A stretch of DNA of 64,000 nucleotides from Ignavibacterium sp. (GTDB taxonomy: Bacteria; Zixibacteria; MSB-5A5; GN15; PGXB01): assembly GCA_020724775.1 (NCBI GenBank), contig DYGG01000011.1:1-64000 (forward strand), read 5' to 3'. A program made the position numbers and the translations under genes. Shown piece by piece: positions 1 to 64,000 of the stretch. Every line of letters starts with the position of its first letter. Within the stretch, counting starts at the first letter, position 1. The notes beneath the pieces are model-generated. The model worked only from the letters and a program-made list of their open reading frames with translations, made no database searches and had not been told where the DNA came from.

Positions 1-22
1 CCCGCCATTGGCGGGTTTTTTT
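1..22 (+). terminator. Rho-independent terminator of an upstream gene
   Basis: The window opens with the inverted repeat CCCGCC-ATT-GGCGGG followed by seven T. It is a standard intrinsic terminator reading on the + strand. The gene it ends lies left of the window, so part of the hairpin could also be cut off. Confidence 0.7.
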
Positions 23-500
23 ATTGAGTCAGAGGGGTCATATCGACCTGCCCATACCCCCTGTTTTTGCGGTCATATTGACTACCGGGTTCGACAGTCT
101 GAGACAACCATATTGTGTCACAATGGATTAGGAATCTTCAAGCCGGCTGCCGCCCGGCACCAGATTTGTATGCTCAATTTACCGGAACGGTATTGTAAGA
201 TTACCCGCTTAGGAAAGCAAAGACAACTTCGGAAGGAATGAGTTCTACCAGTAAAGAAGAACTTCTCGAGATGGTGGGAATATTTATATCGATGGCGCCT
301 CATCGGTTAGAAGACAGGGAAAGTCTCTGTCGTCTGAAATCGCAAAAACCTGCAGAAGTACTCTGGAAGACAGCGATGGTCACGCGGGGGAGGAATACCT
401 TGAGGACGGCAGAGAGTCACGATGCGATTGGAATGAGGCAAGCGGGAGGAGACGGAATTAATTAATAATAGATAACGAATCCCAAAAAATTGAAAATCAG
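23..500. other. Gene-poor leader region, no supported gene
   Basis: About 480 nt without a convincing gene. Short open frames exist (one covers 238-465 on +), but they show no recognisable motif, no good ribosome binding site and a composition unlike the neighbouring genes. No tRNA, RNase P or tmRNA signature was found. The region precedes the pilus operon and may be long untranslated leader. Confidence 0.4.
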
Positions 501-602
501 TCCCTGTGAGGGGGGAGTGAGTCTAACTCAAACAGGCCTATATGCTTGCTTGGGGCTGAATGCCCGGTAGTGTCTGTGCTCGCGCTACCGGGTTAATTTT
601 TG
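501..602 (+). promoter_or_regulatory. Attenuator-like leader with terminator ahead of the pilus operon
   Basis: Three hairpins can be drawn. CCTGT (503-507) pairs with ACAGG (532-536). GGGC (553-556) pairs with GCCC (562-565). A strong stem CCCGGTAG (563-570) pairs with CTACCGGG (585-592), extends by two more pairs, and is followed by TTAATTTTT. The second stem shares bases 563-565 with the 5' arm of the terminator, so the two cannot form together. That is how attenuators work. It could equally be the plain terminator of an unrecognised small RNA. No known riboswitch consensus was recognised. Confidence 0.4.
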
Positions 603-677
603 TCCAAAAATCTCTTTTTTGAGGTATCCCCCGGCTCCTCCACCCTTAATTAATCCCTGCTTATACCGATTATTATA

Positions 678-2432
678 ATGATATATAAGAGATTAACTCC
701 AATGCTAAGAAGAAGAATAGGCGATATTCTCCTTGAAAAAGGGCTGATTACGTCCGCTCAACTGGCGGATGCCCTCAAGGAACAGGAAAAAACAGGCCGG
801 AAAATCGGTCAGTTGCTGGTCGAGAAGGGGGTTATCACGGAAGACCAGTTAATTGAAGCGGTTTCGGAGCGACTGCAGATACCAAAAATATCGCTGGCGT
901 CGCTGGTGATCGACCCGATGGTGGTCGGGATGGTGCCGGTGGAGATCGCTCGCCGCTATTCCCTGATGCCGATTTTCAAAATCGGCAAGATTATCACCGT
1001 TGCCATGGCCGAGCCGCTCAATATTATCGCCATCGATGAACTGAAATATACCACCAAGTGCGACATCAAGCGGGTAATTGCGTCTCATTCGGAAATTAAC
1101 GCGGCGATTGACCAATACTATTCGGTCGCTGATTCGATGAGCGGCGTGATTGGCTCCTATCCCGGAGCCAAAGTGGATGAGAAGACAGCACAACTTTCGG
1201 AATCGGTATCGGAATCTGAGCGGGAAGCGCCGGTTGTCAAACTGGTAAATTTGATAATCACGCAGGCGGTCAAAGACAAGGCCTCGGATATCCATATCGA
1301 GCCGGACGAAAGCCAACTGCGGATAAGGTACCGCATTAACGGCGTTATGCGGGAGGAAGCCTCCCCCCCGAAATCGTTGCAGGCGGAAATCATATCCCGC
1401 ATCAAGGTCGCCGCCAATATGGATGTTTCCGAAAAGCGACTTCCCCAGGATGGACGTCTCATGATGAAAGTTGACGGCAGCAATATTGACCTTCGTATAT
1501 CGACCCTGCCCACCATCCATGGCGAAAAGGTAGTGATTCGTATTCTCGACCGCCGGATCTTGAATTTCGGAATGGAGCAACTCGGTTTCTCGCCCAGTCT
1601 TCTGGAAGCCTGGAAAAGGGTGATACGAAAGAAAGAAGGACTGGTCCTCCTGACAGGACCGACCTCCAGCGGCAAGACCACTACCCTTTACTCGGCGCTT
1701 CAGGAAGTCAATTCTATCGAAAAGAATATCATCACCATAGAAGACCCGGTGGAGTACTCGATTCCTCTGGTGAATCAGGTGCAGACCAATGAGCGCGCCG
1801 GACTGACCTTTGCGTCGATTCTGCGATATATCCTTCGCCAGAACCCGGATATCATTATGATTGGAGAGATACGGGATGTGGAAACGGCCAATATGGCGAT
1901 TCGTTCGGCTTTGACAGGGCATCTGGTGCTTTCGACGCTTCATACCAATGATGCGCCGAGCAGTATCAATCGTCTCATTGATATGGGAATCGAGAATTAC
2001 CTGGTGGCATCATCACTCAAAGGGATACTGGCGCAGAGGCTTCTGAGAACCAACTGCCCCCATTGTTCCGAAGAATACAAACCGCAGGATGTCCATATCC
2101 GCTTTTCGCATCTGGACAGTTCTACTGCCCGGATTCGTTTCATGAAAGGGGCCGGATGCACCCGCTGCCGCATGACCGGCTATATGGGGCAGGTAGGGAT
2201 TTACGAATTGATTGAAGTTGATGACACTATCTCTGAAATGATAATCAGCGGCGCTTCGGAAATCCAGATTCGCAATTACGCCGGCACGCGACACTACAAG
2301 CCTCTGTTTCAGGCGGGGCTGGAAAAGGTTGCCGAAGGCAAAGTCTGTCTGGAGGAACTGCTGCGAGTGACATCGATAGGAGAGCTGCCCCGTCCGGCGG
2401 CGCCCCTGGAGAAAATACTGATAAATGCCTGA
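678..2432 (+). CDS. pilB: Type IV pilus assembly / type II secretion ATPase PilB
   Basis: Cytoplasmic hexameric motor that powers pilin polymerisation. An N-terminal MshEN-type domain (residues ~8-75, IGDILLEKGLIT), a domain found in several c-di-GMP-binding PilB proteins, precedes the GspE/PilB ATPase core. Walker A GPTSSGKTTT lies near residues 327-336, followed by the IEDPVEY Asp box and the Walker B region NPDIIMIGEIRD. Two CxxC pairs (CPHC near 458, CTRC near 493) form the usual zinc site. The length of 584 aa is typical. Its stop overlaps the pilC start by 8 nt. Start choice is uncertain: ATG 678 has no clear ribosome binding site and overlaps a TATAAT at 674-679, so ATG 702 (MLRRRIGD) may be the true start. 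Confidence 0.93.
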   Translation: MIYKRLTPMLRRRIGDILLEKGLITSAQLADALKEQEKTGRKIGQLLVEKGVITEDQLIEAVSERLQIPKISLASLVIDPMVVGMVPVEIARRYSLMPIFKIGKIITVAMAEPLNIIAIDELKYTTKCDIKRVIASHSEINAAIDQYYSVADSMSGVIGSYPGAKVDEKTAQLSESVSESEREAPVVKLVNLIITQAVKDKASDIHIEPDESQLRIRYRINGVMREEASPPKSLQAEIISRIKVAANMDVSEKRLPQDGRLMMKVDGSNIDLRISTLPTIHGEKVVIRILDRRILNFGMEQLGFSPSLLEAWKRVIRKKEGLVLLTGPTSSGKTTTLYSALQEVNSIEKNIITIEDPVEYSIPLVNQVQTNERAGLTFASILRYILRQNPDIIMIGEIRDVETANMAIRSALTGHLVLSTLHTNDAPSSINRLIDMGIENYLVASSLKGILAQRLLRTNCPHCSEEYKPQDVHIRFSHLDSSTARIRFMKGAGCTRCRMTGYMGQVGIYELIEVDDTISEMIISGASEIQIRNYAGTRHYKPLFQAGLEKVAEGKVCLEELLRVTSIGELPRPAAPLEKILINA

Positions 2433-3639
2433 GACATTTTCATATTCGGCGCGCACTGCTGAGGGGGAGAAACGAAGCGGAACGGTTCAAGCCGAAAATC
2501 CCGAGAGAGTTGCCGCCATTCTGGAAGAGATGCGGCTGATTCCGATTGAAATCAAGCCGCAGAAGAAAGATATCCGCCCGGTTCTTTTCGGTTTTCTGAG
2601 AAGCCGTCAATACGAAGACCTGATTTTATTCACCCGGAATTTATCGACCCTGTATAAAGCCGGAATTCCACTCTTACGCGCGCTCGATACGATTAAGATC
2701 GGTCCGGCTAACGGATATTTCAACCGGACCATCGAACGGATTCGAACTGATGTCCAGTCGGGACGTTCCCTGTCGGATGCTATGGGGGAGCATCCGGAAC
2801 TATTCAGCAAAATCTATATCGCTTCGATAGCGGCCGGGGAAGCCTCCGGCAAACTGGATGAGATTCTTGATTCGCTCGGTTATATGCTGGAGCGCGACCT
2901 CGATTTGAACCGTCAGATTAAATCGGCTCTCCGCTACCCGATAATTGTCGTTTGCGCCATCATTCTGGCATTTGCCGTCCTGATTACCTTTGTCATCCCC
3001 CGCTTCATCGATTTCTATTCGTCGATGGGTGCGCAACTTCCTGCCCCGACCCGCATTATTATCTGGGTACATCATATTGTCACGACATATTGGGTAGCCG
3101 TGGTAGCCATTCTGATAGCGGCCGCCCTGACGCTGAGAAAGATATATGCTTCGTCATCCGGCAAACTCTATTTCGATACCTGGTTTCTATCCTTGCCGGT
3201 GTTTGGCGATCTAATTGTCAAAGGGAATATCGCCCGTTTTTCATACATGTTTCATCTTCTGCTAAAAAGCGGTCTGCCTATGGTGAAATCGCTGGAGTTA
3301 CTCTCAGAAACGGTGAAGAATGCCCGTCTGACCGAAGAGATAAAAGTTCTCTCCAGTTCTTTCAAGGAGGGGCGGGAACTGGACGGGATAAAATCGAGGC
3401 TGCAATATTTTCCGGAGATGGGGCTTCAGATGATACGCATCGGGCTGGAAAGCGGCTCGATAGACAGCATGCTCTCCGAAGTCGCTTTGCATTACAACAA
3501 AGAAGTGGATTACAAATCGCGTCATCTGGCGTCGCTCGTGGAGCCTATTTTGACGGTTGTCCTGGGATTTTTTGTGCTGATAGTGGCTCTGGCGATCTTT
3601 TTGCCAATGTGGAACTTAGCCCAGATTTTCCGGGGCTGA
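2425..3639 (+). CDS. pilC: Type IV pilus inner-membrane platform protein PilC (GspF family)
   Basis: Polytopic inner-membrane protein that couples the PilB motor to pilin insertion. It has the duplicated GspF/T2SSF helical domain: one copy around residues 68-190 (FTRNLSTLYKAGIPLL) and one around 270-395 (FSYMFHLLLKSGLPM). Membrane helices fall near residues 165-190, 215-235 and 370-400. At 404 aa it has the family's normal length. The N-terminal segment (SARTAEGEKRSGTV) is the usual PilC beginning. It is translationally coupled to pilB by an 8-nt overlap, and the pilin genes follow after an 81-nt gap. Confidence 0.93.
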   Translation: MPETFSYSARTAEGEKRSGTVQAENPERVAAILEEMRLIPIEIKPQKKDIRPVLFGFLRSRQYEDLILFTRNLSTLYKAGIPLLRALDTIKIGPANGYFNRTIERIRTDVQSGRSLSDAMGEHPELFSKIYIASIAAGEASGKLDEILDSLGYMLERDLDLNRQIKSALRYPIIVVCAIILAFAVLITFVIPRFIDFYSSMGAQLPAPTRIIIWVHHIVTTYWVAVVAILIAAALTLRKIYASSSGKLYFDTWFLSLPVFGDLIVKGNIARFSYMFHLLLKSGLPMVKSLELLSETVKNARLTEEIKVLSSSFKEGRELDGIKSRLQYFPEMGLQMIRIGLESGSIDSMLSEVALHYNKEVDYKSRHLASLVEPILTVVLGFFVLIVALAIFLPMWNLAQIFRG

Positions 3640-3720
3640 GACACTCAAGAGAAATCATTATTTTTCCGATAATAATCGAAGAACCTACAAAACTCAAACT
3701 TTATTTCAGAGGAGCGGAAT

Positions 3721-4152
3721 ATGCCGTTCAAAAGACTCAGTAATGGACAGGGTTTTACCCTCATCGAACTGGTGATTATCATAGTTATCCTGGGAATTCT
3801 TGCTGCTGTGGCGATTCCGAAGTACAAAGATATCAGTTCCGAAGCAAGAGAGTCAGCCACCCGGGCCGCGCTGGGGGGACTGCGCTCAGGTATAACTATC
3901 TGGTACGCCAATCAGGCAGTGACGACCGGGACTGCGGCCTGGCCCCCCATTGATAGCCTGAGAGCCCCCGGTTCGGTAATGGAACAGTCATTACCGAAAA
4001 ATCCCTATCAGTCCGATGCCAACGCCCCTGACAGTATTGTTACCGGCGTGACCAAAGGAACCACGGTCGGCACGCGCGGAGGCTGGGCATATAACCCGAC
4101 CACCGGTGAAGTCTGGCCCAACACCTCGGTCAGCGGCGAAAACAACTGGTAG
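3721..4152 (+). CDS. Type IV pilin-like protein (likely major pilin or pseudopilin)
   Basis: 143-aa prepilin. The class III signal has the cleavage point between G11 and F12 in the motif GQG-FTLIEL, with the conserved Glu at mature position 5 (E16) and a following hydrophobic helix (VIIIVILGILAAVAIP). The C-terminal GGWAYNPTTGEVWPN is common in bacterial prepilin-like proteins. A good ribosome binding site (AGAGGAG) lies 8 nt upstream of ATG. It is the first of three pilin genes behind pilBC, and its position suggests the main subunit. The prepilin peptidase needed to process it is not in this window. Confidence 0.88.
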   Translation: MPFKRLSNGQGFTLIELVIIIVILGILAAVAIPKYKDISSEARESATRAALGGLRSGITIWYANQAVTTGTAAWPPIDSLRAPGSVMEQSLPKNPYQSDANAPDSIVTGVTKGTTVGTRGGWAYNPTTGEVWPNTSVSGENNW

Positions 4153-4159
4153 AAAAATA

Positions 4160-4624
4160 ATGAAGGATGGATTGATTGCAGAATGGAAACGGCGGTCCGG
4201 CGGCTTTACTCTGGTGGAACTGGTTATAGTCATAGTCGTCCTCGGTATAGTCGCCGGCGTGGTCATTCCGCGGATTGGACCGTTAACGGAGCAATCCAAA
4301 GTGAACGCCACCCGTGAAGAAATGCTGCGAATCAAGACAGCCATCAAAGGCGACCCGAGTCTGATTTCCGGCTCGGAGTATGTCAATCGCGGCTTTGAAG
4401 GGGATGTCGGCTTTGCGCCGTCGCAACTTCACGACCTGGTGCGCAAACCTGACAGCATTTCGGCTTATGACAAATTTACCCGCCTGGGCTGGAATGGTCC
4501 CTATCTCGACAGTTCCGGACAGAATTACCTTTATGACGCCTGGGGACTGGCTTATTCCTACAATCCAGCCGCGCGGACGATAACCGCTACCGGAGCCGAC
4601 CCCGATATCGTGCTCAATTTCTGA
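4160..4624 (+). CDS. Type II secretion-like pseudopilin (GspG-like)
   Basis: 154-aa prepilin, cleavage G15|F16 in SGG-FTLVEL, mature Glu5 = E20, hydrophobic helix to about residue 37. The C-terminal half has WNGPYLD and then DAWGLAYSYN, matching the D-x-W-G-x-x-Y-x-Y pattern of GspG major pseudopilins. The ATG at 4160 is chosen because it is 8 nt after the previous stop. An in-frame upstream start at 4106 would overlap the previous gene and give an unusually long leader. It is a clear paralogue of the next gene (shared ATxxEM, GDxG and DAW motifs). Confidence 0.85.
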   Translation: MKDGLIAEWKRRSGGFTLVELVIVIVVLGIVAGVVIPRIGPLTEQSKVNATREEMLRIKTAIKGDPSLISGSEYVNRGFEGDVGFAPSQLHDLVRKPDSISAYDKFTRLGWNGPYLDSSGQNYLYDAWGLAYSYNPAARTITATGADPDIVLNF

Positions 4625-4635
4625 GAGGAATGCCG

Positions 4636-5763
4636 ATGCTGAAATCTCAAAAAGGTCTGACACTCATTGAACTGGTGATGGTGATAATCATTGTTGGAAT
4701 TCTTGCCGGGGTGGCGATGAAATCTATGGACTCGGCCATTGAGACGGGCAGAATTGAAGCGACCAAGAAAGAGATGGAGATGCTGGCGCAGGCGATTGTC
4801 GGAAATCCGGCGTTGGTCAGCAACGGTTTTCGGGTTGATTTTGGATATGTCGGCGACATTGGCGCCCTCCCCCCTAATCTGGACGCTCTGGCGTTAAACC
4901 CGGGCGGATTTGGCACCTGGGACGGTCCTTATGTTGTAAATTCGTTCACTCAAGCGACGGACGATTACAAGAAAGACGCCTGGAATGCCCTCTACACCTA
5001 CAACGGACTCAATATTGTCTCCACCGGTTCCGGTAGTAATATCACCCGGCAGATTGCCGGAGCCGCATCTGACTTGACCGCGAACACGGTGCAGGGTACG
5101 GTTGTCGATGTAGAAGGGATTCCTCCGGGAGTTTATAATGTCGATGTCGATATCACCATAAATTATCCCGATGGGCTGGGGGGGATGACATCAGCCACGG
5201 TCAATCCCTCGACAAACGGCAGTTATTCTTTCAGCAATATTCCCATCGGCAACCATCAGATTATAGCGGTGAACACCACCACGGATGACACATTGTTGTC
5301 CTATGTTACGCTGCCGCCGAAATCGACCATCATAAATAATCTTCGCTTCGGTTCGGCATTGTGGGGAGCGGGAAATTCACCGAGCGCCAACGGACTGCAG
5401 TATGTCTCCGGGTCGGCGCAGTTATCCGGAGGAGATGATATCGAGTTCGATATCTTTAATAACACCGGCACGAATATAAGCATTTCCTGGCTGAAGGCAA
5501 CCTATGTTCGGAATCCGGCGGCATATTACGAGCGAATCCGCTGGGCCAACGGCACCATCGCCAACAGCACCAGTCCCCGCTACTCCTCGGGACAGCAGGT
5601 CAATTTTTCCAGTTCACGAACTATCAATGACGGCTCAACAGTCACAATAAGGTTGCAGAATTTCAACACGGCTTTAAATGGCGGAGGCTCCAGCGCCAAT
5701 ATGGCGGGAGTCTCTTTCACGGTCGTTTTTAGCGACAGTTCCACGATAAACTTCAGCCTGTAG
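4636..5763 (+). CDS. Large pseudopilin with a C-terminal Ig-like extension
   Basis: The prepilin signal QKG-LTLIEL (cleavage G7|L8, Glu5 = E12) is followed by a GspG-like core (GGFGTWDGPYVV, DAWNALYTYN). It then carries about 220 extra residues. Residues ~155-225 (VVDVEGIPPGVYNVDVDITI, PSTNGSYSFSNIPIGNHQI) resemble a carboxypeptidase-regulatory-like beta-sandwich. A Ser/Asn/Thr-rich beta domain follows to the end. ATG 4636 is preferred over 4630 because AGAGGA at 4624-4629 then sits 6 nt upstream. At 375 aa it is more than double the usual pseudopilin size. A tip, adhesin or substrate-contacting role is an inference. Confidence 0.82.
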   Translation: MLKSQKGLTLIELVMVIIIVGILAGVAMKSMDSAIETGRIEATKKEMEMLAQAIVGNPALVSNGFRVDFGYVGDIGALPPNLDALALNPGGFGTWDGPYVVNSFTQATDDYKKDAWNALYTYNGLNIVSTGSGSNITRQIAGAASDLTANTVQGTVVDVEGIPPGVYNVDVDITINYPDGLGGMTSATVNPSTNGSYSFSNIPIGNHQIIAVNTTTDDTLLSYVTLPPKSTIINNLRFGSALWGAGNSPSANGLQYVSGSAQLSGGDDIEFDIFNNTGTNISISWLKATYVRNPAAYYERIRWANGTIANSTSPRYSSGQQVNFSSSRTINDGSTVTIRLQNFNTALNGGGSSANMAGVSFTVVFSDSSTINFSL

Positions 5764-5771
5764 AAAAAGGG

Positions 5772-7367
5772 ATGACAATTCAAGCAAAAAAAGCGGCCGG
5801 CTTAATTAAGAGATTCTGCAGTCGCTACGGTTCCCTCTGCCGAGGCTCAATCCTTAAGAGGCGGTATAGTTTCGGACGGACGATTGCTATTGTTATTGAT
5901 GACCAGTCACTTCAACTGGCGGCCGCCCGACAGACCTGGCACCGCTCCCGCCTGCTGAATGTCACCAAAGCCTATATTCCATCAGCATATAGCGGGCAGG
6001 AGAAGCGGGAAAATTTTATCACATCGGAAATAATGCGCTATGTCCGCGAATACGGAGGGAAAAAAACTCGGTACATTCTTGGAATCGGCGGTCAGGAGAG
6101 CGCTATACGCTTGCTGAATTTTCCAGCGATGAACCGCCGCGAACTGGACAGCGCCATATTTTGGGAAGGTAACAAGCAGATTCCTTTCGGACTTAAAGAT
6201 TCCTACTACGGTTACCATCTGGCGGACCGATGGGAGGAAAACGGGCAATCAGAACTCAATGTAGTCCTTCTGGCAACCCCGCGAAAAGAGGTTCACCGGA
6301 GACTGGAGGAACTGAAAGCCGACATACGGATTGACGGCGCCTATCATGAACTGGAAGCGATCGGGCAGATGCTTCCTTTTCTCGATGAATATCAGCCGGG
6401 CAAGGCGTACACGCTGGTTAATATCATGAAAAATCATACGGAGATAAGTTTCTACCGTGGCGCGCGGATGGAGTTTCGGCACACCGCTTCTATCGGCTCC
6501 GACTCCCTTTCATCTCCGGGGGAAAAGGAACTGGTCTTCCAGGATTTCGCCGACGCCCTTACGGTCGAAATCCAGAATTCGCTCGATTACTATGTCGGGC
6601 AGTTTTCACAAATTCTGGCGGACAAGATACTAATTTACGGAGACCTCTGTTACTCCGAGGAACTGGTAGGGCATCTGACCCGTCACTTTGGCATGGAATT
6701 TTGTCGATTCCCGATAGATAACTGGCTGAAATCCCAACCAAAGGCGCGCGATTATGCGGAACAGATTCCGGTTTCGTTGGGGGCGGTGGCGCTGGCCGTG
6801 GCGCGTGACAGTATGGTCAATCTGCTGCCCAATGATATGCGGGAAGCGGCATCGGTCCGCAAATACTACCGGGTGGCGGTTCCTGCCGCAGCCACCCTGC
6901 TGCTGATTCTATTTGGTACGTGGCTGTCGCTGCGGCAGCATGTAGCCACAGAGCAATTTCATCTCACGGTCAGACAGAATCAACTGGAAAGGCTGAAAAG
7001 TTCCCCCTCATTTGTGATGTACAACCGGCTGAAACAGCAACTGACAGCCAATCGGCAACTGATGGAGAAACTCGATCGCGAGCCGACATTTATGAATCTC
7101 AATTTTAAGGAACTATCGCTTATCACGCCGCCGCAGATTCGACTGGACCTGCTCGATTTGCAGAACGCAGGAGACCGTCTGAGTCTGACGCTAAACGGTG
7201 AAGCCCGGTCAGCCTCAACCCCGCCGGAGGTGATTGTCGCCGAATTTGTGGCGCGATTGGAAGGCTCGCCGTTTTATAGAAATGTGGCGCTGCGGAAACA
7301 TTCCAAAAAGTCGGTTCAGGGGGCATTCTCCCTTGAGTTTCTGGTGGAGATGGATACGGTAATATGA
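5772..7367 (+). CDS. PilM-PilN fusion protein (GspL-like architecture)
   Basis: 531 aa. Residues ~35-340 are a PilM-like actin-fold domain (YILGIGGQESAIRLLNFP, LDYYVGQFSQILADKILIYG, SLGAVALAV). The chain then runs straight into MVNLLPNDMR (residues ~348-357), the conserved NLLP motif normally found at the N-terminus of PilN, where it contacts PilM. A single membrane helix (~371-388), a periplasmic coiled coil and a ferredoxin-like PilN C-domain complete it. Cytoplasmic actin fold plus helix plus periplasmic domain is the layout of GspL in type II secretion. The stop overlaps the PilO start by 4 nt. There is no frameshift or stop at the joint. Confidence 0.85.
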   Translation: MTIQAKKAAGLIKRFCSRYGSLCRGSILKRRYSFGRTIAIVIDDQSLQLAAARQTWHRSRLLNVTKAYIPSAYSGQEKRENFITSEIMRYVREYGGKKTRYILGIGGQESAIRLLNFPAMNRRELDSAIFWEGNKQIPFGLKDSYYGYHLADRWEENGQSELNVVLLATPRKEVHRRLEELKADIRIDGAYHELEAIGQMLPFLDEYQPGKAYTLVNIMKNHTEISFYRGARMEFRHTASIGSDSLSSPGEKELVFQDFADALTVEIQNSLDYYVGQFSQILADKILIYGDLCYSEELVGHLTRHFGMEFCRFPIDNWLKSQPKARDYAEQIPVSLGAVALAVARDSMVNLLPNDMREAASVRKYYRVAVPAAATLLLILFGTWLSLRQHVATEQFHLTVRQNQLERLKSSPSFVMYNRLKQQLTANRQLMEKLDREPTFMNLNFKELSLITPPQIRLDLLDLQNAGDRLSLTLNGEARSASTPPEVIVAEFVARLEGSPFYRNVALRKHSKKSVQGAFSLEFLVEMDTVI

Positions 7368-7921
7368 AAAAATTATGGCTGAAATCGACTCTGGCAACAG
7401 TGGCGCTTACGGCCGGCTGGTACCTGTTCCTAATGTCTCCTTTGAAAAATGAGGAAAACAGAGTAGCGTCCGCTCGCGCCGAGTTGGAGACAAATATTGC
7501 CGACTATGAAAAGAAACTCCTGGAGTTCCCGGAGTTCTACCGTGCCGAAAAGGAACTTCTGGAGAAGCGCAAGGTCCTGATATCCCAACTTTATTCAAAG
7601 GAAGATTTGATAAAGTTGTTCCGACGATTTGAAGAAAACGCGATGCGTTTTCGCCTTAATCTGCTGGAAATAACGCCCTCTATTGAGGAACTGCTTAAAC
7701 TGAATAAACTTTCTGAGGACGGGCAGCCGCAACAATTGAATATGATGGTTCGACTCAGCGGCGACTTTCCGGCGCTGGGCTCATTCGTGCGCACGATTGA
7801 AGAGGAAAAGTTTTACCAGGGAACCAATTTCTGCCGGGTGACCAGTGTCGGGCAGGGAGAGGCCTTTCCCGAAATGACTTTCGGATTCAAAGCGGTACTG
7901 GGCGCGCTTCGGGAGGGATGA
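7364..7921 (+). CDS. pilO: PilO-like inner-membrane alignment protein
   Basis: 185 aa. One N-terminal membrane helix (residues ~8-25, ATVALTAGWYLFLM) is followed by a coiled coil (~30-90) and a small alpha/beta domain, the plan of PilO/GspM. PilO pairs with PilN to link the cytoplasmic motor ring to the secretin. Sequence similarity is too weak for motif proof, so the call rests on size, topology and its place directly after PilMN and before PilP. It overlaps both neighbours by 4 nt (ATGA). Confidence 0.75.
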   Translation: MKKLWLKSTLATVALTAGWYLFLMSPLKNEENRVASARAELETNIADYEKKLLEFPEFYRAEKELLEKRKVLISQLYSKEDLIKLFRRFEENAMRFRLNLLEITPSIEELLKLNKLSEDGQPQQLNMMVRLSGDFPALGSFVRTIEEEKFYQGTNFCRVTSVGQGEAFPEMTFGFKAVLGALREG

Positions 7922-8358
7922 TGAATCCTAAGACGAGAAAGACTGTCATTTATTTGACGTTGGCGGCGGCGGTGATTTATGCGGCTGTCAATATGACGGA
8001 TAAATTTCGGATGGAATCGGGCGCGTCATTAGAGCCGCCGGCGCCGCCACAGCATGCGGTCGCCAAGAAGGCGGAGATGCCGATACCGATTGAAAAGTAC
8101 CGCGCCCTGGAATGGGGACGTGACCCATTTCGCAAGGATGTCTCGCCGGCAGTGACCAGCGAAAGCATTACGCCAGGATGGATTCTAAACGGGATATTGT
8201 ACGATGAAACCGACCCCAGCGCCATCATCGACGGAAAACTGGTAAAGGTCGGTGCGGACATTAACGGCGCGCGTGTTATTAATATTCAGAAGAAAGTTGT
8301 TACCCTTAATATAAACGGTAGTTTAGTCGAATTGACGCTCTCAAAGGATAAATCATGA
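7918..8358 (+). CDS. PilP/GspC-like periplasmic linker protein
   Basis: 146 aa. An N-terminal anchor helix (TVIYLTLAAAVIYAAV) is followed by the WGRDPFRKD motif typical of PilP and GspC, and by a small beta domain of the GspC homology-region type (GWILNGILYDETDPSAIIDG, VKVGADINGARV). Such proteins bridge the inner-membrane PilNO complex and the N0 domain of the secretin, which is encoded immediately downstream with a 4-nt overlap. PilP is usually a lipoprotein. This one has a membrane helix and no lipobox, which is closer to GspC. Confidence 0.72.
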   Translation: MMNPKTRKTVIYLTLAAAVIYAAVNMTDKFRMESGASLEPPAPPQHAVAKKAEMPIPIEKYRALEWGRDPFRKDVSPAVTSESITPGWILNGILYDETDPSAIIDGKLVKVGADINGARVINIQKKVVTLNINGSLVELTLSKDKS

Positions 8359-9635
8359 AAAAGATTACTCTTGTCCTCGGAATAATCTGGGCTTTGCATA
8401 TAGCGGCGCTGGGTCAGGAACTTCAATCGGGAAAAAAGATTTCGCTTCAATTTGAAAATGTCCCGATAGCCACCGTCCTGAATATGCTGGCTCAAAAATA
8501 TGATTTGAACCTGGTATTTGCCGGTGATGTAGAAAGCAAAATTTCAATCAAACTGGACAATGTCGCTCTTCAGGAAGCGCTCCGGGCGATTCTCACCGCC
8601 AACGGCTTGAATTACTATCTTATCGGCGACATCATAGTCGTCAAACCGGTGGAAACATCAGCGGTTGGAGAGACCGTACCGGCGCTGATTAAACTGGCTT
8701 ATATCTCCCCCAATGCGGCAATGAATGCTACCGCAGATTTGCTTTCACCCAAGGGTAAGATGAAAGTGGTCGAGGATGCCACTTTTGTTTCGAAAGGTCC
8801 CGGCGCCCCAAACCCGACAGAACTGGTGATAGTCGATTATCCCGACGTAGTGCAGAAAGTGACCGACTTCATCAAAGAGATGGATAAACCGGAACCGCTG
8901 GTGGCGATACAGGTGCGGATGATTGAGATGAATGTTGACGGCGAGAAAAAGACCGGCTTTAACTGGCCCACTTCACTTAACGGACGTCTGCACGGCATCG
9001 AGAACACGAGCAGCACCGGTTCCAGCGCTACCACCAATGCCACGGAAGCGCTGGGAGCGATTGATTTGCCTGATGGAAAATGGGAGTGGGGAAAACTCTC
9101 GGTGGCCGAGGTGGCGCTGGTTCTCGATTTCCTGGAAAAATCGGGCAACTCCAAATTGATTTCAGACCCGCGCATCACGACTCTTAACAATCATCAGGCG
9201 GAAATAAAAGTGGCGACCGTGGTGCCAATTCAGACGATTAATCGGTTCAGTGAAGGGGGCGCCGTTCAGGATATCGTCACTTTCCAGGATGAGGAAGTCG
9301 GTATCTCGCTTCAGGTAACTCCCCGGATAACCGACAGCAACCAGATAATGCTGGACGTCTATCCGACCGTGGCGGAAATAATCGGTTTTTCCGGTCCTGA
9401 GGGGAATCAGAAACCGATTACCTCCGAGCGCTCAATTCGGACAAAAATCACGGTCCAGAACGGCGAAACGGCGGCATTGGGCGGACTTCTCAAAGAGAGT
9501 AAGATTGAGAACGAACAGAAGGTCTTTTTCCTCGGCTCCATTCCGATTTTGGGCAATCTTTTCAAACATAAGACTGTCAAGACCAGCACCACCGATTTGT
9601 TGATACTTATAACTCCAACAGTCATTTCATATTGA
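8355..9635 (+). CDS. pilQ: Short outer-membrane secretin (PilQ/GspD family)
   Basis: 426 aa, exported (signal peptide ~1-20, cleavage near ALG-QE). Residues ~25-100 are an N0/STN-like domain (ISLQFENVPIATVLNMLAQKY), ~110-180 an N1-type domain, and ~180-426 the secretin channel (VAIQVRMIEMNV, GGLLKESKIENEQKVFFLGSIPILGNLFK). It is much shorter than most PilQ (over 600 aa): the AMIN domains are missing and only two periplasmic domains are visible. It is the last gene of the operon and is followed by a strong terminator. It would form the outer-membrane pore for the pilus or secreted substrate. Confidence 0.88.
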   Translation: MKKITLVLGIIWALHIAALGQELQSGKKISLQFENVPIATVLNMLAQKYDLNLVFAGDVESKISIKLDNVALQEALRAILTANGLNYYLIGDIIVVKPVETSAVGETVPALIKLAYISPNAAMNATADLLSPKGKMKVVEDATFVSKGPGAPNPTELVIVDYPDVVQKVTDFIKEMDKPEPLVAIQVRMIEMNVDGEKKTGFNWPTSLNGRLHGIENTSSTGSSATTNATEALGAIDLPDGKWEWGKLSVAEVALVLDFLEKSGNSKLISDPRITTLNNHQAEIKVATVVPIQTINRFSEGGAVQDIVTFQDEEVGISLQVTPRITDSNQIMLDVYPTVAEIIGFSGPEGNQKPITSERSIRTKITVQNGETAALGGLLKESKIENEQKVFFLGSIPILGNLFKHKTVKTSTTDLLILITPTVISY

Positions 9636-9646
9636 CCTGGCTTCAA

Positions 9647-9694
9647 AGAGCGAGAGTTGTCCGGCTGAAATTTCCGGCGACTCTCTTTTAATTT
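9647..9694 (+). terminator. Terminator of the pilus/secretion operon
   Basis: GAGAGT-TGT-CCGG pairs with CCGG-CG-ACTCTC around an 8-9 nt loop, followed by TTTTAATTT. It lies about 15 nt after the secretin stop codon. Confidence 0.75.
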
Positions 9695-9858
9695 CCCCCA
9701 TTCTGTCATTTCTCACAAAAATAGACCAATAAAAGCCATAATTGAGCGTTTTGACGGGAATTTTTCGTATAAAAGTAGCGTTTTATGATTTATCCGCAGC
9801 CTGGCGGCATTGCCGCATGGCGGACGGCCAAAATCAATCAAACCGATAGAGGACGAAG

Positions 9859-11319
9859 ATGACAAAATGGAAATTCAAAACATGGCTGTTTATAATAGCG
9901 CTGGCGCTGGTTTGCCCGGCGCTGTCGTCCCGGGGCGAATCTGAGAAGCGAAACAATATGTCGGACATAATCACCGCTCGACCTGCGGCGACTCCTTTGA
10001 CCACCGTGCGCATCGCAAGCGGTTTATCGCGACCGGTACTTGTCTGTTCGCCGCCGGGAGACAACGAGCGGCTGTTCATCCTGGAGCAATATACCGGGCT
10101 TATCAAAATCTGGCGAAACGATACGGTGCTTGCCCGTCCCTTTCTGGATATCGGCGATAGTCTGGCGACAAGCGGCAACGAGCAGGGACTTCTGGGAATG
10201 GCCTTCCACCCCGATTTTGAAACGAATCGCTATTTCTTCGTAAATTATACCAGAGTTGGCGGAGCCACCGTCATTAAGCGTTATACCGTCTCTGCCACTG
10301 ACCCGGACAGCGCCGATTTCTCAAGCGGCGTGATCATCTTGACCATCCCGCAGCCGTACAGCAACCATAATGGCGGAATGATAGCCTTTTCCCCCACAGA
10401 TGGTTACCTTTATATCGGAATGGGGGACGGCGGTTCCGGTGGCGACCCGCAAAACCGAGCGCAGGATGGCTCTTCCCTGCTGGGAAAGATGCTTCGGATA
10501 GATGTTGATGCCGGCTTTCCATACGGTATACCGCCGGATAATCCCTATGTTGATTCCGCCACGACTCAGGATGAAATCTGGGCAAAGGGGCTTCGCAATC
10601 CCTGGCGTTTCAGTTTTGACGCTCTTACCGGCGAGATGTATATCGGCGATGTCGGTCAGAATGCCTGGGAGGAGTTAAGTTATCAGCCTGCCAACAGCCC
10701 CGGGGGTGAAAATTATGGGTGGCGACTCAAAGAAGGGACGCACTGTTACAACCCCTCCACCAATTGCGATACGGAAGGGATTCTGACTGACCCTATATAT
10801 GAGTATTCGCATTCATCATCACGCTGCTCGATAACAGGCGGGTACGTATATCGCGGCTGCGCCATCCCCGACCTGCAGGGGACATATTTCTTCGCCGACT
10901 ATTGCACTTCAGAAGTATGGTCTTTTCGTTTCGATGGGACAAATATTACCGAGTTCACCAACCGGACCGCGGAGTTGGAGCCGGGAGGTGGCGTTACCAT
11001 AGACTGGATATCCTCTTTCGGGGTGGATAACCGCGGAGAACTTTACATCCTGGACCATCTGGGAGGAGAGATATTCAAAATTGTCCCGGATGGAGTCCCT
11101 TCCCTCTGTTTTTTTGAATGCGGTGATGTTGACGGTAACGGCCGGATAAATATCCTCGACATCACCTATCTCATAAATTACCTCTACAAAGGGGGAGCCG
11201 CTCCGGCATCGCTGACGGCGGCTGATGTCAACGGTTCCGGCGGGATAAATATCCTCGACATCACTTCGATAATCGCACAATTGTACAAAGGAGGACCGGC
11301 GCTCAACTGCCCGGCGTAA
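9859..11319 (+). CDS. Secreted PQQ-type sugar (glucose/sorbosone) dehydrogenase with C-terminal dockerin
   Basis: 486 aa. A signal peptide (~1-28) precedes a six-bladed propeller of the GSDH/HHIP-like family (residues ~50-415). NHNGGMIAFSP carries the usual catalytic-site His, and GMGDGGSGGDPQNRAQ and GLRNPWRFSFD are family signatures. Such enzymes oxidise sugars with PQQ, though many members have unknown substrates. Residues ~425-486 hold two dockerin type I calcium-binding repeats (GDVDGNGRINILDITYLI and DVNGSGGINILDITSII), each followed by LYKGG. The gene follows the secretin operon after a terminator and a 164-nt gap. Function is confident at family level only. Confidence 0.85.
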   Translation: MTKWKFKTWLFIIALALVCPALSSRGESEKRNNMSDIITARPAATPLTTVRIASGLSRPVLVCSPPGDNERLFILEQYTGLIKIWRNDTVLARPFLDIGDSLATSGNEQGLLGMAFHPDFETNRYFFVNYTRVGGATVIKRYTVSATDPDSADFSSGVIILTIPQPYSNHNGGMIAFSPTDGYLYIGMGDGGSGGDPQNRAQDGSSLLGKMLRIDVDAGFPYGIPPDNPYVDSATTQDEIWAKGLRNPWRFSFDALTGEMYIGDVGQNAWEELSYQPANSPGGENYGWRLKEGTHCYNPSTNCDTEGILTDPIYEYSHSSSRCSITGGYVYRGCAIPDLQGTYFFADYCTSEVWSFRFDGTNITEFTNRTAELEPGGGVTIDWISSFGVDNRGELYILDHLGGEIFKIVPDGVPSLCFFECGDVDGNGRINILDITYLINYLYKGGAAPASLTAADVNGSGGINILDITSIIAQLYKGGPALNCPA

Positions 11320-11324
11320 AATTT

Positions 11325-12278
11325 ATGACCACTATGGATATTACCTTGCGAGCGGCTCGCGTCGAAGAATCATACCGGTTTGCCGAGCAGATTGCCGCCA
11401 AGAGAAAGCCTCATCTTTTTCGAGTCGCCACTCTTTTTCCGGATCGCGCGCGCTATCTGGCATTCTGCGCCGCTTATGCCTCGATGCGTTGGGTCGACGA
11501 CCATGTCGATGAACTGGCCGGTTCTCTGGAGGAACTCGAAGCCTGGCAAAGAGAGGTTGCCGGCAACTACTCCGGAATCGCCGGAAGCATTATCTATGGA
11601 CCGGCTCTGGCAGATAGTTTTAAGAAGTTTGAACTGCCTCTGGAGCCGTGGCTCAATATGAAGAAGTCGATGCAGCATGACCTGGAGCAATGGGGATTTG
11701 CATCGTATCAGGATTTTCTGGTGTATGCGGAAGGCGCCACAGTCGCACCGGCGGCGGTCTTTGCCTCGCTGCTGCTGCAGAGAGGAAACGGCGCCCTCTT
11801 TCTTCTGGCAGTGCCGTATGAGACCATTCGCGACGCCGTTCGGGAAGCGGCGATTCTCTGCTACGAGGCGCATATTGTCCGGGACCTCAAGGAGGATCTC
11901 AGCGCCGGACGGAATTACTTCCCGGTCGATGAACTCCAGCAGTTCGGTCTGGAAAACGAGCACGAAGCGGGCAAAAAATGGCGTCCCTACCTGCGGTTCT
12001 ACATGAACCGGGCAGCGATGCGGAGAGAGAGAGCATTGGAGGCAATGAAGACTATCGAAGCGGAGATGACACCGCGAGAGAGACTGATGCTGCATCTGCT
12101 GGTCGAGTTCTATATCGGCTCGCTGGAGAAATGTATCCGGCTGGATGGTGATGTCTGGAGTGACCGTCACTGGATCGAAAAAGATGAAATGAAAGCGCTT
12201 CTGGAGCGTTTGAAAAATGAGTATGAGGCGGGGGCGGCGCTTGAGCCGCTGGCGATAAAGGCTATCGAAGATGTCTGA
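11325..12278 (+). CDS. Squalene/phytoene synthase family protein (trans-isoprenyl diphosphate synthase)
   Basis: 317 aa, all-alpha head-to-head prenyl synthase. The first Asp-rich motif is WVDDHVDE (residues ~56-63) and the second is RDLKED (~185-190), followed by the AGRNYFP stretch typical of the family. Both motifs bind Mg-diphosphate, and their presence argues for an active enzyme that condenses two prenyl diphosphates. Squalene, phytoene or dehydrosqualene cannot be told apart by eye. The start lies 5 nt after the previous stop with no obvious ribosome binding site, and the stop overlaps the Rieske gene by 8 nt. No carotenoid desaturase or hopene cyclase gene is in the window. Confidence 0.82.
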   Translation: MTTMDITLRAARVEESYRFAEQIAAKRKPHLFRVATLFPDRARYLAFCAAYASMRWVDDHVDELAGSLEELEAWQREVAGNYSGIAGSIIYGPALADSFKKFELPLEPWLNMKKSMQHDLEQWGFASYQDFLVYAEGATVAPAAVFASLLLQRGNGALFLLAVPYETIRDAVREAAILCYEAHIVRDLKEDLSAGRNYFPVDELQQFGLENEHEAGKKWRPYLRFYMNRAAMRRERALEAMKTIEAEMTPRERLMLHLLVEFYIGSLEKCIRLDGDVWSDRHWIEKDEMKALLERLKNEYEAGAALEPLAIKAIEDV

Positions 12279-12609
12279 GCCAAAATGGATTAAGGCGATT
12301 CCGGTGGCGGAACTGCATCGGCACAAGTTCCGTCAGATGCGAATAATGTCGCGGATTATTGCCATCACTAATCTCACTAATGTGCCGATGGCGCTTGACG
12401 GAGAATGCCGCCATATGCGGGGACCTCTTCTGGAGGGGAAAATCGACGGAACAACGGTTACCTGTCCCTGGCATGGGTGGCAGTATGACCTCAGCACGGG
12501 GCAATGCCTTACCGAGCAATGGGCGCATCTTCGAAAATATGACTGCAAAATCGAGAACGGCTGGGTAATGGTTGATATTTCCCCCCTCTTTGTTTCCCAA
12601 TCTGAATGA
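12271..12609 (+). CDS. Rieske [2Fe-2S] ferredoxin-like protein
   Basis: 112 aa. The Rieske cluster ligands are intact: CRH near residues 45-47 and CPWHGWQYD near 64-72 (C-x-H ... C-x2-H, with HGW as in soluble Rieske ferredoxins and oxygenase components). There is no transmembrane anchor, so it is a soluble electron carrier. It starts inside the 3' end of the prenyl synthase gene (8-nt overlap), suggesting co-translation. Redox coupling to an isoprenoid-modifying enzyme is plausible but is inference. No oxygenase partner is visible here. Confidence 0.85.
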   Translation: MSEPKWIKAIPVAELHRHKFRQMRIMSRIIAITNLTNVPMALDGECRHMRGPLLEGKIDGTTVTCPWHGWQYDLSTGQCLTEQWAHLRKYDCKIENGWVMVDISPLFVSQSE

Positions 12610-12675
12610 AATTCCTTTGCTCTTCAATCCAGTTTGACCGGCGGCGTCTCTTACGTTATCATAAGAGAAGAAGAT

Positions 12676-13605
12676 ATGTTGAATGCCGACAGAATTAAAG
12701 AACGGGCGCGCCAGTTGGGGGCAGATACGGTCGGTATAACTCGTCCGGCGGCTGTGGATAATCCTGATAGGTTTATCAGATGGCTGGTAAAGGGGATGCA
12801 CGGCGAGATGACCTATCTTTCGCGCCATCTTGAAACCCGCCTTGACCCCAATAGAATACTTCCCGACGCCAAATCTATCATTGTGGTGGGACTGAATTAT
12901 TTTCAGGATAATGATGGAACGATTTCTGATAAAGGGAAATACAAAGTGGCGCGCTATGCCTGGGGTGTTGATTATCATCGGACAATCAGGAAACTGCTGA
13001 AAAGACTTCGCCAGGAATTGAGAAGTAATGCGCCGGATTTGAAAGGGAGAATCTGCGTCGATACGGCTCCTTTTATGGACAAGTACTGGGCAGAGAAGGC
13101 CGGTCTGGGTTGGCAGGGGAAGCATACCAATCTGGTGTCGCGACAGTGGGGAAACTGGCTTCTTCTGGGGAGTCTGATCTTAAACCATGAAATCGATAAA
13201 TATGATGCGCCGGAGACTGACCACTGTGGCAACTGCCGCGCCTGTGTTGACGCTTGTCCCACCGGCGCCTTATTTGCGGAGTATAATCTTGATGCCACCC
13301 GATGTATCAGTTACTGGACGATTGAATCGAAAAGCGAAGAAATACCGGATTTTATTTCCATAAATCTGAATGGCTGGGTTTTCGGCTGCGACATCTGTAT
13401 ATCGGTATGCCCGTTCAATAAATTCCAGAAACCATTTTCTGACCGCTCATTCGCGAAACTTGAGGAGGTCGGTTTGGTCGAAAACGGTGCGGTTGTGACA
13501 GTTTCGGAATCGGGTTTCAGGGAGAATTTCGCCCAAAGTCCGCTATCGAGAGCGGGATTGAAAGGAATCCGGAGGAATATTCGGGCGGCGGAACAGACGT
13601 CATAG
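12676..13605 (+). CDS. queG: Epoxyqueuosine reductase QueG
   Basis: 309 aa. QueG catalyses the last step of queuosine biosynthesis, reducing epoxyqueuosine in tRNA to queuosine, with cobalamin and two [4Fe-4S] clusters. The N-terminal cobalamin-binding domain includes the conserved VDTAPFMDKYWAEKAGLGW segment. Cluster motifs are CGNCRACVDACP (near 184) and CDICISVCP (near 238). Start ATG 12676 is chosen because AGAGAAGAAG lies just upstream. A TTG at 12634 in frame would add 14 residues not typical of the family. It is the only clearly cobalamin-dependent enzyme in the window. Confidence 0.92.
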   Translation: MLNADRIKERARQLGADTVGITRPAAVDNPDRFIRWLVKGMHGEMTYLSRHLETRLDPNRILPDAKSIIVVGLNYFQDNDGTISDKGKYKVARYAWGVDYHRTIRKLLKRLRQELRSNAPDLKGRICVDTAPFMDKYWAEKAGLGWQGKHTNLVSRQWGNWLLLGSLILNHEIDKYDAPETDHCGNCRACVDACPTGALFAEYNLDATRCISYWTIESKSEEIPDFISINLNGWVFGCDICISVCPFNKFQKPFSDRSFAKLEEVGLVENGAVVTVSESGFRENFAQSPLSRAGLKGIRRNIRAAEQTS

Positions 13606-13628
13606 CAGTGATTTGAACAGAGGGGGCA

Positions 13629-13669
13629 GGAAGGGCGGCAAAAAGAAAGGACGGGTTGGCCCGCCCTTA
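13629..13669 (-). terminator. Terminator-like inverted repeat between queG and lepB
   Basis: AAGGGCGG and CCGCCCTT flank a loop that itself can form a GACGGGTTGGCCCGTC-type stem. It lies between convergent genes and has no long T tract on either strand, so it is only a weak terminator candidate for the lepB operon or queG. Confidence 0.4.
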
Positions 13670-13691
13670 TACTGAATTCTTCAGATCTCTA

Positions 13692-14447
13692 TTAATGAAT
13701 AACGTTTAGTAATCTTCCCCAGCGGACCCGCTCAAAAAAATGCACGGAATTATATAAGAAAAGCCGCGGCACCGAAAGAGGGTCGGAGACAGTCACCTGC
13801 GGAGAATTAGGGTCAGACCCCCACGACCAGTGAATGAACATCGCCTCACCGAGAATCATCTTCTTGTGCACCGGTCCCCAGAAACGGGAATCGTAAGAAT
13901 TGTCGCGGTTATCCCCCATCATGAAGAAGCAGTCTTTGGGGACGACATAAGGACCGAAATTATCGCGGCTATTGCCGTCATCCATCCGCGGCCTGATATA
14001 TCCATCAGTGAACTTAGCGTGGGATGGATTAGGAAATTCCTTGCCATCGACATACAAGACTTTATCTCTTATTTCGATCGTCTGTCCCTCGATAGCGACA
14101 CATCGCTTGATATAATTGGTCACGCCGTCTCCGGGCCATTTGAATATAACGACATCGCCCGGTTTCGGCTCCCTGATTTCCGGAAGCCGCCAACTGGTGA
14201 AAGGAATCGAGGCGCCGTAAATAAACTTATTGGCAATCAGAAAATCGCCGACCAGGAGAGTATCTTCCATCGAAGAAGAGGGAATTTTGTAGGCTTCGAC
14301 AATAGAAGTCTTGATTATGATGGCGAGGACAATCGCTATCAGGAACGATTTGACATTTTCCCAGAGAAAATCAAAGAAGTCTCCCTGCTTCTTTGCTTTG
14401 GGGCTGCTTTTTTCCTGCTCCGTTTTTTTTGACATGATTTTATCCAT
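13692..14447 (-). CDS. lepB: Signal peptidase I
   Basis: 251 aa, inner-membrane type I signal peptidase that removes signal peptides from exported proteins. One membrane helix lies at ~34-50 (FLIAIVLAIII). The catalytic Ser is S59 in IPSSSMEDTL and the catalytic Lys is K114 in YIKRCVA. Box D/E appears as MGDNRDNSYDSRFWGPV. All family boxes are intact. A second in-frame ATG four codons downstream (MSKKTEQ) is equally possible. It is the last gene of a dxr-rseP-lepB run, 9 nt after rseP. Confidence 0.94.
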   Translation of the reverse strand: MDKIMSKKTEQEKSSPKAKKQGDFFDFLWENVKSFLIAIVLAIIIKTSIVEAYKIPSSSMEDTLLVGDFLIANKFIYGASIPFTSWRLPEIREPKPGDVVIFKWPGDGVTNYIKRCVAIEGQTIEIRDKVLYVDGKEFPNPSHAKFTDGYIRPRMDDGNSRDNFGPYVVPKDCFFMMGDNRDNSYDSRFWGPVHKKMILGEAMFIHWSWGSDPNSPQVTVSDPLSVPRLFLYNSVHFFERVRWGRLLNVIH

Positions 14448-14456
14448 ATATACATT

Positions 14457-15503
14457 TTACCATCTTCGGATATCGTTGAAGGTAACAAAAATTACCAGAA
14501 TCAGAAGAAATGCGATTCCTATCTGTTGAATGACCAGCCGGGTTTTCATAGAAAGGGGTGAGCCTTTGACCTTCTCAACAAGAAGGAATACAAGATGGCC
14601 GCCATCGAGCAGAGGAATCGGCAGAATATTCAGCACCGCCAGGTTAACTGACAGCAGGGCAAGGAATTCCATCAATATATCGAAACCGGCGCGGGCCGTG
14701 GCGCCAGCCAGTTGGCCTATCAGTATCGGTCCGCCGATATCCGCCGGAGTGACCGTACGAGTAATCAGACCAATTACAAATTCAAAAACCTTCTCCACGT
14801 AAAAAACAGCCTGATTAAATCCGGAGCCGACTGCTGCAATGACCCCCAGCCGTCGAAAGACCGGCTGATGGCCTACTCCGATTTTGCCGACCGCGATAGT
14901 ATCCCCCTGGGGAGTCACCGCCTCATCGCGATATGTGATGACCGTATCGGTCCGCAAGACACCGTCACGCCGCCAGGCAATGGCGACCGGCTCCTCGACT
15001 TTCTTATAAATAAGCGATGCCATATCCTGAAATGTCTTGACTTCAACGCCGTCGATGGCAACAATTTCATCACCGGTGCTAAAACCAGCCCTCTCCGCCG
15101 GACTCCCTTCGGCTACCTGCCCGATGAAAACCGCTTCCACTTCCTTTCCACGGGTCATATAAAGACCGGCAAGCACCACAATCGCCAGAACGAAATTCAT
15201 AAAAGGACCGGCAAGAATTACCAGGAATCGTTTCCAGACCGGCTTCGACATAAACTCATAAGGGGCGCCATGACTTTCTTCATTGGGATTCTCTCCGGCC
15301 ATCTTGACATAGCCGCCCAGAGGAATGATGCCGATGGCGTACTCGGTCTCGCCCCACTTTTTTGAAATCAATGTCGGGGGAAATCCCAAAGAGAACTTTT
15401 CGACCCTGATGCCGGCTCTTTTGGCGACCAGGAAATGCCCCAGTTCATGAAAGAAGACGAGTATGCCAAGTACAAAAATGGTGGCAAGGATTGTGATCAG
15501 CAT
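14457..15503 (-). CDS. rseP: Site-2 intramembrane zinc metalloprotease RseP
   Basis: 348 aa. HELGH (residues 19-23) gives two zinc ligands and the catalytic Glu, and the C-terminal LNILPIPLLDGGH supplies the third ligand region. A single PDZ domain sits between (residues ~115-185: EGSPAERAGFSTGDEIVAIDG). Four membrane segments are visible. E. coli RseP has two PDZ domains; one is common outside Proteobacteria. It acts in regulated intramembrane proteolysis of anti-sigma factors and leftover signal peptides. It begins 1 nt after the dxr stop. Confidence 0.93.
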   Translation of the reverse strand: MLITILATIFVLGILVFFHELGHFLVAKRAGIRVEKFSLGFPPTLISKKWGETEYAIGIIPLGGYVKMAGENPNEESHGAPYEFMSKPVWKRFLVILAGPFMNFVLAIVVLAGLYMTRGKEVEAVFIGQVAEGSPAERAGFSTGDEIVAIDGVEVKTFQDMASLIYKKVEEPVAIAWRRDGVLRTDTVITYRDEAVTPQGDTIAVGKIGVGHQPVFRRLGVIAAVGSGFNQAVFYVEKVFEFVIGLITRTVTPADIGGPILIGQLAGATARAGFDILMEFLALLSVNLAVLNILPIPLLDGGHLVFLLVEKVKGSPLSMKTRLVIQQIGIAFLLILVIFVTFNDIRRW

Positions 15504-15504
15504 T

Positions 15505-16656
15505 TCAGACTATAAACTCCTCGGCAGTTTTCCGCCCCCAGATATCAGCCGCGATGATATCATCAAGTGACGGTTGCGCTACCATAATATGTTTTTCCAG
15601 AGTATCGGTTATAATATCGGGAATTTGATAGAATTTCACACGTTCTTTTAAGAAAGCGGCCACGGCGACTTCGTTGGCGGCGTTGAAAACGGCCGGCAGA
15701 GTGCCGCCCTTGCGCGCTACGTCAAACGCCAGCCGCAGCAGCGGGAATTTTTCGTAATCGGGCTTCTGAAAAGTCAGTTGTCGAATATCAGTCAGGTCAA
15801 AATGCCCGTTGGAAGAGACAATCCGGTCGGGATAGAATAAGGCGTAAGATATCGGGAGACGCATATCGGGATATGAAATCTGCGCGATAATGGAAGAATC
15901 GACGAATTCGACCATAGAATGAATGATTGATTGCGGGTGAATAACGACGTCAATCTTGTCAGGCGATATATCAAAAAGGTGCACCGCTTCAATTACCTCA
16001 AGCCCCTTGTTCATCATGGTCGCCGAATCTACCGTGATTTTGGGTCCCATTTTCCAGACAGGATGATTCAGCGCTTGCTCTTTGGTAATGTCGCGAAACT
16101 GCTCCCGGGGTGTCTCTCGAAACGGACCGCCGGAACCGGTCAGAATGATCTTTTTGATTTCCTCTTTCTTCCCCGATGTCAGCGCCTGCCAGATGGCGGA
16201 ATGCTCGGAATCAACCGGAATAATCTCCGAGTCGGTCGCTTTTCGCGCCAGGTTAAGAAGAACCCCTCCAATAACCATCGATTCCTTATTTGCCAGAGCC
16301 AGTCTCTTGCCCGACTTCAGCGTCGCCAGGGAGGCTTTCAAACCGGCCGCTCCAACGATGGCATTCAAAACAATATCGGCTTCAGGCAAAGATGCCAGCC
16401 GCTCAGCCGCATCATCGCCGGAAAAAACTTCGGTGCCGGGAAAAGGATATTGCTTCTGAAAGCGGAAACAGCACTCTCCCTGCGTTACCGCTCCGTAGCG
16501 GGGACGAAACTCCTGAATCTGACGCCGGAATTGCTCAATATTCCGATGAGTCGAAAGCGCAAGTACGTCAATACGGTCTCTATTCCGCGCAACAACATCC
16601 AGCGCGGAGCGACCGATAGAGCCGGTGGAGCCGAGTATAACCAGACGTTTCTTCAT
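15505..16656 (-). CDS. dxr: 1-deoxy-D-xylulose 5-phosphate reductoisomerase
   Basis: 383 aa, cytoplasmic MEP-pathway enzyme converting DXP to MEP with NADPH. The N-terminal Rossmann motif is LGSTGSIG (residues 8-15). ALANKESMV, PVDSEHSAIWQAL and GSGGPFR give the substrate and metal-binding loops, and the motif KMGPKITVDSATMMNKG is intact. Length is normal. It supplies IPP/DMAPP, and so the substrate chain for the prenyl synthase encoded at 11.3 kb. It leads the dxr-rseP-lepB cluster, an arrangement seen widely in bacteria. Confidence 0.95.
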   Translation of the reverse strand: MKKRLVILGSTGSIGRSALDVVARNRDRIDVLALSTHRNIEQFRRQIQEFRPRYGAVTQGECCFRFQKQYPFPGTEVFSGDDAAERLASLPEADIVLNAIVGAAGLKASLATLKSGKRLALANKESMVIGGVLLNLARKATDSEIIPVDSEHSAIWQALTSGKKEEIKKIILTGSGGPFRETPREQFRDITKEQALNHPVWKMGPKITVDSATMMNKGLEVIEAVHLFDISPDKIDVVIHPQSIIHSMVEFVDSSIIAQISYPDMRLPISYALFYPDRIVSSNGHFDLTDIRQLTFQKPDYEKFPLLRLAFDVARKGGTLPAVFNAANEVAVAAFLKERVKFYQIPDIITDTLEKHIMVAQPSLDDIIAADIWGRKTAEEFIV

Positions 16657-16711
16657 CTAATCGATAAACGGAAATAGAACGGGCCTGTTCCCGATTATTA
16701 ATCGGCAACAG

Positions 16712-17338
16712 TTATTTGCCGGCTTCTTTCTTGCCTGCTATGTCCTTAAGAATCACCATCTTACGGATGACGACATCCTCCAGGGGTTTATTGGCCACGC
16801 CAGTCTTTACTTTCCCAATCTTGTGCAGGGTCTCATATCCTTCCATCAGTTTCCCGAAAGCGGTGTACTGACCGTTCAGATGGGGAGCCGCCGCAAGACA
16901 GATGAAGAATTGGCAGGATGCCGAATTTGGCTGTGGTCCGCGGGCCATCGAAAGAATTCCTTCGACATGCTTTATATCGGAGAATTCAGCCGGAAGAGTA
17001 TACCCGGCGTCACCGCTTCCATTTCCTTTCGGGTCGCCGCCTTGAATCATGAAGCCGTCAATTATTCGGTGGAATATCAAACCATCATAAAATCTTTCCC
17101 GAATCCTGGCGAGCATACTGTCGACATGTTTAGGGGCAACATCACGAAACAGCTCCAGTTTCATCGTGCCGTAATCGGTCTCGATGGCGATTTCGGGGTT
17201 GTCCGGTTTTCTTTTTTCATACTTGGCTTCGGTCTTCTTGGGGGTTGACCCCTGCCCGCTCTTGCCCGCCTGCTCATCGGCCATAGCCAGGCCGAATAGG
17301 AATGCCGTCAGAAACATAATGGTCAGTACCGCTTTCAT
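16712..17338 (-). CDS. Exported cyclophilin-type peptidyl-prolyl cis-trans isomerase
   Basis: 208 aa. A signal peptide (MKAVLTIMFLTAFLFGLAMA) and a Lys/Pro-rich linker precede the cyclophilin domain (~45-205), which includes FHRIIDGFMIQGGDP, the SMARGPQPNSASCQFFI active-site loop and NGQYTAFGKLMEG. It is predicted to catalyse prolyl isomerisation in the periplasm. The ATG at 17338 is chosen because GAGG lies 7 nt upstream. The frame can be extended to a TTG at 17350, which falls on that Shine-Dalgarno sequence. Confidence 0.9.
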   Translation of the reverse strand: MKAVLTIMFLTAFLFGLAMADEQAGKSGQGSTPKKTEAKYEKRKPDNPEIAIETDYGTMKLELFRDVAPKHVDSMLARIRERFYDGLIFHRIIDGFMIQGGDPKGNGSGDAGYTLPAEFSDIKHVEGILSMARGPQPNSASCQFFICLAAAPHLNGQYTAFGKLMEGYETLHKIGKVKTGVANKPLEDVVIRKMVILKDIAGKKEAGK

Positions 17339-17459
17339 TTTAAACCTCAAAGAAGTTGTTCTTTCTCACAAAATCAAATAATACTTCATTATACTCCCGG
17401 AGTCAAACTCCAATTGAAAGTCTGCCGCAAAAATTTGACGGGGCGAATTAAAAAAACGA

Positions 17460-17488
17460 TTGACTTGAACCGGATTTTCTGCAATAGT
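17460..17488 (+). promoter_or_regulatory. Candidate sigma-70-type promoter for a small RNA
   Basis: TTGACT (17460-17465) and AATAGT (17483-17488) are separated by exactly 17 nt. The -35 matches 5 of 6 and the -10 matches 4 of 6 consensus bases. No gene follows on + before the terminator at 17551, so it would drive an ~80-nt transcript. Confidence 0.4.
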
Positions 17489-17494
17489 AGTGTC

Positions 17495-17577
17495 AGAGCG
17501 AAGAAGACTTCTCTTCGTAGATGCTTCATTGCCTCTAAACAATTGTAGCAAAAGCCCCGCTTTCACGGGGCTTTTTA
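17495..17577 (+). ncRNA. Candidate small RNA of about 80 nt
   Basis: Predicted from the promoter at 17460-17488 and the terminator at 17551-17576. It contains a hairpin CGAAGA (17499-17504) / TCTTCG (17512-17517), an unpaired A/T-rich middle and a GC-rich terminator stem. No known RNA family was recognised. The alternative is that the terminator simply serves the - strand gene at 17659 and the promoter match is chance. Confidence 0.3.
17551..17576. terminator. Bidirectional intrinsic terminator
   Basis: AAAGCCCCG-CTTTCA-CGGGGCTTTTT forms a strong stem with T runs on both strands. It would end the - strand gene at 17659-18162 as well as any + strand small transcript. Confidence 0.75.
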
Positions 17578-17658
17578 ATTACCGCAAAGAGAACCTGTTA
17601 AGGTGCGGGATTCCATGCCCGCCGTGGGATGATAGGTTAATAAGTTCCGACCTTTGCG

Positions 17659-18162
17659 TTACATCGTTCGCGCCTGAAGTTTCTCCTTGAACATTTTCAC
17701 GGAGCCGGCGGGATCTTTTGTTGCCATTTCGTGGCAGGCGTGGGTGCAGCAGGCGTACGATTTACCTTCATGATTGATATATTCCGTAGTTTCATCAATA
17801 ATGAATTCCTTGCCGCATCCGCATAATGCCTTAGTGCCTTTTTCAGTCACGGCGGTGACATTGGCAACCGCCAGTTTGAGACTGTTGAGTTCTGTCAGTT
17901 TGTCCCTGAATGCCGCTTCACTCATTCTGGCTGCCGCAGCCGGGTCTTTCATAGCCATATCGTGACAACCCTTGCTGCAGCAGGCATATTCTTTGTCGCC
18001 GGATTTGATGTAAAGGGTATTCTGGTCCGGGACAAATACTTTGCCACAGCCGCAGACCGCCAGGGTGTTGGCTCCCGTGGCGGCGGTGAGTTCGGTTGTC
18101 GCGAAAAGGACCGCAATCGCCAGCAGAAGCAACATAGGCATTTTGAAGTTACTCCTGAACAT
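17659..18162 (-). CDS. Exported protein with two CGCGK...CC metal-binding-like domains
   Basis: 167 aa. After a signal peptide (~1-28) two copies of one domain follow: CGCGKVFVPD...YACCSKGCHDMAMKDP (residues ~38-75) and CGCGKEFIID...YACCTHACHEMATKDP (~113-150). Each has two Cys in CGCG, two in CC, one more Cys in CH and two His. The spacing resembles TRASH/YHS-like treble-clef metal-binding modules, so binding of a soft metal (Cu, Zn, Hg) or redox sensing in the periplasm is a reasonable guess, not shown. AGGAGG lies 6 nt before ATG. The ~160-nt upstream region is strongly structured (see 18203-18309). Confidence 0.75.
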   Translation of the reverse strand: MFRSNFKMPMLLLLAIAVLFATTELTAATGANTLAVCGCGKVFVPDQNTLYIKSGDKEYACCSKGCHDMAMKDPAAAARMSEAAFRDKLTELNSLKLAVANVTAVTEKGTKALCGCGKEFIIDETTEYINHEGKSYACCTHACHEMATKDPAGSVKMFKEKLQARTM

Positions 18163-18202
18163 GGTTTACCTCCTATGAGATTTTGAAAATCGCTCGTACC
18201 CA

Positions 18203-18309
18203 CCGCCGACGTCAGGCGGTCGCCTCAAATTTATGATGGGAAAGCAACCGACTGTGATGTCGGCCCGGGACGAATCCCACAAGTCTAATAACTTATACGC
18301 CGGGAGACC
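18203..18309 (+). promoter_or_regulatory. Structured RNA element resembling a cobalamin riboswitch (orientation uncertain)
   Basis: GGTC (18218-18221) closes on GACC (18306-18309). Inside are TGGGA/TCCCA, CCGAC/GTCGG and AAGT/ACTT stems, and a CCGCC/GGCGG hairpin precedes (18203-18219). On + it has a GGGAA box (18238-18242) and GCCGGGAGACC (18299-18309), one mismatch from the first 11 conserved bases of the B12 box. The GGUG-AAA-UCC core of standard cobalamin riboswitches is not well matched, and no + strand gene follows. On - it would be the 5' UTR of the gene at 17659-18162. Confidence 0.35.
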
Positions 18310-18349
18310 AATAGTAGATTAATATGGTCTATAATAAAATTCCGGTGAA

Positions 18350-18379
18350 ACAAAAAGGGTGGGGAAATTTCCCCACCCT
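18350..18379 (-). terminator. Intrinsic terminator of the glycine-zipper lipoprotein gene
   Basis: The perfect palindrome GGGTGGGGAAATTTCCCCACCC (positions 18357-18378) is followed on the - strand by TTTTTGTTT. It lies just downstream of the - strand gene at 18405-19259. Confidence 0.8.
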
Positions 18380-18404
18380 GCGATAGGTTATTTGAATATA
18401 TATC

Positions 18405-19259
18405 TTATTTGGTGGTCTCTTTGACGGCGGGAGATACCAGAGTGACATCGAATTCCCGACCCTCTTTGAGCGTTACCTGGTCTTTGTGCAGGACAGCCCC
18501 CAGGACACCGCCGGCGACCGCGCCGACCGCTGCGCCCTTGACGGCATCTTTGGTTTTGCCGCCGGTCACACCGCCGATGACACCGCCGGCAACCGCGCCA
18601 ATGCCGGCATCACGGGCTATGCTTGTCCCCTGTTCTCCGGGGTGAATCACGCCGCTGCCATCCTTAGTAACGATGTACCCTTCCATTGGGATAGGTCCTT
18701 CACCCGGCAGAATCAGACTGGTAAATTTCAGTTTAATATAGGCTTTGGCGTCTTCGGCTTTGCCGTCATTAAGGTCGGCCACCACTCCCTCGAGCATACT
18801 CCCTTCCGGTATTGGAAGGCTCTCTCCCTGTTCGGCAGGACCTTTTATGATAGCGCGAACTTTGTCCCCTATCTTGCTTTCGCCGGTTGAAACCTGATTG
18901 AGCAATGCGATATGCAATGCAGTATTGGCAGGCAGAATGGTAGTCTTGACAACTTGCGGTTTCGGTGGAGCAACTGCCTTAGGCTCTTCTTTCACCACTG
19001 GCTTCTGTGCCGGTTTCTGCTCCGTGGTAGCCGGCTTCTGGGCCGGTTTTTCTGCCGGCTTTTCCGCTACTGTAGTAGTGGTGTCCAGCAAGGCTTTCTC
19101 GCCGTAGTCGGCGGGAAGGCCGCTTTCTTCTTCGGTTTCTTTCGCCTTCTCCTTATCGGAACTGCAGCCGGCGAAATAGCCGACGGCAAGGAAAAGAGCA
19201 AAGATTCCCAGAATTAATAAGATAATTCTTCCGGTATGTAACGGGGTGCGGGCGGTCAT
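18405..19259 (-). CDS. Putative lipoprotein with glycine-zipper region
   Basis: 284 aa. An N-terminal hydrophobic segment (LILGIFALFLAVGYF) ends in a lipobox-like FAGC with Cys near residue 32, so it is probably lipid-anchored. A linker rich in E, K, P, Q and T follows (about 35-105, repeated EKPA/QKPA). Then comes a beta domain (about 105-200, ALHIALLNQVSTGESKIGDKV) of a type seen in TrbI-like and YMGG-like proteins, a glycine zipper (AGIGAVAGGVIGGVTGGK, GAAVGAVAGGVLGAV) and a short beta tail. Glycine zippers commonly insert in or pack against membranes. A good ribosome binding site (AAGGAGGAAG) lies before ATG. Specific function unknown. Confidence 0.78.
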   Translation of the reverse strand: MTARTPLHTGRIILLILGIFALFLAVGYFAGCSSDKEKAKETEEESGLPADYGEKALLDTTTTVAEKPAEKPAQKPATTEQKPAQKPVVKEEPKAVAPPKPQVVKTTILPANTALHIALLNQVSTGESKIGDKVRAIIKGPAEQGESLPIPEGSMLEGVVADLNDGKAEDAKAYIKLKFTSLILPGEGPIPMEGYIVTKDGSGVIHPGEQGTSIARDAGIGAVAGGVIGGVTGGKTKDAVKGAAVGAVAGGVLGAVLHKDQVTLKEGREFDVTLVSPAVKETTK

Positions 19260-19366
19260 TTCTTCCTCCTTAAAGAATGCTTAGTCATTAGTAATTCGAC
19301 AAATTTTAAAAAAAAAATTACATTAATTCAACAAAAATATGAGATGCTTGTTTCAATTTAAAACCT

Positions 19367-19395
19367 CAAAACCGCTTGATTTTGGGGCGGTTTTG
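19367..19395. repeat. Inverted repeat in the divergent gap before tRNA-Ala
   Basis: CAAAACCGC (19367-19375) and GCGGTTTTG (19387-19395) form a 9-bp stem with an 11-nt loop in A/T-rich sequence. It lies between the divergent lipoprotein gene and the tRNA, where no transcript is expected to end. It could be a terminator remnant or an operator. Confidence 0.4.
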
Positions 19396-19458
19396 TGTTA
19401 ATTGGCGTAAGATTGAGCGACGTTTCTTGCCTCAGGAAAGCGTCGCGAGTAACAAAAT

Positions 19459-19531
19459 GGGGCAGTAGCTCAGCTGGGAGAGCATCACGTTCGCAACGTG
19501 AGGGTCGGCGGTTCGAATCCGCTCTGCTCCA
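19459..19531 (+). tRNA. tRNA-Ala (anticodon CGC)
   Basis: Full cloverleaf: acceptor GGGGCAG/CTGCTCC, D arm GCTCAGCTGGGAGAGC, anticodon stem TCACG/CGTGA with loop TTCGCAA (anticodon CGC, codon GCG), T arm with GTTCGAATCC. The G3-U70 wobble pair, the alanine identity element, is present. The discriminator is A. The 3' CCA is not encoded (the discriminator is followed by TTA), so it must be added by nucleotidyltransferase. Confidence 0.96.
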
Positions 19532-19554
19532 TTAAAAATTTTAGGGATATTTTT

Positions 19555-19822
<268 letters not shown>

Positions 19823-19837
19823 GATTATTAAAATCCA

Positions 19838-21535
19838 ATGTCATATCAGGTACTGGCAAGGAAATACAGGCCGCAGCAGTTTGATGATATTGTGGCGCAG
19901 GAGCATGTTACCCGAACGCTGAAAAACGCGGTCAGTTCGCAGAGGCTGTCATCGGGGTATCTCTTTTCCGGTCCACGGGGAACCGGCAAAACCACCACGG
20001 CGAGAATTCTCGCCAAGGCGCTTAACTGCATCAATGGTCCCACCCCAACCCCCTGCGACAAATGCCCCTCATGTCTCGAGATTATCTCCGGCTCTTCGCT
20101 TGATGTTCTGGAAATCGATGCCGCTTCCAATACCGGGGTCGATGATGTCAGGACTCTTCGGGAAAACGTACGATATCTTCCCACTTCCGGGAAAAAACGG
20201 GTTTATATCATAGATGAAGTTCATCGTCTTTCCGGCTCGGCATTTGATGCCCTCTTGAAGACTCTGGAGGAGCCGCCCCCGCATGTCGTTTTCATATTCG
20301 CCACCACGGAGCCGTTCAAAGTTCCGGAAACAATTCGCTCCCGAACGCAGCGGTATGAATTCAGACGGGTAAACGTTTCCGACCTGGCGGCGCACATCAA
20401 GAAGGTGGCGGCGGCGGAAAAGATCGAGATTGAGGAAGAAGCGGTTTATATACTGGCGCGCAAAGCCGATGGCGCCGTGCGGGATTCTCTATCGTTTCTC
20501 GACCAACTTTCGGCATTTGCCGGAGAGAAGATTACCCCGCGGCATATAATCGAAGCCCTGGGACTGGTGGACCGTCAGTTTTACCTCAAATATATCGACG
20601 CCGTGGCGGCGAAAGACTGCCCCTCAAGTCTCGCCGTGGTCAAAGAATTAATTGATGCGGGAGTGGAGATTCCGGAATTTACTCAGGGGCTGATTGAACA
20701 TCTGCGTGCCCTGCTCATTTTGCAGAACGCCCGGGAGCCGCAGAAAATTCTGGAGGTTTCCGATTCTGAAATTGCCGATTACCAAAAACAATCGGACTAC
20801 TTTTCGACCGGTGACCTCTTGCGGATGATTAAGATAGTTACCGACCTGAGTCAGGACCTCAAGAGTGGTCTGGACCAGCGGCTGCTGCTGGAAACGGCGA
20901 CTCTGCGTCTGGCATGCCTGGAATCGACCGTGCTTTTTGAAGATATCATCGCCCACCTCTCCGAGCCATCCGATGGTATTGCAGGAGAATCTGAGACAGA
21001 CCTCTTCGGCTTGCCCCGGAAACCGGGTGCGCTTGAGACGGCGCCGACATCAAGCGGCGAGAAAGCCGACCTCTTCTCCGACCTCAGTGGAGCCGCAGAG
21101 GAGATTTCCGCCGGCACACCGGTCAAAGCGCTCAATCTTCCGATGGTGCAGACCAACTGGACACGGTTCATTGAACATCTGAAAAAAGAGAGCCCGATGC
21201 TATCGGCGCTTCTGGCAATGGCAGAGATTAAGGAAGTCAAAGACAATGTCATCACTGCCATTTTTCATAATGCCGGCGGAACAAGCAAGCAGGTGGTCGA
21301 AAAACCGCAATATGTTCAGACAATCACCGCTTCCCTGCGGGATTTTTTCAAGACCAATTTGAAAATTAAGTTTGAAGTCGATATGACCAAGAAACCGCCG
21401 GTAACGATTACCAGAAACGCCCCTGAGCCGGAGAAGATTGACACGGAAAAACTCCTCGCCGAAGATGAGAAACTTCGGAACCTGGTGGAGCGGATTGACG
21501 GGGAGATAATCGGAAAGAAGAAGGCGGAGGAATAA
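19838..21535 (+). CDS. dnaX: DNA polymerase III subunit gamma/tau
   Basis: 565 aa clamp-loader ATPase. AAA+ core: SYQVLARKYRPQQFDD start signature, Walker A GPRGTGKTT (45-53), a zinc site built from CINGPTPTPCDKCPSC, Walker B IIDEVHRLS, and sensor 1 FIFATTEP. Domain III follows to ~365. The C-terminal ~200 residues are divergent, shorter than E. coli tau, and end in a Lys/Glu-rich tail. No canonical slippery heptamer for a programmed gamma frameshift was found. The start is an ATG 15 nt after the SRP RNA without an evident ribosome binding site. It is followed by ybaB and recR, the conserved dnaX-ybaB-recR order. Confidence 0.95.
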   Translation: MSYQVLARKYRPQQFDDIVAQEHVTRTLKNAVSSQRLSSGYLFSGPRGTGKTTTARILAKALNCINGPTPTPCDKCPSCLEIISGSSLDVLEIDAASNTGVDDVRTLRENVRYLPTSGKKRVYIIDEVHRLSGSAFDALLKTLEEPPPHVVFIFATTEPFKVPETIRSRTQRYEFRRVNVSDLAAHIKKVAAAEKIEIEEEAVYILARKADGAVRDSLSFLDQLSAFAGEKITPRHIIEALGLVDRQFYLKYIDAVAAKDCPSSLAVVKELIDAGVEIPEFTQGLIEHLRALLILQNAREPQKILEVSDSEIADYQKQSDYFSTGDLLRMIKIVTDLSQDLKSGLDQRLLLETATLRLACLESTVLFEDIIAHLSEPSDGIAGESETDLFGLPRKPGALETAPTSSGEKADLFSDLSGAAEEISAGTPVKALNLPMVQTNWTRFIEHLKKESPMLSALLAMAEIKEVKDNVITAIFHNAGGTSKQVVEKPQYVQTITASLRDFFKTNLKIKFEVDMTKKPPVTITRNAPEPEKIDTEKLLAEDEKLRNLVERIDGEIIGKKKAEE

Positions 21536-21555
21536 GCAACAAGCGACGGGAGTAG

Positions 21556-21580
21556 GTCAAAATCCCTCTTGGGTTTTGAC
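21556..21580 (+). repeat. Hairpin-forming repeat between dnaX and ybaB
   Basis: GTCAAAA-t-CC pairs with GG-g-TTTTGAC around CTCTT. No T tract follows, so it is unlikely to be a simple terminator. The half-site GTCAAAACCC recurs upstream of scpA at about 58092, suggesting a dispersed palindrome family. Confidence 0.45.
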
Positions 21581-21700
21581 GGACAGGAGAATAAAGAGCG
21601 ACATAAATTGAGATCAGAAGTGTCGAAGCCTAAGTCGCACGCGGCGACCAGGGAAGGATTTCGACCCATACGACGACCAAAACAGATTAGGAGATAAGTA

Positions 21701-22027
21701 ATGGCTAAAGGCGGTCTTGGCGATATGATGAAACAGTTCCAGAAGATGCAGGCGAAGATGGAGGAGATGCAGGCGAAACTGGAGCAGACACAGGTGGAAG
21801 GAACCTCCGGCGGCGGGATGGTCAAAGTCATCGCCAACGGCAAACAGGATATCCTTGAGATAAAAATCGACCCGGAAGTGGTCAACCCGGACGATGTGGA
21901 AATGCTACAGGATTTAATCGTGGCGGCGGTAAACCAGGCGCGCCAGAAAGCAGCGGAACTGCAGGCGTCACAAATGCAAGAATTGACCGGCGGATTGAAT
22001 ATTCCGGGACTGAATCTTCCCTTTTGA
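21701..22027 (+). CDS. ybaB: YbaB/EbfC family nucleoid-associated protein
   Basis: 108 aa. Small DNA-binding protein: the N-terminal helical region is Met/Gln-rich (MMKQFQKMQAKMEEMQAKLEQ), followed by VEGTSGGGMVKVIANGKQDILEIKIDPE, the family core. It forms dimers that bind and bridge DNA. Ribosome binding site AGGAGATAAGTA precedes ATG. It sits in the conserved dnaX-ybaB-recR cluster and its stop is adjacent to or overlaps the recR start. Confidence 0.94.
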   Translation: MAKGGLGDMMKQFQKMQAKMEEMQAKLEQTQVEGTSGGGMVKVIANGKQDILEIKIDPEVVNPDDVEMLQDLIVAAVNQARQKAAELQASQMQELTGGLNIPGLNLPF

Positions 22028-22032
22028 AAACT

Positions 22033-22629
22033 ATGTTCAAATCGTCGGAATCGATAGAGAAATTAATCAGCAACCTGGCGCGTCTTCCGGGGATAGGTCG
22101 AAAATCGGCCGGACGGCTGGCTTTTCATCTTTTGAAGGTATCCAAAGAAGAAGCGCTGGAACTGGCGGACGCCATCAAGGATGTTAAGGAAAAAGTCGGC
22201 TTCTGTTCCATCTGCAATAATATCTCTGAGGTTGACCCCTGCTATATCTGCAGCGACCCCAGTCGGCGCCAGGATATAATTTGCGTGGTGGAAGAAGCCT
22301 CCGACCTGCTCGCTCTCGACAAGGCGGAAGGCTTTAAGGGATTGTATCATGTTCTGGGCGGAAAAATCTCCCCTCTGGATGGAATCGGACCGGATGACCT
22401 GAAAATCAGCGAACTTCTGGCGCGGATAAATCAAGATATTAAGGAAGTCATTGTCGCCACCAATCCAAATGTTGAAGGGGAAGCCACCGCCCTGCATCTG
22501 GCGAAACTTCTCAAGCCGCTCGGAGTAAAAATCACCAGAATCGCCCGGGGCCTCCCGGTCGGCGGCGACTTGGAATATGCCGACGGGATGACACTCTCGC
22601 GGGCGCTGGAAGGACGACAGGAAATCTGA
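22033..22629 (+). CDS. recR: Recombination mediator protein RecR
   Basis: 198 aa. Acts with RecO/RecF in loading RecA at gaps. It has an N-terminal helix-hairpin-helix (LARLPGIGRKSAGRLAFHLL), a zinc finger (CSICNNIS...CYICSD), a Toprim domain (ICVVEEASDLLALDKAEGFKGLYHVLGG) and the C-terminal Walker-B-like stretch (ARGLPVGGDLEYADG). ATG 22033 gives the family-typical start. A TTG at 22024 overlapping the ybaB stop (TTGA) is an alternative that adds three residues. Confidence 0.94.
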   Translation: MFKSSESIEKLISNLARLPGIGRKSAGRLAFHLLKVSKEEALELADAIKDVKEKVGFCSICNNISEVDPCYICSDPSRRQDIICVVEEASDLLALDKAEGFKGLYHVLGGKISPLDGIGPDDLKISELLARINQDIKEVIVATNPNVEGEATALHLAKLLKPLGVKITRIARGLPVGGDLEYADGMTLSRALEGRQEI

Positions 22630-22642
22630 GACTCCGCTATTC

Positions 22643-24715
22643 ATGAATGAACAACATCACCCAGGCGACAAAACGGCGGCAATTGTTATCCCCGCGCTAT
22701 TGTTCCTGACTGTCATCTTAATTGCCGGCGGCGGGAAATTTCTGAATGTCAATTGGGGCATTGACCAGGTCGCTTTATTCCCAACTTATATTCAAATCAT
22801 CTGGTTCGCGCTGTTACTATTGTCGCTGGCAGGAACGATTTCGGGCTGGAGCGGATTGGGCCCGATGGAGCGTCTCAACCGGCTACTTTGGGAAGAGAAA
22901 AATGCGAAAGTCCGCTGGGGGCTCTTTGGTATATTAGCCCTTCTTTTCATTGTTTTTCGCTTCGAGGCGCATCTCTACGGTGACGCCTATATCAAAATTT
23001 CCAATTTGAGCCAGAAAGCGGTGCCGATATTCCGCTGGTACGAGTATGGAGGGAATCTTCTCCCCTACCTGCTCTACCTGCCGCTGAAAGCAAGCGGCGT
23101 AAAGCCGGAAATCGCCGCCGTCTGGGGATTCCAGACTGTTTCCATCCTCTCCGGCCTCATCTTCCTCTTTACCGGACACAAGATTGCTGAAAAGATATCT
23201 TCCGATAACAACGGCAAAACTCTTTTCTACTGTTTGATACTCTTCTCGGGATTGACCCTGTTTAGTTTTGGCATGGCGGAAGTCTATGCTCCGCTTTTAC
23301 CGCTGGCCGCTTTGTTCATTCTGCAAGCCTTCAGATACTATGAGACTCGGAATACGAAAAATCTGCTTCTGCTTTTACTGATAGCCGTTATCGGACTTTT
23401 CTTTAATCTGCTGTTTCTCGCGGTGTTGCCGTCGGCAATTTTCGCGGCGGCAGGTCATCTCGTCAACCGCTCCAGGAAGGAATCTATAACAGCCCTGGTG
23501 GCAAGCCTCGCCCTCCTCGGGGGCGCGATTGCGGCCGTATATGTCCTGGCATCGGACGATATCGCCATAGCCCGTCACTTTCTGCCGCTTTGGGATAAGT
23601 TTCCCCATATCGATTACAGCATATTCAGTTTGAAACATCTGGCAGATATTCTGAATCTGGCGGTGCTGTTTGCCCCGCTCTTCATCCTCTTTTTATATTT
23701 TTCGGCGGTGCGGATAATCAAGAAAGAGCGACAACCGATAGACACTTTTCTGGCCCTTTTACGTGTCGCTCAGGTAGCGCTGATATTTGTGCTGGTTCCT
23801 CTTAATGGAATGGCGCGCGATATCCCTCTATTTGGATTCCTGTTGACAGGGGTGATTTTTTTTGGCGCCTACTCCCTGACGGTGAACGATTCCCCTCCCG
23901 CTCTGAAATTAAGACGGCTGCCGTTTCTTGCTTTTGCCTGTCTATTGGTGCTTCCCACTTATATGGTTCATCTCATTCCCTCCAGAACAGTTGCGCACCT
24001 GGACCGTTTCCTTTCATACAATGAAGACCACTATGAAAAAGCCCTGCTGGCAATGCGCGATTATTTCTACACCGCCGGCAACTATTCTGAAGCGGACCGG
24101 CGAGAGCAGATGATACCGGGGAAATCGAAGACTGCCCTGGAGTCGAAACTGGTGGAGGACCTGTTTGTCAACGAGCGGGTAAATGACGCCTATGCTTACG
24201 CCGTTCGCCTGGTTGAAGGGCATCCGTACACCGCTCATTATCGGATGCAGTTGGGTAACCTGCTCAAATATTTCAAACGGTACCCGGAAGCCGAAAGAGA
24301 GTTGAAACTCTCAATCGAACTGGAGCCGTACAACGCCGACTATTATTATTTCCTGGCGCAGTTGTACACCGAGATGAATCTGCGGCAGAAAGCGTTCGAG
24401 ACCCTGGAGCGGGCATATTCCTTTTCTCCGGACAATATTTTGATTCTCTCGGGGCTGGCGGCGCACCATTTCCGCCTCGGAGAACTGGAGCGCGCGGAAT
24501 TCTATGCCAACGAAGGGATAAGAATGGACCCCGATGAACCATATCCGTACATGTTCAAGGGAATGGTCGAAGAAAAACAGGGAAGACTGCAGCAGGCTCT
24601 GGAAAGTTACGGCCGCTTTATCAAACTAAACGAGAATCTTCCTGAGATTCCCGATATCCGTCGCCGGATGAACAGTATCGTCCTCAAGATGCGGGAAACG
24701 ACGCCGACCGAATAA
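22643..24715 (+). CDS. Polytopic membrane protein with C-terminal TPR repeats
   Basis: 690 aa. Roughly eleven hydrophobic segments fill residues 10-440. A conserved-looking acidic loop after the third (FEAHLYGDAY) recalls the first extracytoplasmic loop of GT-C glycosyltransferases. A soluble C-terminal domain of at least four TPR units follows (~500-680: RMQLGNLLKYFKRYPEAERE, YYYFLAQLYTEMNLRQKAFE, ILSGLAAHHFRLGELERAE). The combination suits a membrane enzyme or assembly factor with a protein-binding platform. The glycosyltransferase idea is inference only, and no DXD motif is certain. It starts 13 nt after recR. Confidence 0.7.
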   Translation: MNEQHHPGDKTAAIVIPALLFLTVILIAGGGKFLNVNWGIDQVALFPTYIQIIWFALLLLSLAGTISGWSGLGPMERLNRLLWEEKNAKVRWGLFGILALLFIVFRFEAHLYGDAYIKISNLSQKAVPIFRWYEYGGNLLPYLLYLPLKASGVKPEIAAVWGFQTVSILSGLIFLFTGHKIAEKISSDNNGKTLFYCLILFSGLTLFSFGMAEVYAPLLPLAALFILQAFRYYETRNTKNLLLLLLIAVIGLFFNLLFLAVLPSAIFAAAGHLVNRSRKESITALVASLALLGGAIAAVYVLASDDIAIARHFLPLWDKFPHIDYSIFSLKHLADILNLAVLFAPLFILFLYFSAVRIIKKERQPIDTFLALLRVAQVALIFVLVPLNGMARDIPLFGFLLTGVIFFGAYSLTVNDSPPALKLRRLPFLAFACLLVLPTYMVHLIPSRTVAHLDRFLSYNEDHYEKALLAMRDYFYTAGNYSEADRREQMIPGKSKTALESKLVEDLFVNERVNDAYAYAVRLVEGHPYTAHYRMQLGNLLKYFKRYPEAERELKLSIELEPYNADYYYFLAQLYTEMNLRQKAFETLERAYSFSPDNILILSGLAAHHFRLGELERAEFYANEGIRMDPDEPYPYMFKGMVEEKQGRLQQALESYGRFIKLNENLPEIPDIRRRMNSIVLKMRETTPTE

Positions 24716-24725
24716 AGAAATTCCG

Positions 24726-26330
24726 CTACCGCAGGATTTTGAAGTCTTTTCCATCCGGCAGCATACCATCGAGCAGTTTCAGGTCAAAATGGACAGCGAA
24801 TCTGTTGGCGCCGCGGTTGAAGTATTCGGGGCTGGGGTCAAAATCATAAACATATTTTGCCAGCAACTGATTGCCGAAGTAGTCGTACAGACCGGCTTCA
24901 TTCTTGTCCATTCTTATCCCGAAACGGTATCCTTCAAAAGTCTTCCCCAGCGGAAAATGCTCTTCAAAAATGCTCGAGACTTTTCCTGCCATGGTCGAAT
25001 CAAACCCAAATAGGAGACTGAAATCTACCTTGCCGGCGCTGTCGGCAAGCGCTTCCACCTGAAGCGATTTGTCCGCAATGGCAACCATAACGCTGTCGCT
25101 TTTGAAAATGGTCTTGCCTCCTGATAACCCCCCGGGGGAAATCATCCCGCCGCGCGCTTTCCGCTCCGCCAGAAATTTCTTGAAAGCGGCGTCAAATTGC
25201 GACCAATTCTGACCCAGAACGGACTGGATGGTCTCCTTGACCTTATCCACAGTAAGAATCCGAATAAATCTCCGGTCGCCCGACAATGACCGATACAGTC
25301 GCCAGTACTGGTCGGGAGAGCAGGAATTCAAAAGATAATCATTCAGGGTCGCCGCCACCGGATAGGCAATGTCTGAGGAGACTTCACTTAACGAATCATT
25401 CTCCAGTAAGACCGAATCGATCTCGACAATTCCCTGATCCAGAATATATTTCCCAAAATCAATCATTACTTCCGCCGACCGCTGCCACCGTCCGCCCAGA
25501 TAAACCGCCAGACCTTCCTGGAGGAAAGACGCGGTATACAGCGGGATTTCCTGCAATTTATAATTGACCAGTAGATGAGCCACTTCATGGTAATGCGGGA
25601 ATATCATAGAAATAATGGCGTCGGAGGCGACATGATAGACCCCTTTGGCGCCGGGACCGTTCGACAGCACGGCCACCTCCTGTTCGCTCTGGCAGAGGTA
25701 GTACTCTATTTTCGCCGTGGCGAGATATCGGAGAGATTCGGTCGAAAGGGCGAGCCGGGCCGAGGTTTTCTCCACGAAATTATCGAGATTGGTGGCGGCT
25801 CTTTCATTGTAATATTTCAGCTGCTGGGGATTGATATGAATGCGAAAATACTTTGATTCTTTAACCGGCCAGTTCTCGGCATAATAGTTATGGGGAAAAA
25901 TCAGCCAGTAATTCTGTCCCATCCTGCGGGCGTAATAATGATATTCGATTTTTTCTGCGCCGAGCAGAACGCTGAAGCGGAGGCGACGGATACCGGCCAG
26001 GCTATCAATCACCGCCAGGGACTGGATGGCATTATAGAAGAACTCCTTGACACGGTCATTGTCGTACATGACGGGAGAACTGCAGTCCGGTTTAATCGGG
26101 ATATTTTCGAACCGGATATTGAGCCGATGCGCCTGCTCCAGCGCTTTCGGTTCCCATAGCCCCAGAGCCGATTCAAAATTGCCGGAGCGAATCAGGTCAA
26201 GGTAGTTATTCATCAGTTCGTGTGCGAGAAGGTCTTCAGAATTTTGCTGCGCCCCGGCTGACGGCGAAAGCAGCAGAATTATCGACAGCAGAATGGGCGC
26301 ACATACAGGCAATGATTTGGTCATCGACAA
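24726..26330 (-). CDS. Exported protein with a peptidase-MA-like (gluzincin) metalloprotease domain
   Basis: 534 aa. A signal peptide (LPVCAPILLSIILLLSPSAGAQ) precedes an N-terminal alpha/beta domain. The HEVAH motif lies near residues 248-252, with a downstream FLQEGLAVYLGG giving the third, Glu, ligand: the HExxH...E arrangement of gluzincins in the peptidase MA clan. All catalytic residues are present. A beta-rich C-terminal domain (~410-534) ends in VHFDLKLLDGMLPDG. The substrate is unknown. It is convergent with the TPR protein. A smaller protein with the same motif pattern lies at 51364-52329. Confidence 0.75.
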   Translation of the reverse strand: MSMTKSLPVCAPILLSIILLLSPSAGAQQNSEDLLAHELMNNYLDLIRSGNFESALGLWEPKALEQAHRLNIRFENIPIKPDCSSPVMYDNDRVKEFFYNAIQSLAVIDSLAGIRRLRFSVLLGAEKIEYHYYARRMGQNYWLIFPHNYYAENWPVKESKYFRIHINPQQLKYYNERAATNLDNFVEKTSARLALSTESLRYLATAKIEYYLCQSEQEVAVLSNGPGAKGVYHVASDAIISMIFPHYHEVAHLLVNYKLQEIPLYTASFLQEGLAVYLGGRWQRSAEVMIDFGKYILDQGIVEIDSVLLENDSLSEVSSDIAYPVAATLNDYLLNSCSPDQYWRLYRSLSGDRRFIRILTVDKVKETIQSVLGQNWSQFDAAFKKFLAERKARGGMISPGGLSGGKTIFKSDSVMVAIADKSLQVEALADSAGKVDFSLLFGFDSTMAGKVSSIFEEHFPLGKTFEGYRFGIRMDKNEAGLYDYFGNQLLAKYVYDFDPSPEYFNRGANRFAVHFDLKLLDGMLPDGKDFKILR

Positions 26331-26398
26331 AGACTCCCTGATATTGGATATATTATGTAATATACAAATTTATCGGCGGAAAAATTGAATTTATGCTT

Positions 26399-26430
26399 AA
26401 AAAAAGGGCTCCCCGTTTCCGACGAGCCCA
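26399..26430 (-). terminator. Terminator of the TonB-receptor / PorV-like operon
   Basis: On the - strand GGGCTCGTCGGAAACGGGGAGCCC is followed by eight T. It is placed 19 nt after the PorV-like stop. Confidence 0.85.
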
Positions 26431-26448
26431 TACTGCAGATTTCAAACA

Positions 26449-27453
26449 TCAGAATACAATGGCGGCGGAAAACCGATGGACCGATTCCAGCCTCCCGAAA
26501 TCAACCCAGGCATAGTCCAGAGAAAGTTCGGTGCCGCTGGTAATATTGGCGCGGAACCCTCCTCCCATACCAAGCCCTTCTTCTTCATAATTGATTTTGT
26601 ATCCGGCGCGAAGGAAATATCTGCCGAAGGCGTTATACTCGGCTCCGATTGAACCCTGCTGGGTATTGTCATTGGGATGTTTCGCTTCGACTGCCAGTAC
26701 CAACTTGGAATTTTCACCGAAATCCCAATCGTACGCCATTCCGACCCGGAAGGCGAGCGGAAGGTCATAAGGGTCAACTTTGAGACGGCTGTTTACCGGG
26801 TCCTGGTTCGGGTTGGACTGGTCGGGGTCGTAATAGACATCCAAATCGGGACCGTCGAATTTCATCTCCGGACCCATATTACTGATATTCATACCGATTC
26901 GAAGCGAGCGGTAACCGGTATACAGGAGGGTTCCGAAATCGAAGGCATAACCGTGGGCGCTTTCCCGGTAGATTTTCTCCTGCACATACTTGAAACTGGC
27001 GCCAAAAGAGAAACGGGCGGTCAGTTCGCGCGCAAAACTCAACTGCAAAGCGAAGGATGATGCGCCGTAGGTATATCCGGTTCCTTCGGGCTGTTCGACT
27101 GTGGTAATCATCTGGTCATCCATAGAAAGTGAGGTGACCGAGGCGCCGAAGACACCGAGATTCTCATAGCGGCGGGCATAAGCGATGTAGTTGAGACTGA
27201 TATCGGTGAGGTAATTGACATAAGTAAAGGCAAGTTCATTGTCAAAGATGTGGGTCAGACCGGCCGGATTCCAGTACATGGAATAGACATCATTGGCGGC
27301 CGCCACCGAGGCTTCCCCCATACCGTGGTATCGGGCGCCGACGCCGACTTTCAGGAACTGCGCTCCGGCGGTCCCGGCTTTGGTGAAATCGTCGGCGAGA
27401 ATATTTCCGGTCAGTACCGATGCGGCCAGTGTTATCAAGATTATTTTCTTCAT
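26449..27453 (-). CDS. PorV/PorQ-like outer-membrane beta-barrel protein
   Basis: 334 aa. A signal peptide (~1-21) is followed by the family's characteristic start: AGTAGAQFLKVGVGARYHGMGEASVAAANDVYSMYWNPAGL. The rest is a FadL/PorV-like barrel with alternating strands ending in RFSAAIVF, an aromatic C-terminus typical for BAM insertion. In Bacteroidota PorV shuttles cargo of the type IX secretion system. Here it is the last gene after a sorting-tail protein and a TonB receptor. Whether it serves secretion or is a general outer-membrane protein cannot be told. Confidence 0.82.
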   Translation of the reverse strand: MKKIILITLAASVLTGNILADDFTKAGTAGAQFLKVGVGARYHGMGEASVAAANDVYSMYWNPAGLTHIFDNELAFTYVNYLTDISLNYIAYARRYENLGVFGASVTSLSMDDQMITTVEQPEGTGYTYGASSFALQLSFARELTARFSFGASFKYVQEKIYRESAHGYAFDFGTLLYTGYRSLRIGMNISNMGPEMKFDGPDLDVYYDPDQSNPNQDPVNSRLKVDPYDLPLAFRVGMAYDWDFGENSKLVLAVEAKHPNDNTQQGSIGAEYNAFGRYFLRAGYKINYEEEGLGMGGGFRANITSGTELSLDYAWVDFGRLESVHRFSAAIVF

Positions 27454-27465
27454 GGCTTCATCTCC

Positions 27466-30126
27466 CTACTTAATGACCGCAAACCGGCCCAAACGGCTGC
27501 CGTATTCTGATTCAACGCTATATATATATATCCCCGGAGAAATATCGAGACCATCGCGCGACAGAAGATTCCAGTCGGCCGTTCCGGTTCCGTCATTATG
27601 TTCAAGAGTGCGAACTAAGTCGCCACCCAGAGTATAGATTCGTATGGTACATTTCTCCGGCAGATGAATGAACTGCAATTTCTTTTCATTCTTGTTGCTT
27701 TCCCAGGTGGCATGCACGATGTAAGGATCCGGCACCACCTTTATCCGACCGAGTTCGGCGCGTGCATTGACTTCATTGACCCCGTCGGTCTTAAAGACAA
27801 AGATGTCGTCCGGTCCGTTAACCGGCGCTCCGGTTATTGTGAAAACATCGCCGGTGACGTAGCCGGTATCGGTGATGGCAAAACGGAAGAACCAGGAATG
27901 ATAAGCGGGAAACGCTTCCGGATGAGGGCTGCCATCGTACGGTATGTCGACGATCGAGATATAGTCCCGCTGTTCCGGATTCCAGACCTGGTCAAATCCC
28001 TGGTCGTAAATCTCGGCCAGCACCTGGTATCCGTACGTTACGTTCCAGACTTCAAACGGCAGATTCACAGGGGTGACATCATCCCAGAACCAGTATCCAA
28101 CGGAGCCTCCGGCGGTAAAGCGGATTTCATAGGTGGAGCGGAAATGCTTATCGGAGCCGCGGGGATAACCGAAGAGGTCACCCATCGGACCATAACTGAA
28201 GCCGAGATGCAGATTGGTGTCGCCGGCAACGGCAAAGCCGGTCTGATTCCAGGCGCGCGGCACACGGTCGCCGTTACGAACCACTACCTGGATACCGTCG
28301 GCAATCTCATACAGTTTGACATCGCCATCCTGCACCGTCTGGTCTTTCAGCACGGTATCGCCGGTCGAGTTATTCATTAAATGCCAGTAAGTGGTTTCAT
28401 CGTCTTCGGAGAAGACCACAGAGTATTCCTCGCCTTTCACCAGAGATTCATCAAAGACCAGCGGATAGATGGTTCCTTCGGAGGGGATTTCACTGCCGGC
28501 GTAGCGATGCTCAACAGTGGAAAAGGCGTTGTAGAAACCGGCCGGGTCATTGCGAGGAATGACGCGAACGGCATTGGCATCACTTCCCGGCGTGCCGAAG
28601 CCATTCTGCAGGGGGTCAATCGGGACGGACGAATCGCCGCCGTCATAAGCAACCAAGCAGTACCAGTATTCCATGCCGTTTATCAGATTGCTGTCAACAT
28701 AGGTATGGGCAATAGGGTCGCCGAAATTTTCAATCTGGTAGGCGGCGAGCGGCTGATAATCCTTCTGCAGGCAGGCGTTGGAAATATCGGCTTCAAATCC
28801 CCAGGTATAACCGCGATTGGTCGATTTGTACAATTTATATCCTCGGAAATCAGGTTGACCGGTGAGAGGGTCGATATCGACTTCAGCCGTGTCGTTCCAA
28901 CTCAGATAAACTCTCTTATCGCCGGCGCGGGCTTTCAAAGTTGGTGTATAGGGCGGCTGCGGACCGACAAAATAATTGTCATAAAGAGTCTGAGCAGTGG
29001 CGGCATTGGCATAAAATTCTTCTGTGTCTTTTCCGGCCACGATGGCAAAGACAACCCGGACGGTCTTACCGGCGGTCAGATTAATGCCACGGGTGCACTG
29101 CAGGTAAAGTTGGTCGGTCGGCGGCAGCGAATTGTCGTACTGAGTGGAGTAGAGGACTTGATATTTGCCGGGGTCGTTATCAGGCACATTCTCCCACTGG
29201 AGATTGCGAAACGCGGTCATGCCGATATTATCCGGCGTCTCCAGATACTTTGTCCCCATAATGCCGGTGCGAACGAGAGGTCCCCAACCGGGGTCATAGC
29301 CGTCATCATCATAAGTCCAGGCGAGATTTTCGGCGCTGTCGGAGGCAACCAAGTCGCCCAGACGTCCGTTTTCACCGGTGCCGTCAGGACCGCCCACGTC
29401 GAAATCGGCATAAATCCCGAAGGCAAATTCCGGGTAATCGACACCGGAGATGTTAGTGATTTCCAAAACGACAAAGAGCATATCTTCATTATAACAGTAA
29501 TTCCACTGGTAGATTGTCTGAGACAATTCCAGTCCCAGGCGAGTGACCACATTGCCGTCTTCAAAGCGGTAGAAAGACTGCTGCAGTGAAGTGGGTCCCC
29601 CGGGATAGAAATTGGAGTCCTGAGTTGAAAAAAGCCGGTTGTAAACCCAGGCGGAACTGTCCGGATCCCAAACCCGCCAGCCGAAGGCCGGGTTCCCCAA
29701 ACCGAGTCCAGTGGTATCAGATGGGTCGAAATCAAAAGTGGTGGTATCGGTGGAGAGACGAATGTTATAGGATTGGGTGCCGGAGACCAGCGAAGGAATC
29801 GGCTTGAAATCCTCGTCGGTATCGGCGACAATGGTATCGCCGGTCGGGTTGACGGCGCCCATCCAGAATTTCATTTCGCCGATATAGTCATGTCCGGAGT
29901 TCTTGGGCCATTCTCCGGAGGGGTAATCGTAATAGGAGTATCCTCCAATCAGTCCCCAGTTGTCGACCGTGGTGACAATATTCCCTTTGTCGTGAATAAT
30001 CTGCTTGATAACCTGCGGCGAGGGGGCGGCCACTTTCAAAGGGCGCGCGGAAAGAACGGTTCCCGATAACAGCGCCGCCGGCAGTATCAGATTTATCGTG
30101 AATCTTATCGCTCTCAATCTATACAT
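27466..30126 (-). CDS. Large secreted protein with a type-IX-like C-terminal sorting tail
   Basis: 886 aa. A signal peptide precedes a large beta-rich body. A fibronectin-III-like segment lies around ~395-500 (YTPTLKARAGDKRVYLSWNDTAEVD). The C-terminal ~80 residues have the FlgD-like / Por-secretion-tail pattern: CTIRIYTLGGDLVRTLEHN, SRDGLDISPGIYIYSVES and a basic end (FAVIK). The body has no recognisable catalytic motif. It lies between a TonB receptor (13 nt upstream) and a PorV-like gene (12 nt downstream) in one operon, so the three products probably work together at the outer membrane. Confidence 0.8.
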   Translation of the reverse strand: MYRLRAIRFTINLILPAALLSGTVLSARPLKVAAPSPQVIKQIIHDKGNIVTTVDNWGLIGGYSYYDYPSGEWPKNSGHDYIGEMKFWMGAVNPTGDTIVADTDEDFKPIPSLVSGTQSYNIRLSTDTTTFDFDPSDTTGLGLGNPAFGWRVWDPDSSAWVYNRLFSTQDSNFYPGGPTSLQQSFYRFEDGNVVTRLGLELSQTIYQWNYCYNEDMLFVVLEITNISGVDYPEFAFGIYADFDVGGPDGTGENGRLGDLVASDSAENLAWTYDDDGYDPGWGPLVRTGIMGTKYLETPDNIGMTAFRNLQWENVPDNDPGKYQVLYSTQYDNSLPPTDQLYLQCTRGINLTAGKTVRVVFAIVAGKDTEEFYANAATAQTLYDNYFVGPQPPYTPTLKARAGDKRVYLSWNDTAEVDIDPLTGQPDFRGYKLYKSTNRGYTWGFEADISNACLQKDYQPLAAYQIENFGDPIAHTYVDSNLINGMEYWYCLVAYDGGDSSVPIDPLQNGFGTPGSDANAVRVIPRNDPAGFYNAFSTVEHRYAGSEIPSEGTIYPLVFDESLVKGEEYSVVFSEDDETTYWHLMNNSTGDTVLKDQTVQDGDVKLYEIADGIQVVVRNGDRVPRAWNQTGFAVAGDTNLHLGFSYGPMGDLFGYPRGSDKHFRSTYEIRFTAGGSVGYWFWDDVTPVNLPFEVWNVTYGYQVLAEIYDQGFDQVWNPEQRDYISIVDIPYDGSPHPEAFPAYHSWFFRFAITDTGYVTGDVFTITGAPVNGPDDIFVFKTDGVNEVNARAELGRIKVVPDPYIVHATWESNKNEKKLQFIHLPEKCTIRIYTLGGDLVRTLEHNDGTGTADWNLLSRDGLDISPGIYIYSVESEYGSRLGRFAVIK

Positions 30127-30138
30127 ATTGTCACCTCG

Positions 30139-32817
30139 TTAGAAATTGAACTCCAGGCCCATTCGGACTATGCGCGGAGCCGAATAATTCTGAGGGTCTT
30201 TTGCCATCAGGCGGTAATATCTATTGACATCTTCAGCCGTATAAGGTCCCGAACCGTCCGGGTCGGACGTCAGGTCATAGATGCGACCATCGTCGTCAGG
30301 GCGGCCGGTATTGGTGTAAACATTGATTATGTTGCGTCGATTGAACAGATTCTCCACCTCGACGAAGAATGAGAAGAAGAGATTTTTCTGTCCCAGATAG
30401 ACATCTTTGTTAAATCTCATATCGACCGAATAATTAGCCGGAAGTCGGCCTTCGTTGAGACGGTCTTTTTCCTGGCGTCCGCTCTGGTCGGTGACGGTGT
30501 ACGGCAATCCGGAGCCATAATGTCCAACCAGATTAACACCCCAGGCGCCCGGCAGAGTCATGCCAAAAAATCTTCCCTGCCAGTCACGCGGAACACGGTA
30601 ATCGACCGAAAGAGTAAGGGTATGGCGCTGGTCGAAAGCAAGCGGGAATTCTTTTACCGGCTTGACCGAATTTTCCGGATCGGTCACATAATCATAATAC
30701 CCGTCATAAGCGGAGGAGAGATTGCCTTTGGCAATCATATAACTATAGACCATCGAACCGGAGAGGTTGCCCCGGGAGGTTTTCTCCAGAGTGATATCAA
30801 CTCCTTTGACGGAGCCGAAGTCTTCATTTATGAATTGCGTTACCGGTGTGGTGCCGTAAAGTCCAATCTCTTCGGTCGAAATCAGGTCTTTAATATCCTT
30901 ATAATAGGTGGTTATGTCGACCCGAATCTCAGGGCTTAGCATATGGCTCAAACCGAGTTCATAGGCAACTGTCTTCTCCGCTTTCAGGGCCGGGTTTCCG
31001 ACCAGGGGATAACCGCTGTTCAGATTAGCCTGCAGATTGGTGTACATATAAGTGTAATTGGGCGCCTGAAAGAAATAACCGTAGTTAAAGCGGATGATAG
31101 AGTTATCGGAAATCGGGTGCGAAACGCCAAGCCGCGGCGAAAGTTGTGATTGAGATTTGGAGCGGACACGGGGGCTGCTGACCGTGTCGAGCACATTGGG
31201 CCAATAATCGACCTCAGAGTTGAGGTAGTCCCAGCGCAAACCGGCATTAATGATCAGGTCTTTCAATTCCAGTTTGTCCTGCAAGTATAGCATGGAATAT
31301 TTGGGTGACTCATCATATTTCTCGCCGTACGGCTCAATGTTAAAGAACTGTTTGAAGTCCCAGAAGATGTTATAAACGCGGTATTCCCCGCCAAACCGTA
31401 TCTGATTGTATTTATTGAACTGGCTGGTCAGATTGGCGGAGACGGCATCATAAGTGGTGGAGCGCATCCGATAGGTCGGATTGAAGTCGTCATCGGATGT
31501 AAACCCAGTCCAGAAATAGTCCTGCGACAACTGGTAATTGTCTTCATGAATGGTGCCGTTATAAACGCCGTTGGAGTCTTCAGAGTATCCGGGCCACTGG
31601 TTCCAGTAGGTGTCGAATAGATGCTGAGGCGCCTGCTTGCTCTCGGTGTGGAAATGATTATATGAGAAAGCCAGGATATTGCGGTGGTTTACGTTATAAT
31701 TTCCTTTTATGCCCCAGAGATAAGCCTCGGAGCGGGCAATCCCCAAACCGTCAAGATTGAAATCGTATGACCGGTCATTGACATCACGATGCGTATAAAG
31801 TTCTTCCCATTTGCGATGATAACTGCCGGTGGCGGTAAGTTTTAAATCTGGCGAAGGCTGGATATTGAATTTTCCGGACTGCACCACTTCCTCGGTTTTA
31901 TTATGAGGCAGGTAGCCGCCGTCATGGATATATTCGCCGGCAACAAAGAAAGTGGCGCGTTCTTTTTCCAGAAACGGAATCGGTCCTGAAAGGTCATATC
32001 CTGCGGCCGAGTTCTTGGTGCGCTGGAAATCATCGAAAGAAGCCTTATCGATATTGAAGGGAGTCGAATAACCGTCATAGAAACGGATTTTTCCGGTAAA
32101 ATCATGAGCGCCTTCTTTAGTCACGGCGTTGACTACACCGGAAAGAGCCTCGCCGTACTCCGCGGGGAATCCGCCGGAGGTCAGGTTAATCTCTTCCAGA
32201 GCGTCCGGCATGATACGGATACCGGAACGTCCCACAAAAGGATCCTGCACCGAGAAACCGTCATAGTAGTAAGAAATCTGCCCGGCCCGTCCACCACGCA
32301 AATGCAGATTGTTGTTCCGGTCAACCACCGTGCCGGCCATATTGGCCAGGATGTTTTGTACCGTAATAGAATTCGGAATGAAACTCATCTGGTCTGACGT
32401 CAATGTGGAACGGGTGGAGGTCAGGTCTTTCTGAATGGGTGCGCGCTCGGCATAAACCTTGACCTGGCGCGCCAGCGGGATTTCGACCTGCTCCACTTCA
32501 AAATCAACCGGGGTGGTCAGGTCGATAAGAACGCGGACATTTTCCTTTTGAATCCCCTGGAATCCTATAATGGAGACCGCCAGTTCGTAGGTTCCGGCGG
32601 GAAGATTGATAATGAAATATTCGCCGTCGCTGTCGGTCTGGGTTGCGATATCAGTACCCAGAACGCGAATGGTGGCGCCCGGAATCGGTTCTCCGGTAAT
32701 TTTGTTTTCGACTACGCCGGCAATCTTGCCGGTAGTCCCGGCCCATAGCGCCAGGGGAAGCGCTATTAACAGAATTAATGCGACCGTTATATGATATGAA
32801 ACTTTACTTATATTCAA
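30139..32817 (-). CDS. TonB-dependent receptor with carboxypeptidase-regulatory-like N-domain
   Basis: 892 aa. The order is signal peptide, CarboxypepD-reg-like domain (~28-110: GKIAGVVENKITGEPIPGATIRVLGT), plug domain (~130-240: LRGGRAGQISYYYDGFSVQDPF) and a 22-strand-type barrel ending in RIVRMGLEFNF. This is the SusC-like or OMF-type layout common in FCB bacteria. The ligand is unknown, and no TonB box was confirmed. The start codon is TTG at 32817, supported by GGAGGG 7 nt upstream, and no ATG fits as well. First gene of the three-gene operon. Confidence 0.88.
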   Translation of the reverse strand: MNISKVSYHITVALILLIALPLALWAGTTGKIAGVVENKITGEPIPGATIRVLGTDIATQTDSDGEYFIINLPAGTYELAVSIIGFQGIQKENVRVLIDLTTPVDFEVEQVEIPLARQVKVYAERAPIQKDLTSTRSTLTSDQMSFIPNSITVQNILANMAGTVVDRNNNLHLRGGRAGQISYYYDGFSVQDPFVGRSGIRIMPDALEEINLTSGGFPAEYGEALSGVVNAVTKEGAHDFTGKIRFYDGYSTPFNIDKASFDDFQRTKNSAAGYDLSGPIPFLEKERATFFVAGEYIHDGGYLPHNKTEEVVQSGKFNIQPSPDLKLTATGSYHRKWEELYTHRDVNDRSYDFNLDGLGIARSEAYLWGIKGNYNVNHRNILAFSYNHFHTESKQAPQHLFDTYWNQWPGYSEDSNGVYNGTIHEDNYQLSQDYFWTGFTSDDDFNPTYRMRSTTYDAVSANLTSQFNKYNQIRFGGEYRVYNIFWDFKQFFNIEPYGEKYDESPKYSMLYLQDKLELKDLIINAGLRWDYLNSEVDYWPNVLDTVSSPRVRSKSQSQLSPRLGVSHPISDNSIIRFNYGYFFQAPNYTYMYTNLQANLNSGYPLVGNPALKAEKTVAYELGLSHMLSPEIRVDITTYYKDIKDLISTEEIGLYGTTPVTQFINEDFGSVKGVDITLEKTSRGNLSGSMVYSYMIAKGNLSSAYDGYYDYVTDPENSVKPVKEFPLAFDQRHTLTLSVDYRVPRDWQGRFFGMTLPGAWGVNLVGHYGSGLPYTVTDQSGRQEKDRLNEGRLPANYSVDMRFNKDVYLGQKNLFFSFFVEVENLFNRRNIINVYTNTGRPDDDGRIYDLTSDPDGSGPYTAEDVNRYYRLMAKDPQNYSAPRIVRMGLEFNF

Positions 32818-33174
32818 AGCCGGACCCTCCGTCTCATGGTTCTCGCATTTATTCAGCCATAATTTTTCTGCGGCGACATCTATTTAGATTTTGATTCTCG
32901 CATTTATGAGAAAACAAGGTTTCATAAAAATTATCGTCTGCCCCGAAAAAATCTTTACATAATCATTATCTGATTTTGGCGGAATCGACTGTTTCAAAAT
33001 GAAAAGGGGCGGCCCACATTTATATATATCGAGCGGGAAGTCAAGTTTTCGCCGCCCCTCCCGATAATTGGATTGATATCTGAGCATATTTGTATCAGGT
33101 CTCGGAGAATCTGAAAAGGTTGATTTGATATAGACAGAACGCGCCTGTGCATCGCTTTTCGGCATAGGAAAGGA
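32818..33174. other. Divergent intergenic region
   Basis: 357 nt separate the TonB receptor (-) from the substrate-binding protein gene (+). It holds promoters for both directions by position, but no clean -35/-10 pair was recognised. Near 33051-33080 the sequence is G/C-rich, elsewhere A/T-rich. A ribosome binding site AGGAAAGG lies just before 33175. Confidence 0.4.
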
Positions 33175-34131
33175 ATGTACTACTTGAAAAAGAAGTTGCT
33201 CCTGGGTTGGATTATTCTGGCGTTCATCCTTTCGGTATCTCTCGCGTCGGCGCAAGAAATTAAACTGGCCGTTGTCTACGCCGACAGCGTGGAATCGACG
33301 CTGCGGACGATTAAGGGGATTCGGGGGGCGATTAACACGCAATTTCCCCAAGCCACCTTTTATGAATTCTATTTCGGTCCCGGCAAGGCTAATGAAGATA
33401 ATGCCACTGCCGATATCGCCGCGCTTAATCCCAAACTGATACTAACTATCGGTTCCCGCGCCACCCAGATCGTCTCGCAGAAAATCAGCGATAAGCCGAT
33501 TATCTTCTCCGCCGTTCTCAATCCCGAGACCTCCGGATTTGTCAGGTCGCTGCAAAGTCCGGGCGGAAATATCACCGGCGCCTCGCTGGACATACCGCCG
33601 GACATCCAATTCAAATATTTCAAGAGGGTGATTAAAGAACTCAAGAAAATAGGCGTCCTGTACACGGAGTCCACGGCCAATCTCATTCCGCCGGCAAAGG
33701 CGCTGGCGCAGGCCGACGGCATCGAACTGGTGGCGTTGAAGATTGTCTCGGAGAAAGAAATTCCCGCGGCGCTGGATAAACTCTGCCGTGAAACCGACGG
33801 CATCTGGTCGGTGGCGGACGAAAAAATTTTCAGTCCCAGTTCGACCCGATTCATTCTGTTAAATACTCTTCGCAACAGCAAACCGTTTATGGGATTCTCC
33901 CGCAATATGGTGGAGTCGGGAGCACTGTTTTCGCTTGATTATGATTATAAAGATATCGGACGGCAGGCCGGTAAAATCGCGGTCGAGGTCCTTACCGGAC
34001 GGCCGCCGTCATCGATACCGGTGGCGGTTCCGGGGATTATCTGGTTCCATTACAATGAGAAGACCGCCAAGCATATCAGCGTTACCATTCCGGATGACCT
34101 GGCGGCCGTTGCCAAGGAGGTTTACCGATGA
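33175..34131 (+). CDS. Periplasmic substrate-binding protein (ABC_sub_bind family) of a signalling operon
   Basis: 318 aa. Signal peptide ~1-27 (WIILAFILSVSLASA-QE), then a two-lobed type I periplasmic-binding fold (EIKLAVVYADSVESTLRTI, ILTIGSRATQIV, IIFSAVLNPETSGFV, GASLDIPPDIQFKYFK). Relatives are annotated as uncharacterised ABC transporter components. Here no permease or ATPase gene is nearby. The stop overlaps a sensor kinase start by 4 nt (ATGA), so it more likely presents a ligand to that kinase than to a transporter. Ligand unknown. Confidence 0.85.
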   Translation: MYYLKKKLLLGWIILAFILSVSLASAQEIKLAVVYADSVESTLRTIKGIRGAINTQFPQATFYEFYFGPGKANEDNATADIAALNPKLILTIGSRATQIVSQKISDKPIIFSAVLNPETSGFVRSLQSPGGNITGASLDIPPDIQFKYFKRVIKELKKIGVLYTESTANLIPPAKALAQADGIELVALKIVSEKEIPAALDKLCRETDGIWSVADEKIFSPSSTRFILLNTLRNSKPFMGFSRNMVESGALFSLDYDYKDIGRQAGKIAVEVLTGRPPSSIPVAVPGIIWFHYNEKTAKHISVTIPDDLAAVAKEVYR

Positions 34132-35789
34132 GCCTCTTTACGCGACTGCGCCGTTTCAGCCTCCGCGAAAAATTCGTGGCAGTGGTTTTCCTGGTTATTG
34201 TTGCCAGCATGTTCATCATCAGCGGCTATCTGATAAAGCGCCAGAACGAGATTTATCATCTTGAATTGGGTCGGCGCGGACAAACCCTGGTAGCCAACCT
34301 GGCTTACAACGCCGAGTACGGGGTCATTCTGGAATCGCCCGAGGAACTGGAAAATCTGATTAAGGGTGTCACGCGCGCCGATGATATTATCTATGTCGCC
34401 ATCACCGCGACGGATGGGCGAATTCTGGCAGAATCGGGAGAGAATCCACTGCAGGATGCGCAGTTGACCCTCGAACACCGCAGTCCCGATTCGACGATTC
34501 ATTCCGGCTGCATCAGCATGAAGCATTATCAGTCCAAAAGAGGGATTGAATTTGTGCTCCTGACCTATCCGGTAACCACCCGCCGGGCGGCTGTCTCCAA
34601 AGAGAATCTGGGAGCGGTTTCCAGCCCGAGCGGAGCCTCCGAGCAGGGAGATACGGAAGTGATAGGCGAAGTCCTAATGGGGATTACGCTGGACAATCTT
34701 CAGAAGGAAGTCACCAAATCGCAGACGGCGGCGATTCTTTTGACATTGATGGTGGTTTTCTCGGCCATTATCATAATGACGGCATTCGTCAGGATCATCA
34801 CCCGACCTATCGAATCGCTGGTGGAGGTCACCGATAAGATTTCCAAGGGCGATTTAAGCAAGACTGTAGAAGTTCACTGGCAGGATGAAATAGGCTTACT
34901 GGCGGAGTCGTTCAACCGGATGATTGCCTCGCTGAAGAAATCGCAGGAGGAGATAGAAGAATACAACCGCACCTTGGAAGAGAAGATTATCGAACGAACC
35001 ACGGAACTGGAAGAAGCGCAGGCGCAATTGATACAGACTGAAAAAATGGCCGCTATCGGACAACTTGCCGCCGGTGTCGCCCATGAATTGAATAATCCTC
35101 TCGGCGGCATTCTGGGATACTCGCAATTCGCTTTGGAGAAGATTCAGACTAAAAAATTGAGCGAGTTCACGCCCAAAGACCAGGAGTCATTCAGCCGCTA
35201 CCTTAAAGATATCGAGACCCAATCGCGCCGCTGCAAGGCGATTGTGCAGAATCTTCTGAAATTCTCAAGGACGTCTCAAACCGTGGAATTCCAGGAAACA
35301 GATATCAACCAGGTGCTGGAAGAGACGCTCACCTTTATCGACCATCAATTGATGATGAATCAGATAACTTTGCGCAAGTACTACGACCGCAATCTGCCGA
35401 AAGCGCAGGGGAACCCCGGCCAACTGCAGCAGGTATTCACCAATATCATTATCAACGCCATGCATGCTTCCAAACCGGGCTCCGAAATTCTTCTCTCCAC
35501 CCGCTTCCTGCCGCCGCTGGGCGAGTTCTCCGGAGCCGTCGAAATCGCTGTGACCGACCATGGCCACGGCATCAGCGAAGAAAATGTGAAAAAGATTTTT
35601 GAGCCGTTCTTCACTACTAAGGAAATCGGCAAAGGGACCGGACTGGGCCTTTCGGTCAGTTACGGCATCGTCAAGGAGCATGGCGGAGAAATCAAGGTAA
35701 AGTCGCGGACGGGCGAAGGAACCACCTTCACCATAATTATTCCGCTGGAGAAACGCGGGGCTTCGGTCGATAAAGTACTTGATAAGTAA
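34128..35789 (+). CDS. Membrane sensor histidine kinase with HAMP domain
   Basis: 553 aa. TM1 ~16-36 ([20 protein letters not shown]), a periplasmic sensor loop (~40-195) and TM2 ~203-227 are followed by HAMP (~226-280), a coiled coil, a HisKA domain with phospho-acceptor His near 319 ([19 protein letters not shown]) and a HATPase_c domain with N box (IINAMHAS), DHGHGI and [11 protein letters not shown]. All boxes are intact, so it should be active. Translationally coupled to the binding protein upstream, which is its likely input. Receivers are encoded directly downstream. Confidence 0.92.
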
Positions 35790-35824
35790 AAACTTTGGAA
35801 ACGCTCTCGGGAACTGACAGTTTT

Positions 35825-36226
35825 ATGGACGAAGTCAATAAAAAGAGCATTCTCATCGTTGATGACGAAGCCGTCATGCGCGATTTTCTTTATGACGTGC
35901 TGGAGGATTTTGCCGTCGAAAAGGCCTCCGATGGCGATGAGGCGATTGCCAAGATTAAAGCGCGGGCATATGACCTGATTATAACCGATATGAAAATGCC
36001 CCGTGTCTCCGGTGAAGAAGTGGTAAGATTCGCCCGGGAGACCTATCCGGATACCCCGATAATCATAATCTCGGGGTACTCCAGTCTCTCCTCGGTCGGG
36101 ATCGCCCTCGGCTACGGCGTCTGCGCTTTCTTGTCGAAACCGTTTACTATTAAGCAACTGCGCGCCGAAGTGGATAAATCACTCCGAAGCGACCAGCGCC
36201 GCGCGGAAGGGGGCGCCCATGCCTGA
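35825..36226 (+). CDS. Single-domain response regulator
   Basis: 133 aa, CheY-like receiver only. Acidic pocket ILIVDDE, phospho-acceptor Asp near 54 (LIITDMKMP), switch Ser in IIISGYS and Lys in LSKPF. There is no output domain, so it acts through protein contact or phosphotransfer. The ATG at 35825 is chosen; an in-frame TTG at 35795 would add ten unlikely residues. Its stop overlaps the next receiver by 8 nt. Confidence 0.88.
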   Translation: MDEVNKKSILIVDDEAVMRDFLYDVLEDFAVEKASDGDEAIAKIKARAYDLIITDMKMPRVSGEEVVRFARETYPDTPIIIISGYSSLSSVGIALGYGVCAFLSKPFTIKQLRAEVDKSLRSDQRRAEGGAHA

Positions 36227-36590
36227 AAAGATGCTGGTCATCGATGACGCCCCGGTCATTCGCGCCTTTCTCCAAGAGGTGCTCAGCGATATGGGATTTG
36301 AGGTCGATGTTGCCGAGAACGGGCGTGACGGCTATGAGATGGCTAAGCAGCATGACTATGCGATAATTTTCTGCGATGTACATATGCCGGTATTAAACGG
36401 CTTGCAGACGGTCATCGCCATCAAGAAACTGAAACCGGATTCGCGTATCGTGATGACCGATTCCTTCCCGGACCGCCAGGCGGAGCAGGCGGCGCGAGCG
36501 GGAGCCTTTTGCTGTTTAACCAAACCATTTTACCTGGAAGAATTGAAATCAATAATTGCTAATGCTTTGAAGGTCAAAGCGATTCGTTGA
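36219..36590 (+). CDS. Single-domain response regulator
   Basis: 123 aa CheY-like receiver: acidic pocket VIDDAP, phospho-acceptor Asp near 53 (IFCDVHMPVLNG), Thr switch in VMTDSFP and Lys in LTKPFY. Divergent from the preceding receiver, so probably not a recent duplicate. It overlaps that gene by 8 nt, and the hybrid kinase follows after 1 nt. No output domain. Confidence 0.87.
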   Translation: MPEKMLVIDDAPVIRAFLQEVLSDMGFEVDVAENGRDGYEMAKQHDYAIIFCDVHMPVLNGLQTVIAIKKLKPDSRIVMTDSFPDRQAEQAARAGAFCCLTKPFYLEELKSIIANALKVKAIR

Positions 36591-36591
36591 C

Positions 36592-38295
36592 GTGTCAGAT
36601 TCGATAAAAATAGACGGGCGCTCACCCCGCATTCTGGTGGTGGACGATGAAGAGATCGTTCTCTCGCTCGTGAAGGATGCCCTTGACGATGCCGGTTACG
36701 AGATTGACCTGGCATCGGGAGGGCTGGAAGCCCTTCGTAAACTGGAGCGGGAGCATTTCGATTTCATTCTGACTGATATCCGTATGCCGGAATGTGACGG
36801 TCTGGAACTGGCGAAAAGAGCGCGGGAAAAAGTGCCAGCCATCGGGGTCATCTTCATGACCGGATATGCCAATCTCAATTCCGCCAAGGATGCCATCAAA
36901 GAAGGGGCTTATGATTATATTATGAAGCCCTTCGAGTTGAACGAAATTCGTCATGCCGTTAAAGGGGCGCTCCGGAAACGGCAGAAGGATGCGGAAAAGA
37001 CTTTAGCCGGGCAACTGGGACGTCTCAGCGACCTCAATCAACTGATGTACACTGTGGGCGACAAGAAATCGCTTTTGCGGCTATCGCTCGGGTTTGCATT
37101 GATGCAGGGAAAGACAGCGCGGGGAGCGGTGGCATATAAAGCCGGCGAGGATAATCAGATAGGCTTGATTTATACGGTCGACTCTACCGAAAACCGTTTC
37201 GAGGAATTACTTCAGCATTTTGAGAAAGATTTTCTGGCAGTCAACAGCGAAACCTGGAACGGTCCGATGGTGATAAAGTCTCTTGAAGAGCATCCCCTCT
37301 TTGCCGCCTGCGGTGACCGCCAGATAGATTCTTTTCTGATTCCACCCTGGTATAAGCCAAATGATCACCTACTCAATATCGCCCTCAAGCGCGGCGCCAA
37401 TCTTTACGGCTTTCTCATACTCGGCTACGGCGCCGATAACGAAATGCCGAGCGACAGCGACTGTCAACTCCTCTCCATAACGGCCAGCCAGATAGCAATC
37501 TCTTTTGAAAATATTCTCTTGCTGGAAGAAACCCGCAATGCTTACAGCCGCTTAAAAGACCTGCAGGACCAGACCATTCAATTGGAAAAAATGGCGGTCA
37601 AGGGGCAGATGTCGGCCGAAATCGGACACGAACTGAATAATTTCCTCGGGGTTGTCTCCGGAAATATCTCGCTTCTGGAACATCAGGTTAATCAGAAAAA
37701 CTATTCGGAACTGGAAAAATATATTAAAGCCGTCATCAGCAACCTCGACAATATCAGGAAATTCACGCAGGGACTGATGGATTTCACCGCCCTGGCGTCG
37801 AAATTCGAATCGTGCGAAATCGTGGGACTGGTTGAGGATGTTCTGGAATCGCTGAAAGCGCACCGTCACTTTCAAGAAGTTCAGGTTTCGTTTGACAGGC
37901 CTCCGAATTCCGTTTTCACCATGGCTGATATTGGGCAGGTGCAGCAACTTCTTTATAATATGCTCAACAATGCCGCCGATGCCACGGTCGAAAACGACGC
38001 TAATAAAGGGCGCAAGGTCGCGGTGCTTATAACTTTTGACCAGGAAAACGAGAACTTTGCCCTGTCGGTGACCGATAACGGGGTTGGGATGGCGCCGGAG
38101 CAGCTGGCCAATGCCTTCAAATCACGATTCACCACCAAGAAGAGCGGGCATGGGTTCGGGCTTCTGGTCTGCAAGAGAATCATCGAGAATCATAAAGGGA
38201 AATTGACAATTGACTCGACTCCTGGTGAAGGAACCACGATTACTATCAATTTTCCCATCCTCTCCCCTGCCGAAAATCTGCAAGCAGTACGATAG
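36592..38295 (+). CDS. Receiver-linked soluble histidine kinase (hybrid)
   Basis: 567 aa without membrane segments. An N-terminal receiver (~10-130; phospho-Asp near 61 in ILTDIRMP, Lys in MKPFE) is followed by a GAF-like middle region (~140-310), a HisKA domain with His near 346 (EIGHELNNFLGVVSGN) and HATPase_c (NMLNNAADA, VTDNGVGM, GHGFGLLVCKRI). The order receiver-then-kinase means its kinase could be controlled by phosphorylation from the membrane kinase at 34128, giving a relay. The start is GTG 1 nt after the previous stop. Confidence 0.87.
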   Translation: MSDSIKIDGRSPRILVVDDEEIVLSLVKDALDDAGYEIDLASGGLEALRKLEREHFDFILTDIRMPECDGLELAKRAREKVPAIGVIFMTGYANLNSAKDAIKEGAYDYIMKPFELNEIRHAVKGALRKRQKDAEKTLAGQLGRLSDLNQLMYTVGDKKSLLRLSLGFALMQGKTARGAVAYKAGEDNQIGLIYTVDSTENRFEELLQHFEKDFLAVNSETWNGPMVIKSLEEHPLFAACGDRQIDSFLIPPWYKPNDHLLNIALKRGANLYGFLILGYGADNEMPSDSDCQLLSITASQIAISFENILLLEETRNAYSRLKDLQDQTIQLEKMAVKGQMSAEIGHELNNFLGVVSGNISLLEHQVNQKNYSELEKYIKAVISNLDNIRKFTQGLMDFTALASKFESCEIVGLVEDVLESLKAHRHFQEVQVSFDRPPNSVFTMADIGQVQQLLYNMLNNAADATVENDANKGRKVAVLITFDQENENFALSVTDNGVGMAPEQLANAFKSRFTTKKSGHGFGLLVCKRIIENHKGKLTIDSTPGEGTTITINFPILSPAENLQAVR

Positions 38296-38353
38296 TATTG
38301 CCTTATTTTCCGGACAGATATATATTTCCTCCAGTTAACTCCTCCTTTGCAAT

Positions 38354-38818
38354 ATGCATAGCGGTTTCGGATATAATAGTTTTCATTTTGCGGGTTTGTG
38401 GGTACGGTTTACAGCCCTGCTTGTCGATTTCATTCTCCTGAGCATTCCGTTTTTCATCATCACAAGAATCGTCAAAGGAGTCTGGCTGATGGGGGCTAAA
38501 GACCATCGCTGGGTCAGCGGCTGGTTCATAAATGACCCCTTATGCATGATCTTTCTCGCGATTATTGTTCTGTATTTTATTCTGCTTGAAGGTCTGGCCG
38601 GGAAGACCGTTGGCAAACGGTTGCTGGGGATTAAGGTGGTCGCCGTTGAGGGCGGTCTGCCGGGCTTAAAGAGAAGTCTTATTAGAAATCTTCTGCGGGC
38701 GGTGGACAGTCTTCCGGCGTTGAATGTAGTTGGCGTGATACTCATTTTGAAGTCACCGGAGCGGGCGCGATTCGGAGACAGGATTGCCGGCACACGGGTG
38801 GTCAAGGTGATGAAATGA
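38354..38818 (+). CDS. RDD family membrane protein
   Basis: 154 aa with three hydrophobic segments. RDD-domain hallmarks: GLWVRFTALLVDFILL (Arg and Asp in helix 1), GKTVGKRLLGIKVV, and RFGDRIAGTRVV near the end. Some RDD proteins act as Na+/H+ antiporters and others are accessory membrane proteins. Function here unknown. No clear ribosome binding site. It stands alone, 58 nt after the hybrid kinase. Confidence 0.82.
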   Translation: MHSGFGYNSFHFAGLWVRFTALLVDFILLSIPFFIITRIVKGVWLMGAKDHRWVSGWFINDPLCMIFLAIIVLYFILLEGLAGKTVGKRLLGIKVVAVEGGLPGLKRSLIRNLLRAVDSLPALNVVGVILILKSPERARFGDRIAGTRVVKVMK

Positions 38819-38902
38819 TGCGTGCCAGGACGGACTTGATTTGACACTTGCGTAAAAAGCGAGTAGTCATTTACCTCTGAGAAAGCAAATCAAGGAGGTA
38901 AG

Positions 38903-39135
38903 ATGACTACTCAACAGAAACTGGTCCAGAAGAAACTAAGCCTTCTGGAACTGGGGGAATATCTTCAGAACGTATCCGAAGCCTGCCGTATCCATCCGCC
39001 GCGGCGGATTCCCGTCAGCATTTCTACGATATCAAACAAGCCTACGAGAGTCAAGGGTTAGATGGGCTCCGGGAAAAGACTCGTCGCAAGCCGCGTTTGA
39101 AGAATCGGGTGGCGCCTTCTATGAATATACAATAA
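38903..39135 (+). pseudogene. Decayed transposase N-terminus (IS481-like helix-turn-helix)
   Basis: From ATG 38903 (with AAGGAGGTAAG upstream) the frame reads MTTQQKLVQKKLSLLELG and SEACRIH. It is then lost in a GC-rich palindromic stretch, and the protein resumes in another frame as QHFYDIKQAYESQGLDG, LREKTRRKP, before stopping. The two parts together form the N-terminal HTH region of IS481-type transposases. The DDE catalytic core is absent. The break coincides with CCGCCGCGGCGG, like palindromes elsewhere in the window. It is a frameshifted and truncated remnant. Confidence 0.7.
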
Positions 39136-39136
39136 C

Positions 39137-39166
39137 GGCGGAATCCGAAGGGTCTCGAATTCCGCC
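39137..39166. repeat. Inverted repeat next to the transposase remnant
   Basis: GGCGGAAT (39137-39144) and ATTCCGCC (39159-39166) form a perfect 8-bp stem with a 14-nt loop. It is not followed by T. It may be part of the remnant's junction or one of the dispersed palindromes. Confidence 0.4.
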
Positions 39167-39282
39167 GGGGGAACGGAAGAGTGAGTGCTGATTTCCTTAC
39201 AACAGAGTCAATCCTCTTGCCAGAACTTCTGATGAACATCCCATGCGGTGGGATGATTGTGTCGAAACCGCCCGCCGCACCT

Positions 39283-41049
39283 TCATTCTTTCATCACCAT
39301 TATTCCCCAGCGCTGGGGATTTTCGGGACGGGAGGCGTTAAAATCCGGGAAAGAATGGGAATCATCAGTTACGAAATAAACTTCATATCTTCCGGCTTCA
39401 AGAAATATCTGGGTTTCGACTTTGCGGTTTTTGTCGGCGCCACCGGCGTGACGGGTCATTCGGTAGATCATCTCCCAGACCGTTTCTCCTGTCCGGGCAT
39501 TCTCAATCCAGCCGTAATCGTACATATGCCCCCCCTTACCCTCACCGAGCGCAATCACCTTTACCTTTGCGGCCGACTTCAGTTCAAACTCACGGCGCGC
39601 TTTCTCATCGTCACCCAATCCGGTCAAATCGACCAGAATATTGCTGTTGGGCGGCAACTGGTCGAAATATTCAACAGAATTCTTGTCAAAGTTCTTGCCG
39701 AACCCATAGAGGGTTATACCCCATAACTCTTTCTCCATTGGCGGCGAGGCATTCCAGTCATTGTAGGCATGCGAGTCATCGGTCGAGTAAAAGACCATAT
39801 AATTTCCGGCGGGGAGCCTAACGATGCCGTCAAATCGGCGATTTTTGGAAGCGCCGCCGGCGTGAGTGCAGTTTTCCTCGGTCATTTCCCAGACCTTGTC
39901 GCCGCTGTCCATATTTTCAATCCAGCCGTAATCGGCGAATTCATCATCATAGCCGAATTCTCCGAGCGCTACGATATGGAACGCAGCCGGTTTCTTGAGG
40001 GTGAAGCCTTTAGACACAAATTCATCATCACGGATACGCGTAAGCGCCACCACCACCGGCTCGGAATAGGAGATTTCGAAATCAGAAATGAATTGCCGGT
40101 CGCTCTCTTTTACCGGTGAAATAAGCATACCGTAATACATCGGGTCATAAGGAGGTTGAACATTCCATCGCTCGAAGGAATGGCTGTCATCAGTTATATA
40201 GTGCGCCAGATAGTTCCCTGCCGGCAGAGTAATCTCTCCAACAAAGGAGCGGTTTTTCCGACCGCCGCCCGCCCAGGAGGTATTCCATTTATCCATCTGC
40301 CAGACTTTCTTGAGACTATCGGCGTCAATGATCCAGCCATGGTCAACAAAAACCCGGTCGCTGCTGGAATATTCGCCGATGGCGATAATTTTCAGGGAAA
40401 GTTCTTTCTTGAGGGTGAAGCCTTTCTTGGCGAAGTAGTCGTCGCCAGGCTGCGTGAAATCGACAACGGCGCTTTTTTTCCGTGTCAGTACCGGGTCAAA
40501 ACGGGTAAAGGTGCCGTCGGGCGCCTTTATCAATATCTGCAGATCTTTTATATCTTCACTGTAATATTCCCGTTTGGATTCTTCATCGGTGTCAATAATA
40601 TCACCCAGCCATTTGAAGGCATCCCCCATATCCTCGATAATAATCTCCATTCCTTCCAGCGAATAAGGGCGGCCGACATAGTAATAGCACTCATATTTTC
40701 CGGCCGGGAGGGTCACCTCGTCCTCACACTCCCGCAGGTAACGGGAGCCTTCATATCGATGTGTCTCCTGCTCCTCCATAATCCAAACCGGCTCGCGGTC
40801 GGAAGAACTGATTATCCATCCGTAGGCGAACATCTGGTCGGCGTTCTTCAATTCGCCGCCGATGGCATATATGGAAATCCTGGTTTGCCCCTTCAACTCA
40901 AACCCCTCGACTTTGAGATCCCCCTCGCTGAAATTTTTCATCTGTAAGACGACCTCATCCGCTTTAACCATTACCGCCCCAAAAATAAAAATGAGGCAGA
41001 AGATGAGGAATAAGACTAAAGCCGCAACTATCAGCTTTGGGTTCAGCAA
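39283..41049 (-). CDS. Membrane-anchored protein built of four related repeats
   Basis: 588 aa, no named family recognised. An N-terminal hydrophobic anchor (~5-28) is followed by one divergent and three clear copies of a ~110-residue beta-rich unit (about 48-150, 205-320, 345-455, 475-588). Shared features are F-x-LKK, IxAIGE, DYGWIEN, VWEM, HAGGAxKNR, LPAGNYxxxYxTDDSHS and WNASPP. Conserved Asp, His and Trp suggest a ligand-binding or metal-binding sandwich facing the periplasm or surface. The start is TTG at 41049, chosen for GGAGGAG about 8 nt upstream. Monocistronic by context. Confidence 0.75.
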   Translation of the reverse strand: MLNPKLIVAALVLFLIFCLIFIFGAVMVKADEVVLQMKNFSEGDLKVEGFELKGQTRISIYAIGGELKNADQMFAYGWIISSSDREPVWIMEEQETHRYEGSRYLRECEDEVTLPAGKYECYYYVGRPYSLEGMEIIIEDMGDAFKWLGDIIDTDEESKREYYSEDIKDLQILIKAPDGTFTRFDPVLTRKKSAVVDFTQPGDDYFAKKGFTLKKELSLKIIAIGEYSSSDRVFVDHGWIIDADSLKKVWQMDKWNTSWAGGGRKNRSFVGEITLPAGNYLAHYITDDSHSFERWNVQPPYDPMYYGMLISPVKESDRQFISDFEISYSEPVVVALTRIRDDEFVSKGFTLKKPAAFHIVALGEFGYDDEFADYGWIENMDSGDKVWEMTEENCTHAGGASKNRRFDGIVRLPAGNYMVFYSTDDSHAYNDWNASPPMEKELWGITLYGFGKNFDKNSVEYFDQLPPNSNILVDLTGLGDDEKARREFELKSAAKVKVIALGEGKGGHMYDYGWIENARTGETVWEMIYRMTRHAGGADKNRKVETQIFLEAGRYEVYFVTDDSHSFPDFNASRPENPQRWGIMVMKE

Positions 41050-41163
41050 ACGATTCTCCTCCTGTTCCGGGCAACTTTTTTAACTACTTTGTATTACGAT
41101 AAATAAAGGACCAGGTTTCGCCCGAAAAATAAATCGTGGAGAGTCCGCAATCAATCAAGTAAG

Positions 41164-41190
41164 AGCGGCGGCATACCGCATGCCGCCGCT
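41164..41190 (-). terminator. Strong hairpin downstream of pmbA
   Basis: AGCGGCGGCAT and ATGCCGCCGCT form a perfect 11-bp stem around ACCGC, 28 nt after the pmbA stop on the - strand. The following CTTACTTG is only mildly T-rich, so termination is likely but not certain. Confidence 0.5.
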
Positions 41191-41217
41191 TCAGTCGCAT
41201 AATAACTAATTACCGGC

Positions 41218-42570
41218 TCAGAAATCGGTGGTGCCGGTGAATTTGAAAGAACTGAGATGAAAATTCGGCGCCGCTATGCAGCCGACAGAATCCCACCAGG
41301 ATGGTATAAGTTGCCGGTCTTTCGAGATTCCTATGACATGAGAGAAAGCCCGTAGCATGGAATCGGTGAAGCGAAGATTCTTGACCCCGTGCTTAAGTTG
41401 ACCTTCCTCAATGAGATAGACCCCATCCCGGGTCATTCCGGTCAGAACCGCTTTGGGAGTATCGATGAAGCCGTTAATGTAATGAAAGCGGGTGACCAGC
41501 AGACCTTTCTTGACGCCGGCGATAAGTTCCTCGCGGGTCTTATTTCCCGGCTCAACAATGAGATTGAGTCCAATGGCGCCCTGGCCCTGCTCGTTTGCCG
41601 GAAGTCCATGCCCGGTCGATTCAACCCCGGCTTTATTGCCGCTGGTGCGGTCGAAAACTACCCCTTTGCCAATGCCTTTCTCAATGAAGTAAACTTTCCG
41701 CTTGGGGACCCCTTCAAAATCAAACGGCATGGCGATAGCCGAGGGATCATTGCCATCATCATAGATAGTAACCGCGTCATCCATCAGTTTTTGACCGATT
41801 TTGTCAGATAGGAAAGAGGTCTTGTCGTTAAAGCCTTTGGAGCCGAACCCGATGTAATTAATCCACTCAAAGAGGGCGGCAACGGCGGCCGGCTCAAGGA
41901 TGACTTCATAATCGCCAGCCGCGAGCGGTTTAGGTTTCTTGCCAACATAGGCTTTTTCCACCGCAATATCGGCAAGAGAGACAACTTCGATATCCTCAAC
42001 CTTCCGGGATAGCCCCACCGAGTATCCCGATGAGGTCTCCGACATGGCGATGATATTGATGCTGGCGCTGGTGACCGGCTGATAGCAGCGGACGCCTTTT
42101 GTATTGAAGACGGCGATTTCGCCGTCACCGGTGGCGAAGGCTCCCGCTGTCGTGAATTTCCTCTTGTTGGCGCGAATGAAGACCTTTTTCACCAGACGGG
42201 CACGGTCCTTGGGTCCGAATTCCGCCGTGGCGGGGAAATATGTCTCCACTCTGGCATACTCTTTGGGCTCAGGAAGTCCCGGGAAATGCTTGTTCTCTTT
42301 CTGATATTTGGCGATTTCAAAAGAATTCCGAAGTGTCGCTTTCAGGTCAGACAGAAGGAGCGAATTGGTCGAAGCCACGCCTATTTTCTTGCCCAGGACG
42401 GTGCGGAAGAGAATCTTGGCGTTGGCTTCATTCACATTCTGATGAATGATGGAATTGGCAAACCGGGTCAGTCCGGAGTTGGAGCCGACAAAGACGACTT
42501 CGGTCTCATCCGCTTTGCTTCCTTTAACCACTTTCTCGAAGAGGCTGAAAAGTTTATCCTGTCCTATCAT
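41218..42570 (-). CDS. pmbA: TldE/PmbA family protein
   Basis: 450 aa, partner of TldD in the heterodimeric metalloprotease that degrades or matures modified peptides. The TldE subunit lacks the HExxxH zinc motif, as here. Recognisable features are ANAKILFRTVLGKKIGVAS, the GFNDKTSFLSDKIGQKLMDD region, and the C-terminal GLLVTRFHYINGFIDTPKAVLTGMTRDGVYLIEEG. It overlaps the tldD stop by 4 nt (ATGA), consistent with equal synthesis of both subunits. Putative terminator at 41164-41190. Confidence 0.88.
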   Translation of the reverse strand: MIGQDKLFSLFEKVVKGSKADETEVVFVGSNSGLTRFANSIIHQNVNEANAKILFRTVLGKKIGVASTNSLLLSDLKATLRNSFEIAKYQKENKHFPGLPEPKEYARVETYFPATAEFGPKDRARLVKKVFIRANKRKFTTAGAFATGDGEIAVFNTKGVRCYQPVTSASINIIAMSETSSGYSVGLSRKVEDIEVVSLADIAVEKAYVGKKPKPLAAGDYEVILEPAAVAALFEWINYIGFGSKGFNDKTSFLSDKIGQKLMDDAVTIYDDGNDPSAIAMPFDFEGVPKRKVYFIEKGIGKGVVFDRTSGNKAGVESTGHGLPANEQGQGAIGLNLIVEPGNKTREELIAGVKKGLLVTRFHYINGFIDTPKAVLTGMTRDGVYLIEEGQLKHGVKNLRFTDSMLRAFSHVIGISKDRQLIPSWWDSVGCIAAPNFHLSSFKFTGTTDF

Positions 42571-44009
42571 TTGCTCACCCCGACTTTCACTTTGCGGAAG
42601 CGAGTCGGAGCGGCGCCATGCGCCACCCGCGCAATCTGCATCGGCTCACCCTTGCCGCAATTCGGCACCCCCCAGATTTTCCAGTGCTTCCGATTGCAGA
42701 TAGCATCACAGGAATTCCAGAATTCCGGAGTCATACCGGTATAAAGAGGATTCTTCAACATCCGCCCCAGTTTTCCGTTCTTAATCTCCCAGGCGCATTC
42801 CACGCCGAACTGGAAATTGAGACGTTTATCATCTATCGACCAGGATTTGTTCATATCGAAAAAGATACCATCCCTGGTGTTGACAATTAAATCGTCGAGC
42901 TCCCACTCCCCCGGTTCGAGATTGATATTGGTCATTCGAATCAGCGGAAGGCGATTCCAGCCGTCGGCACGCATGGTGCCGTTCGATTTCCGTCCGATGA
43001 CCGGGGCGGTCTCACGGCTGGTAAGATATCCGACATGAATTCCTTCCTGAATTATCGGGGAGCGCTGCGCTTTGACTCCTTCGTCATCATAGCCAAAAGA
43101 GCCAAGCGCGCCCGGAATGGTGGCATCGGCGAAGATATTGACAATGTCCGAGCCGTATTTCAGTTTATTCAGGCCATCAAGTTGCATAAAAGAGCCGCCG
43201 GCTAGTGAAATCTCGGTGCCGAGGACACGGTCCAACTCGGTCGGATGACCGCAGGATTCGTGAACCTGAAGCGCCATCTGCGAACCGCATATAATGATAT
43301 CGGTGACCGTATCGGGGCAGTTGTCCGCCGTTAGAAGCGCAACGGCTTCTTCCCGGGTGCGGTCGACGTTATCAAGAAGTCTCATTCCCTGAATAAACTC
43401 GTACCCGCGGGTGGCAAAATCGCCCCGATGGGAATTGGGATATGACCGCTTCTGGACCTCATTGCCGTCATAAGCAACACACATATATCCGGCGCCCGAC
43501 TCGATTATATCCTGTTCTATTTCCGACCCCTCGGTGGAGCAGAAGATTTTGTTGGTCTTGTAGAAATCCATCGAGGCTTCCGACGTTTTAATCTTCGGGT
43601 TGGATTTCAGGCGGTCGGAGATTTCGAGAAGAAGCCCGATCTTCTCATCCGTGGGAACAGCGAACGGGTCGATTTCGCAGGGGGATTTATAATGGTCGCG
43701 AAAGGATTCGGTTTCCGTCAGGCGGACTTTTTCTTTAACGGTCGTGGCTGATGCCCGCGCGGTCTGAAGCGCTTTGTTGGCTGCTTTCTTTATATCGGCT
43801 TCCTTGAGCGATGAAACCGCCGCAAAACCCCAGGCGCCACGGTCGATGACACGAATTCCGACCCCGACATTAACATCGCGGGAGAGAGTCTCGACTATAC
43901 CGTCGCTCACCATGCAGGATTCCGACTCGGTCCGGACATAGCGGGCGTCGGCATAATCGACTCCCTTGCCTTTGAGCCAATCGAGGACACTCTTAAGACT
44001 ATCTTTCAT
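42567..44009 (-). CDS. tldD: TldD metalloprotease subunit
   Basis: 480 aa. The catalytic zinc motif HExxxH is intact as HESCGHPTE, with the C-terminal Cys-containing region (PEFWNSCDAICN, PNCGKGEP). Family signatures include YADARYVRTES at the N-terminus and GSFGYDDEG. With PmbA it forms a protease that in E. coli acts on microcin B17 and CcdA. No modified-peptide precursor gene is evident nearby, and the pair is widespread as housekeeping. Ribosome binding site GGAGGTGGA precedes ATG. First gene of the pair. Confidence 0.92.
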   Translation of the reverse strand: MKDSLKSVLDWLKGKGVDYADARYVRTESESCMVSDGIVETLSRDVNVGVGIRVIDRGAWGFAAVSSLKEADIKKAANKALQTARASATTVKEKVRLTETESFRDHYKSPCEIDPFAVPTDEKIGLLLEISDRLKSNPKIKTSEASMDFYKTNKIFCSTEGSEIEQDIIESGAGYMCVAYDGNEVQKRSYPNSHRGDFATRGYEFIQGMRLLDNVDRTREEAVALLTADNCPDTVTDIIICGSQMALQVHESCGHPTELDRVLGTEISLAGGSFMQLDGLNKLKYGSDIVNIFADATIPGALGSFGYDDEGVKAQRSPIIQEGIHVGYLTSRETAPVIGRKSNGTMRADGWNRLPLIRMTNINLEPGEWELDDLIVNTRDGIFFDMNKSWSIDDKRLNFQFGVECAWEIKNGKLGRMLKNPLYTGMTPEFWNSCDAICNRKHWKIWGVPNCGKGEPMQIARVAHGAAPTRFRKVKVGVSK

Positions 44010-44254
44010 TCCACCTCCAATTAGTTTTCAAGAACTTGCCGGTGGGCAAATAAATGCTCCAAGACCGGCAGGATTCTGGCATATTCTCTCACCATTAGAA
44101 GTAACTTTGTGAATGTAGGAAAATTAGTTTCGAAAATCAAGGCAGTTAGGGAATGTATTGGGAGAAAGTCAGTTGCAGTGTTTAAGGCTGATTTTCAAGT
44201 TGGTTGGGGTCAGTTCTCCCCCCTTTCACAGACATTTTTCACCCATTGGTAACC
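44010..44254. other. Divergent intergenic region upstream of tldD
   Basis: About 245 nt between tldD (-) and the DUF2089 gene's promoter (+). A/T content rises toward 44254. No tRNA, repeat or further gene was seen. The tldD promoter must lie here but was not pinned down. Confidence 0.35.
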
Positions 44255-44282
44255 TTGCAATTTTTAATAAATTATATACAAT
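44255..44282 (+). promoter_or_regulatory. Candidate promoter of the DUF2089/SHOCT-like pair
   Basis: TTGCAA (44255-44260) and TACAAT (44277-44282) with a 16-nt A/T-rich spacer. The -35 matches 5/6 and the -10 5/6. It would give a leader of about 75 nt before ATG 44364. Confidence 0.4.
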
Positions 44283-44363
44283 ATATTCATTTTATCAATA
44301 TTTTATGAAACAATTATAACATTATTCCATATATTCAGTCGGAAGCCTGAAATTGGAGAATTT

Positions 44364-44741
44364 ATGAAAAAGGAATGGAGTTATCTGATTGGTCTGTCCG
44401 GGGGAAAGCCGCTCGTGGTCAGACGGGTCGTTGTGGAGGGAGATGAGGTGGCAGTAGAAGGAGAATTTGAACTTCCCCCGCTTGCCCGTCTTGACCTTGA
44501 TGACCAGGTATTTGTAGCGGTGTTCGTAAAGTGCCACGGCTCAATCAAACAGATGGAGAAGCATTTCGGGGTCAGTTATCCGACCATAAAGAGCCGCCTG
44601 AACCGTATTGGCAGTCAACTCGATTTCGTAAAGGTGGAATCATCCACTACCTCGGGCGAACCGCTGGACAGATTGGCACAGGGAGAGATATCGGTTGATG
44701 AGGCGATAAAACTCTTAAAAAAGGAGAGCGACCATGAGTAA
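44364..44741 (+). CDS. DUF2089 family predicted transcriptional regulator
   Basis: 125 aa. The N-terminal half is a small beta domain (VVVEGDEVAVEGEFELPPLARLD). The C-terminal half has a helix-turn-helix (VKCHGSIKQMEKHFGVSYPTIKSRLNRI) typical of DUF2089, and it ends in a SHOCT-like helix pair (RLAQGEISVDEAIKLLKK) that recurs in the next protein. Overlap with the next gene is 8 nt. The pair looks like a small regulator and a cognate effector of an envelope-stress response, by analogy with liaX/yvlB-type genes. Confidence 0.82.
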   Translation: MKKEWSYLIGLSGGKPLVVRRVVVEGDEVAVEGEFELPPLARLDLDDQVFVAVFVKCHGSIKQMEKHFGVSYPTIKSRLNRIGSQLDFVKVESSTTSGEPLDRLAQGEISVDEAIKLLKKESDHE

Positions 44742-45168
44742 CCAGAGGAAACAGATTCTGCAGATGCTTGCAGAAGGGAAAATCAGCGCTGAAGATGCCG
44801 AGCGGCTTCTTGAAGCCCTGGAGGTCGGTAATTCGGGCGCCACTTCCGAGACAAAATCGGAAACCAAGGAGCGCAAGTGGGGGAAATGTCTTCGTGTCGT
44901 GGTGCAACATCAAGCCGGCCAGGATGACGGCGAACAAAATGTAGATATCAGAATACCGGCGGTCCTGCTGAAGGCCGGAATAAAACTTGGTTCGGTGATG
45001 CCGCGGCAGACTGTGGAGACGCTCAACAGCCAGTTCTCTGAGAGAGGATTCAATTTTAATCTGGATGATATTGATTCCAGAAAACTGGAAGAAATTATGG
45101 CGGCGCTGGAGGAATGCCCGATCGAAATTGAAAAGAGCGGCAAGAAAGTTAAGATATTCTGCTGCTGA
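44734..45168 (+). CDS. SHOCT-like domain protein (YvlB/LiaX-type N-domain)
   Basis: 144 aa. Residues 3-28 (RKQILQMLAEGKISAEDAERLLEAL) match the SHOCT-like helical motif. The remainder is an alpha/beta domain (CLRVVVQ, VDIRIPAVLLKAGIKLG, LEEIMAALEECPIEIE) ending with two Cys. There is no membrane helix. Translationally coupled to the DUF2089 regulator, suggesting joint action, possibly by oligomerisation through the shared helical motif. Function unknown. Confidence 0.78.
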   Translation: MSNQRKQILQMLAEGKISAEDAERLLEALEVGNSGATSETKSETKERKWGKCLRVVVQHQAGQDDGEQNVDIRIPAVLLKAGIKLGSVMPRQTVETLNSQFSERGFNFNLDDIDSRKLEEIMAALEECPIEIEKSGKKVKIFCC

Positions 45169-45225
45169 CGCGAAAAACGACCTGTCCCCTCCTCTCATCT
45201 TTCACAGATGACCGGGGATCAGATT

Positions 45226-45278
45226 CTCAAGACCGCTCGACCAGGTGCGCATGCCTTTTGTAAGTCGAGGGTCTTGAG
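45226..45278 (+). terminator. Long inverted repeat downstream of the DUF2089 operon
   Basis: CTCAAGACC-g-CTCGAC (45226-45241) pairs with GTCGAG-GGTCTTGAG (45264-45278), a 15-bp stem with one bulge and a 22-nt loop that can fold further (AGG...CCT). It is followed by TTGTTTC on +. It lies between convergent operons, so a terminator role is likely, though the stem is longer than usual. Confidence 0.5.
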
Positions 45279-45327
45279 TTGTTTCATCTGCAGTGCTCCG
45301 GTTGCCTGATGCCGGCGATATAGGTCT

Positions 45328-45792
45328 TTACTTCTGTCCCAGAAGGTAATTCTGCAGTCCCATCTGCTTTATCTGATCAATTTGGGCTTCAAGCCAATCG
45401 AGATGCTCCTCTTCGTCTTTCAAGATTGACTCCAGCATTTCGCGGGTGCCGTTGTCGTGCGCCTCGGTCGCTTCCTTGATAGCGAGATTATAAGCCTTAA
45501 TGGCATTCATCTCCTCCCCGCAATCGTTCTTCAACTGGGATTCGACATCGCTCCCGATATGCATTTCTTTTAATTTGCTGACCACCGGTGTCCCCTCCAG
45601 AAAGAGAATCCGTCCGATATGCTTCTCGGCATGCTTCATCTCATCGATAGCCCGCTTTTCGATTTTTTCATGTAGCCGCTCGTATCCCCAGTTGGCGCAC
45701 ATCTCGGAATGGACCATATATTGATTGATGGCGGTCAGTTCATCAGCCAGGAGGCTGTTGAGGGTGGCGATTATCTTGTCGTTGCCTTTCAT
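45328..45792 (-). CDS. bfr: Bacterioferritin
   Basis: 154 aa, 24-mer iron-storage protein with haem at dimer interfaces. Ferroxidase ligands are in place: E18, E51, H54 and the later E94/E127/H130 set (EEMNA, KDEEEHLDWLE). The haem ligand M52 is present in DEMKHAEKH, so this is a true Bfr rather than a haem-free ferritin. Length is typical. The gene stands alone. No ferredoxin (Bfd) gene is adjacent. Confidence 0.95.
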   Translation of the reverse strand: MKGNDKIIATLNSLLADELTAINQYMVHSEMCANWGYERLHEKIEKRAIDEMKHAEKHIGRILFLEGTPVVSKLKEMHIGSDVESQLKNDCGEEMNAIKAYNLAIKEATEAHDNGTREMLESILKDEEEHLDWLEAQIDQIKQMGLQNYLLGQK

Positions 45793-45895
45793 TGGTCTCT
45801 CCTTTTAAAATAAGATAAACTCTTCAGCGAAATCATCAGAGAGAAATATAACCTTGCAAAGAGGAATCGTCAACTGACTCCGGCGCAATAAATAA

Positions 45896-45925
45896 CCCCC
45901 GGCTTCTTGAGCCGGGGGCCTTTAG
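45896..45925 (-). terminator. Terminator of the large dockerin protein gene
   Basis: CCCCCGGC-TTCTTGA-GCCGGGGG is a strong hairpin. On the - strand it is followed by TTATTTATT, 31 nt downstream of the stop at 45949. Confidence 0.75.
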
Positions 45926-45948
45926 AAGCAAAGAAACAGGACCGAAGT

Positions 45949-48900
45949 TTACTGTTTTCTTAACGGCAAGCCGCAGTTAGCGACCCACTGCTCACAGGTA
46001 CAGGGAGCAGGACCGTTCTTGTAGAGGTACGCAATCAGATAAGTGGCATCAAGGATATTGACGACACAGTTGCAGTTGGCATCACCGGAGCAGATGCGAT
46101 AAGGTGTCGGCGCCGGACCACTCTTGAACAGGTAAGAAATAATGTAGGTGGCATCAAGAATGTTGTAACTGCCGTTGCCGTTGGCGTCGCCCGGTTTGCA
46201 ATCGCAGACAAATTCCCGCGGGCAGATGGTCATGGCATATTCAATCTCGGTGTTAATCGGACCCTGACGCCAGGGAGCCTGGAAAGGTATGAATTCCGGC
46301 GGGCAATTCAATCCATAAAACTGCTGGGTATAGACGGGCGGATTTGCCATAACGGCATATCCCGGCAAGCCGACCATTCCTACCGGGCTACCTGATGGCG
46401 ATACTATATAACCGTCATGATAGATAGTCCCATGCGGTCCGGAGATTAGTCTCAGGTCATTATGGATATTGGAAGGATGGGGCGGAACCGGCGGATCACC
46501 TTCATAGAGGTCGAAATATGGGTCGGAGAGATGGACCGTGGCTGCCCCCAACTGGTTGATAGTGTCAACGCCGGCAACAGTTACATAATGTCCGCCGATA
46601 CGAGACCAGCCGGCAGGAGAACCGGCATCTGGTTGCCAGAAACCAAGTAAGAGGATGACATCCTGACTTCGTTTCACCTCTCCCCTTATCAGTTCCCAGG
46701 TCGGCTGCGGATAGAGCGTAACCTGGAAAGAATCCTCCAGCCCGAGAGAGGTCAGATAGCCATCAACTCCCCCAAGCATAAGGTTAATATCAGTGCCAAG
46801 AGGTCCGGTTCCCATAATGGCGGCGAGGTTATTGACCACCGGAGGAACATTGTTGGCATCATGGTCATCCATCATCATCATCATCGAAGAAATCAGCCGG
46901 AAATTGTCACTGAAAGCCGGCGGAGGAGGAGATAACGGGTTAAGCAGATATTCATATTTGGAATCGAACCAGAACAGGCAGTTTGAGACAGCCACCGGTC
47001 CGCAGTGAGTCCATTGCACACCGTTAGACCAGGGCATCTGCTTCTGGTCAATATCCGGCATTCCAAAAGGAGCGTAATCGGGATATCCCGGTTTGTAGTA
47101 TATGGGATAGTCAGGATCGCAGACGTCCCCCAGTCCGTCCTGGTTGGAGTCCTCCTGCCCGGGGTTATAGATGGTCGGGCAGTTGTCGCAGACATCTCCG
47201 AAGCCGTCGTTATCGCCATCAGCCTGCCCCGGATTGTAATTGTTGGGGCAATTGTCGCAGACATCACCCAAACCGTCCGCATCAATGTCAGCCTGCCCCG
47301 GATTATAGACATAAATGCAATTGTCGCAGGAATCCCCGACTCCATCCTGGTCGGTATCTTCTTGTGCCGGATTAAAATTAAAGGGGCAGTTATCTGACGG
47401 GTCCGGGATACCGTCGCCGTCACTGTCCTGCGGAGCGGATACCGGCATGACAGCGGAGAATTCGGAACTGTTGTTACTGACATCGGTAACAGTTGCGGTA
47501 ACGGTGTCGCCTGGAATCAGGGTAAGGTCAACAAATATCCAATTACCCAGTGCATCCGGAGTGCTATTGCCGAGGTAAGCCATCCCCTCGCCAAATCCGG
47601 TCGGGTCTAAGGCTGCCTTGAAAATTTCCACTGTAGCCTGATTGGAAGGAGAACCGATATCGACAGTACCGGTGATGGTGGTGGTGCCGGCGGCATAAAC
47701 TATATTGGTGATTACCGGGAAGTTTATTTCTTGATTAGGTCCGGCGTCCGGGTCGAGAGGGTCGTTGGGAGAAACGCCGTTATCCCAGATATCGATACCG
47801 AGGCCCAGATTGTCAAAGATTGAATTCTGCGTGAGCCAGTTGCGGTCGGCATTTATACTATTTACCGCGTCTTCCCAGAGAGCGATTCCATCCCTCCCGT
47901 TATGGGCAATAATATTGCGGCCGATTATGTTACGGTCGGCGCAACCCCAGAATGACGGTCCATACATTCCGATCGATACCCCGTGCCACGAATTCGGCAG
48001 CGACTTAGCGACCGAAATGTCCATTCCGATAATATTGGTGGAAACGGTATTGTTGTAAGTCTGAATCGGCGGAACAGGATACGGAATATTATTGAATCCG
48101 TTAATACCGACTCCGGAGTAATCGTTACCTGAAATCAGATTTCTGGTTATGGCGTTATCATGAGTCCCCTCGGCGAGAGTAACGCCGTCATGGTCGTTGC
48201 CGAGGTCCACGGTACCGGTAATATCAGTGCCGATATAATTGCCGGAGACGGTATTATTATAGACATCGCCGGGTTGAATCGGTCCGATAATCGCGACCCC
48301 TTCGGTATAATTACCGGAAATCAAGTTGCGGTCAACCGTATTCAGAAAAGTCCAGCCGTTAGCCTGATTGCAGATATAGACCCCGGCCCAGAGGCTCGCC
48401 ATATTGGTGCCGTTGCCGATGTCGATAGTTCCTGACTGGCTGGTGCCGATGAAATTGCAGTAAATGAGATTGGTCGCCGCTTCGGGGGCGCCTACAATAT
48501 AGATACCGCACTGCTGAAATTGATTGATGACCAGTCCGCGAATGGTATTGCCGTTGGAGGCAATTATGAAACCGTGCGCCGGTCCGGCCAGGCTGCCGTT
48601 GATTATAATCTGGAGATTGGCGGTGGAAGGGGGATTCGATCCCGCGGCGGAACCGGGTTGTGAAAGTCCATCAATGATTACCCCCGCCATATCAGTCAAC
48701 GCCGGCAGCGGCGAAAGCGGCATTATGGTATGAGGACCAGGTCCAGGTATATTGAACACAATCTGGTCGGTCCCCATGGTAGCATTTGCCTGCAGAATCG
48801 CCTGACGAAGTGAGCCGGCGCCGGCGTCATTGGTGTTGATGACGGCAAACACCGCGGAGGCATCAGTCAGTTGTCCTACCGGGGCGGGATTCTCTGCGGC

Positions 48901-48981
48901 AGGCTGGTCAGCGGCAATGAGAAGGGGGCTGCAAAACAGCAACAGCACCATTCTTAGTTTCAGATAGTTTTTCATCCACAT
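45949..48981 (-). CDS. Secreted multidomain protein: beta-helix, TSP3 repeats, C39-like domain, dockerin
   Basis: 1010 aa. Signal peptide ~1-24. A CSLREA-like start ([14 protein letters not shown], ~55-68) leads into a right-handed parallel beta-helix (~70-450, repeated NxISGN/NxIG motifs). Calcium-binding thrombospondin type 3 repeats follow (~518-630; [15 protein letters not shown], then YNPGQxDxDxDGxGDVCDNC several times). Next is a C39-like papain-fold region with [13 protein letters not shown] (~655) and [11 protein letters not shown]. Two dockerin repeats come last (~925-995; [26 protein letters not shown]). The CGP Cys and GHYV His could form a peptidase pair, but activity is unproven. 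GGAGCACT precedes ATG. Confidence 0.82.
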
Positions 48982-49468
48982 AGTGCTCCTCCAATTTAAA
49001 ATTTAAAGTTGAGATGTTCGGCACGAAGAGAATGACCGTGAAACTGCCCGGATTGCGTTCTCTGGAAGAAGACGTGAATCCGCAACAAGGTTCGTAAAGC
49101 AAGAAAGTCTGGGGAACAAGATACCTCCCGGATTTCCCGGACTTATTGTGCTCGATGTTCGAAAAAAAAGCCTGCGGCGCCATTACGGCCGCCAAAAAGT
49201 CAACGGCAATGACAAGTTAATATTGACCGGAATGTCTCACTTAGACTAATCGGATTGACCGAAAATTCGCACCAAAAGGTAAGATTTAAAGGCTTGTCGA
49301 GATGGTCATTCCGGTTGAATATCTAATAATTAATTAACAGCCTATGTCAGGATTTGTCAACGGATTTTTACGAAAAATGGAGCAATATTTATATTATTGT
49401 TTCTTGAAAGGTCCATTTGACCCGGCGGCTCTTCCCGGCAGCAGACATATCCGGCAGAATTTGGCTCC
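48982..49468. other. Intergenic region upstream of the large dockerin protein
   Basis: 487 nt between two - strand genes. Short open frames are present but none has a credible start or motif. The left end carries the ribosome binding site of the 45949 gene. No repeat of the palindromic families was recognised, and no terminator for anything but the leftward genes. Confidence 0.35.
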
Positions 49469-50485
49469 TCAGCAAAATCCCCTGGCTTTCGCGGCGCTGA
49501 AGACATCGTCAACGCTGATATCTTTCATGCAACGCATAAAGCCGTCACCACTTAAGGGACAGCGGTTTTTCACGCAGGAGATGCATGAAAGGTCATTCTT
49601 GATTATAACGGTTTTCTTGTCTGAAACTGGAGACGTTTCCTCCGGATTGTCCGCGCCGGAGAGGACGACCAGAGGGATATCGACGGCGGCGGCAAGATGC
49701 GCCAGTCCGGAGTCATTGCCGATGAAGAGGCGACATCGGAACAAAATAGCGGCGGCGGAGCCGATATCGGTTTTACCGCAAAGATTCAGAATTTTGCTGT
49801 TGTTGTCGGCAACCAACTTTCCGGCATCAAATTCGGCGGCCGCCCCCAGAAGCACTACTCTGCAATTACACTCGGAGATTAGCCGCAAAGCAAGTTTTCG
49901 ATAGTTGTCGGTTCCCCAGCGGCGCGAGGCGGCAACTGCCTGGGGGGCGATGGCGACCAGGCGGGAAGCGGATGCGAACGGCGCCAGAAGTCGGTCAGCC
50001 TCTATCTGACTGCCCGTTCCTATCACAAGTTGCGATGGCGCCGAAAGCAGATCCCTTCCGGCAAAATGATTTATAAGGATTTGATAGAGAGCGGCGCGGT
50101 GGACGATTTTGCCTCCGGGGAGATTGATGCCGTGGTTCAGAAGGAGCGCGCGATTATCGGTGCGAAAGCCGTAGCGGAATCTGACCCCACCCAGAAGAAT
50201 TGCCAGAGTCGATGAGAACGAAGGGGGCATTATGATTCCGTAAGCAGGGCGGAATTTGCGCAGAAGTTCTGATTGGCGGAGAACTCCTTTCCAGCCATGG
50301 AGATGTTCCCCGGAAAGGGGGAGGAATTCCGCGAGCGTCAGACCCTCGAAAAGAGGCCGGCTCCAGTGGGGTGCCAGAAGTGAGATTTTGTACTCCGAAC
50401 CGAAGCGAGCCAGAGAGCGAAGCGCCGGAAGAGCCATCAGGCAATCGCCGAGATGATTGGGGGTGCGGACGACGACCGTTTTCAT
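49469..50485 (-). CDS. Glycosyltransferase family 9 (heptosyltransferase-like)
   Basis: 338 aa, two Rossmann-like lobes (GT-B). N-terminal TPNHLGDCLMALPALRSL and C-terminal FIGNDSGLAHLAAAVDIPLVVL are the GT9 signatures, as in WaaF/WaaC ADP-heptose:LPS transferases. The Cys-containing tail (CISCVKNRCPL, RCMKDIS) matches the end typical of WaaF-like proteins. It likely adds a sugar to the LPS core at the inner membrane. The exact acceptor is unknown. It follows an LpxL-like acyltransferase gene by 22 nt, fitting an LPS assembly operon. Confidence 0.87.
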   Translation of the reverse strand: MKTVVVRTPNHLGDCLMALPALRSLARFGSEYKISLLAPHWSRPLFEGLTLAEFLPLSGEHLHGWKGVLRQSELLRKFRPAYGIIMPPSFSSTLAILLGGVRFRYGFRTDNRALLLNHGINLPGGKIVHRAALYQILINHFAGRDLLSAPSQLVIGTGSQIEADRLLAPFASASRLVAIAPQAVAASRRWGTDNYRKLALRLISECNCRVVLLGAAAEFDAGKLVADNNSKILNLCGKTDIGSAAAILFRCRLFIGNDSGLAHLAAAVDIPLVVLSGADNPEETSPVSDKKTVIIKNDLSCISCVKNRCPLSGDGFMRCMKDISVDDVFSAAKARGFC

Positions 50486-50507
50486 AAAGTCTTCACCATA
50501 TTGAATA

Positions 50508-51389
50508 TCAATCCAGTTTCCATCGCCGATGAGTCCACATCCACTGCTCCGGATACTGTCGGATAAAAGCCTCGAGACAGTCGGTGAATTTCTGGGTCAT
50601 GATTAGAATATCTTTTTCTTCGTCTCCGGTTTTCGGAGGCTGAATCGGCGGCAGGACTATGGCATGGTGTCGGGCGTAACCTTTTCTGATAAGGGCTCCG
50701 GTTAGCAGCGGGCAGTCCATCTTTACGGCAAAGGCGGCGGGACCTTTGTGAGAGGCGGCGGGGCGTCCGAAAAAGTTGACAACGACCGAGCCGGTGGCGG
50801 AGTGCTGGTCGTTGACAACGGCAATCATCCGGTTGGAGCGAAGAGACTTTATGACGTGACGGCTGGCGATTCCAATCGGGATGATGCCGACCCCCAGTGC
50901 GCGACGAAAGGAGTTCATCAGTTCATCGACCTTCTTGTTATGCTGTTGCCCGACGAGGAAATCGACCGGATATCCGAGCGCGGCAGCCCATCCGCCGAAA
51001 AGTTCCCAGTTGCCAAAATGCCCGGCGACCAGCATTGCCCCTTTGCCGTCAACTTTTATCCGCTCCAGATGTTCCACCCCTTCGGCATCAATCATTTCCA
51101 GAATTCTCACTTTTTTCAAAACCGGCTGGCGGGCGAACTCGACCAGAGTGCGGGCAATATTTATAAACACTTTTCGGGCTATTCGCGCCAGTTCCCTCTC
51201 CGCTTTTTCATCGCCGAAAGCGCGGCGAAGATTATTCATGGCGACCTCGCGCCGTTTGGTCATTAACAGATACGCCAGATTTCCGAGCGCTATCGCGAGC
51301 CAGTCGGCGAGACGGCCCGGCATAATCTGCACCAGCCGGGTCAGCGTATAGACGGCGGCGTATTCAAGCCCATGGCTTATTTTCGTCAT
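50508..51389 (-). CDS. Lipid A lauroyl acyltransferase family protein (LpxL/HtrB-like)
   Basis: 293 aa, inner-membrane LPLAT-fold acyltransferase. The catalytic HxxxxE appears as GHFGNWEL (His near 123), and VVNDQHSATGSVVVNFFGRPAASHKGPAAFA is a second family block. The end WMWTHRRWK is typical of LpxL/LpxM. It transfers a secondary acyl chain to lipid A. ATG 51389 starts the recognisable domain and lies inside the 3' end of the upstream gene (26-nt overlap). The longer frame to 51527 has no homology-like content. Confidence 0.9.
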   Translation of the reverse strand: MTKISHGLEYAAVYTLTRLVQIMPGRLADWLAIALGNLAYLLMTKRREVAMNNLRRAFGDEKAERELARIARKVFINIARTLVEFARQPVLKKVRILEMIDAEGVEHLERIKVDGKGAMLVAGHFGNWELFGGWAAALGYPVDFLVGQQHNKKVDELMNSFRRALGVGIIPIGIASRHVIKSLRSNRMIAVVNDQHSATGSVVVNFFGRPAASHKGPAAFAVKMDCPLLTGALIRKGYARHHAIVLPPIQPPKTGDEEKDILIMTQKFTDCLEAFIRQYPEQWMWTHRRWKLD

Positions 51390-52329
51390 CTTCTGTCGCT
51401 TCCGGTTTAGTGGGGTCGCCGTAGTCGAAATCCCGCGATTGCAGGCGGTCCTCTTCCTCCCAGCGACGGTAGTAGCGGCGCTTTTTAAGAAAGTTGAGGA
51501 TAAATCCAACGACAACAACGGCGGCAAGGATTATCCAGATATAGAGAGTATCGATAAAAAGACTCATGAATGTGTATCGCTTTCTAAGGTAATCAAAAAA
51601 TTCCGTTTCATATCCTTCATAGGTGGCGCCGATGGCGGTAAAGAGCGCGGAGTCAACGGAGTGACGTCGGCTCAGCGAATCGAGAAATATATTGAAAGCC
51701 TTGATGCCGTAATTGTCGAGGAAATATCTCACCGCCAGATAGGACTGGGCGTAAGCGGTATGAGCCTTCCCTTCCGGGAAGAGATTCATCTTTTCAATCT
51801 CGTTAAGGGGAATCAGGTTATTGAAAAGAACGGCGCGGGTCATGCTGATATTGTCTTCCCATCCCCACTCGGAGGAGAGAAACATCGCCAGCCCTTCATC
51901 AAGCCAGCGGGGCGCCCGTCCAAGACCGAGGCGCTCGGAGAGAGCGAGATGGGTGTACTCATGCTGAAGCAGTTCCCGCAGAGATTTACCGACCGGGAAG
52001 CGGGCGGGAGATTTGAGGACGATGGTCTGACGATACGGCATGGCGACAGCGACGCCCCAGTCGGGAATGGCGGAGCCGATGATTTGGCGGAACCGGTCCT
52101 GGCTGTCGGCGATGTAGATTTCCGGAAGATAATCGAGTGAATCACGGAGAAGTTCGATTAATCTCTGCCGCGCGACAGTTAGAGCCGAATCGGCGGTCTG
52201 GACGAAAGGGGGGTAGTCGAAGTGGTAGATGAAGTGCGTCCGCTCGATGATGATTGATGTGTCCGAGGCAGGCAGTACAGAATAACAGGAGATTAGGAGA
52301 GCTAACGCCAGTTTGGCAATTTTCAACAT
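51364..52329 (-). CDS. Exported membrane-anchored peptidase-MA-like metalloprotease
   Basis: 321 aa. Signal peptide ~1-21, then a protease domain with HEYTH near residues 123-127 and RWLDEGLAMFLSSEW about 20 residues later, giving HExxH...E of the peptidase MA clan. A C-terminal membrane helix (~265-285, YIWIILAAVVVVGFILNFL) is followed by a basic/acidic cytoplasmic tail. The active site faces the periplasm. It shares logic with the 534-aa protein at 24726 but is shorter and anchored. Its 3' end overlaps the acyltransferase gene, placing it in an envelope operon. Confidence 0.8.
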   Translation of the reverse strand: MLKIAKLALALLISCYSVLPASDTSIIIERTHFIYHFDYPPFVQTADSALTVARQRLIELLRDSLDYLPEIYIADSQDRFRQIIGSAIPDWGVAVAMPYRQTIVLKSPARFPVGKSLRELLQHEYTHLALSERLGLGRAPRWLDEGLAMFLSSEWGWEDNISMTRAVLFNNLIPLNEIEKMNLFPEGKAHTAYAQSYLAVRYFLDNYGIKAFNIFLDSLSRRHSVDSALFTAIGATYEGYETEFFDYLRKRYTFMSLFIDTLYIWIILAAVVVVGFILNFLKKRRYYRRWEEEDRLQSRDFDYGDPTKPEATEDDENKPWA

Positions 52330-52473
52330 GATAGGAAGATAATAAGATAATCATTGGGATACAACTTTTAGCGTTCGGAGAAGACGGGGGTGATTCGTCC
52401 AAAACCATATCTCGATTGTCTAACAGTAAATATTATGATGGAATAAATATTGGTAGATTCATGGAGCATGATT

Positions 52474-53331
52474 ATGCGTTCAACTGAAAAGATGCCGATG
52501 GTCGGTATCACTCTTTTGATTCTGGTTATCTTCGCGGTACCGGTCTTTGCCGGGATGGAGGAGATAATTTCGGACCGGAGTGGGGCAACGAAACTGGTCG
52601 ACGGCAAGACCGGCGATTGGGCGAAATTATCGGGGATATTTTTCGAGGAGCAGAAGGCATCGCTGGCGGTGGCGAATGACAGCGAATTTCTGTACCTGCT
52701 GTTTCGCACATCGGACTTGCAGACAGCCAGAACGATCAAGATGGCGGGAATGACAGTGTATTTCAACATCGAGGGGAAGAAGAAGAAAGATTTCTATCTG
52801 AAGTTCCGAGGGGGCCCGGCGCGGGAGCAAATGCGCAGAAGAGGTCAAGACCGGATGGAAGAGTTGGAAAGAACGGAGGGGATGGATGACGAGAGACCGA
52901 TGGGGAAAGAGCCGAAGCCGGCGTTGACCTGTTATATAAAAGACAGAATCGTGGAGAAGGAGATACCTCTCGACGGGACTGAGGGGCCGATGGCGGCGTA
53001 TGATACATCAATGGGATTTTACGTCTATGAATTTCGGGTGCCGCTCGATTCGGGAGCAGTGCGATATTTCGGATTGGGGGCGAAAGGTGAGAAGCCGATT
53101 GCGATAGGACTGGAATGGGGGAATATGGAGGGGATGAAGCGAAGGATGGAAGGGAGGGCATCGGGCGGCTTTGGAGGAGGGCCCGAGGGGGGAATGCCGC
53201 CGGGAGGTATTCCTGGGGGAATGGGACGAGGAGGCGATTTTGGCGGGGAGCGACCAGAAGGGAGGAGTGGAGACCGCCCCGAGATGCCGAAGAAGCAGGA
53301 GGTTTGGGTGAAGGCGAAATTGGCGAATTAA
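52474..53331 (+). CDS. Exported protein with a CBM9/DOMON-like domain and glycine-rich tail
   Basis: 285 aa. Signal peptide ~1-26 (MVGITLLILVIFAVPVFAG). Residues ~30-205 form a beta sandwich like CBM9/DOMON-type folds that bind sugars or haem (VDGKTGDWAKLSG, FLYLLFRTSD, YEFRVPLDSG). The tail (~225-275) is very rich in G, P, M and E (GGFGGGPEGGMPPGG) and probably disordered. ATG 52474 is chosen because GGAG lies 7 nt upstream. Frames reach back to a TTG at 52450. Purine bias on the + strand is strong through the gene. Function unknown. Confidence 0.72.
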   Translation: MRSTEKMPMVGITLLILVIFAVPVFAGMEEIISDRSGATKLVDGKTGDWAKLSGIFFEEQKASLAVANDSEFLYLLFRTSDLQTARTIKMAGMTVYFNIEGKKKKDFYLKFRGGPAREQMRRRGQDRMEELERTEGMDDERPMGKEPKPALTCYIKDRIVEKEIPLDGTEGPMAAYDTSMGFYVYEFRVPLDSGAVRYFGLGAKGEKPIAIGLEWGNMEGMKRRMEGRASGGFGGGPEGGMPPGGIPGGMGRGGDFGGERPEGRSGDRPEMPKKQEVWVKAKLAN

Positions 53332-53802
53332 CGACCCGTGGAGAAGTTAAGTGGTTGGGGTGCAACGAGTCTATAGTTCGTTTTCGTATTATTTTGAAAA
53401 ATGTATCTTTTCCGTTCTTTCCCATGGTAAGTTCTTGTGGAAGAACGGATTGGGCGTGGCGCAAGCGTTCGCAGTTCTGGCTGTGTGAGTTGGTAAGTGA
53501 TTGTGTAACATAATGATGCTTTCCCTATCTTTTTCGCATTTCAGTTTCACCCTGTTTGATGTTCAAGGTACTGTCGAAACAGGGATGGACTAGAAAAAAG
53601 GTTCTCTATATATACCCCTGGCGGAATTTCACCATCGATTCGCTGGTGATTTTGCGGGAGTGAGGTGGTAAGTGGTTGGGGGTAAATTAGAAGTGTGATA
53701 TTTGGAAGTTGGGAGGACGGCACACGATGGGGGCAGGGGGGGGTTGAAGGAGCGAAGCCTCACGATGTCCTCTGATGTTCTCATTCGGCCTTGCGGAATG
53801 AG
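53332..53802. other. Long intergenic gap without genes
   Basis: Between convergent genes. It contains G/T-rich stretches (AAGTGGTTGGGG-like blocks near 53350 and 53669) and a hairpin TCTCATTC/GGAATGAGA near 53779-53803. No coding frame, tRNA or clear terminator was recognised. Confidence 0.4.
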
Positions 53803-53834
53803 ACGGGGTCGACACATGGGTCGACCGCTACGAC
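53803..53834. repeat. Dispersed repeat with GTCGAC palindrome, copy 1
   Basis: Contains GTCGAC-ACATG-GGTCGAC followed by CGCTACGAC. A closely similar sequence lies in inverted orientation at 60998-61028, and the similarity extends weakly to the right (ATAATAT...CGACTC). Confidence 0.6.
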
Positions 53835-53892
53835 GATAATATTACGACTCTCCTTTGGCGGTCAAACAAGGCTCGTGCCTTACAACATTCAA

Positions 53893-55086
53893 TCACCGGT
53901 GGTCGAAATAATGAAGTCTTTCGAGATAATCGTCTGTCCAACCATGTCCCATCGCTCCCCAGATAAGGTTGATTGATAGGGAATTGCCCGAAAGATCTGT
54001 CCCGCCATCGGTATCGTAATTAAGAAAGTTATATCGTGCCTGAAGCCCCCAGTAGCGTGTGTGACGGGGACCGTAGAACAATCGAAGGGTGAAACCAAGA
54101 TTTAGATTCAAAGAATTCAGATAATCTCCCTGGTTCTCTTTCAGGTCGTCAGCCGTAAGTGCCATAATACCATCCCAACCGATTCCACCGAAAAATTCAA
54201 GCGAGGTGTTCCAGGATGTGTAAACTCGGAGAACAGGGTCTAGCCCGAAGTACGTCCCGAGAAAATTATCGGTTTCATATAAGGAATCTCGATGATTGAC
54301 CAGATAGGGCTGCTGGGAATTCAGAAATCGGGCGAAAAAAGTGACGTCGGCGCCGTAGTGTCGAGAGCGAAGCCCTGCTTGACCGCCAATTTCTATTTTT
54401 GAGCCGAGCCTTTTCAAGTTTCCGCCGGGTATCCATGCGCCGGCGTTTAAGGACCAGTTGTTTGCAAAATTGCGACGTTTTTCGAGAAGAGTGTCGACCT
54501 CACGGTCATATCTTGCCTGGAAGCAGGTACCCTGATAAGTACCTTTTGAAAGTTTGTCCAAGAGACTATCCCTACCCACGGCATAATAAGTCGCGATAGC
54601 ATTGGCGACAGAAGTAGGGTCAACACTGTCCTTTACCTCAGAGGCAAGCCGCTCAATGAACAAATTATATTCGTGACTTGGTTCTATCCATGAGTCGTGT
54701 CTTCCAAAAGAACCGTAATAGGAATAGAAACGCGGCAAAATCATTCCTTCTACAAGTGAGTCATCACACCAGTAATAAGTTATCTCGCCTTTCTTAATCT
54801 GGTGCAATAGTTCAAACGCCTGCAAGGGACTGAAGGAGCATTTTGAGTTTACAAAGTCCACAATTTTCTCAACAGAGTCGATTTTCCCTTCAGTATAAAA
54901 CTTCGGAATTAGTTTCCGACTATTTCTGACATAATCGAGACAGTCATACAACCGGGTGGCCGTAAGGAGCCTGTGCATTGCTGAGTCCGGGTCTGTCTGG
55001 GAGGATGCTTCTTTCGATAGAAGAAAGGAAAACAGAATCGTTAGCGAAACAACGCAGCAAGTCCGACGGAATGCTTGGGCAGACAT
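53893..55086 (-). CDS. Exported protein, probable outer-membrane barrel C-domain (unrecognised)
   Basis: 397 aa, no named family recognised. Signal peptide ~1-30 (VVSLTILFSFLLSKEASSQ). The N-terminal half (~35-215) is helical with scattered Cys and Tyr. The C-terminal half (~215-397) is strand-rich with alternating aromatic residues (WSLNAGAWIPGG, GADVTFFARFL, RYWGLQARYNFLNYD), which suits an outer-membrane barrel. ATG 55086 follows GGGAGGGACACCT. The longer frame to 55167 lacks a site. It is flanked on both sides by repeat-rich gaps. Confidence 0.7.
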   Translation of the reverse strand: MSAQAFRRTCCVVSLTILFSFLLSKEASSQTDPDSAMHRLLTATRLYDCLDYVRNSRKLIPKFYTEGKIDSVEKIVDFVNSKCSFSPLQAFELLHQIKKGEITYYWCDDSLVEGMILPRFYSYYGSFGRHDSWIEPSHEYNLFIERLASEVKDSVDPTSVANAIATYYAVGRDSLLDKLSKGTYQGTCFQARYDREVDTLLEKRRNFANNWSLNAGAWIPGGNLKRLGSKIEIGGQAGLRSRHYGADVTFFARFLNSQQPYLVNHRDSLYETDNFLGTYFGLDPVLRVYTSWNTSLEFFGGIGWDGIMALTADDLKENQGDYLNSLNLNLGFTLRLFYGPRHTRYWGLQARYNFLNYDTDGGTDLSGNSLSINLIWGAMGHGWTDDYLERLHYFDHR

Positions 55087-55284
55087 AGGTGTCCCTCCCT
55101 TAAATTTAAGTCGTTCGATAATGACGACGGTGCCTCGATTGACGCTCACCAGAATGGCGTCAACCATCCTTTACAATATATCGATTCCAACTTTTCGCGG
55201 AAGCGAAAATTTTCCTTGCTTTAAAATCAGATTCATGAACAGGACTGCACTTCTTAGACTCGGTTGTGTTTCAAAATCAGTAAT

Positions 55285-55430
55285 GTAGGGCACGAGCCCT
55301 CCCGGCCAGAATGCGCGCGGCTCGTGCCATTTTAAATCCCATTTGTATTAGAATGAACACTTCTCTCCCTGCCAATCGACCCGCCGCGGCGGGTCGATTG
55401 TGGCAGGAGCGCAGGGCTCCTGCCCTACTT
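55285..55430 (+). repeat. Composite palindromic element (~146 bp), copy 1
   Basis: It begins GTAGGGCACGAGCCCTCCC and contains GGCACGAG...CTCGTGCC, GTCGACCC-type arms around GCCGCGGC, and CAGGAGC...GCTCCTG stems, ending GCCCTACTT. A near-identical copy lies inverted at 61116-61273. The nested palindromes and lack of coding potential fit a non-autonomous, MITE-like or REP-like element. Confidence 0.75.
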
Positions 55431-56038
55431 CCTCCATTGACGATTTAAAGCGGTATTTTGTCGAGTGCTTATTTAAAAGACCGCCCCGACTAGTATTTGG
55501 AGCGGATAAGAAACGGCTGACTCGCCGTGCCCGCCCTAATTTGCTATTGACAACAGAAGCCGAAGGGATAATTTTAGAAGATTATGCGGGTGAGGGGAAG
55601 AGGATATTGTGGTGTGGAGGAAGTCCGTCAGGAATGGGTTCCCCGCCACGGCGGGCAGGCTGACGGCGCATAATAAACGACATTCACCGTCAGGAGAGAC
55701 TCCTGACGGCGAAGTGGATGTGCGGGTGAGGCCGCAGTTTGGCGGTCTGGATTCCCGCTCCCCGCTTTCGCGAGGACAAGCTTCGCGGGAGTGACATTTA
55801 GCCGCGGACGAGGGCGTCCGCGGGCAGATCGACAGATGATTATGTCGAAACCGTAAAGGTTTCGACCTACGGACTGCCGCGCACAGATTTAAGGCGGAGC
55901 CGCGCACAAGAAGGGATGCCGGGTCAAGTCCGGCATGACATTTACCGTCAGGAGGGACTCCTGACGGCGCAAGAAAAGGCGGATGCGCGCAAAAGGAAGA
56001 TTATGCGGGTGAAACCGCGGGTATAATATGATGACGAT
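55431..56038. repeat. Cluster of short palindromic repeats
   Basis: This gap holds several hairpin units: CCGTCAGGAG/CTCCTGACGG (55687-55709 and 55945-55967), CCGCGGACG-AGGG-CGTCCGCGG (55802-55823), ATGCCGG/CCGGCAT (near 55917-55938) and CGCGGGAG-type stems near 55770-55795. The phrase GAAGATTATGCGGGTGA occurs twice (about 55577 and 55997). No gene is supported here. Confidence 0.6.
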
Positions 56039-56551
56039 ATGGAAATGCTGAATCACAACGTCCTGGTCTTGAACCAAAACTATGAACCGCTTTCAGTTTG
56101 CTCGGCGCGACGGGCCTTTGTGCTCCTCTTCATGGGGAAAGCCGAGATGATTGAAACCTATGACGGGGCGAAAATCCATTCGGTCTTGAAATCGTATCCT
56201 CTCCCCTCGGTGGTGCGGCTGGAGCGGTTTGTGAAAGCGCCGCGCAAAAGAATCCTTTTGACCCGCAAGAATGTGCTTATCCGTGACGGCTACACCTGCT
56301 GTTACTGCGGCTCTACGCGGGGTCCGATGACGGTGGACCATATTGTTCCGAAGAACCTGGGCGGGACCGACAGTTGGGAGAACCTCGTCTGCGCCTGCGA
56401 CCGGTGCAATAACAAGAAGAAAAACCAGACGCCGGCGGGCGCGGGAATGCGGCTTCTGCGCAAACCGACCCGTCCCAATCATATCACCTATATCCAGCGT
56501 TTCATAGGAATAACCGATACCCGCTGGAGACCATACCTCTTCATGGAGTAA
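56039..56551 (+). CDS. HNH endonuclease family protein
   Basis: 170 aa. The N-terminal part (HNVLVLNQNYEPLSVCSARRAFVLLFMGKAEMI) is the conserved beginning of a widespread chromosomal HNH family. The nuclease motif follows: CCYCG, then TVDHIVPKNLGG (catalytic His), WENLVCACDRCNNKK. Two CxxC pairs bind structural zinc. It is probably a DNA-acting housekeeping protein of unknown role rather than a homing or restriction enzyme. ATG 56039 is used; ATG 56045 is possible. trpS follows 2 nt after the stop. Confidence 0.87.
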   Translation: MEMLNHNVLVLNQNYEPLSVCSARRAFVLLFMGKAEMIETYDGAKIHSVLKSYPLPSVVRLERFVKAPRKRILLTRKNVLIRDGYTCCYCGSTRGPMTVDHIVPKNLGGTDSWENLVCACDRCNNKKKNQTPAGAGMRLLRKPTRPNHITYIQRFIGITDTRWRPYLFME

Positions 56552-56553
56552 AA

Positions 56554-57540
56554 TTGAGCGCAAAAGAAGTAATCCTCTCCGGCATGCAGCCGTCGGGGGA
56601 ACTGCATATCGGCAATCTGGAAGGAGCCCTTCGGAATTGGGTGCGGCTCCAGGACCAGTACGAAATGTACAGTTGCATAGTTGACTGGCACGCCTTAACC
56701 GGCGACTATGAGCATACCGAACTTATGAAAGAGCGGGTGTTTCAACTGGCGGTCGATTATATGGCGGCGGGTCTTGACCCGGAAAAGGTGGCGATTTTTA
56801 TCCAATCGGATGTAAAAGAGCATGCCGAGTTGCATCTGCTGTTCTCGATGATTATCACGGTGCCGACCCTGACAAGACTCCCGACCTATTTGGAAAAGAA
56901 AGAAGATAAGGGGCTGGACAGTTATGGTTTTCTGGGGTACCCGGTGTTGCAAGCGGCCGATATCTGTGTCTATAATGCCGATAAGGTGCCGGTCGGAAAG
57001 GACCAGGAGAAACATATCTGGCTGGCGGCTGACCTGGCGAAACGGTTCAACACTCTCTACGGTCCCACGCTGAAAGAGCCGCAGGCGCTTTTCACCAAGA
57101 TACCGACCATACCGGGGCTGGACGGGCGGAAGATGTCGAAATCGCTGGATAATCATATTGCGATTACGCATACCGAGGAGGAGACGGCCGCGCGTCTGAA
57201 GAAGATGTTCACCGACCCGCAGAAGATTCGCAAGGGGGACCCGGGGCGTCCGGAGATCTGCCCGGTCTATATGCTTCACCAGGTGTACACCCCGGAGGCG
57301 GAAAAGGTAATCGCTCCCCCCTGCCGCAGCGGTGAACTGGGATGTGTGGACTGCAAGAAGATGGTATCCCGGAATCTCAATGAGGCGCTGCGGCCGATTC
57401 GTGAAAAAAGAGTTGTTCTGGAGAATAATAAAGATTATATCTGGGATGTTTTGAGAAACGGCGCCACGCGGGCGCGCACGCGGGCGCAGGCGGTGATGGA
57501 GAAAGTGCGCGCGGCGATGAAGATGGATTATTATGGATGA
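56554..57540 (+). CDS. trpS: Tryptophanyl-tRNA synthetase
   Basis: 328 aa class Ic synthetase charging tRNA-Trp. The HIGH motif is HIGN (18-21) after SGMQPSGEL, and the KMSKS motif is intact as GRKMSKSLDN (near 193-197). Length is normal for bacterial TrpS. The start codon is TTG at 56554 with GGAG 6 nt upstream. The first ATG lies inside the conserved SGMQPSGE motif and would delete the first strand. It forms an operon with the HNH gene. Confidence 0.94.
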   Translation: MSAKEVILSGMQPSGELHIGNLEGALRNWVRLQDQYEMYSCIVDWHALTGDYEHTELMKERVFQLAVDYMAAGLDPEKVAIFIQSDVKEHAELHLLFSMIITVPTLTRLPTYLEKKEDKGLDSYGFLGYPVLQAADICVYNADKVPVGKDQEKHIWLAADLAKRFNTLYGPTLKEPQALFTKIPTIPGLDGRKMSKSLDNHIAITHTEEETAARLKKMFTDPQKIRKGDPGRPEICPVYMLHQVYTPEAEKVIAPPCRSGELGCVDCKKMVSRNLNEALRPIREKRVVLENNKDYIWDVLRNGATRARTRAQAVMEKVRAAMKMDYYG

Positions 57541-57576
57541 TGAAAGCGAAACCTGGTCGGTTTCGCGCAAAATTCC

Positions 57577-58025
57577 GGATTCCCGATCGAGTCGCGAATG
57601 ACGGTTAACCGCGGACGAGGGCGTCCGCGGGCACATTGGTGATTTGAGAGCATTAGCGAGCGCGGAAGATGACGCGGCAAGGAATTCCGTCAGGAAATCC
57701 CGCTTGAAGCGGGACGGACGGCGCACGAATCCCGCTTGAAGCGGGACGGACGGCGCAGATAATAGATGGATTCCCGATCGAGTCGGGAATGACAGTTAGC
57801 CGCGGACGAGGGCGTCCGCGGGCACATTGGTGATTTGAGAGCATTAGCGAGCGCGGAAGATGACGCGGCAAGGAATTCCGTCAGGAAATCCCGCTTGAAG
57901 CGGGACGGACGGCGCACGAATCCCGCTTGAAGCGGGACGGACGGCGCAGATAATAGATGGATTCCCGATCGAGTCAGGAATGACGATTAGCCGCGGACGA
58001 GGGCGTCCGCGGGCACATTGGTGAT
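57577..58025 (+). repeat. Tandem repeat, 191-bp period, about 2.3 copies
   Basis: Anchors recur at exact 191-bp steps: GATTCCCGATCGAGTC at 57578, 57769 and 57960, and CCGCGGACGAGGGCGTCC at 57609, 57800 and 57991. Each unit contains CCGCGGACG/CGTCCGCGG, two TCCCGCTT-GAAGCGGGA stems (itself a duplicated 30-bp block) and ATTCCCGA/TCGGGAAT. Copies 1 and 2 are nearly identical. It fills the gap between trpS and scpA. No coding frame is preserved. Confidence 0.9.
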
Positions 58026-58171
58026 AATCCCTGCTTTCAGCGGGGATGTCGCACAGGGTCGAAGACTTGCCGAGGAGAGCGACCGGGGGTTGTCAAAACC
58101 CAGGTCGCATACGGACCGGCGGTATTGACGAGGAGCATTTTGGGACCCCGGGTCTCGACAGACAGAGGAAC

Positions 58172-58966
58172 ATGAACGGATTTCAGCAAATGAACGGACA
58201 GAAAGACAATTATACCGTCAATTTAGAGGTCTTCCAGGGACCACTTGATTTGTTGTTGTATCTCATTCGGAAGGAAGAAGTCGATATTTACGACATTCCG
58301 ATAGCGCGCGTGGCGGAGCAATATATGCAGTATCTGGAGATGATGAAGATTCTCAATCTGGAACTTGCCGGGGAATATATTCTGATGGCGGCGACCCTGA
58401 TAAGAATCAAGGCGCGACTGCTTCTTCCGCGCGACGAACTTGACCCGGAGGAGCCGGACCCGCGGGAAGAACTGGTGGCGGCGTTACTGGAATACAAGAA
58501 ATACAAGGAAGCCGGCGAGATTCTCAGGGAGAAACGTCTGGCGGAAGAGCAGCTGTATGTACCGCCGGCGGTAGGGGGGAATGGCGACCGGGAAGTTATT
58601 GTCCTTTCGGAGACGACAACGTTGTTTGATTTGTTGACGGCGTTCAAAGAGGTTCTGTCGCGGGTGAGTAATGAGAACCTGTACACAATCACCCCGGAAG
58701 AAGAGACGATTGAGCAGCGAATCACGCTGATACTGGATATTCTGGAGAGGAAAGAATCAGCCACGTTCATGGAATTATTCACCGATTCGCCCCGGAAACT
58801 GGTGGCGATACTGACGTTTCTGGCGATTCTGGAACTGGTTCGCATCAGGCGAATCGCGGTTCGGCAGTCGCTTCCGTTTTCCGAACTGCGGGTTTACCGG
58901 GGAGAGCAGTATGAAAACCCGGAACCGGCGCTGGAATTTATCAAGAAATTTCATTATTTGAAGTGA
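58172..58966 (+). CDS. scpA: Segregation and condensation protein ScpA
   Basis: 264 aa kleisin that closes the SMC ring with ScpB. N-terminal SMC-contacting domain (VNLEVFQGPLDLLLYLIRKEEVDIYDIPIARV), an acidic middle (DELDPEEPDPREELVAALLEYKKYKEAGEI) and a C-terminal winged helix (RKLVAILTFLAILELVRIRRIAV). ATG 58172, after AGAGGAA, begins the real protein; the open frame upstream to 58046 encodes unrelated repeat-derived sequence. ScpB overlaps or abuts the stop. smc is not in the window. Confidence 0.93.
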   Translation: MNGFQQMNGQKDNYTVNLEVFQGPLDLLLYLIRKEEVDIYDIPIARVAEQYMQYLEMMKILNLELAGEYILMAATLIRIKARLLLPRDELDPEEPDPREELVAALLEYKKYKEAGEILREKRLAEEQLYVPPAVGGNGDREVIVLSETTTLFDLLTAFKEVLSRVSNENLYTITPEEETIEQRITLILDILERKESATFMELFTDSPRKLVAILTFLAILELVRIRRIAVRQSLPFSELRVYRGEQYENPEPALEFIKKFHYLK

Positions 58967-58974
58967 TAGAGAAT

Positions 58975-59706
58975 ATGAGCAACAATGGCAGCAGACCGAC
59001 CATAATAGAGGCGTTGATTTTGTCGTCACCGGAGCCTCTGTCGCCGCGGCGGATTATTGACCTTTTGGAAAACACCTCCGCGGAAGATATCAGCGAAGCG
59101 GTGGCGACCCTCAACAACCGTTATATGGAGAGCGGCGCCTCTTTCCGTATCAGAAAAATCGCCGGGGGATACCAGCTCTATATTGTTGAAGATTATGCGC
59201 CGTATGTGGAAGAACTTTTGACCCGTCGGCGGAACATGCGTCTGACCCGCTCGGCGCTGGAGACGCTGGCAATAATCGCGTACCGGCAGCCGGTGACAAA
59301 AATGGATATCGAACTGATTCGGGGAGTGGCCTCCGATTCGGTAATTCATACGCTGATGGAGCGAAGACTCATTACCCTTGCCGGACGGGCGCAATCGATT
59401 GGCAGACCGCTTCTGTATCGGACAACCGATGAGTTCTTGAAATATTTCAATCTCAATTCGCTGGAAGACCTGCCCAAGATGGAAGAGATAGAGGAACTTC
59501 TCTCCTCCCGGGAACCGGACACGCAGCCGCGTCTTCCTCTGGAAATGGACCGGGCCGATATCGGCAGCGAAAATCAGGAGGCGGAAGAAGAGAATGAAGA
59601 GGCGATGGAGGAGATTTCCGCGGATGACAACGAAGAGCCAATGACCGAACCGGAGGAGATGACAGAAGAAGAGATGGTTGAGGTCTCGGACGAGGAGAAA
59701 GTATAG
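58975..59706 (+). CDS. scpB: Segregation and condensation protein ScpB
   Basis: 243 aa. Two winged-helix domains bind the kleisin ScpA: EALILSSPEPLSPRRI...GGYQLYIVEDYAPYV, then RLTRSALETLAIIAYRQPVTKMDIELIRGVASDSVIHTL, the family signature. The last ~70 residues are an acidic Glu-rich tail (EAEEENEEAMEE). ATG 58975 is chosen. A GTG at 58963 overlapping the scpA stop would add four residues and give tight coupling. Confidence 0.92.
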   Translation: MSNNGSRPTIIEALILSSPEPLSPRRIIDLLENTSAEDISEAVATLNNRYMESGASFRIRKIAGGYQLYIVEDYAPYVEELLTRRRNMRLTRSALETLAIIAYRQPVTKMDIELIRGVASDSVIHTLMERRLITLAGRAQSIGRPLLYRTTDEFLKYFNLNSLEDLPKMEEIEELLSSREPDTQPRLPLEMDRADIGSENQEAEEENEEAMEEISADDNEEPMTEPEEMTEEEMVEVSDEEKV

Positions 59707-59782
59707 GCGATGCCGCAGGAGGCATCTGATTTGATGATAAGAGCACACCGATTCTCACGGTTTGAGGAGAAGATTTTCCGAA

Positions 59783-60508
59783 TTGCTTAGACTAAACAAG
59801 TTTCTTTCGATGTGTGGGGTGACATCACGACGGGGGGCAGAGCAACTTATTGGCCAGAAGAAGGTGACGGTCAACGACAATGTAGTTGAGAAGATGGGGG
59901 TAATTATCGATGAGCAGAAGGATGTTGTCAAAGTTGACGGGGCGGTAATTGAGCCGGTAAGAAAGCGGCTGTATATTCTCTTGAATAAGCCTAAAGGAGT
60001 TCTGACCACTTTGCAAGACCCCTTCCGGCGCAAGACGATTGCCTATTTTATCAAGAGCGCGCCGGCCCGGGTGTATCCCGTGGGGCGGCTGGACTACGAC
60101 ACCGAGGGAGCGCTGGTTCTTACCAATGACGGTGAACTGGCGTACCGTCTGGCGCACCCCAAATATCAGGTGAAGCGGGTATATCAGGCGGTGGTGGGCG
60201 GAGTGGTGACCGCCGACCATATCGAAGCGCTGAAGCGCGGGATAAAACTGGATGACGGCCATCTGGGGCGGATTGTTGAGGCGGAGATTCTGATGTCGGA
60301 CCTGAAGACATCTAAGTTGAAGTTGGTGATGACCGAAGGGCATAAGCGGGAGGTAAAGCAGTTATTGAAGGGGGTGGGGCATCCGGTGAAGGCGCTCAAG
60401 CGGGTGGAGTTTGCGGGATTGCGGATAGACGACTTAAAACCGGGGCGCTGGCGCTTTTTGACGCATGTGGAGATAAGAAGGTTGAAGGATATGGTGGGGG
60501 TGGAGTAG
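59783..60508 (+). CDS. rluB: rRNA pseudouridine synthase, RsuA/RluB family
   Basis: 241 aa. N-terminal S4 RNA-binding domain (RLNKFLSMCGVTSRRGAEQLI) and pseudouridine synthase domain with catalytic Asp in GRLDYDTEGALVLTNDG. The ILLNKPKGVLTT and GHKREVKQLL motifs are typical. It is likely RluB (23S) by the usual scpA-scpB-rluB order, but RsuA or RluE specificity cannot be excluded. No ATG fits. TTG 59783 gives the standard MLRLNKF start, with TTG 59762 as an alternative that would overlap GAGGAGA. Confidence 0.9.
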   Translation: MLRLNKFLSMCGVTSRRGAEQLIGQKKVTVNDNVVEKMGVIIDEQKDVVKVDGAVIEPVRKRLYILLNKPKGVLTTLQDPFRRKTIAYFIKSAPARVYPVGRLDYDTEGALVLTNDGELAYRLAHPKYQVKRVYQAVVGGVVTADHIEALKRGIKLDDGHLGRIVEAEILMSDLKTSKLKLVMTEGHKREVKQLLKGVGHPVKALKRVEFAGLRIDDLKPGRWRFLTHVEIRRLKDMVGVE

Positions 60509-60594
60509 GGGGGGGCAATCGATGGGGTCGATTAAACAGGAGCAATCCATATATTCTTTTTGCCCAGGAGGGCTCGTGCCCTACCGTGAGTCCA

Positions 60595-60891
60595 TCATTC
60601 CACAATCCGAAATATCTCGCGATTGCCCGATTCGATAAGCGGAGAGAATTTGGCATACCAGGCGCGCCACTCCGGTGTCGCCATACCGGCCGTGTCTTGA
60701 TTCTCGTAGGCGGCAAGAGATTCGAAGGTGCTTTCCAGGACGAGTGTGTAATATTTGCCCGTGAGGTCGGTGAGGACCCGCCCGACACGATGGCCCGGGA
60801 TATTGGTCATACTGCCGAGTTCTTTCATCAGAGCGAGGGCATCTTTCATCCGCCCAAATTTGACTTGAAGGATGTCGCGAACGAGAATCAT
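60595..60891 (-). CDS. NIPSNAP-like dimeric alpha/beta-barrel protein
   Basis: 98 aa. One ferredoxin-like domain: ILVRDILQVKFGRMKDALALMKEL, then GKYYTLVLESTFESLAAYENQ and WYAKFSPLIESGNREIFRIV, resembling NIPSNAP/antibiotic-monooxygenase-like folds. Ribosome binding site GGAGG lies 8 nt before ATG. Such small proteins dimerise. Function unknown. It stands alone between repeat-rich gaps, convergent with the rluB-like gene. Confidence 0.72.
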   Translation of the reverse strand: MILVRDILQVKFGRMKDALALMKELGSMTNIPGHRVGRVLTDLTGKYYTLVLESTFESLAAYENQDTAGMATPEWRAWYAKFSPLIESGNREIFRIVE

Positions 60892-60997
60892 GATTTTGCC
60901 TCCTTGGGTAAGATGTTTGAATTAGATACGAAGGACGGCAGAATTTTTGATAATGCTGTTTGAATGTTGTCGCAACAGGGGTCGCGACATATCAGCG

Positions 60998-61028
60998 CTG
61001 TAGCGGTCGACCCATGTGTCAACCCGTA
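60998..61028. repeat. Dispersed repeat with GTCGAC palindrome, inverted copy 2
   Basis: Reads GTAGCGGTCGACCCATGTGTCAACCCGT on +, the near-complement of 53803-53834 (a few mismatches). It lies in the gap between the NIPSNAP-like gene and the composite element. Confidence 0.6.
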
Positions 61029-61115
61029 ATCATTTCGTGGAGAGATGATTCTGGATTCCGGGTCATAGCCCGGAATATCGTATTCTGTCAGGAGAGACTC
61101 CTGACGGCGGGGCTG

Positions 61116-61273
61116 AAGTAGGGCAGGAGCCCCGCCTTCAGCGGGGCGCTCCTGCCACAATCGACCCGCCGCGGCGGGTCGATTGGCAGGGAGAGAAGTA
61201 TTCATTCTAATACAAATCGGATTGAATATGGCACGAGCCGCGTGCGTTCTGGCCGGGAGGGCTCGTGCCCTAC
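61116..61273 (-). repeat. Composite palindromic element (~158 bp), inverted copy 2
   Basis: The reverse complement follows 55285-55430 from GTAGGGCACGAGCCCTCCCG through TTTGTATTAGAATGAA to the CAATCGACCCGCCGCGGCGG core. The copy differs mainly by a longer GGAGC...GCTCC stem (extra GCCCCGCTGAAGGCGGGG). A third fragment of the end motif (GGGAGGGCTCGTGCCCTAC type) occurs at about 60566-60583. Confidence 0.75.
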
Positions 61274-61575
61274 ATAACTGAAGGCGTCAGGTCTCGCCCG
61301 AAGCGGGCTAGGACCTGACCCAACGAGTAATGACAATTCCCGTCAGGAAGGGGTTCCTGACGGCGCAATGGGGAAATATAACCTTGCCTGTTTTCCCATG
61401 ATAATATTAAGTTCTCTTGAAAAATGCACCAAGTAACATGTATAGATTGAAACCATGAGGGATATACCAGACAAGGCAAGAGGCAACCAATTAAGATTTG
61501 CTGACATTGACCTCTGTCTATCGGTCTTTATAGAATGGAACTCTGGCCGAATATGCACTTAACTCTTACTAAAGG
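61274..61575. other. Intergenic gap downstream of gyrB
   Basis: About 300 nt containing one more CCGTCAGGAA/TTCCTGACGG palindrome (61340-61363) and otherwise no structure. No gene or obvious gyrB terminator was recognised. Confidence 0.4.
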
Positions 61576-63510
<1,935 letters not shown>

Positions 63511-63548
63511 TTAACTTTCAATCCTTCCGGCTTGAAGGGAGAATTATT

Positions 63549-63863
63549 TCAAGCCACAAAATGAATTTTTCGTACCGCTTTGCCTCCGGGATAGGAATGT
63601 ATTTTTTCCAGGATGGCATCAGCCTCCAGCGACAACTGCTGGCGCCAGACAGCATCCGGCACCGAGACCAGCAAAGTTTCGTTGTCAAATTTGATAGCGT
63701 GAGAGGCGCGAGCGATCGGTTCGCCGACAATATCATCCCAGTTGGCGGCGACGCGCCATCCCCCCAATTTATGCGAGAGTCCAAGGCGGGATAAGATGCC
63801 ATCGATAAGATTTCCCAGCCGGGCGGAGTTATGTTTAGAAGCCTTTTTAGCGTTCTTTTTCAT
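63549..63863 (-). CDS. dciA: DciA/DUF721 family protein (replicative helicase-loading type)
   Basis: 104 aa. The DUF721/DciA core spans most of the protein: LGNLIDGILSRLGLSHKL, WDDIVGEPIARASHAIKF, LLVSVPDAVWRQQLSLEADAILEKI. DciA recruits or loads DnaB helicase in bacteria that lack DnaC/DnaI. It is often located near recF or gyrB, as here. The basic N-terminus (KKNAKKASKH) may contact DNA. No Shine-Dalgarno sequence precedes ATG 63863; the promoter at 63872-63900 suggests a leaderless mRNA. Confidence 0.85.
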   Translation of the reverse strand: MKKNAKKASKHNSARLGNLIDGILSRLGLSHKLGGWRVAANWDDIVGEPIARASHAIKFDNETLLVSVPDAVWRQQLSLEADAILEKIHSYPGGKAVRKIHFVA

Positions 63864-63871
63864 GAATTACA

Positions 63872-63900
63872 ATTATACCATATATTAAACACCTAAGCAA
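63872..63900 (-). promoter_or_regulatory. Promoter of dciA-gyrB
   Basis: On the - strand TTGCTT (63900-63895) and a perfect TATAAT (63877-63872) are separated by exactly 17 nt. The -10 ends 9 nt before the A of the dciA start codon, so transcription would begin at or within a few nt of ATG. Confidence 0.65.
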
Positions 63901-63913
63901 GGGAAAAGTTCAT

Positions 63914-63936
63914 ATATAACTTATTATTTGCAAATA
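63914..63936. repeat. Inverted repeat upstream of the dciA promoter
   Basis: AACTTATT...AATAAGTT with a short A/T-rich loop, just upstream of the -35 box on the - strand. It could be an operator for dciA-gyrB or a terminator stem for a - strand gene beyond the window. Confidence 0.35.
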
Positions 63937-64000
63937 AGTTACATTAATTTTTGGGAGGCAAAAAAGGTTTGAAAATTACCAGTTTTTTTCGACCGGTTTT

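Follow-up and report, generated by a model that had tools for sequence, protein, structure and literature searches.

Are PilM and PilN, which are separate proteins in type IVa pili, joined here in one natural polypeptide, and is that polypeptide a GspL, a step towards GspL, or a fusion with a history of its own? The question is raised by the gene at 5772-7367 (+ strand) of the window, the 64,000-nucleotide stretch of DNA analyzed here. An earlier note had read this gene as a PilM-PilN fusion with the NLLP docking segment kept inside it, and as a direct intermediate between the two architectures. The fusion is real, the NLLP linker is kept, and the protein is closer to PilM and PilN than to GspL; its place as a direct intermediate was not upheld. 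We consider it likely that the gene represents an independent, GspL-like (convergent) fusion within a type IV filament machine specific to this lineage, and that it tethers PilN to PilM, with PilN probably docked in cis.

Domain organization and conservation of the fusion

The gene encodes 531 amino acids from an ATG start in one frame without a break. The preceding pilin gene stops 8 bases ahead of this start, AAGGG lies shortly before the ATG, and the 3' end of the gene overlaps the next one by 4 bases. The N-terminal part is a PilM-like actin-fold domain (residues ~29-343; 5856-6800), identified from the Pfam PilM_2 match, profile matches to PilM in the PDB and the motif columns. It is followed by the NLLP docking motif (residues 350-353, [ND][LF]LP across the family; 6819-6830), which was placed by alignment conservation and the AF2 model and lies within MVNLLPNDMR (residues 348-357; M348 at base 6813). 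A transmembrane segment (residues ~368-387; 6873-6932), located by eye from hydrophobicity and from the DSSP of the model, is part of a long helix spanning 354-409. The chain ends in the PilN periplasmic ferredoxin-like domain (residues 441-531; 7092-7364), defined by the Pfam PilN match and the model. All of these lie on the + strand. The Pfam matches cover residues 81-245 (PilM_2, E 2.5e-7) and 445-523 (PilN, E 4.3e-6), both above the curated cut-offs. TIGR01175 (pilM) scored the protein at 47 bits, below its cut-off of 133, and phmmer with the PilN half alone returned no matches in the PDB. The protein thus has a PilN domain with NLLP ahead of the membrane helix, as in PilN. It differs from PilN in not being a separate polypeptide with a free N-terminus, since the frame is single and the internal start is not conserved.

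The fusion was matched in 58 of 60 relatives, nearly all with one open frame without a stop. Of the 133 Zixibacteria genomes covered by a profile search of the phylum, about 72 gave a near full-length fusion, a manual count in which one gene has one internal TGA (G083) and three are cut by contig ends (G043, G012, G031). Fused frames of 541-577 amino acids occur in the same operon beyond the order, in families f5, f7, f9, f15 and f17 of the class. One genome assembled as a single contig (G051) carries two fused copies approximately 400 kb apart (L016/L090; C1:630686-632179). PF11104 (PilM) matched all 30 of the fused members examined, with a best E of 4.5e-15, and PF05137 (PilN) matched 28 of them.

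Docking motif at the junction

We aligned 30 fused orthologues with identity down to 31%. P353 is invariant (30/30), L352 is present in 29/30, position 351 holds either L or F throughout (30/30), and residue 350 is N or D in 27/30. The [ND][LF]LP window averages 3.31 bits, compared with 1.68 before it, 1.43 after it and a mean of 2.19 for the protein, and ranks 25th by conservation among the 487 four-residue windows of the fusion. The docking motif is under constraint between poorly conserved flanks, which bears out the proposal that NLLP was kept as an internal linker. In more distant members of the class the motif drifts to LIP, LLP, YLP, LAP or FTP, with the proline retained. The last PilM helix (336-343 in the model) ends only about 6 residues ahead of the motif. 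Text searches for NLLP or INLLP gave no results.

An AF2 model of the fusion, built from the 30-sequence alignment, had a mean pLDDT of 81 and a pTM of 0.65. The structure prediction suggested in the earlier note came out confident across the junction (pLDDT 83 for residues 341-350 and 89 for 351-360), where residue 350 makes a beta bridge. The PilN domain of the model has the order α-β-β-α-β-β. When the model was compared with 350,542 PDB chains by Foldseek, the top match was a PilN-bound PilM, 5EOU (TM by target 0.68). This is the PilM:PilN1-12 chimera, P. aeruginosa PilM with PilN1-12 engineered onto its C-terminus. The PilM-PilN complex 2YCH followed at 0.65, and P. aeruginosa PilM without PilN gave 0.55-0.57. 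A peptide search placed MARINLLPWREE at the end of the 5EOU chain, on the PilM C-terminus, and the natural fusion therefore has the same design as the engineered chimera. Because the PilN-bound forms rank best and the natural chain shares the 5EOU design, the NLLP segment probably occupies the PilM groove in cis; occupancy is read here from the fold ranking, the single bridge residue and the pLDDT. The model also has the layout of GspL, with an actin fold, one membrane helix and a periplasmic ferredoxin fold in one chain, and GspL structures (EpsL, GspL) match it at E ~6e-8, far behind 5EOU.

Nucleotide motifs and the canonical pilus

The separate PilM proteins of Zixibacteria keep LD[VI]GA[SN]SIK, N[LI]GxDV and SGGG or AGGG (6/6 read). 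The fused family reads IDxxS, NI[KG]xxxTEIS and YGDL at the phosphate-1, phosphate-2 and adenosine motifs, respectively. At phosphate-1, variable residues take the place of the Asp, and the Gly after it has become D or E in 26/30; the phosphate-2 Gly is lost in 22/30, and YGDL stands where the canonical protein has SGGG. All three nucleotide-binding motifs expected of a PilM are thus eroded in the 30 aligned members. On the strength of these sequence changes, we infer that the fused PilM has lost ATP binding.

The genome that the window comes from also carries a canonical type IVa pilus as a separate system, with PilM, PilN and a secretin on contig C16. Further canonical parts are on contig C17, namely PilB-type and PilT-type ATPases and a PilC. 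The separate pilN, which starts MININLLPK, overlaps pilM at the latter's 3' end. Because the same genomes retain an unfused PilM with intact nucleotide motifs, genomes with both forms would offer a natural paired comparison for the role of the PilM nucleotide switch.

The operon of the fused gene

Within the limits of their contigs, around 40 loci share one gene order: ATPase, PilC, pilin 1, pilin 2, (pilin 3), PilMN, PilO-like, PilP-like and secretin. In the window, all of these genes are on the + strand. The assembly ATPase (678-2432) is of the PilB/GspE/MshE type (Pfam T2SSE, E 9e-133; MshEN, E 7e-18; NCBIfam NF053729, 72.5 bits against a cut-off of 38). At its N-terminus, MshEN and an MshE-related cyclic-di-GMP-binding domain were found well above cut-off, and because of these domains c-di-GMP control may apply to the fused machine. 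The platform protein PilC/GspF/MshG (2425-3639) matches Pfam T2SSF at E 2e-54.

Three pilins follow. Pilin 1 (3721-4152; N_methyl, E 9e-7) is the probable major pilin and the most conserved pilin among relatives (57-83%). Pilin 2 (4160-4624; N_methyl, E 4.5e-8) is a GspG-like pseudopilin with a weak T2SSG match (E 0.011). Pilin 3 (4630-5763; N_methyl, E 7e-6) is a large minor pilin of 377 amino acids, with a weak CarboxypepD_reg match after the pilin part (E 0.008, below cut-off). At its position, one locus (L114) has three pilin3-like frames of 265, 454 and 650 amino acids, and among the loci of the order that are more distant, many have no pilin 3. It is possibly a variable tip adhesin.

Downstream of the fusion, the PilO-like protein (7364-7921) has no Pfam match. 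The best PDB matches of its AF2 model are to PilO (3jc8_Oa, from the type IVa machine model 3JC8, and Pseudomonas PilO, 2rjz) and to Amuc_1100. The next gene (7918-8358) encodes a protein with an N-terminal membrane anchor, a short C-terminal HR-like domain and weak T2SSB/GspC matches, which by sequence and position appears to be PilP/GspC-like. A lipobox was found in none of its 41 orthologues. We dropped the missing lipobox as a T2SS-like trait, because the phylum's canonical operons likewise gave no lipobox PilP in the pattern search. The short, PilQ-like secretin (8355-9635; Pfam Secretin, E 3e-44, and STN) scored 215.7 bits with PilQ TIGR02515 and 187.2 with GspD, both below cut-off. No PilT, prepilin peptidase or GspK-like gene was seen within the fused operon cluster. 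Directly downstream of the secretin is a glucose/sorbosone dehydrogenase-like protein that bears a type I dockerin at its C-terminus (9859-11319). Related dockerin proteins lie near the type IV filament loci of several relatives, and some of these matches are to the dockerin alone. The protein is a candidate surface or secreted substrate.

Relation to GspL and type II secretion

The trees were built with few reference systems and have long branches. In the ATPase, PilC and secretin trees all fused operons form one group; the root of the secretin tree is weak. The fused operon stands apart from the canonical pilus as well as from the E. coli-type T2SS. The E. coli and Cupriavidus T2SS proteins (GspE, GspF) form a separate pair with full support in the ATPase and PilC trees. 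The nearest relatives of the fused system disagree between these two trees: its PilC is sister to MSHA MshG (support 99/98), and its ATPase groups with a clostridial type IV pilus ATPase without strong support. The trees give no indication that the fused operon is the stem of the T2SS. These results bear on the earlier proposal that the fusion is a direct evolutionary intermediate leading from the type IVa pilus, with separate PilM and PilN, to the T2SS with GspL. The architecture is indeed intermediate, with GspL topology, PilM/PilN sequence and eroded nucleotide motifs. The order ATPase-F-pilins-L-M-C-D is like that of the Comamonas T2SS operon, E-F-G-H-(two pilins)-K-L-M-(hypothetical)-D, and pilin 2 is GspG-like. 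We nevertheless regard direct descent as unlikely, because the fused systems form a clade of their own, which does not branch at the base of the E. coli-type T2SS and whose PilC goes with MshG, the GspL match is weak, and the PilO-like protein is closest to PilO rather than EpsM.

The operon could also be a minimal type II secretion system and the whole protein its divergent GspL, given the protein's topology, its position in the operon and the fold matches to EpsL and GspL. No subunit of the fused operon exceeded a T2SS NCBIfam cut-off; the gene order is nonetheless T2SS-like. T2SSL matched only 2 of the 30 fused members, both weakly (best E 0.032), and GspL_C matched none, whereas the positive control, E. 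coli GspL, gave 2e-84 (T2SSL) and 6e-42 (GspL_C). PilM_2, by comparison, is found in 30/30 and PilN in 28/30. The hhalign probability for the fusion was 95 with canonical PilM, 25 with a Comamonas T2SS PilN-domain protein and 7.6 with E. coli GspL. The genome of the window contains no GspL family match, and three GspL-position proteins, one each from E. coli, Comamonas and Methylomonas, were read and have no NLLP at the junction. Membership of GspL is thus rejected on the profiles; placement there would have overturned the earlier reading, and a divergent GspL seems improbable to us.

That the gene is a chimeric assembly, or yields two separately translated products from the ATG found precisely where the PilN part begins (base 6813), is almost certainly wrong: the same fusion recurs in dozens of independently assembled genomes, including single-contig ones, and at the M348 position a start codon is present in only 11/30 orthologues, none with a Shine-Dalgarno-like motif. 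The recurrence of the single-frame fusion across relatives and throughout the phylum means that the join is neither an assembly error, which the earlier note had named as grounds for abandoning its claim, nor chance.

Proposed function of the fused protein

We propose that Zixibacteria have a second type IV filament machine, specific to the lineage, and that the convergent fusion is its assembly subunit in the inner membrane, doing the work of PilM and PilN jointly, or of GspL alone. Its cytoplasmic actin-fold domain would recruit the neighbouring ATPase, and the PilN membrane helix and periplasmic domain, covalently attached to the actin fold, would pair with the neighbouring PilO. The former N-terminus of PilN, [ND][LF]LP, would sit in the PilM groove in cis, so that PilM would be held in the PilN-bound state. 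The PilM part would then no longer switch with ATP, and the loss of the nucleotide motifs fits this. The origin of the fusion would be independent of the classical GspL of the T2SS.

On balance, and with some reserve, we favor the view that these machines form a separate class in Zixibacteria, in which PilM is locked by the fused PilN docking peptide and the nucleotide switch is lost, and which repeats, independently, the step that gave rise to GspL. The fusion bears on how PilM-PilN binding and the nucleotide state of PilM control pilus assembly. From a natural protein that has the 5EOU topology, is conserved across a bacterial group and has lost its nucleotide motifs, it would seem that at least one filament machine can work with PilM permanently bound to PilN, and that fusion of the GspL type arose more than once.

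Comparison with known systems

Compared with PilM and PilN of type IVa pili (Thermus, 2YCH; P. aeruginosa, 5EOX and the chimera 5EOU), the Zixibacteria protein has both domains, NLLP, the membrane helix and an adjoining PilO in common. It differs in being one chain with three eroded nucleotide motifs, and its PilM part is somewhat shorter between the phosphate-2 and adenosine motifs. GspL, described earlier as the equivalent of PilM-PilN (PMC4471445), likewise has a cytoplasmic actin fold, one membrane helix and a periplasmic ferredoxin-like domain in one chain. It differs in lacking NLLP in the three proteins read, in its very weak sequence match and in belonging to another ATPase/platform clade. 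The MSHA pilus shares the MshG-like PilC, the MshE-type ATPase and the single-locus machine; the Aeromonas locus compared (L128) is an unannotated record taken as MSHA from its gene layout. Its PilN-domain frame (L128:2082-2918) matches Pfam PilN and not PilM.

A natural PilM-PilN fusion has already been reported in the type IV pilus operon of C. difficile (PMC6916266, citing Melville and Craig 2013), and the name PilMN is also in use (PMC6143707, PMC7057214). Our literature searches found no paper using the phrase 'PilM-PilN fusion', nothing useful on Zixibacteria pili and no experiments on the fused Zixibacteria system. The C. difficile protein, compared by description only, belongs to a monoderm type IVa pilus without a secretin, and monoderms have a different PilM-PilN interaction motif (PMC6916266, review). 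A 506-residue ORF in an Acetoanaerobium pilus operon was considered as a fused PilMN and rejected, as its product is pilin-like and contains a von Willebrand A domain (L129:13345-14862).

A tblastn search of plasmids with the fusion gave a sole match, in Candidatus Manganitrophus (Nitrospirota). Its plasmid CP114559.1 encodes a 553-residue PilM-PilN fusion annotated as pilM (L110:14506-16167). Both proteins run from a PilM domain through a membrane helix to a PilN-like region and are part of a type IV filament operon. The Manganitrophus protein differs in its apparently intact phosphate-1 motif (GIDISS), in having ALLLTPPP at the junction instead of NLLP and in lacking a Pfam PilN match, and its operon has extra genes and two GspE/PilB-type ATPases. 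PilM-PilN fusion is therefore recurrent and not new, and the Zixibacteria case is a natural variant rather than a new kind of machine. What is novel, since fusion itself recurs, is a conserved combination: NLLP stays, the nucleotide motifs are eroded, and the machine is specific to the lineage and accompanied by a canonical one.
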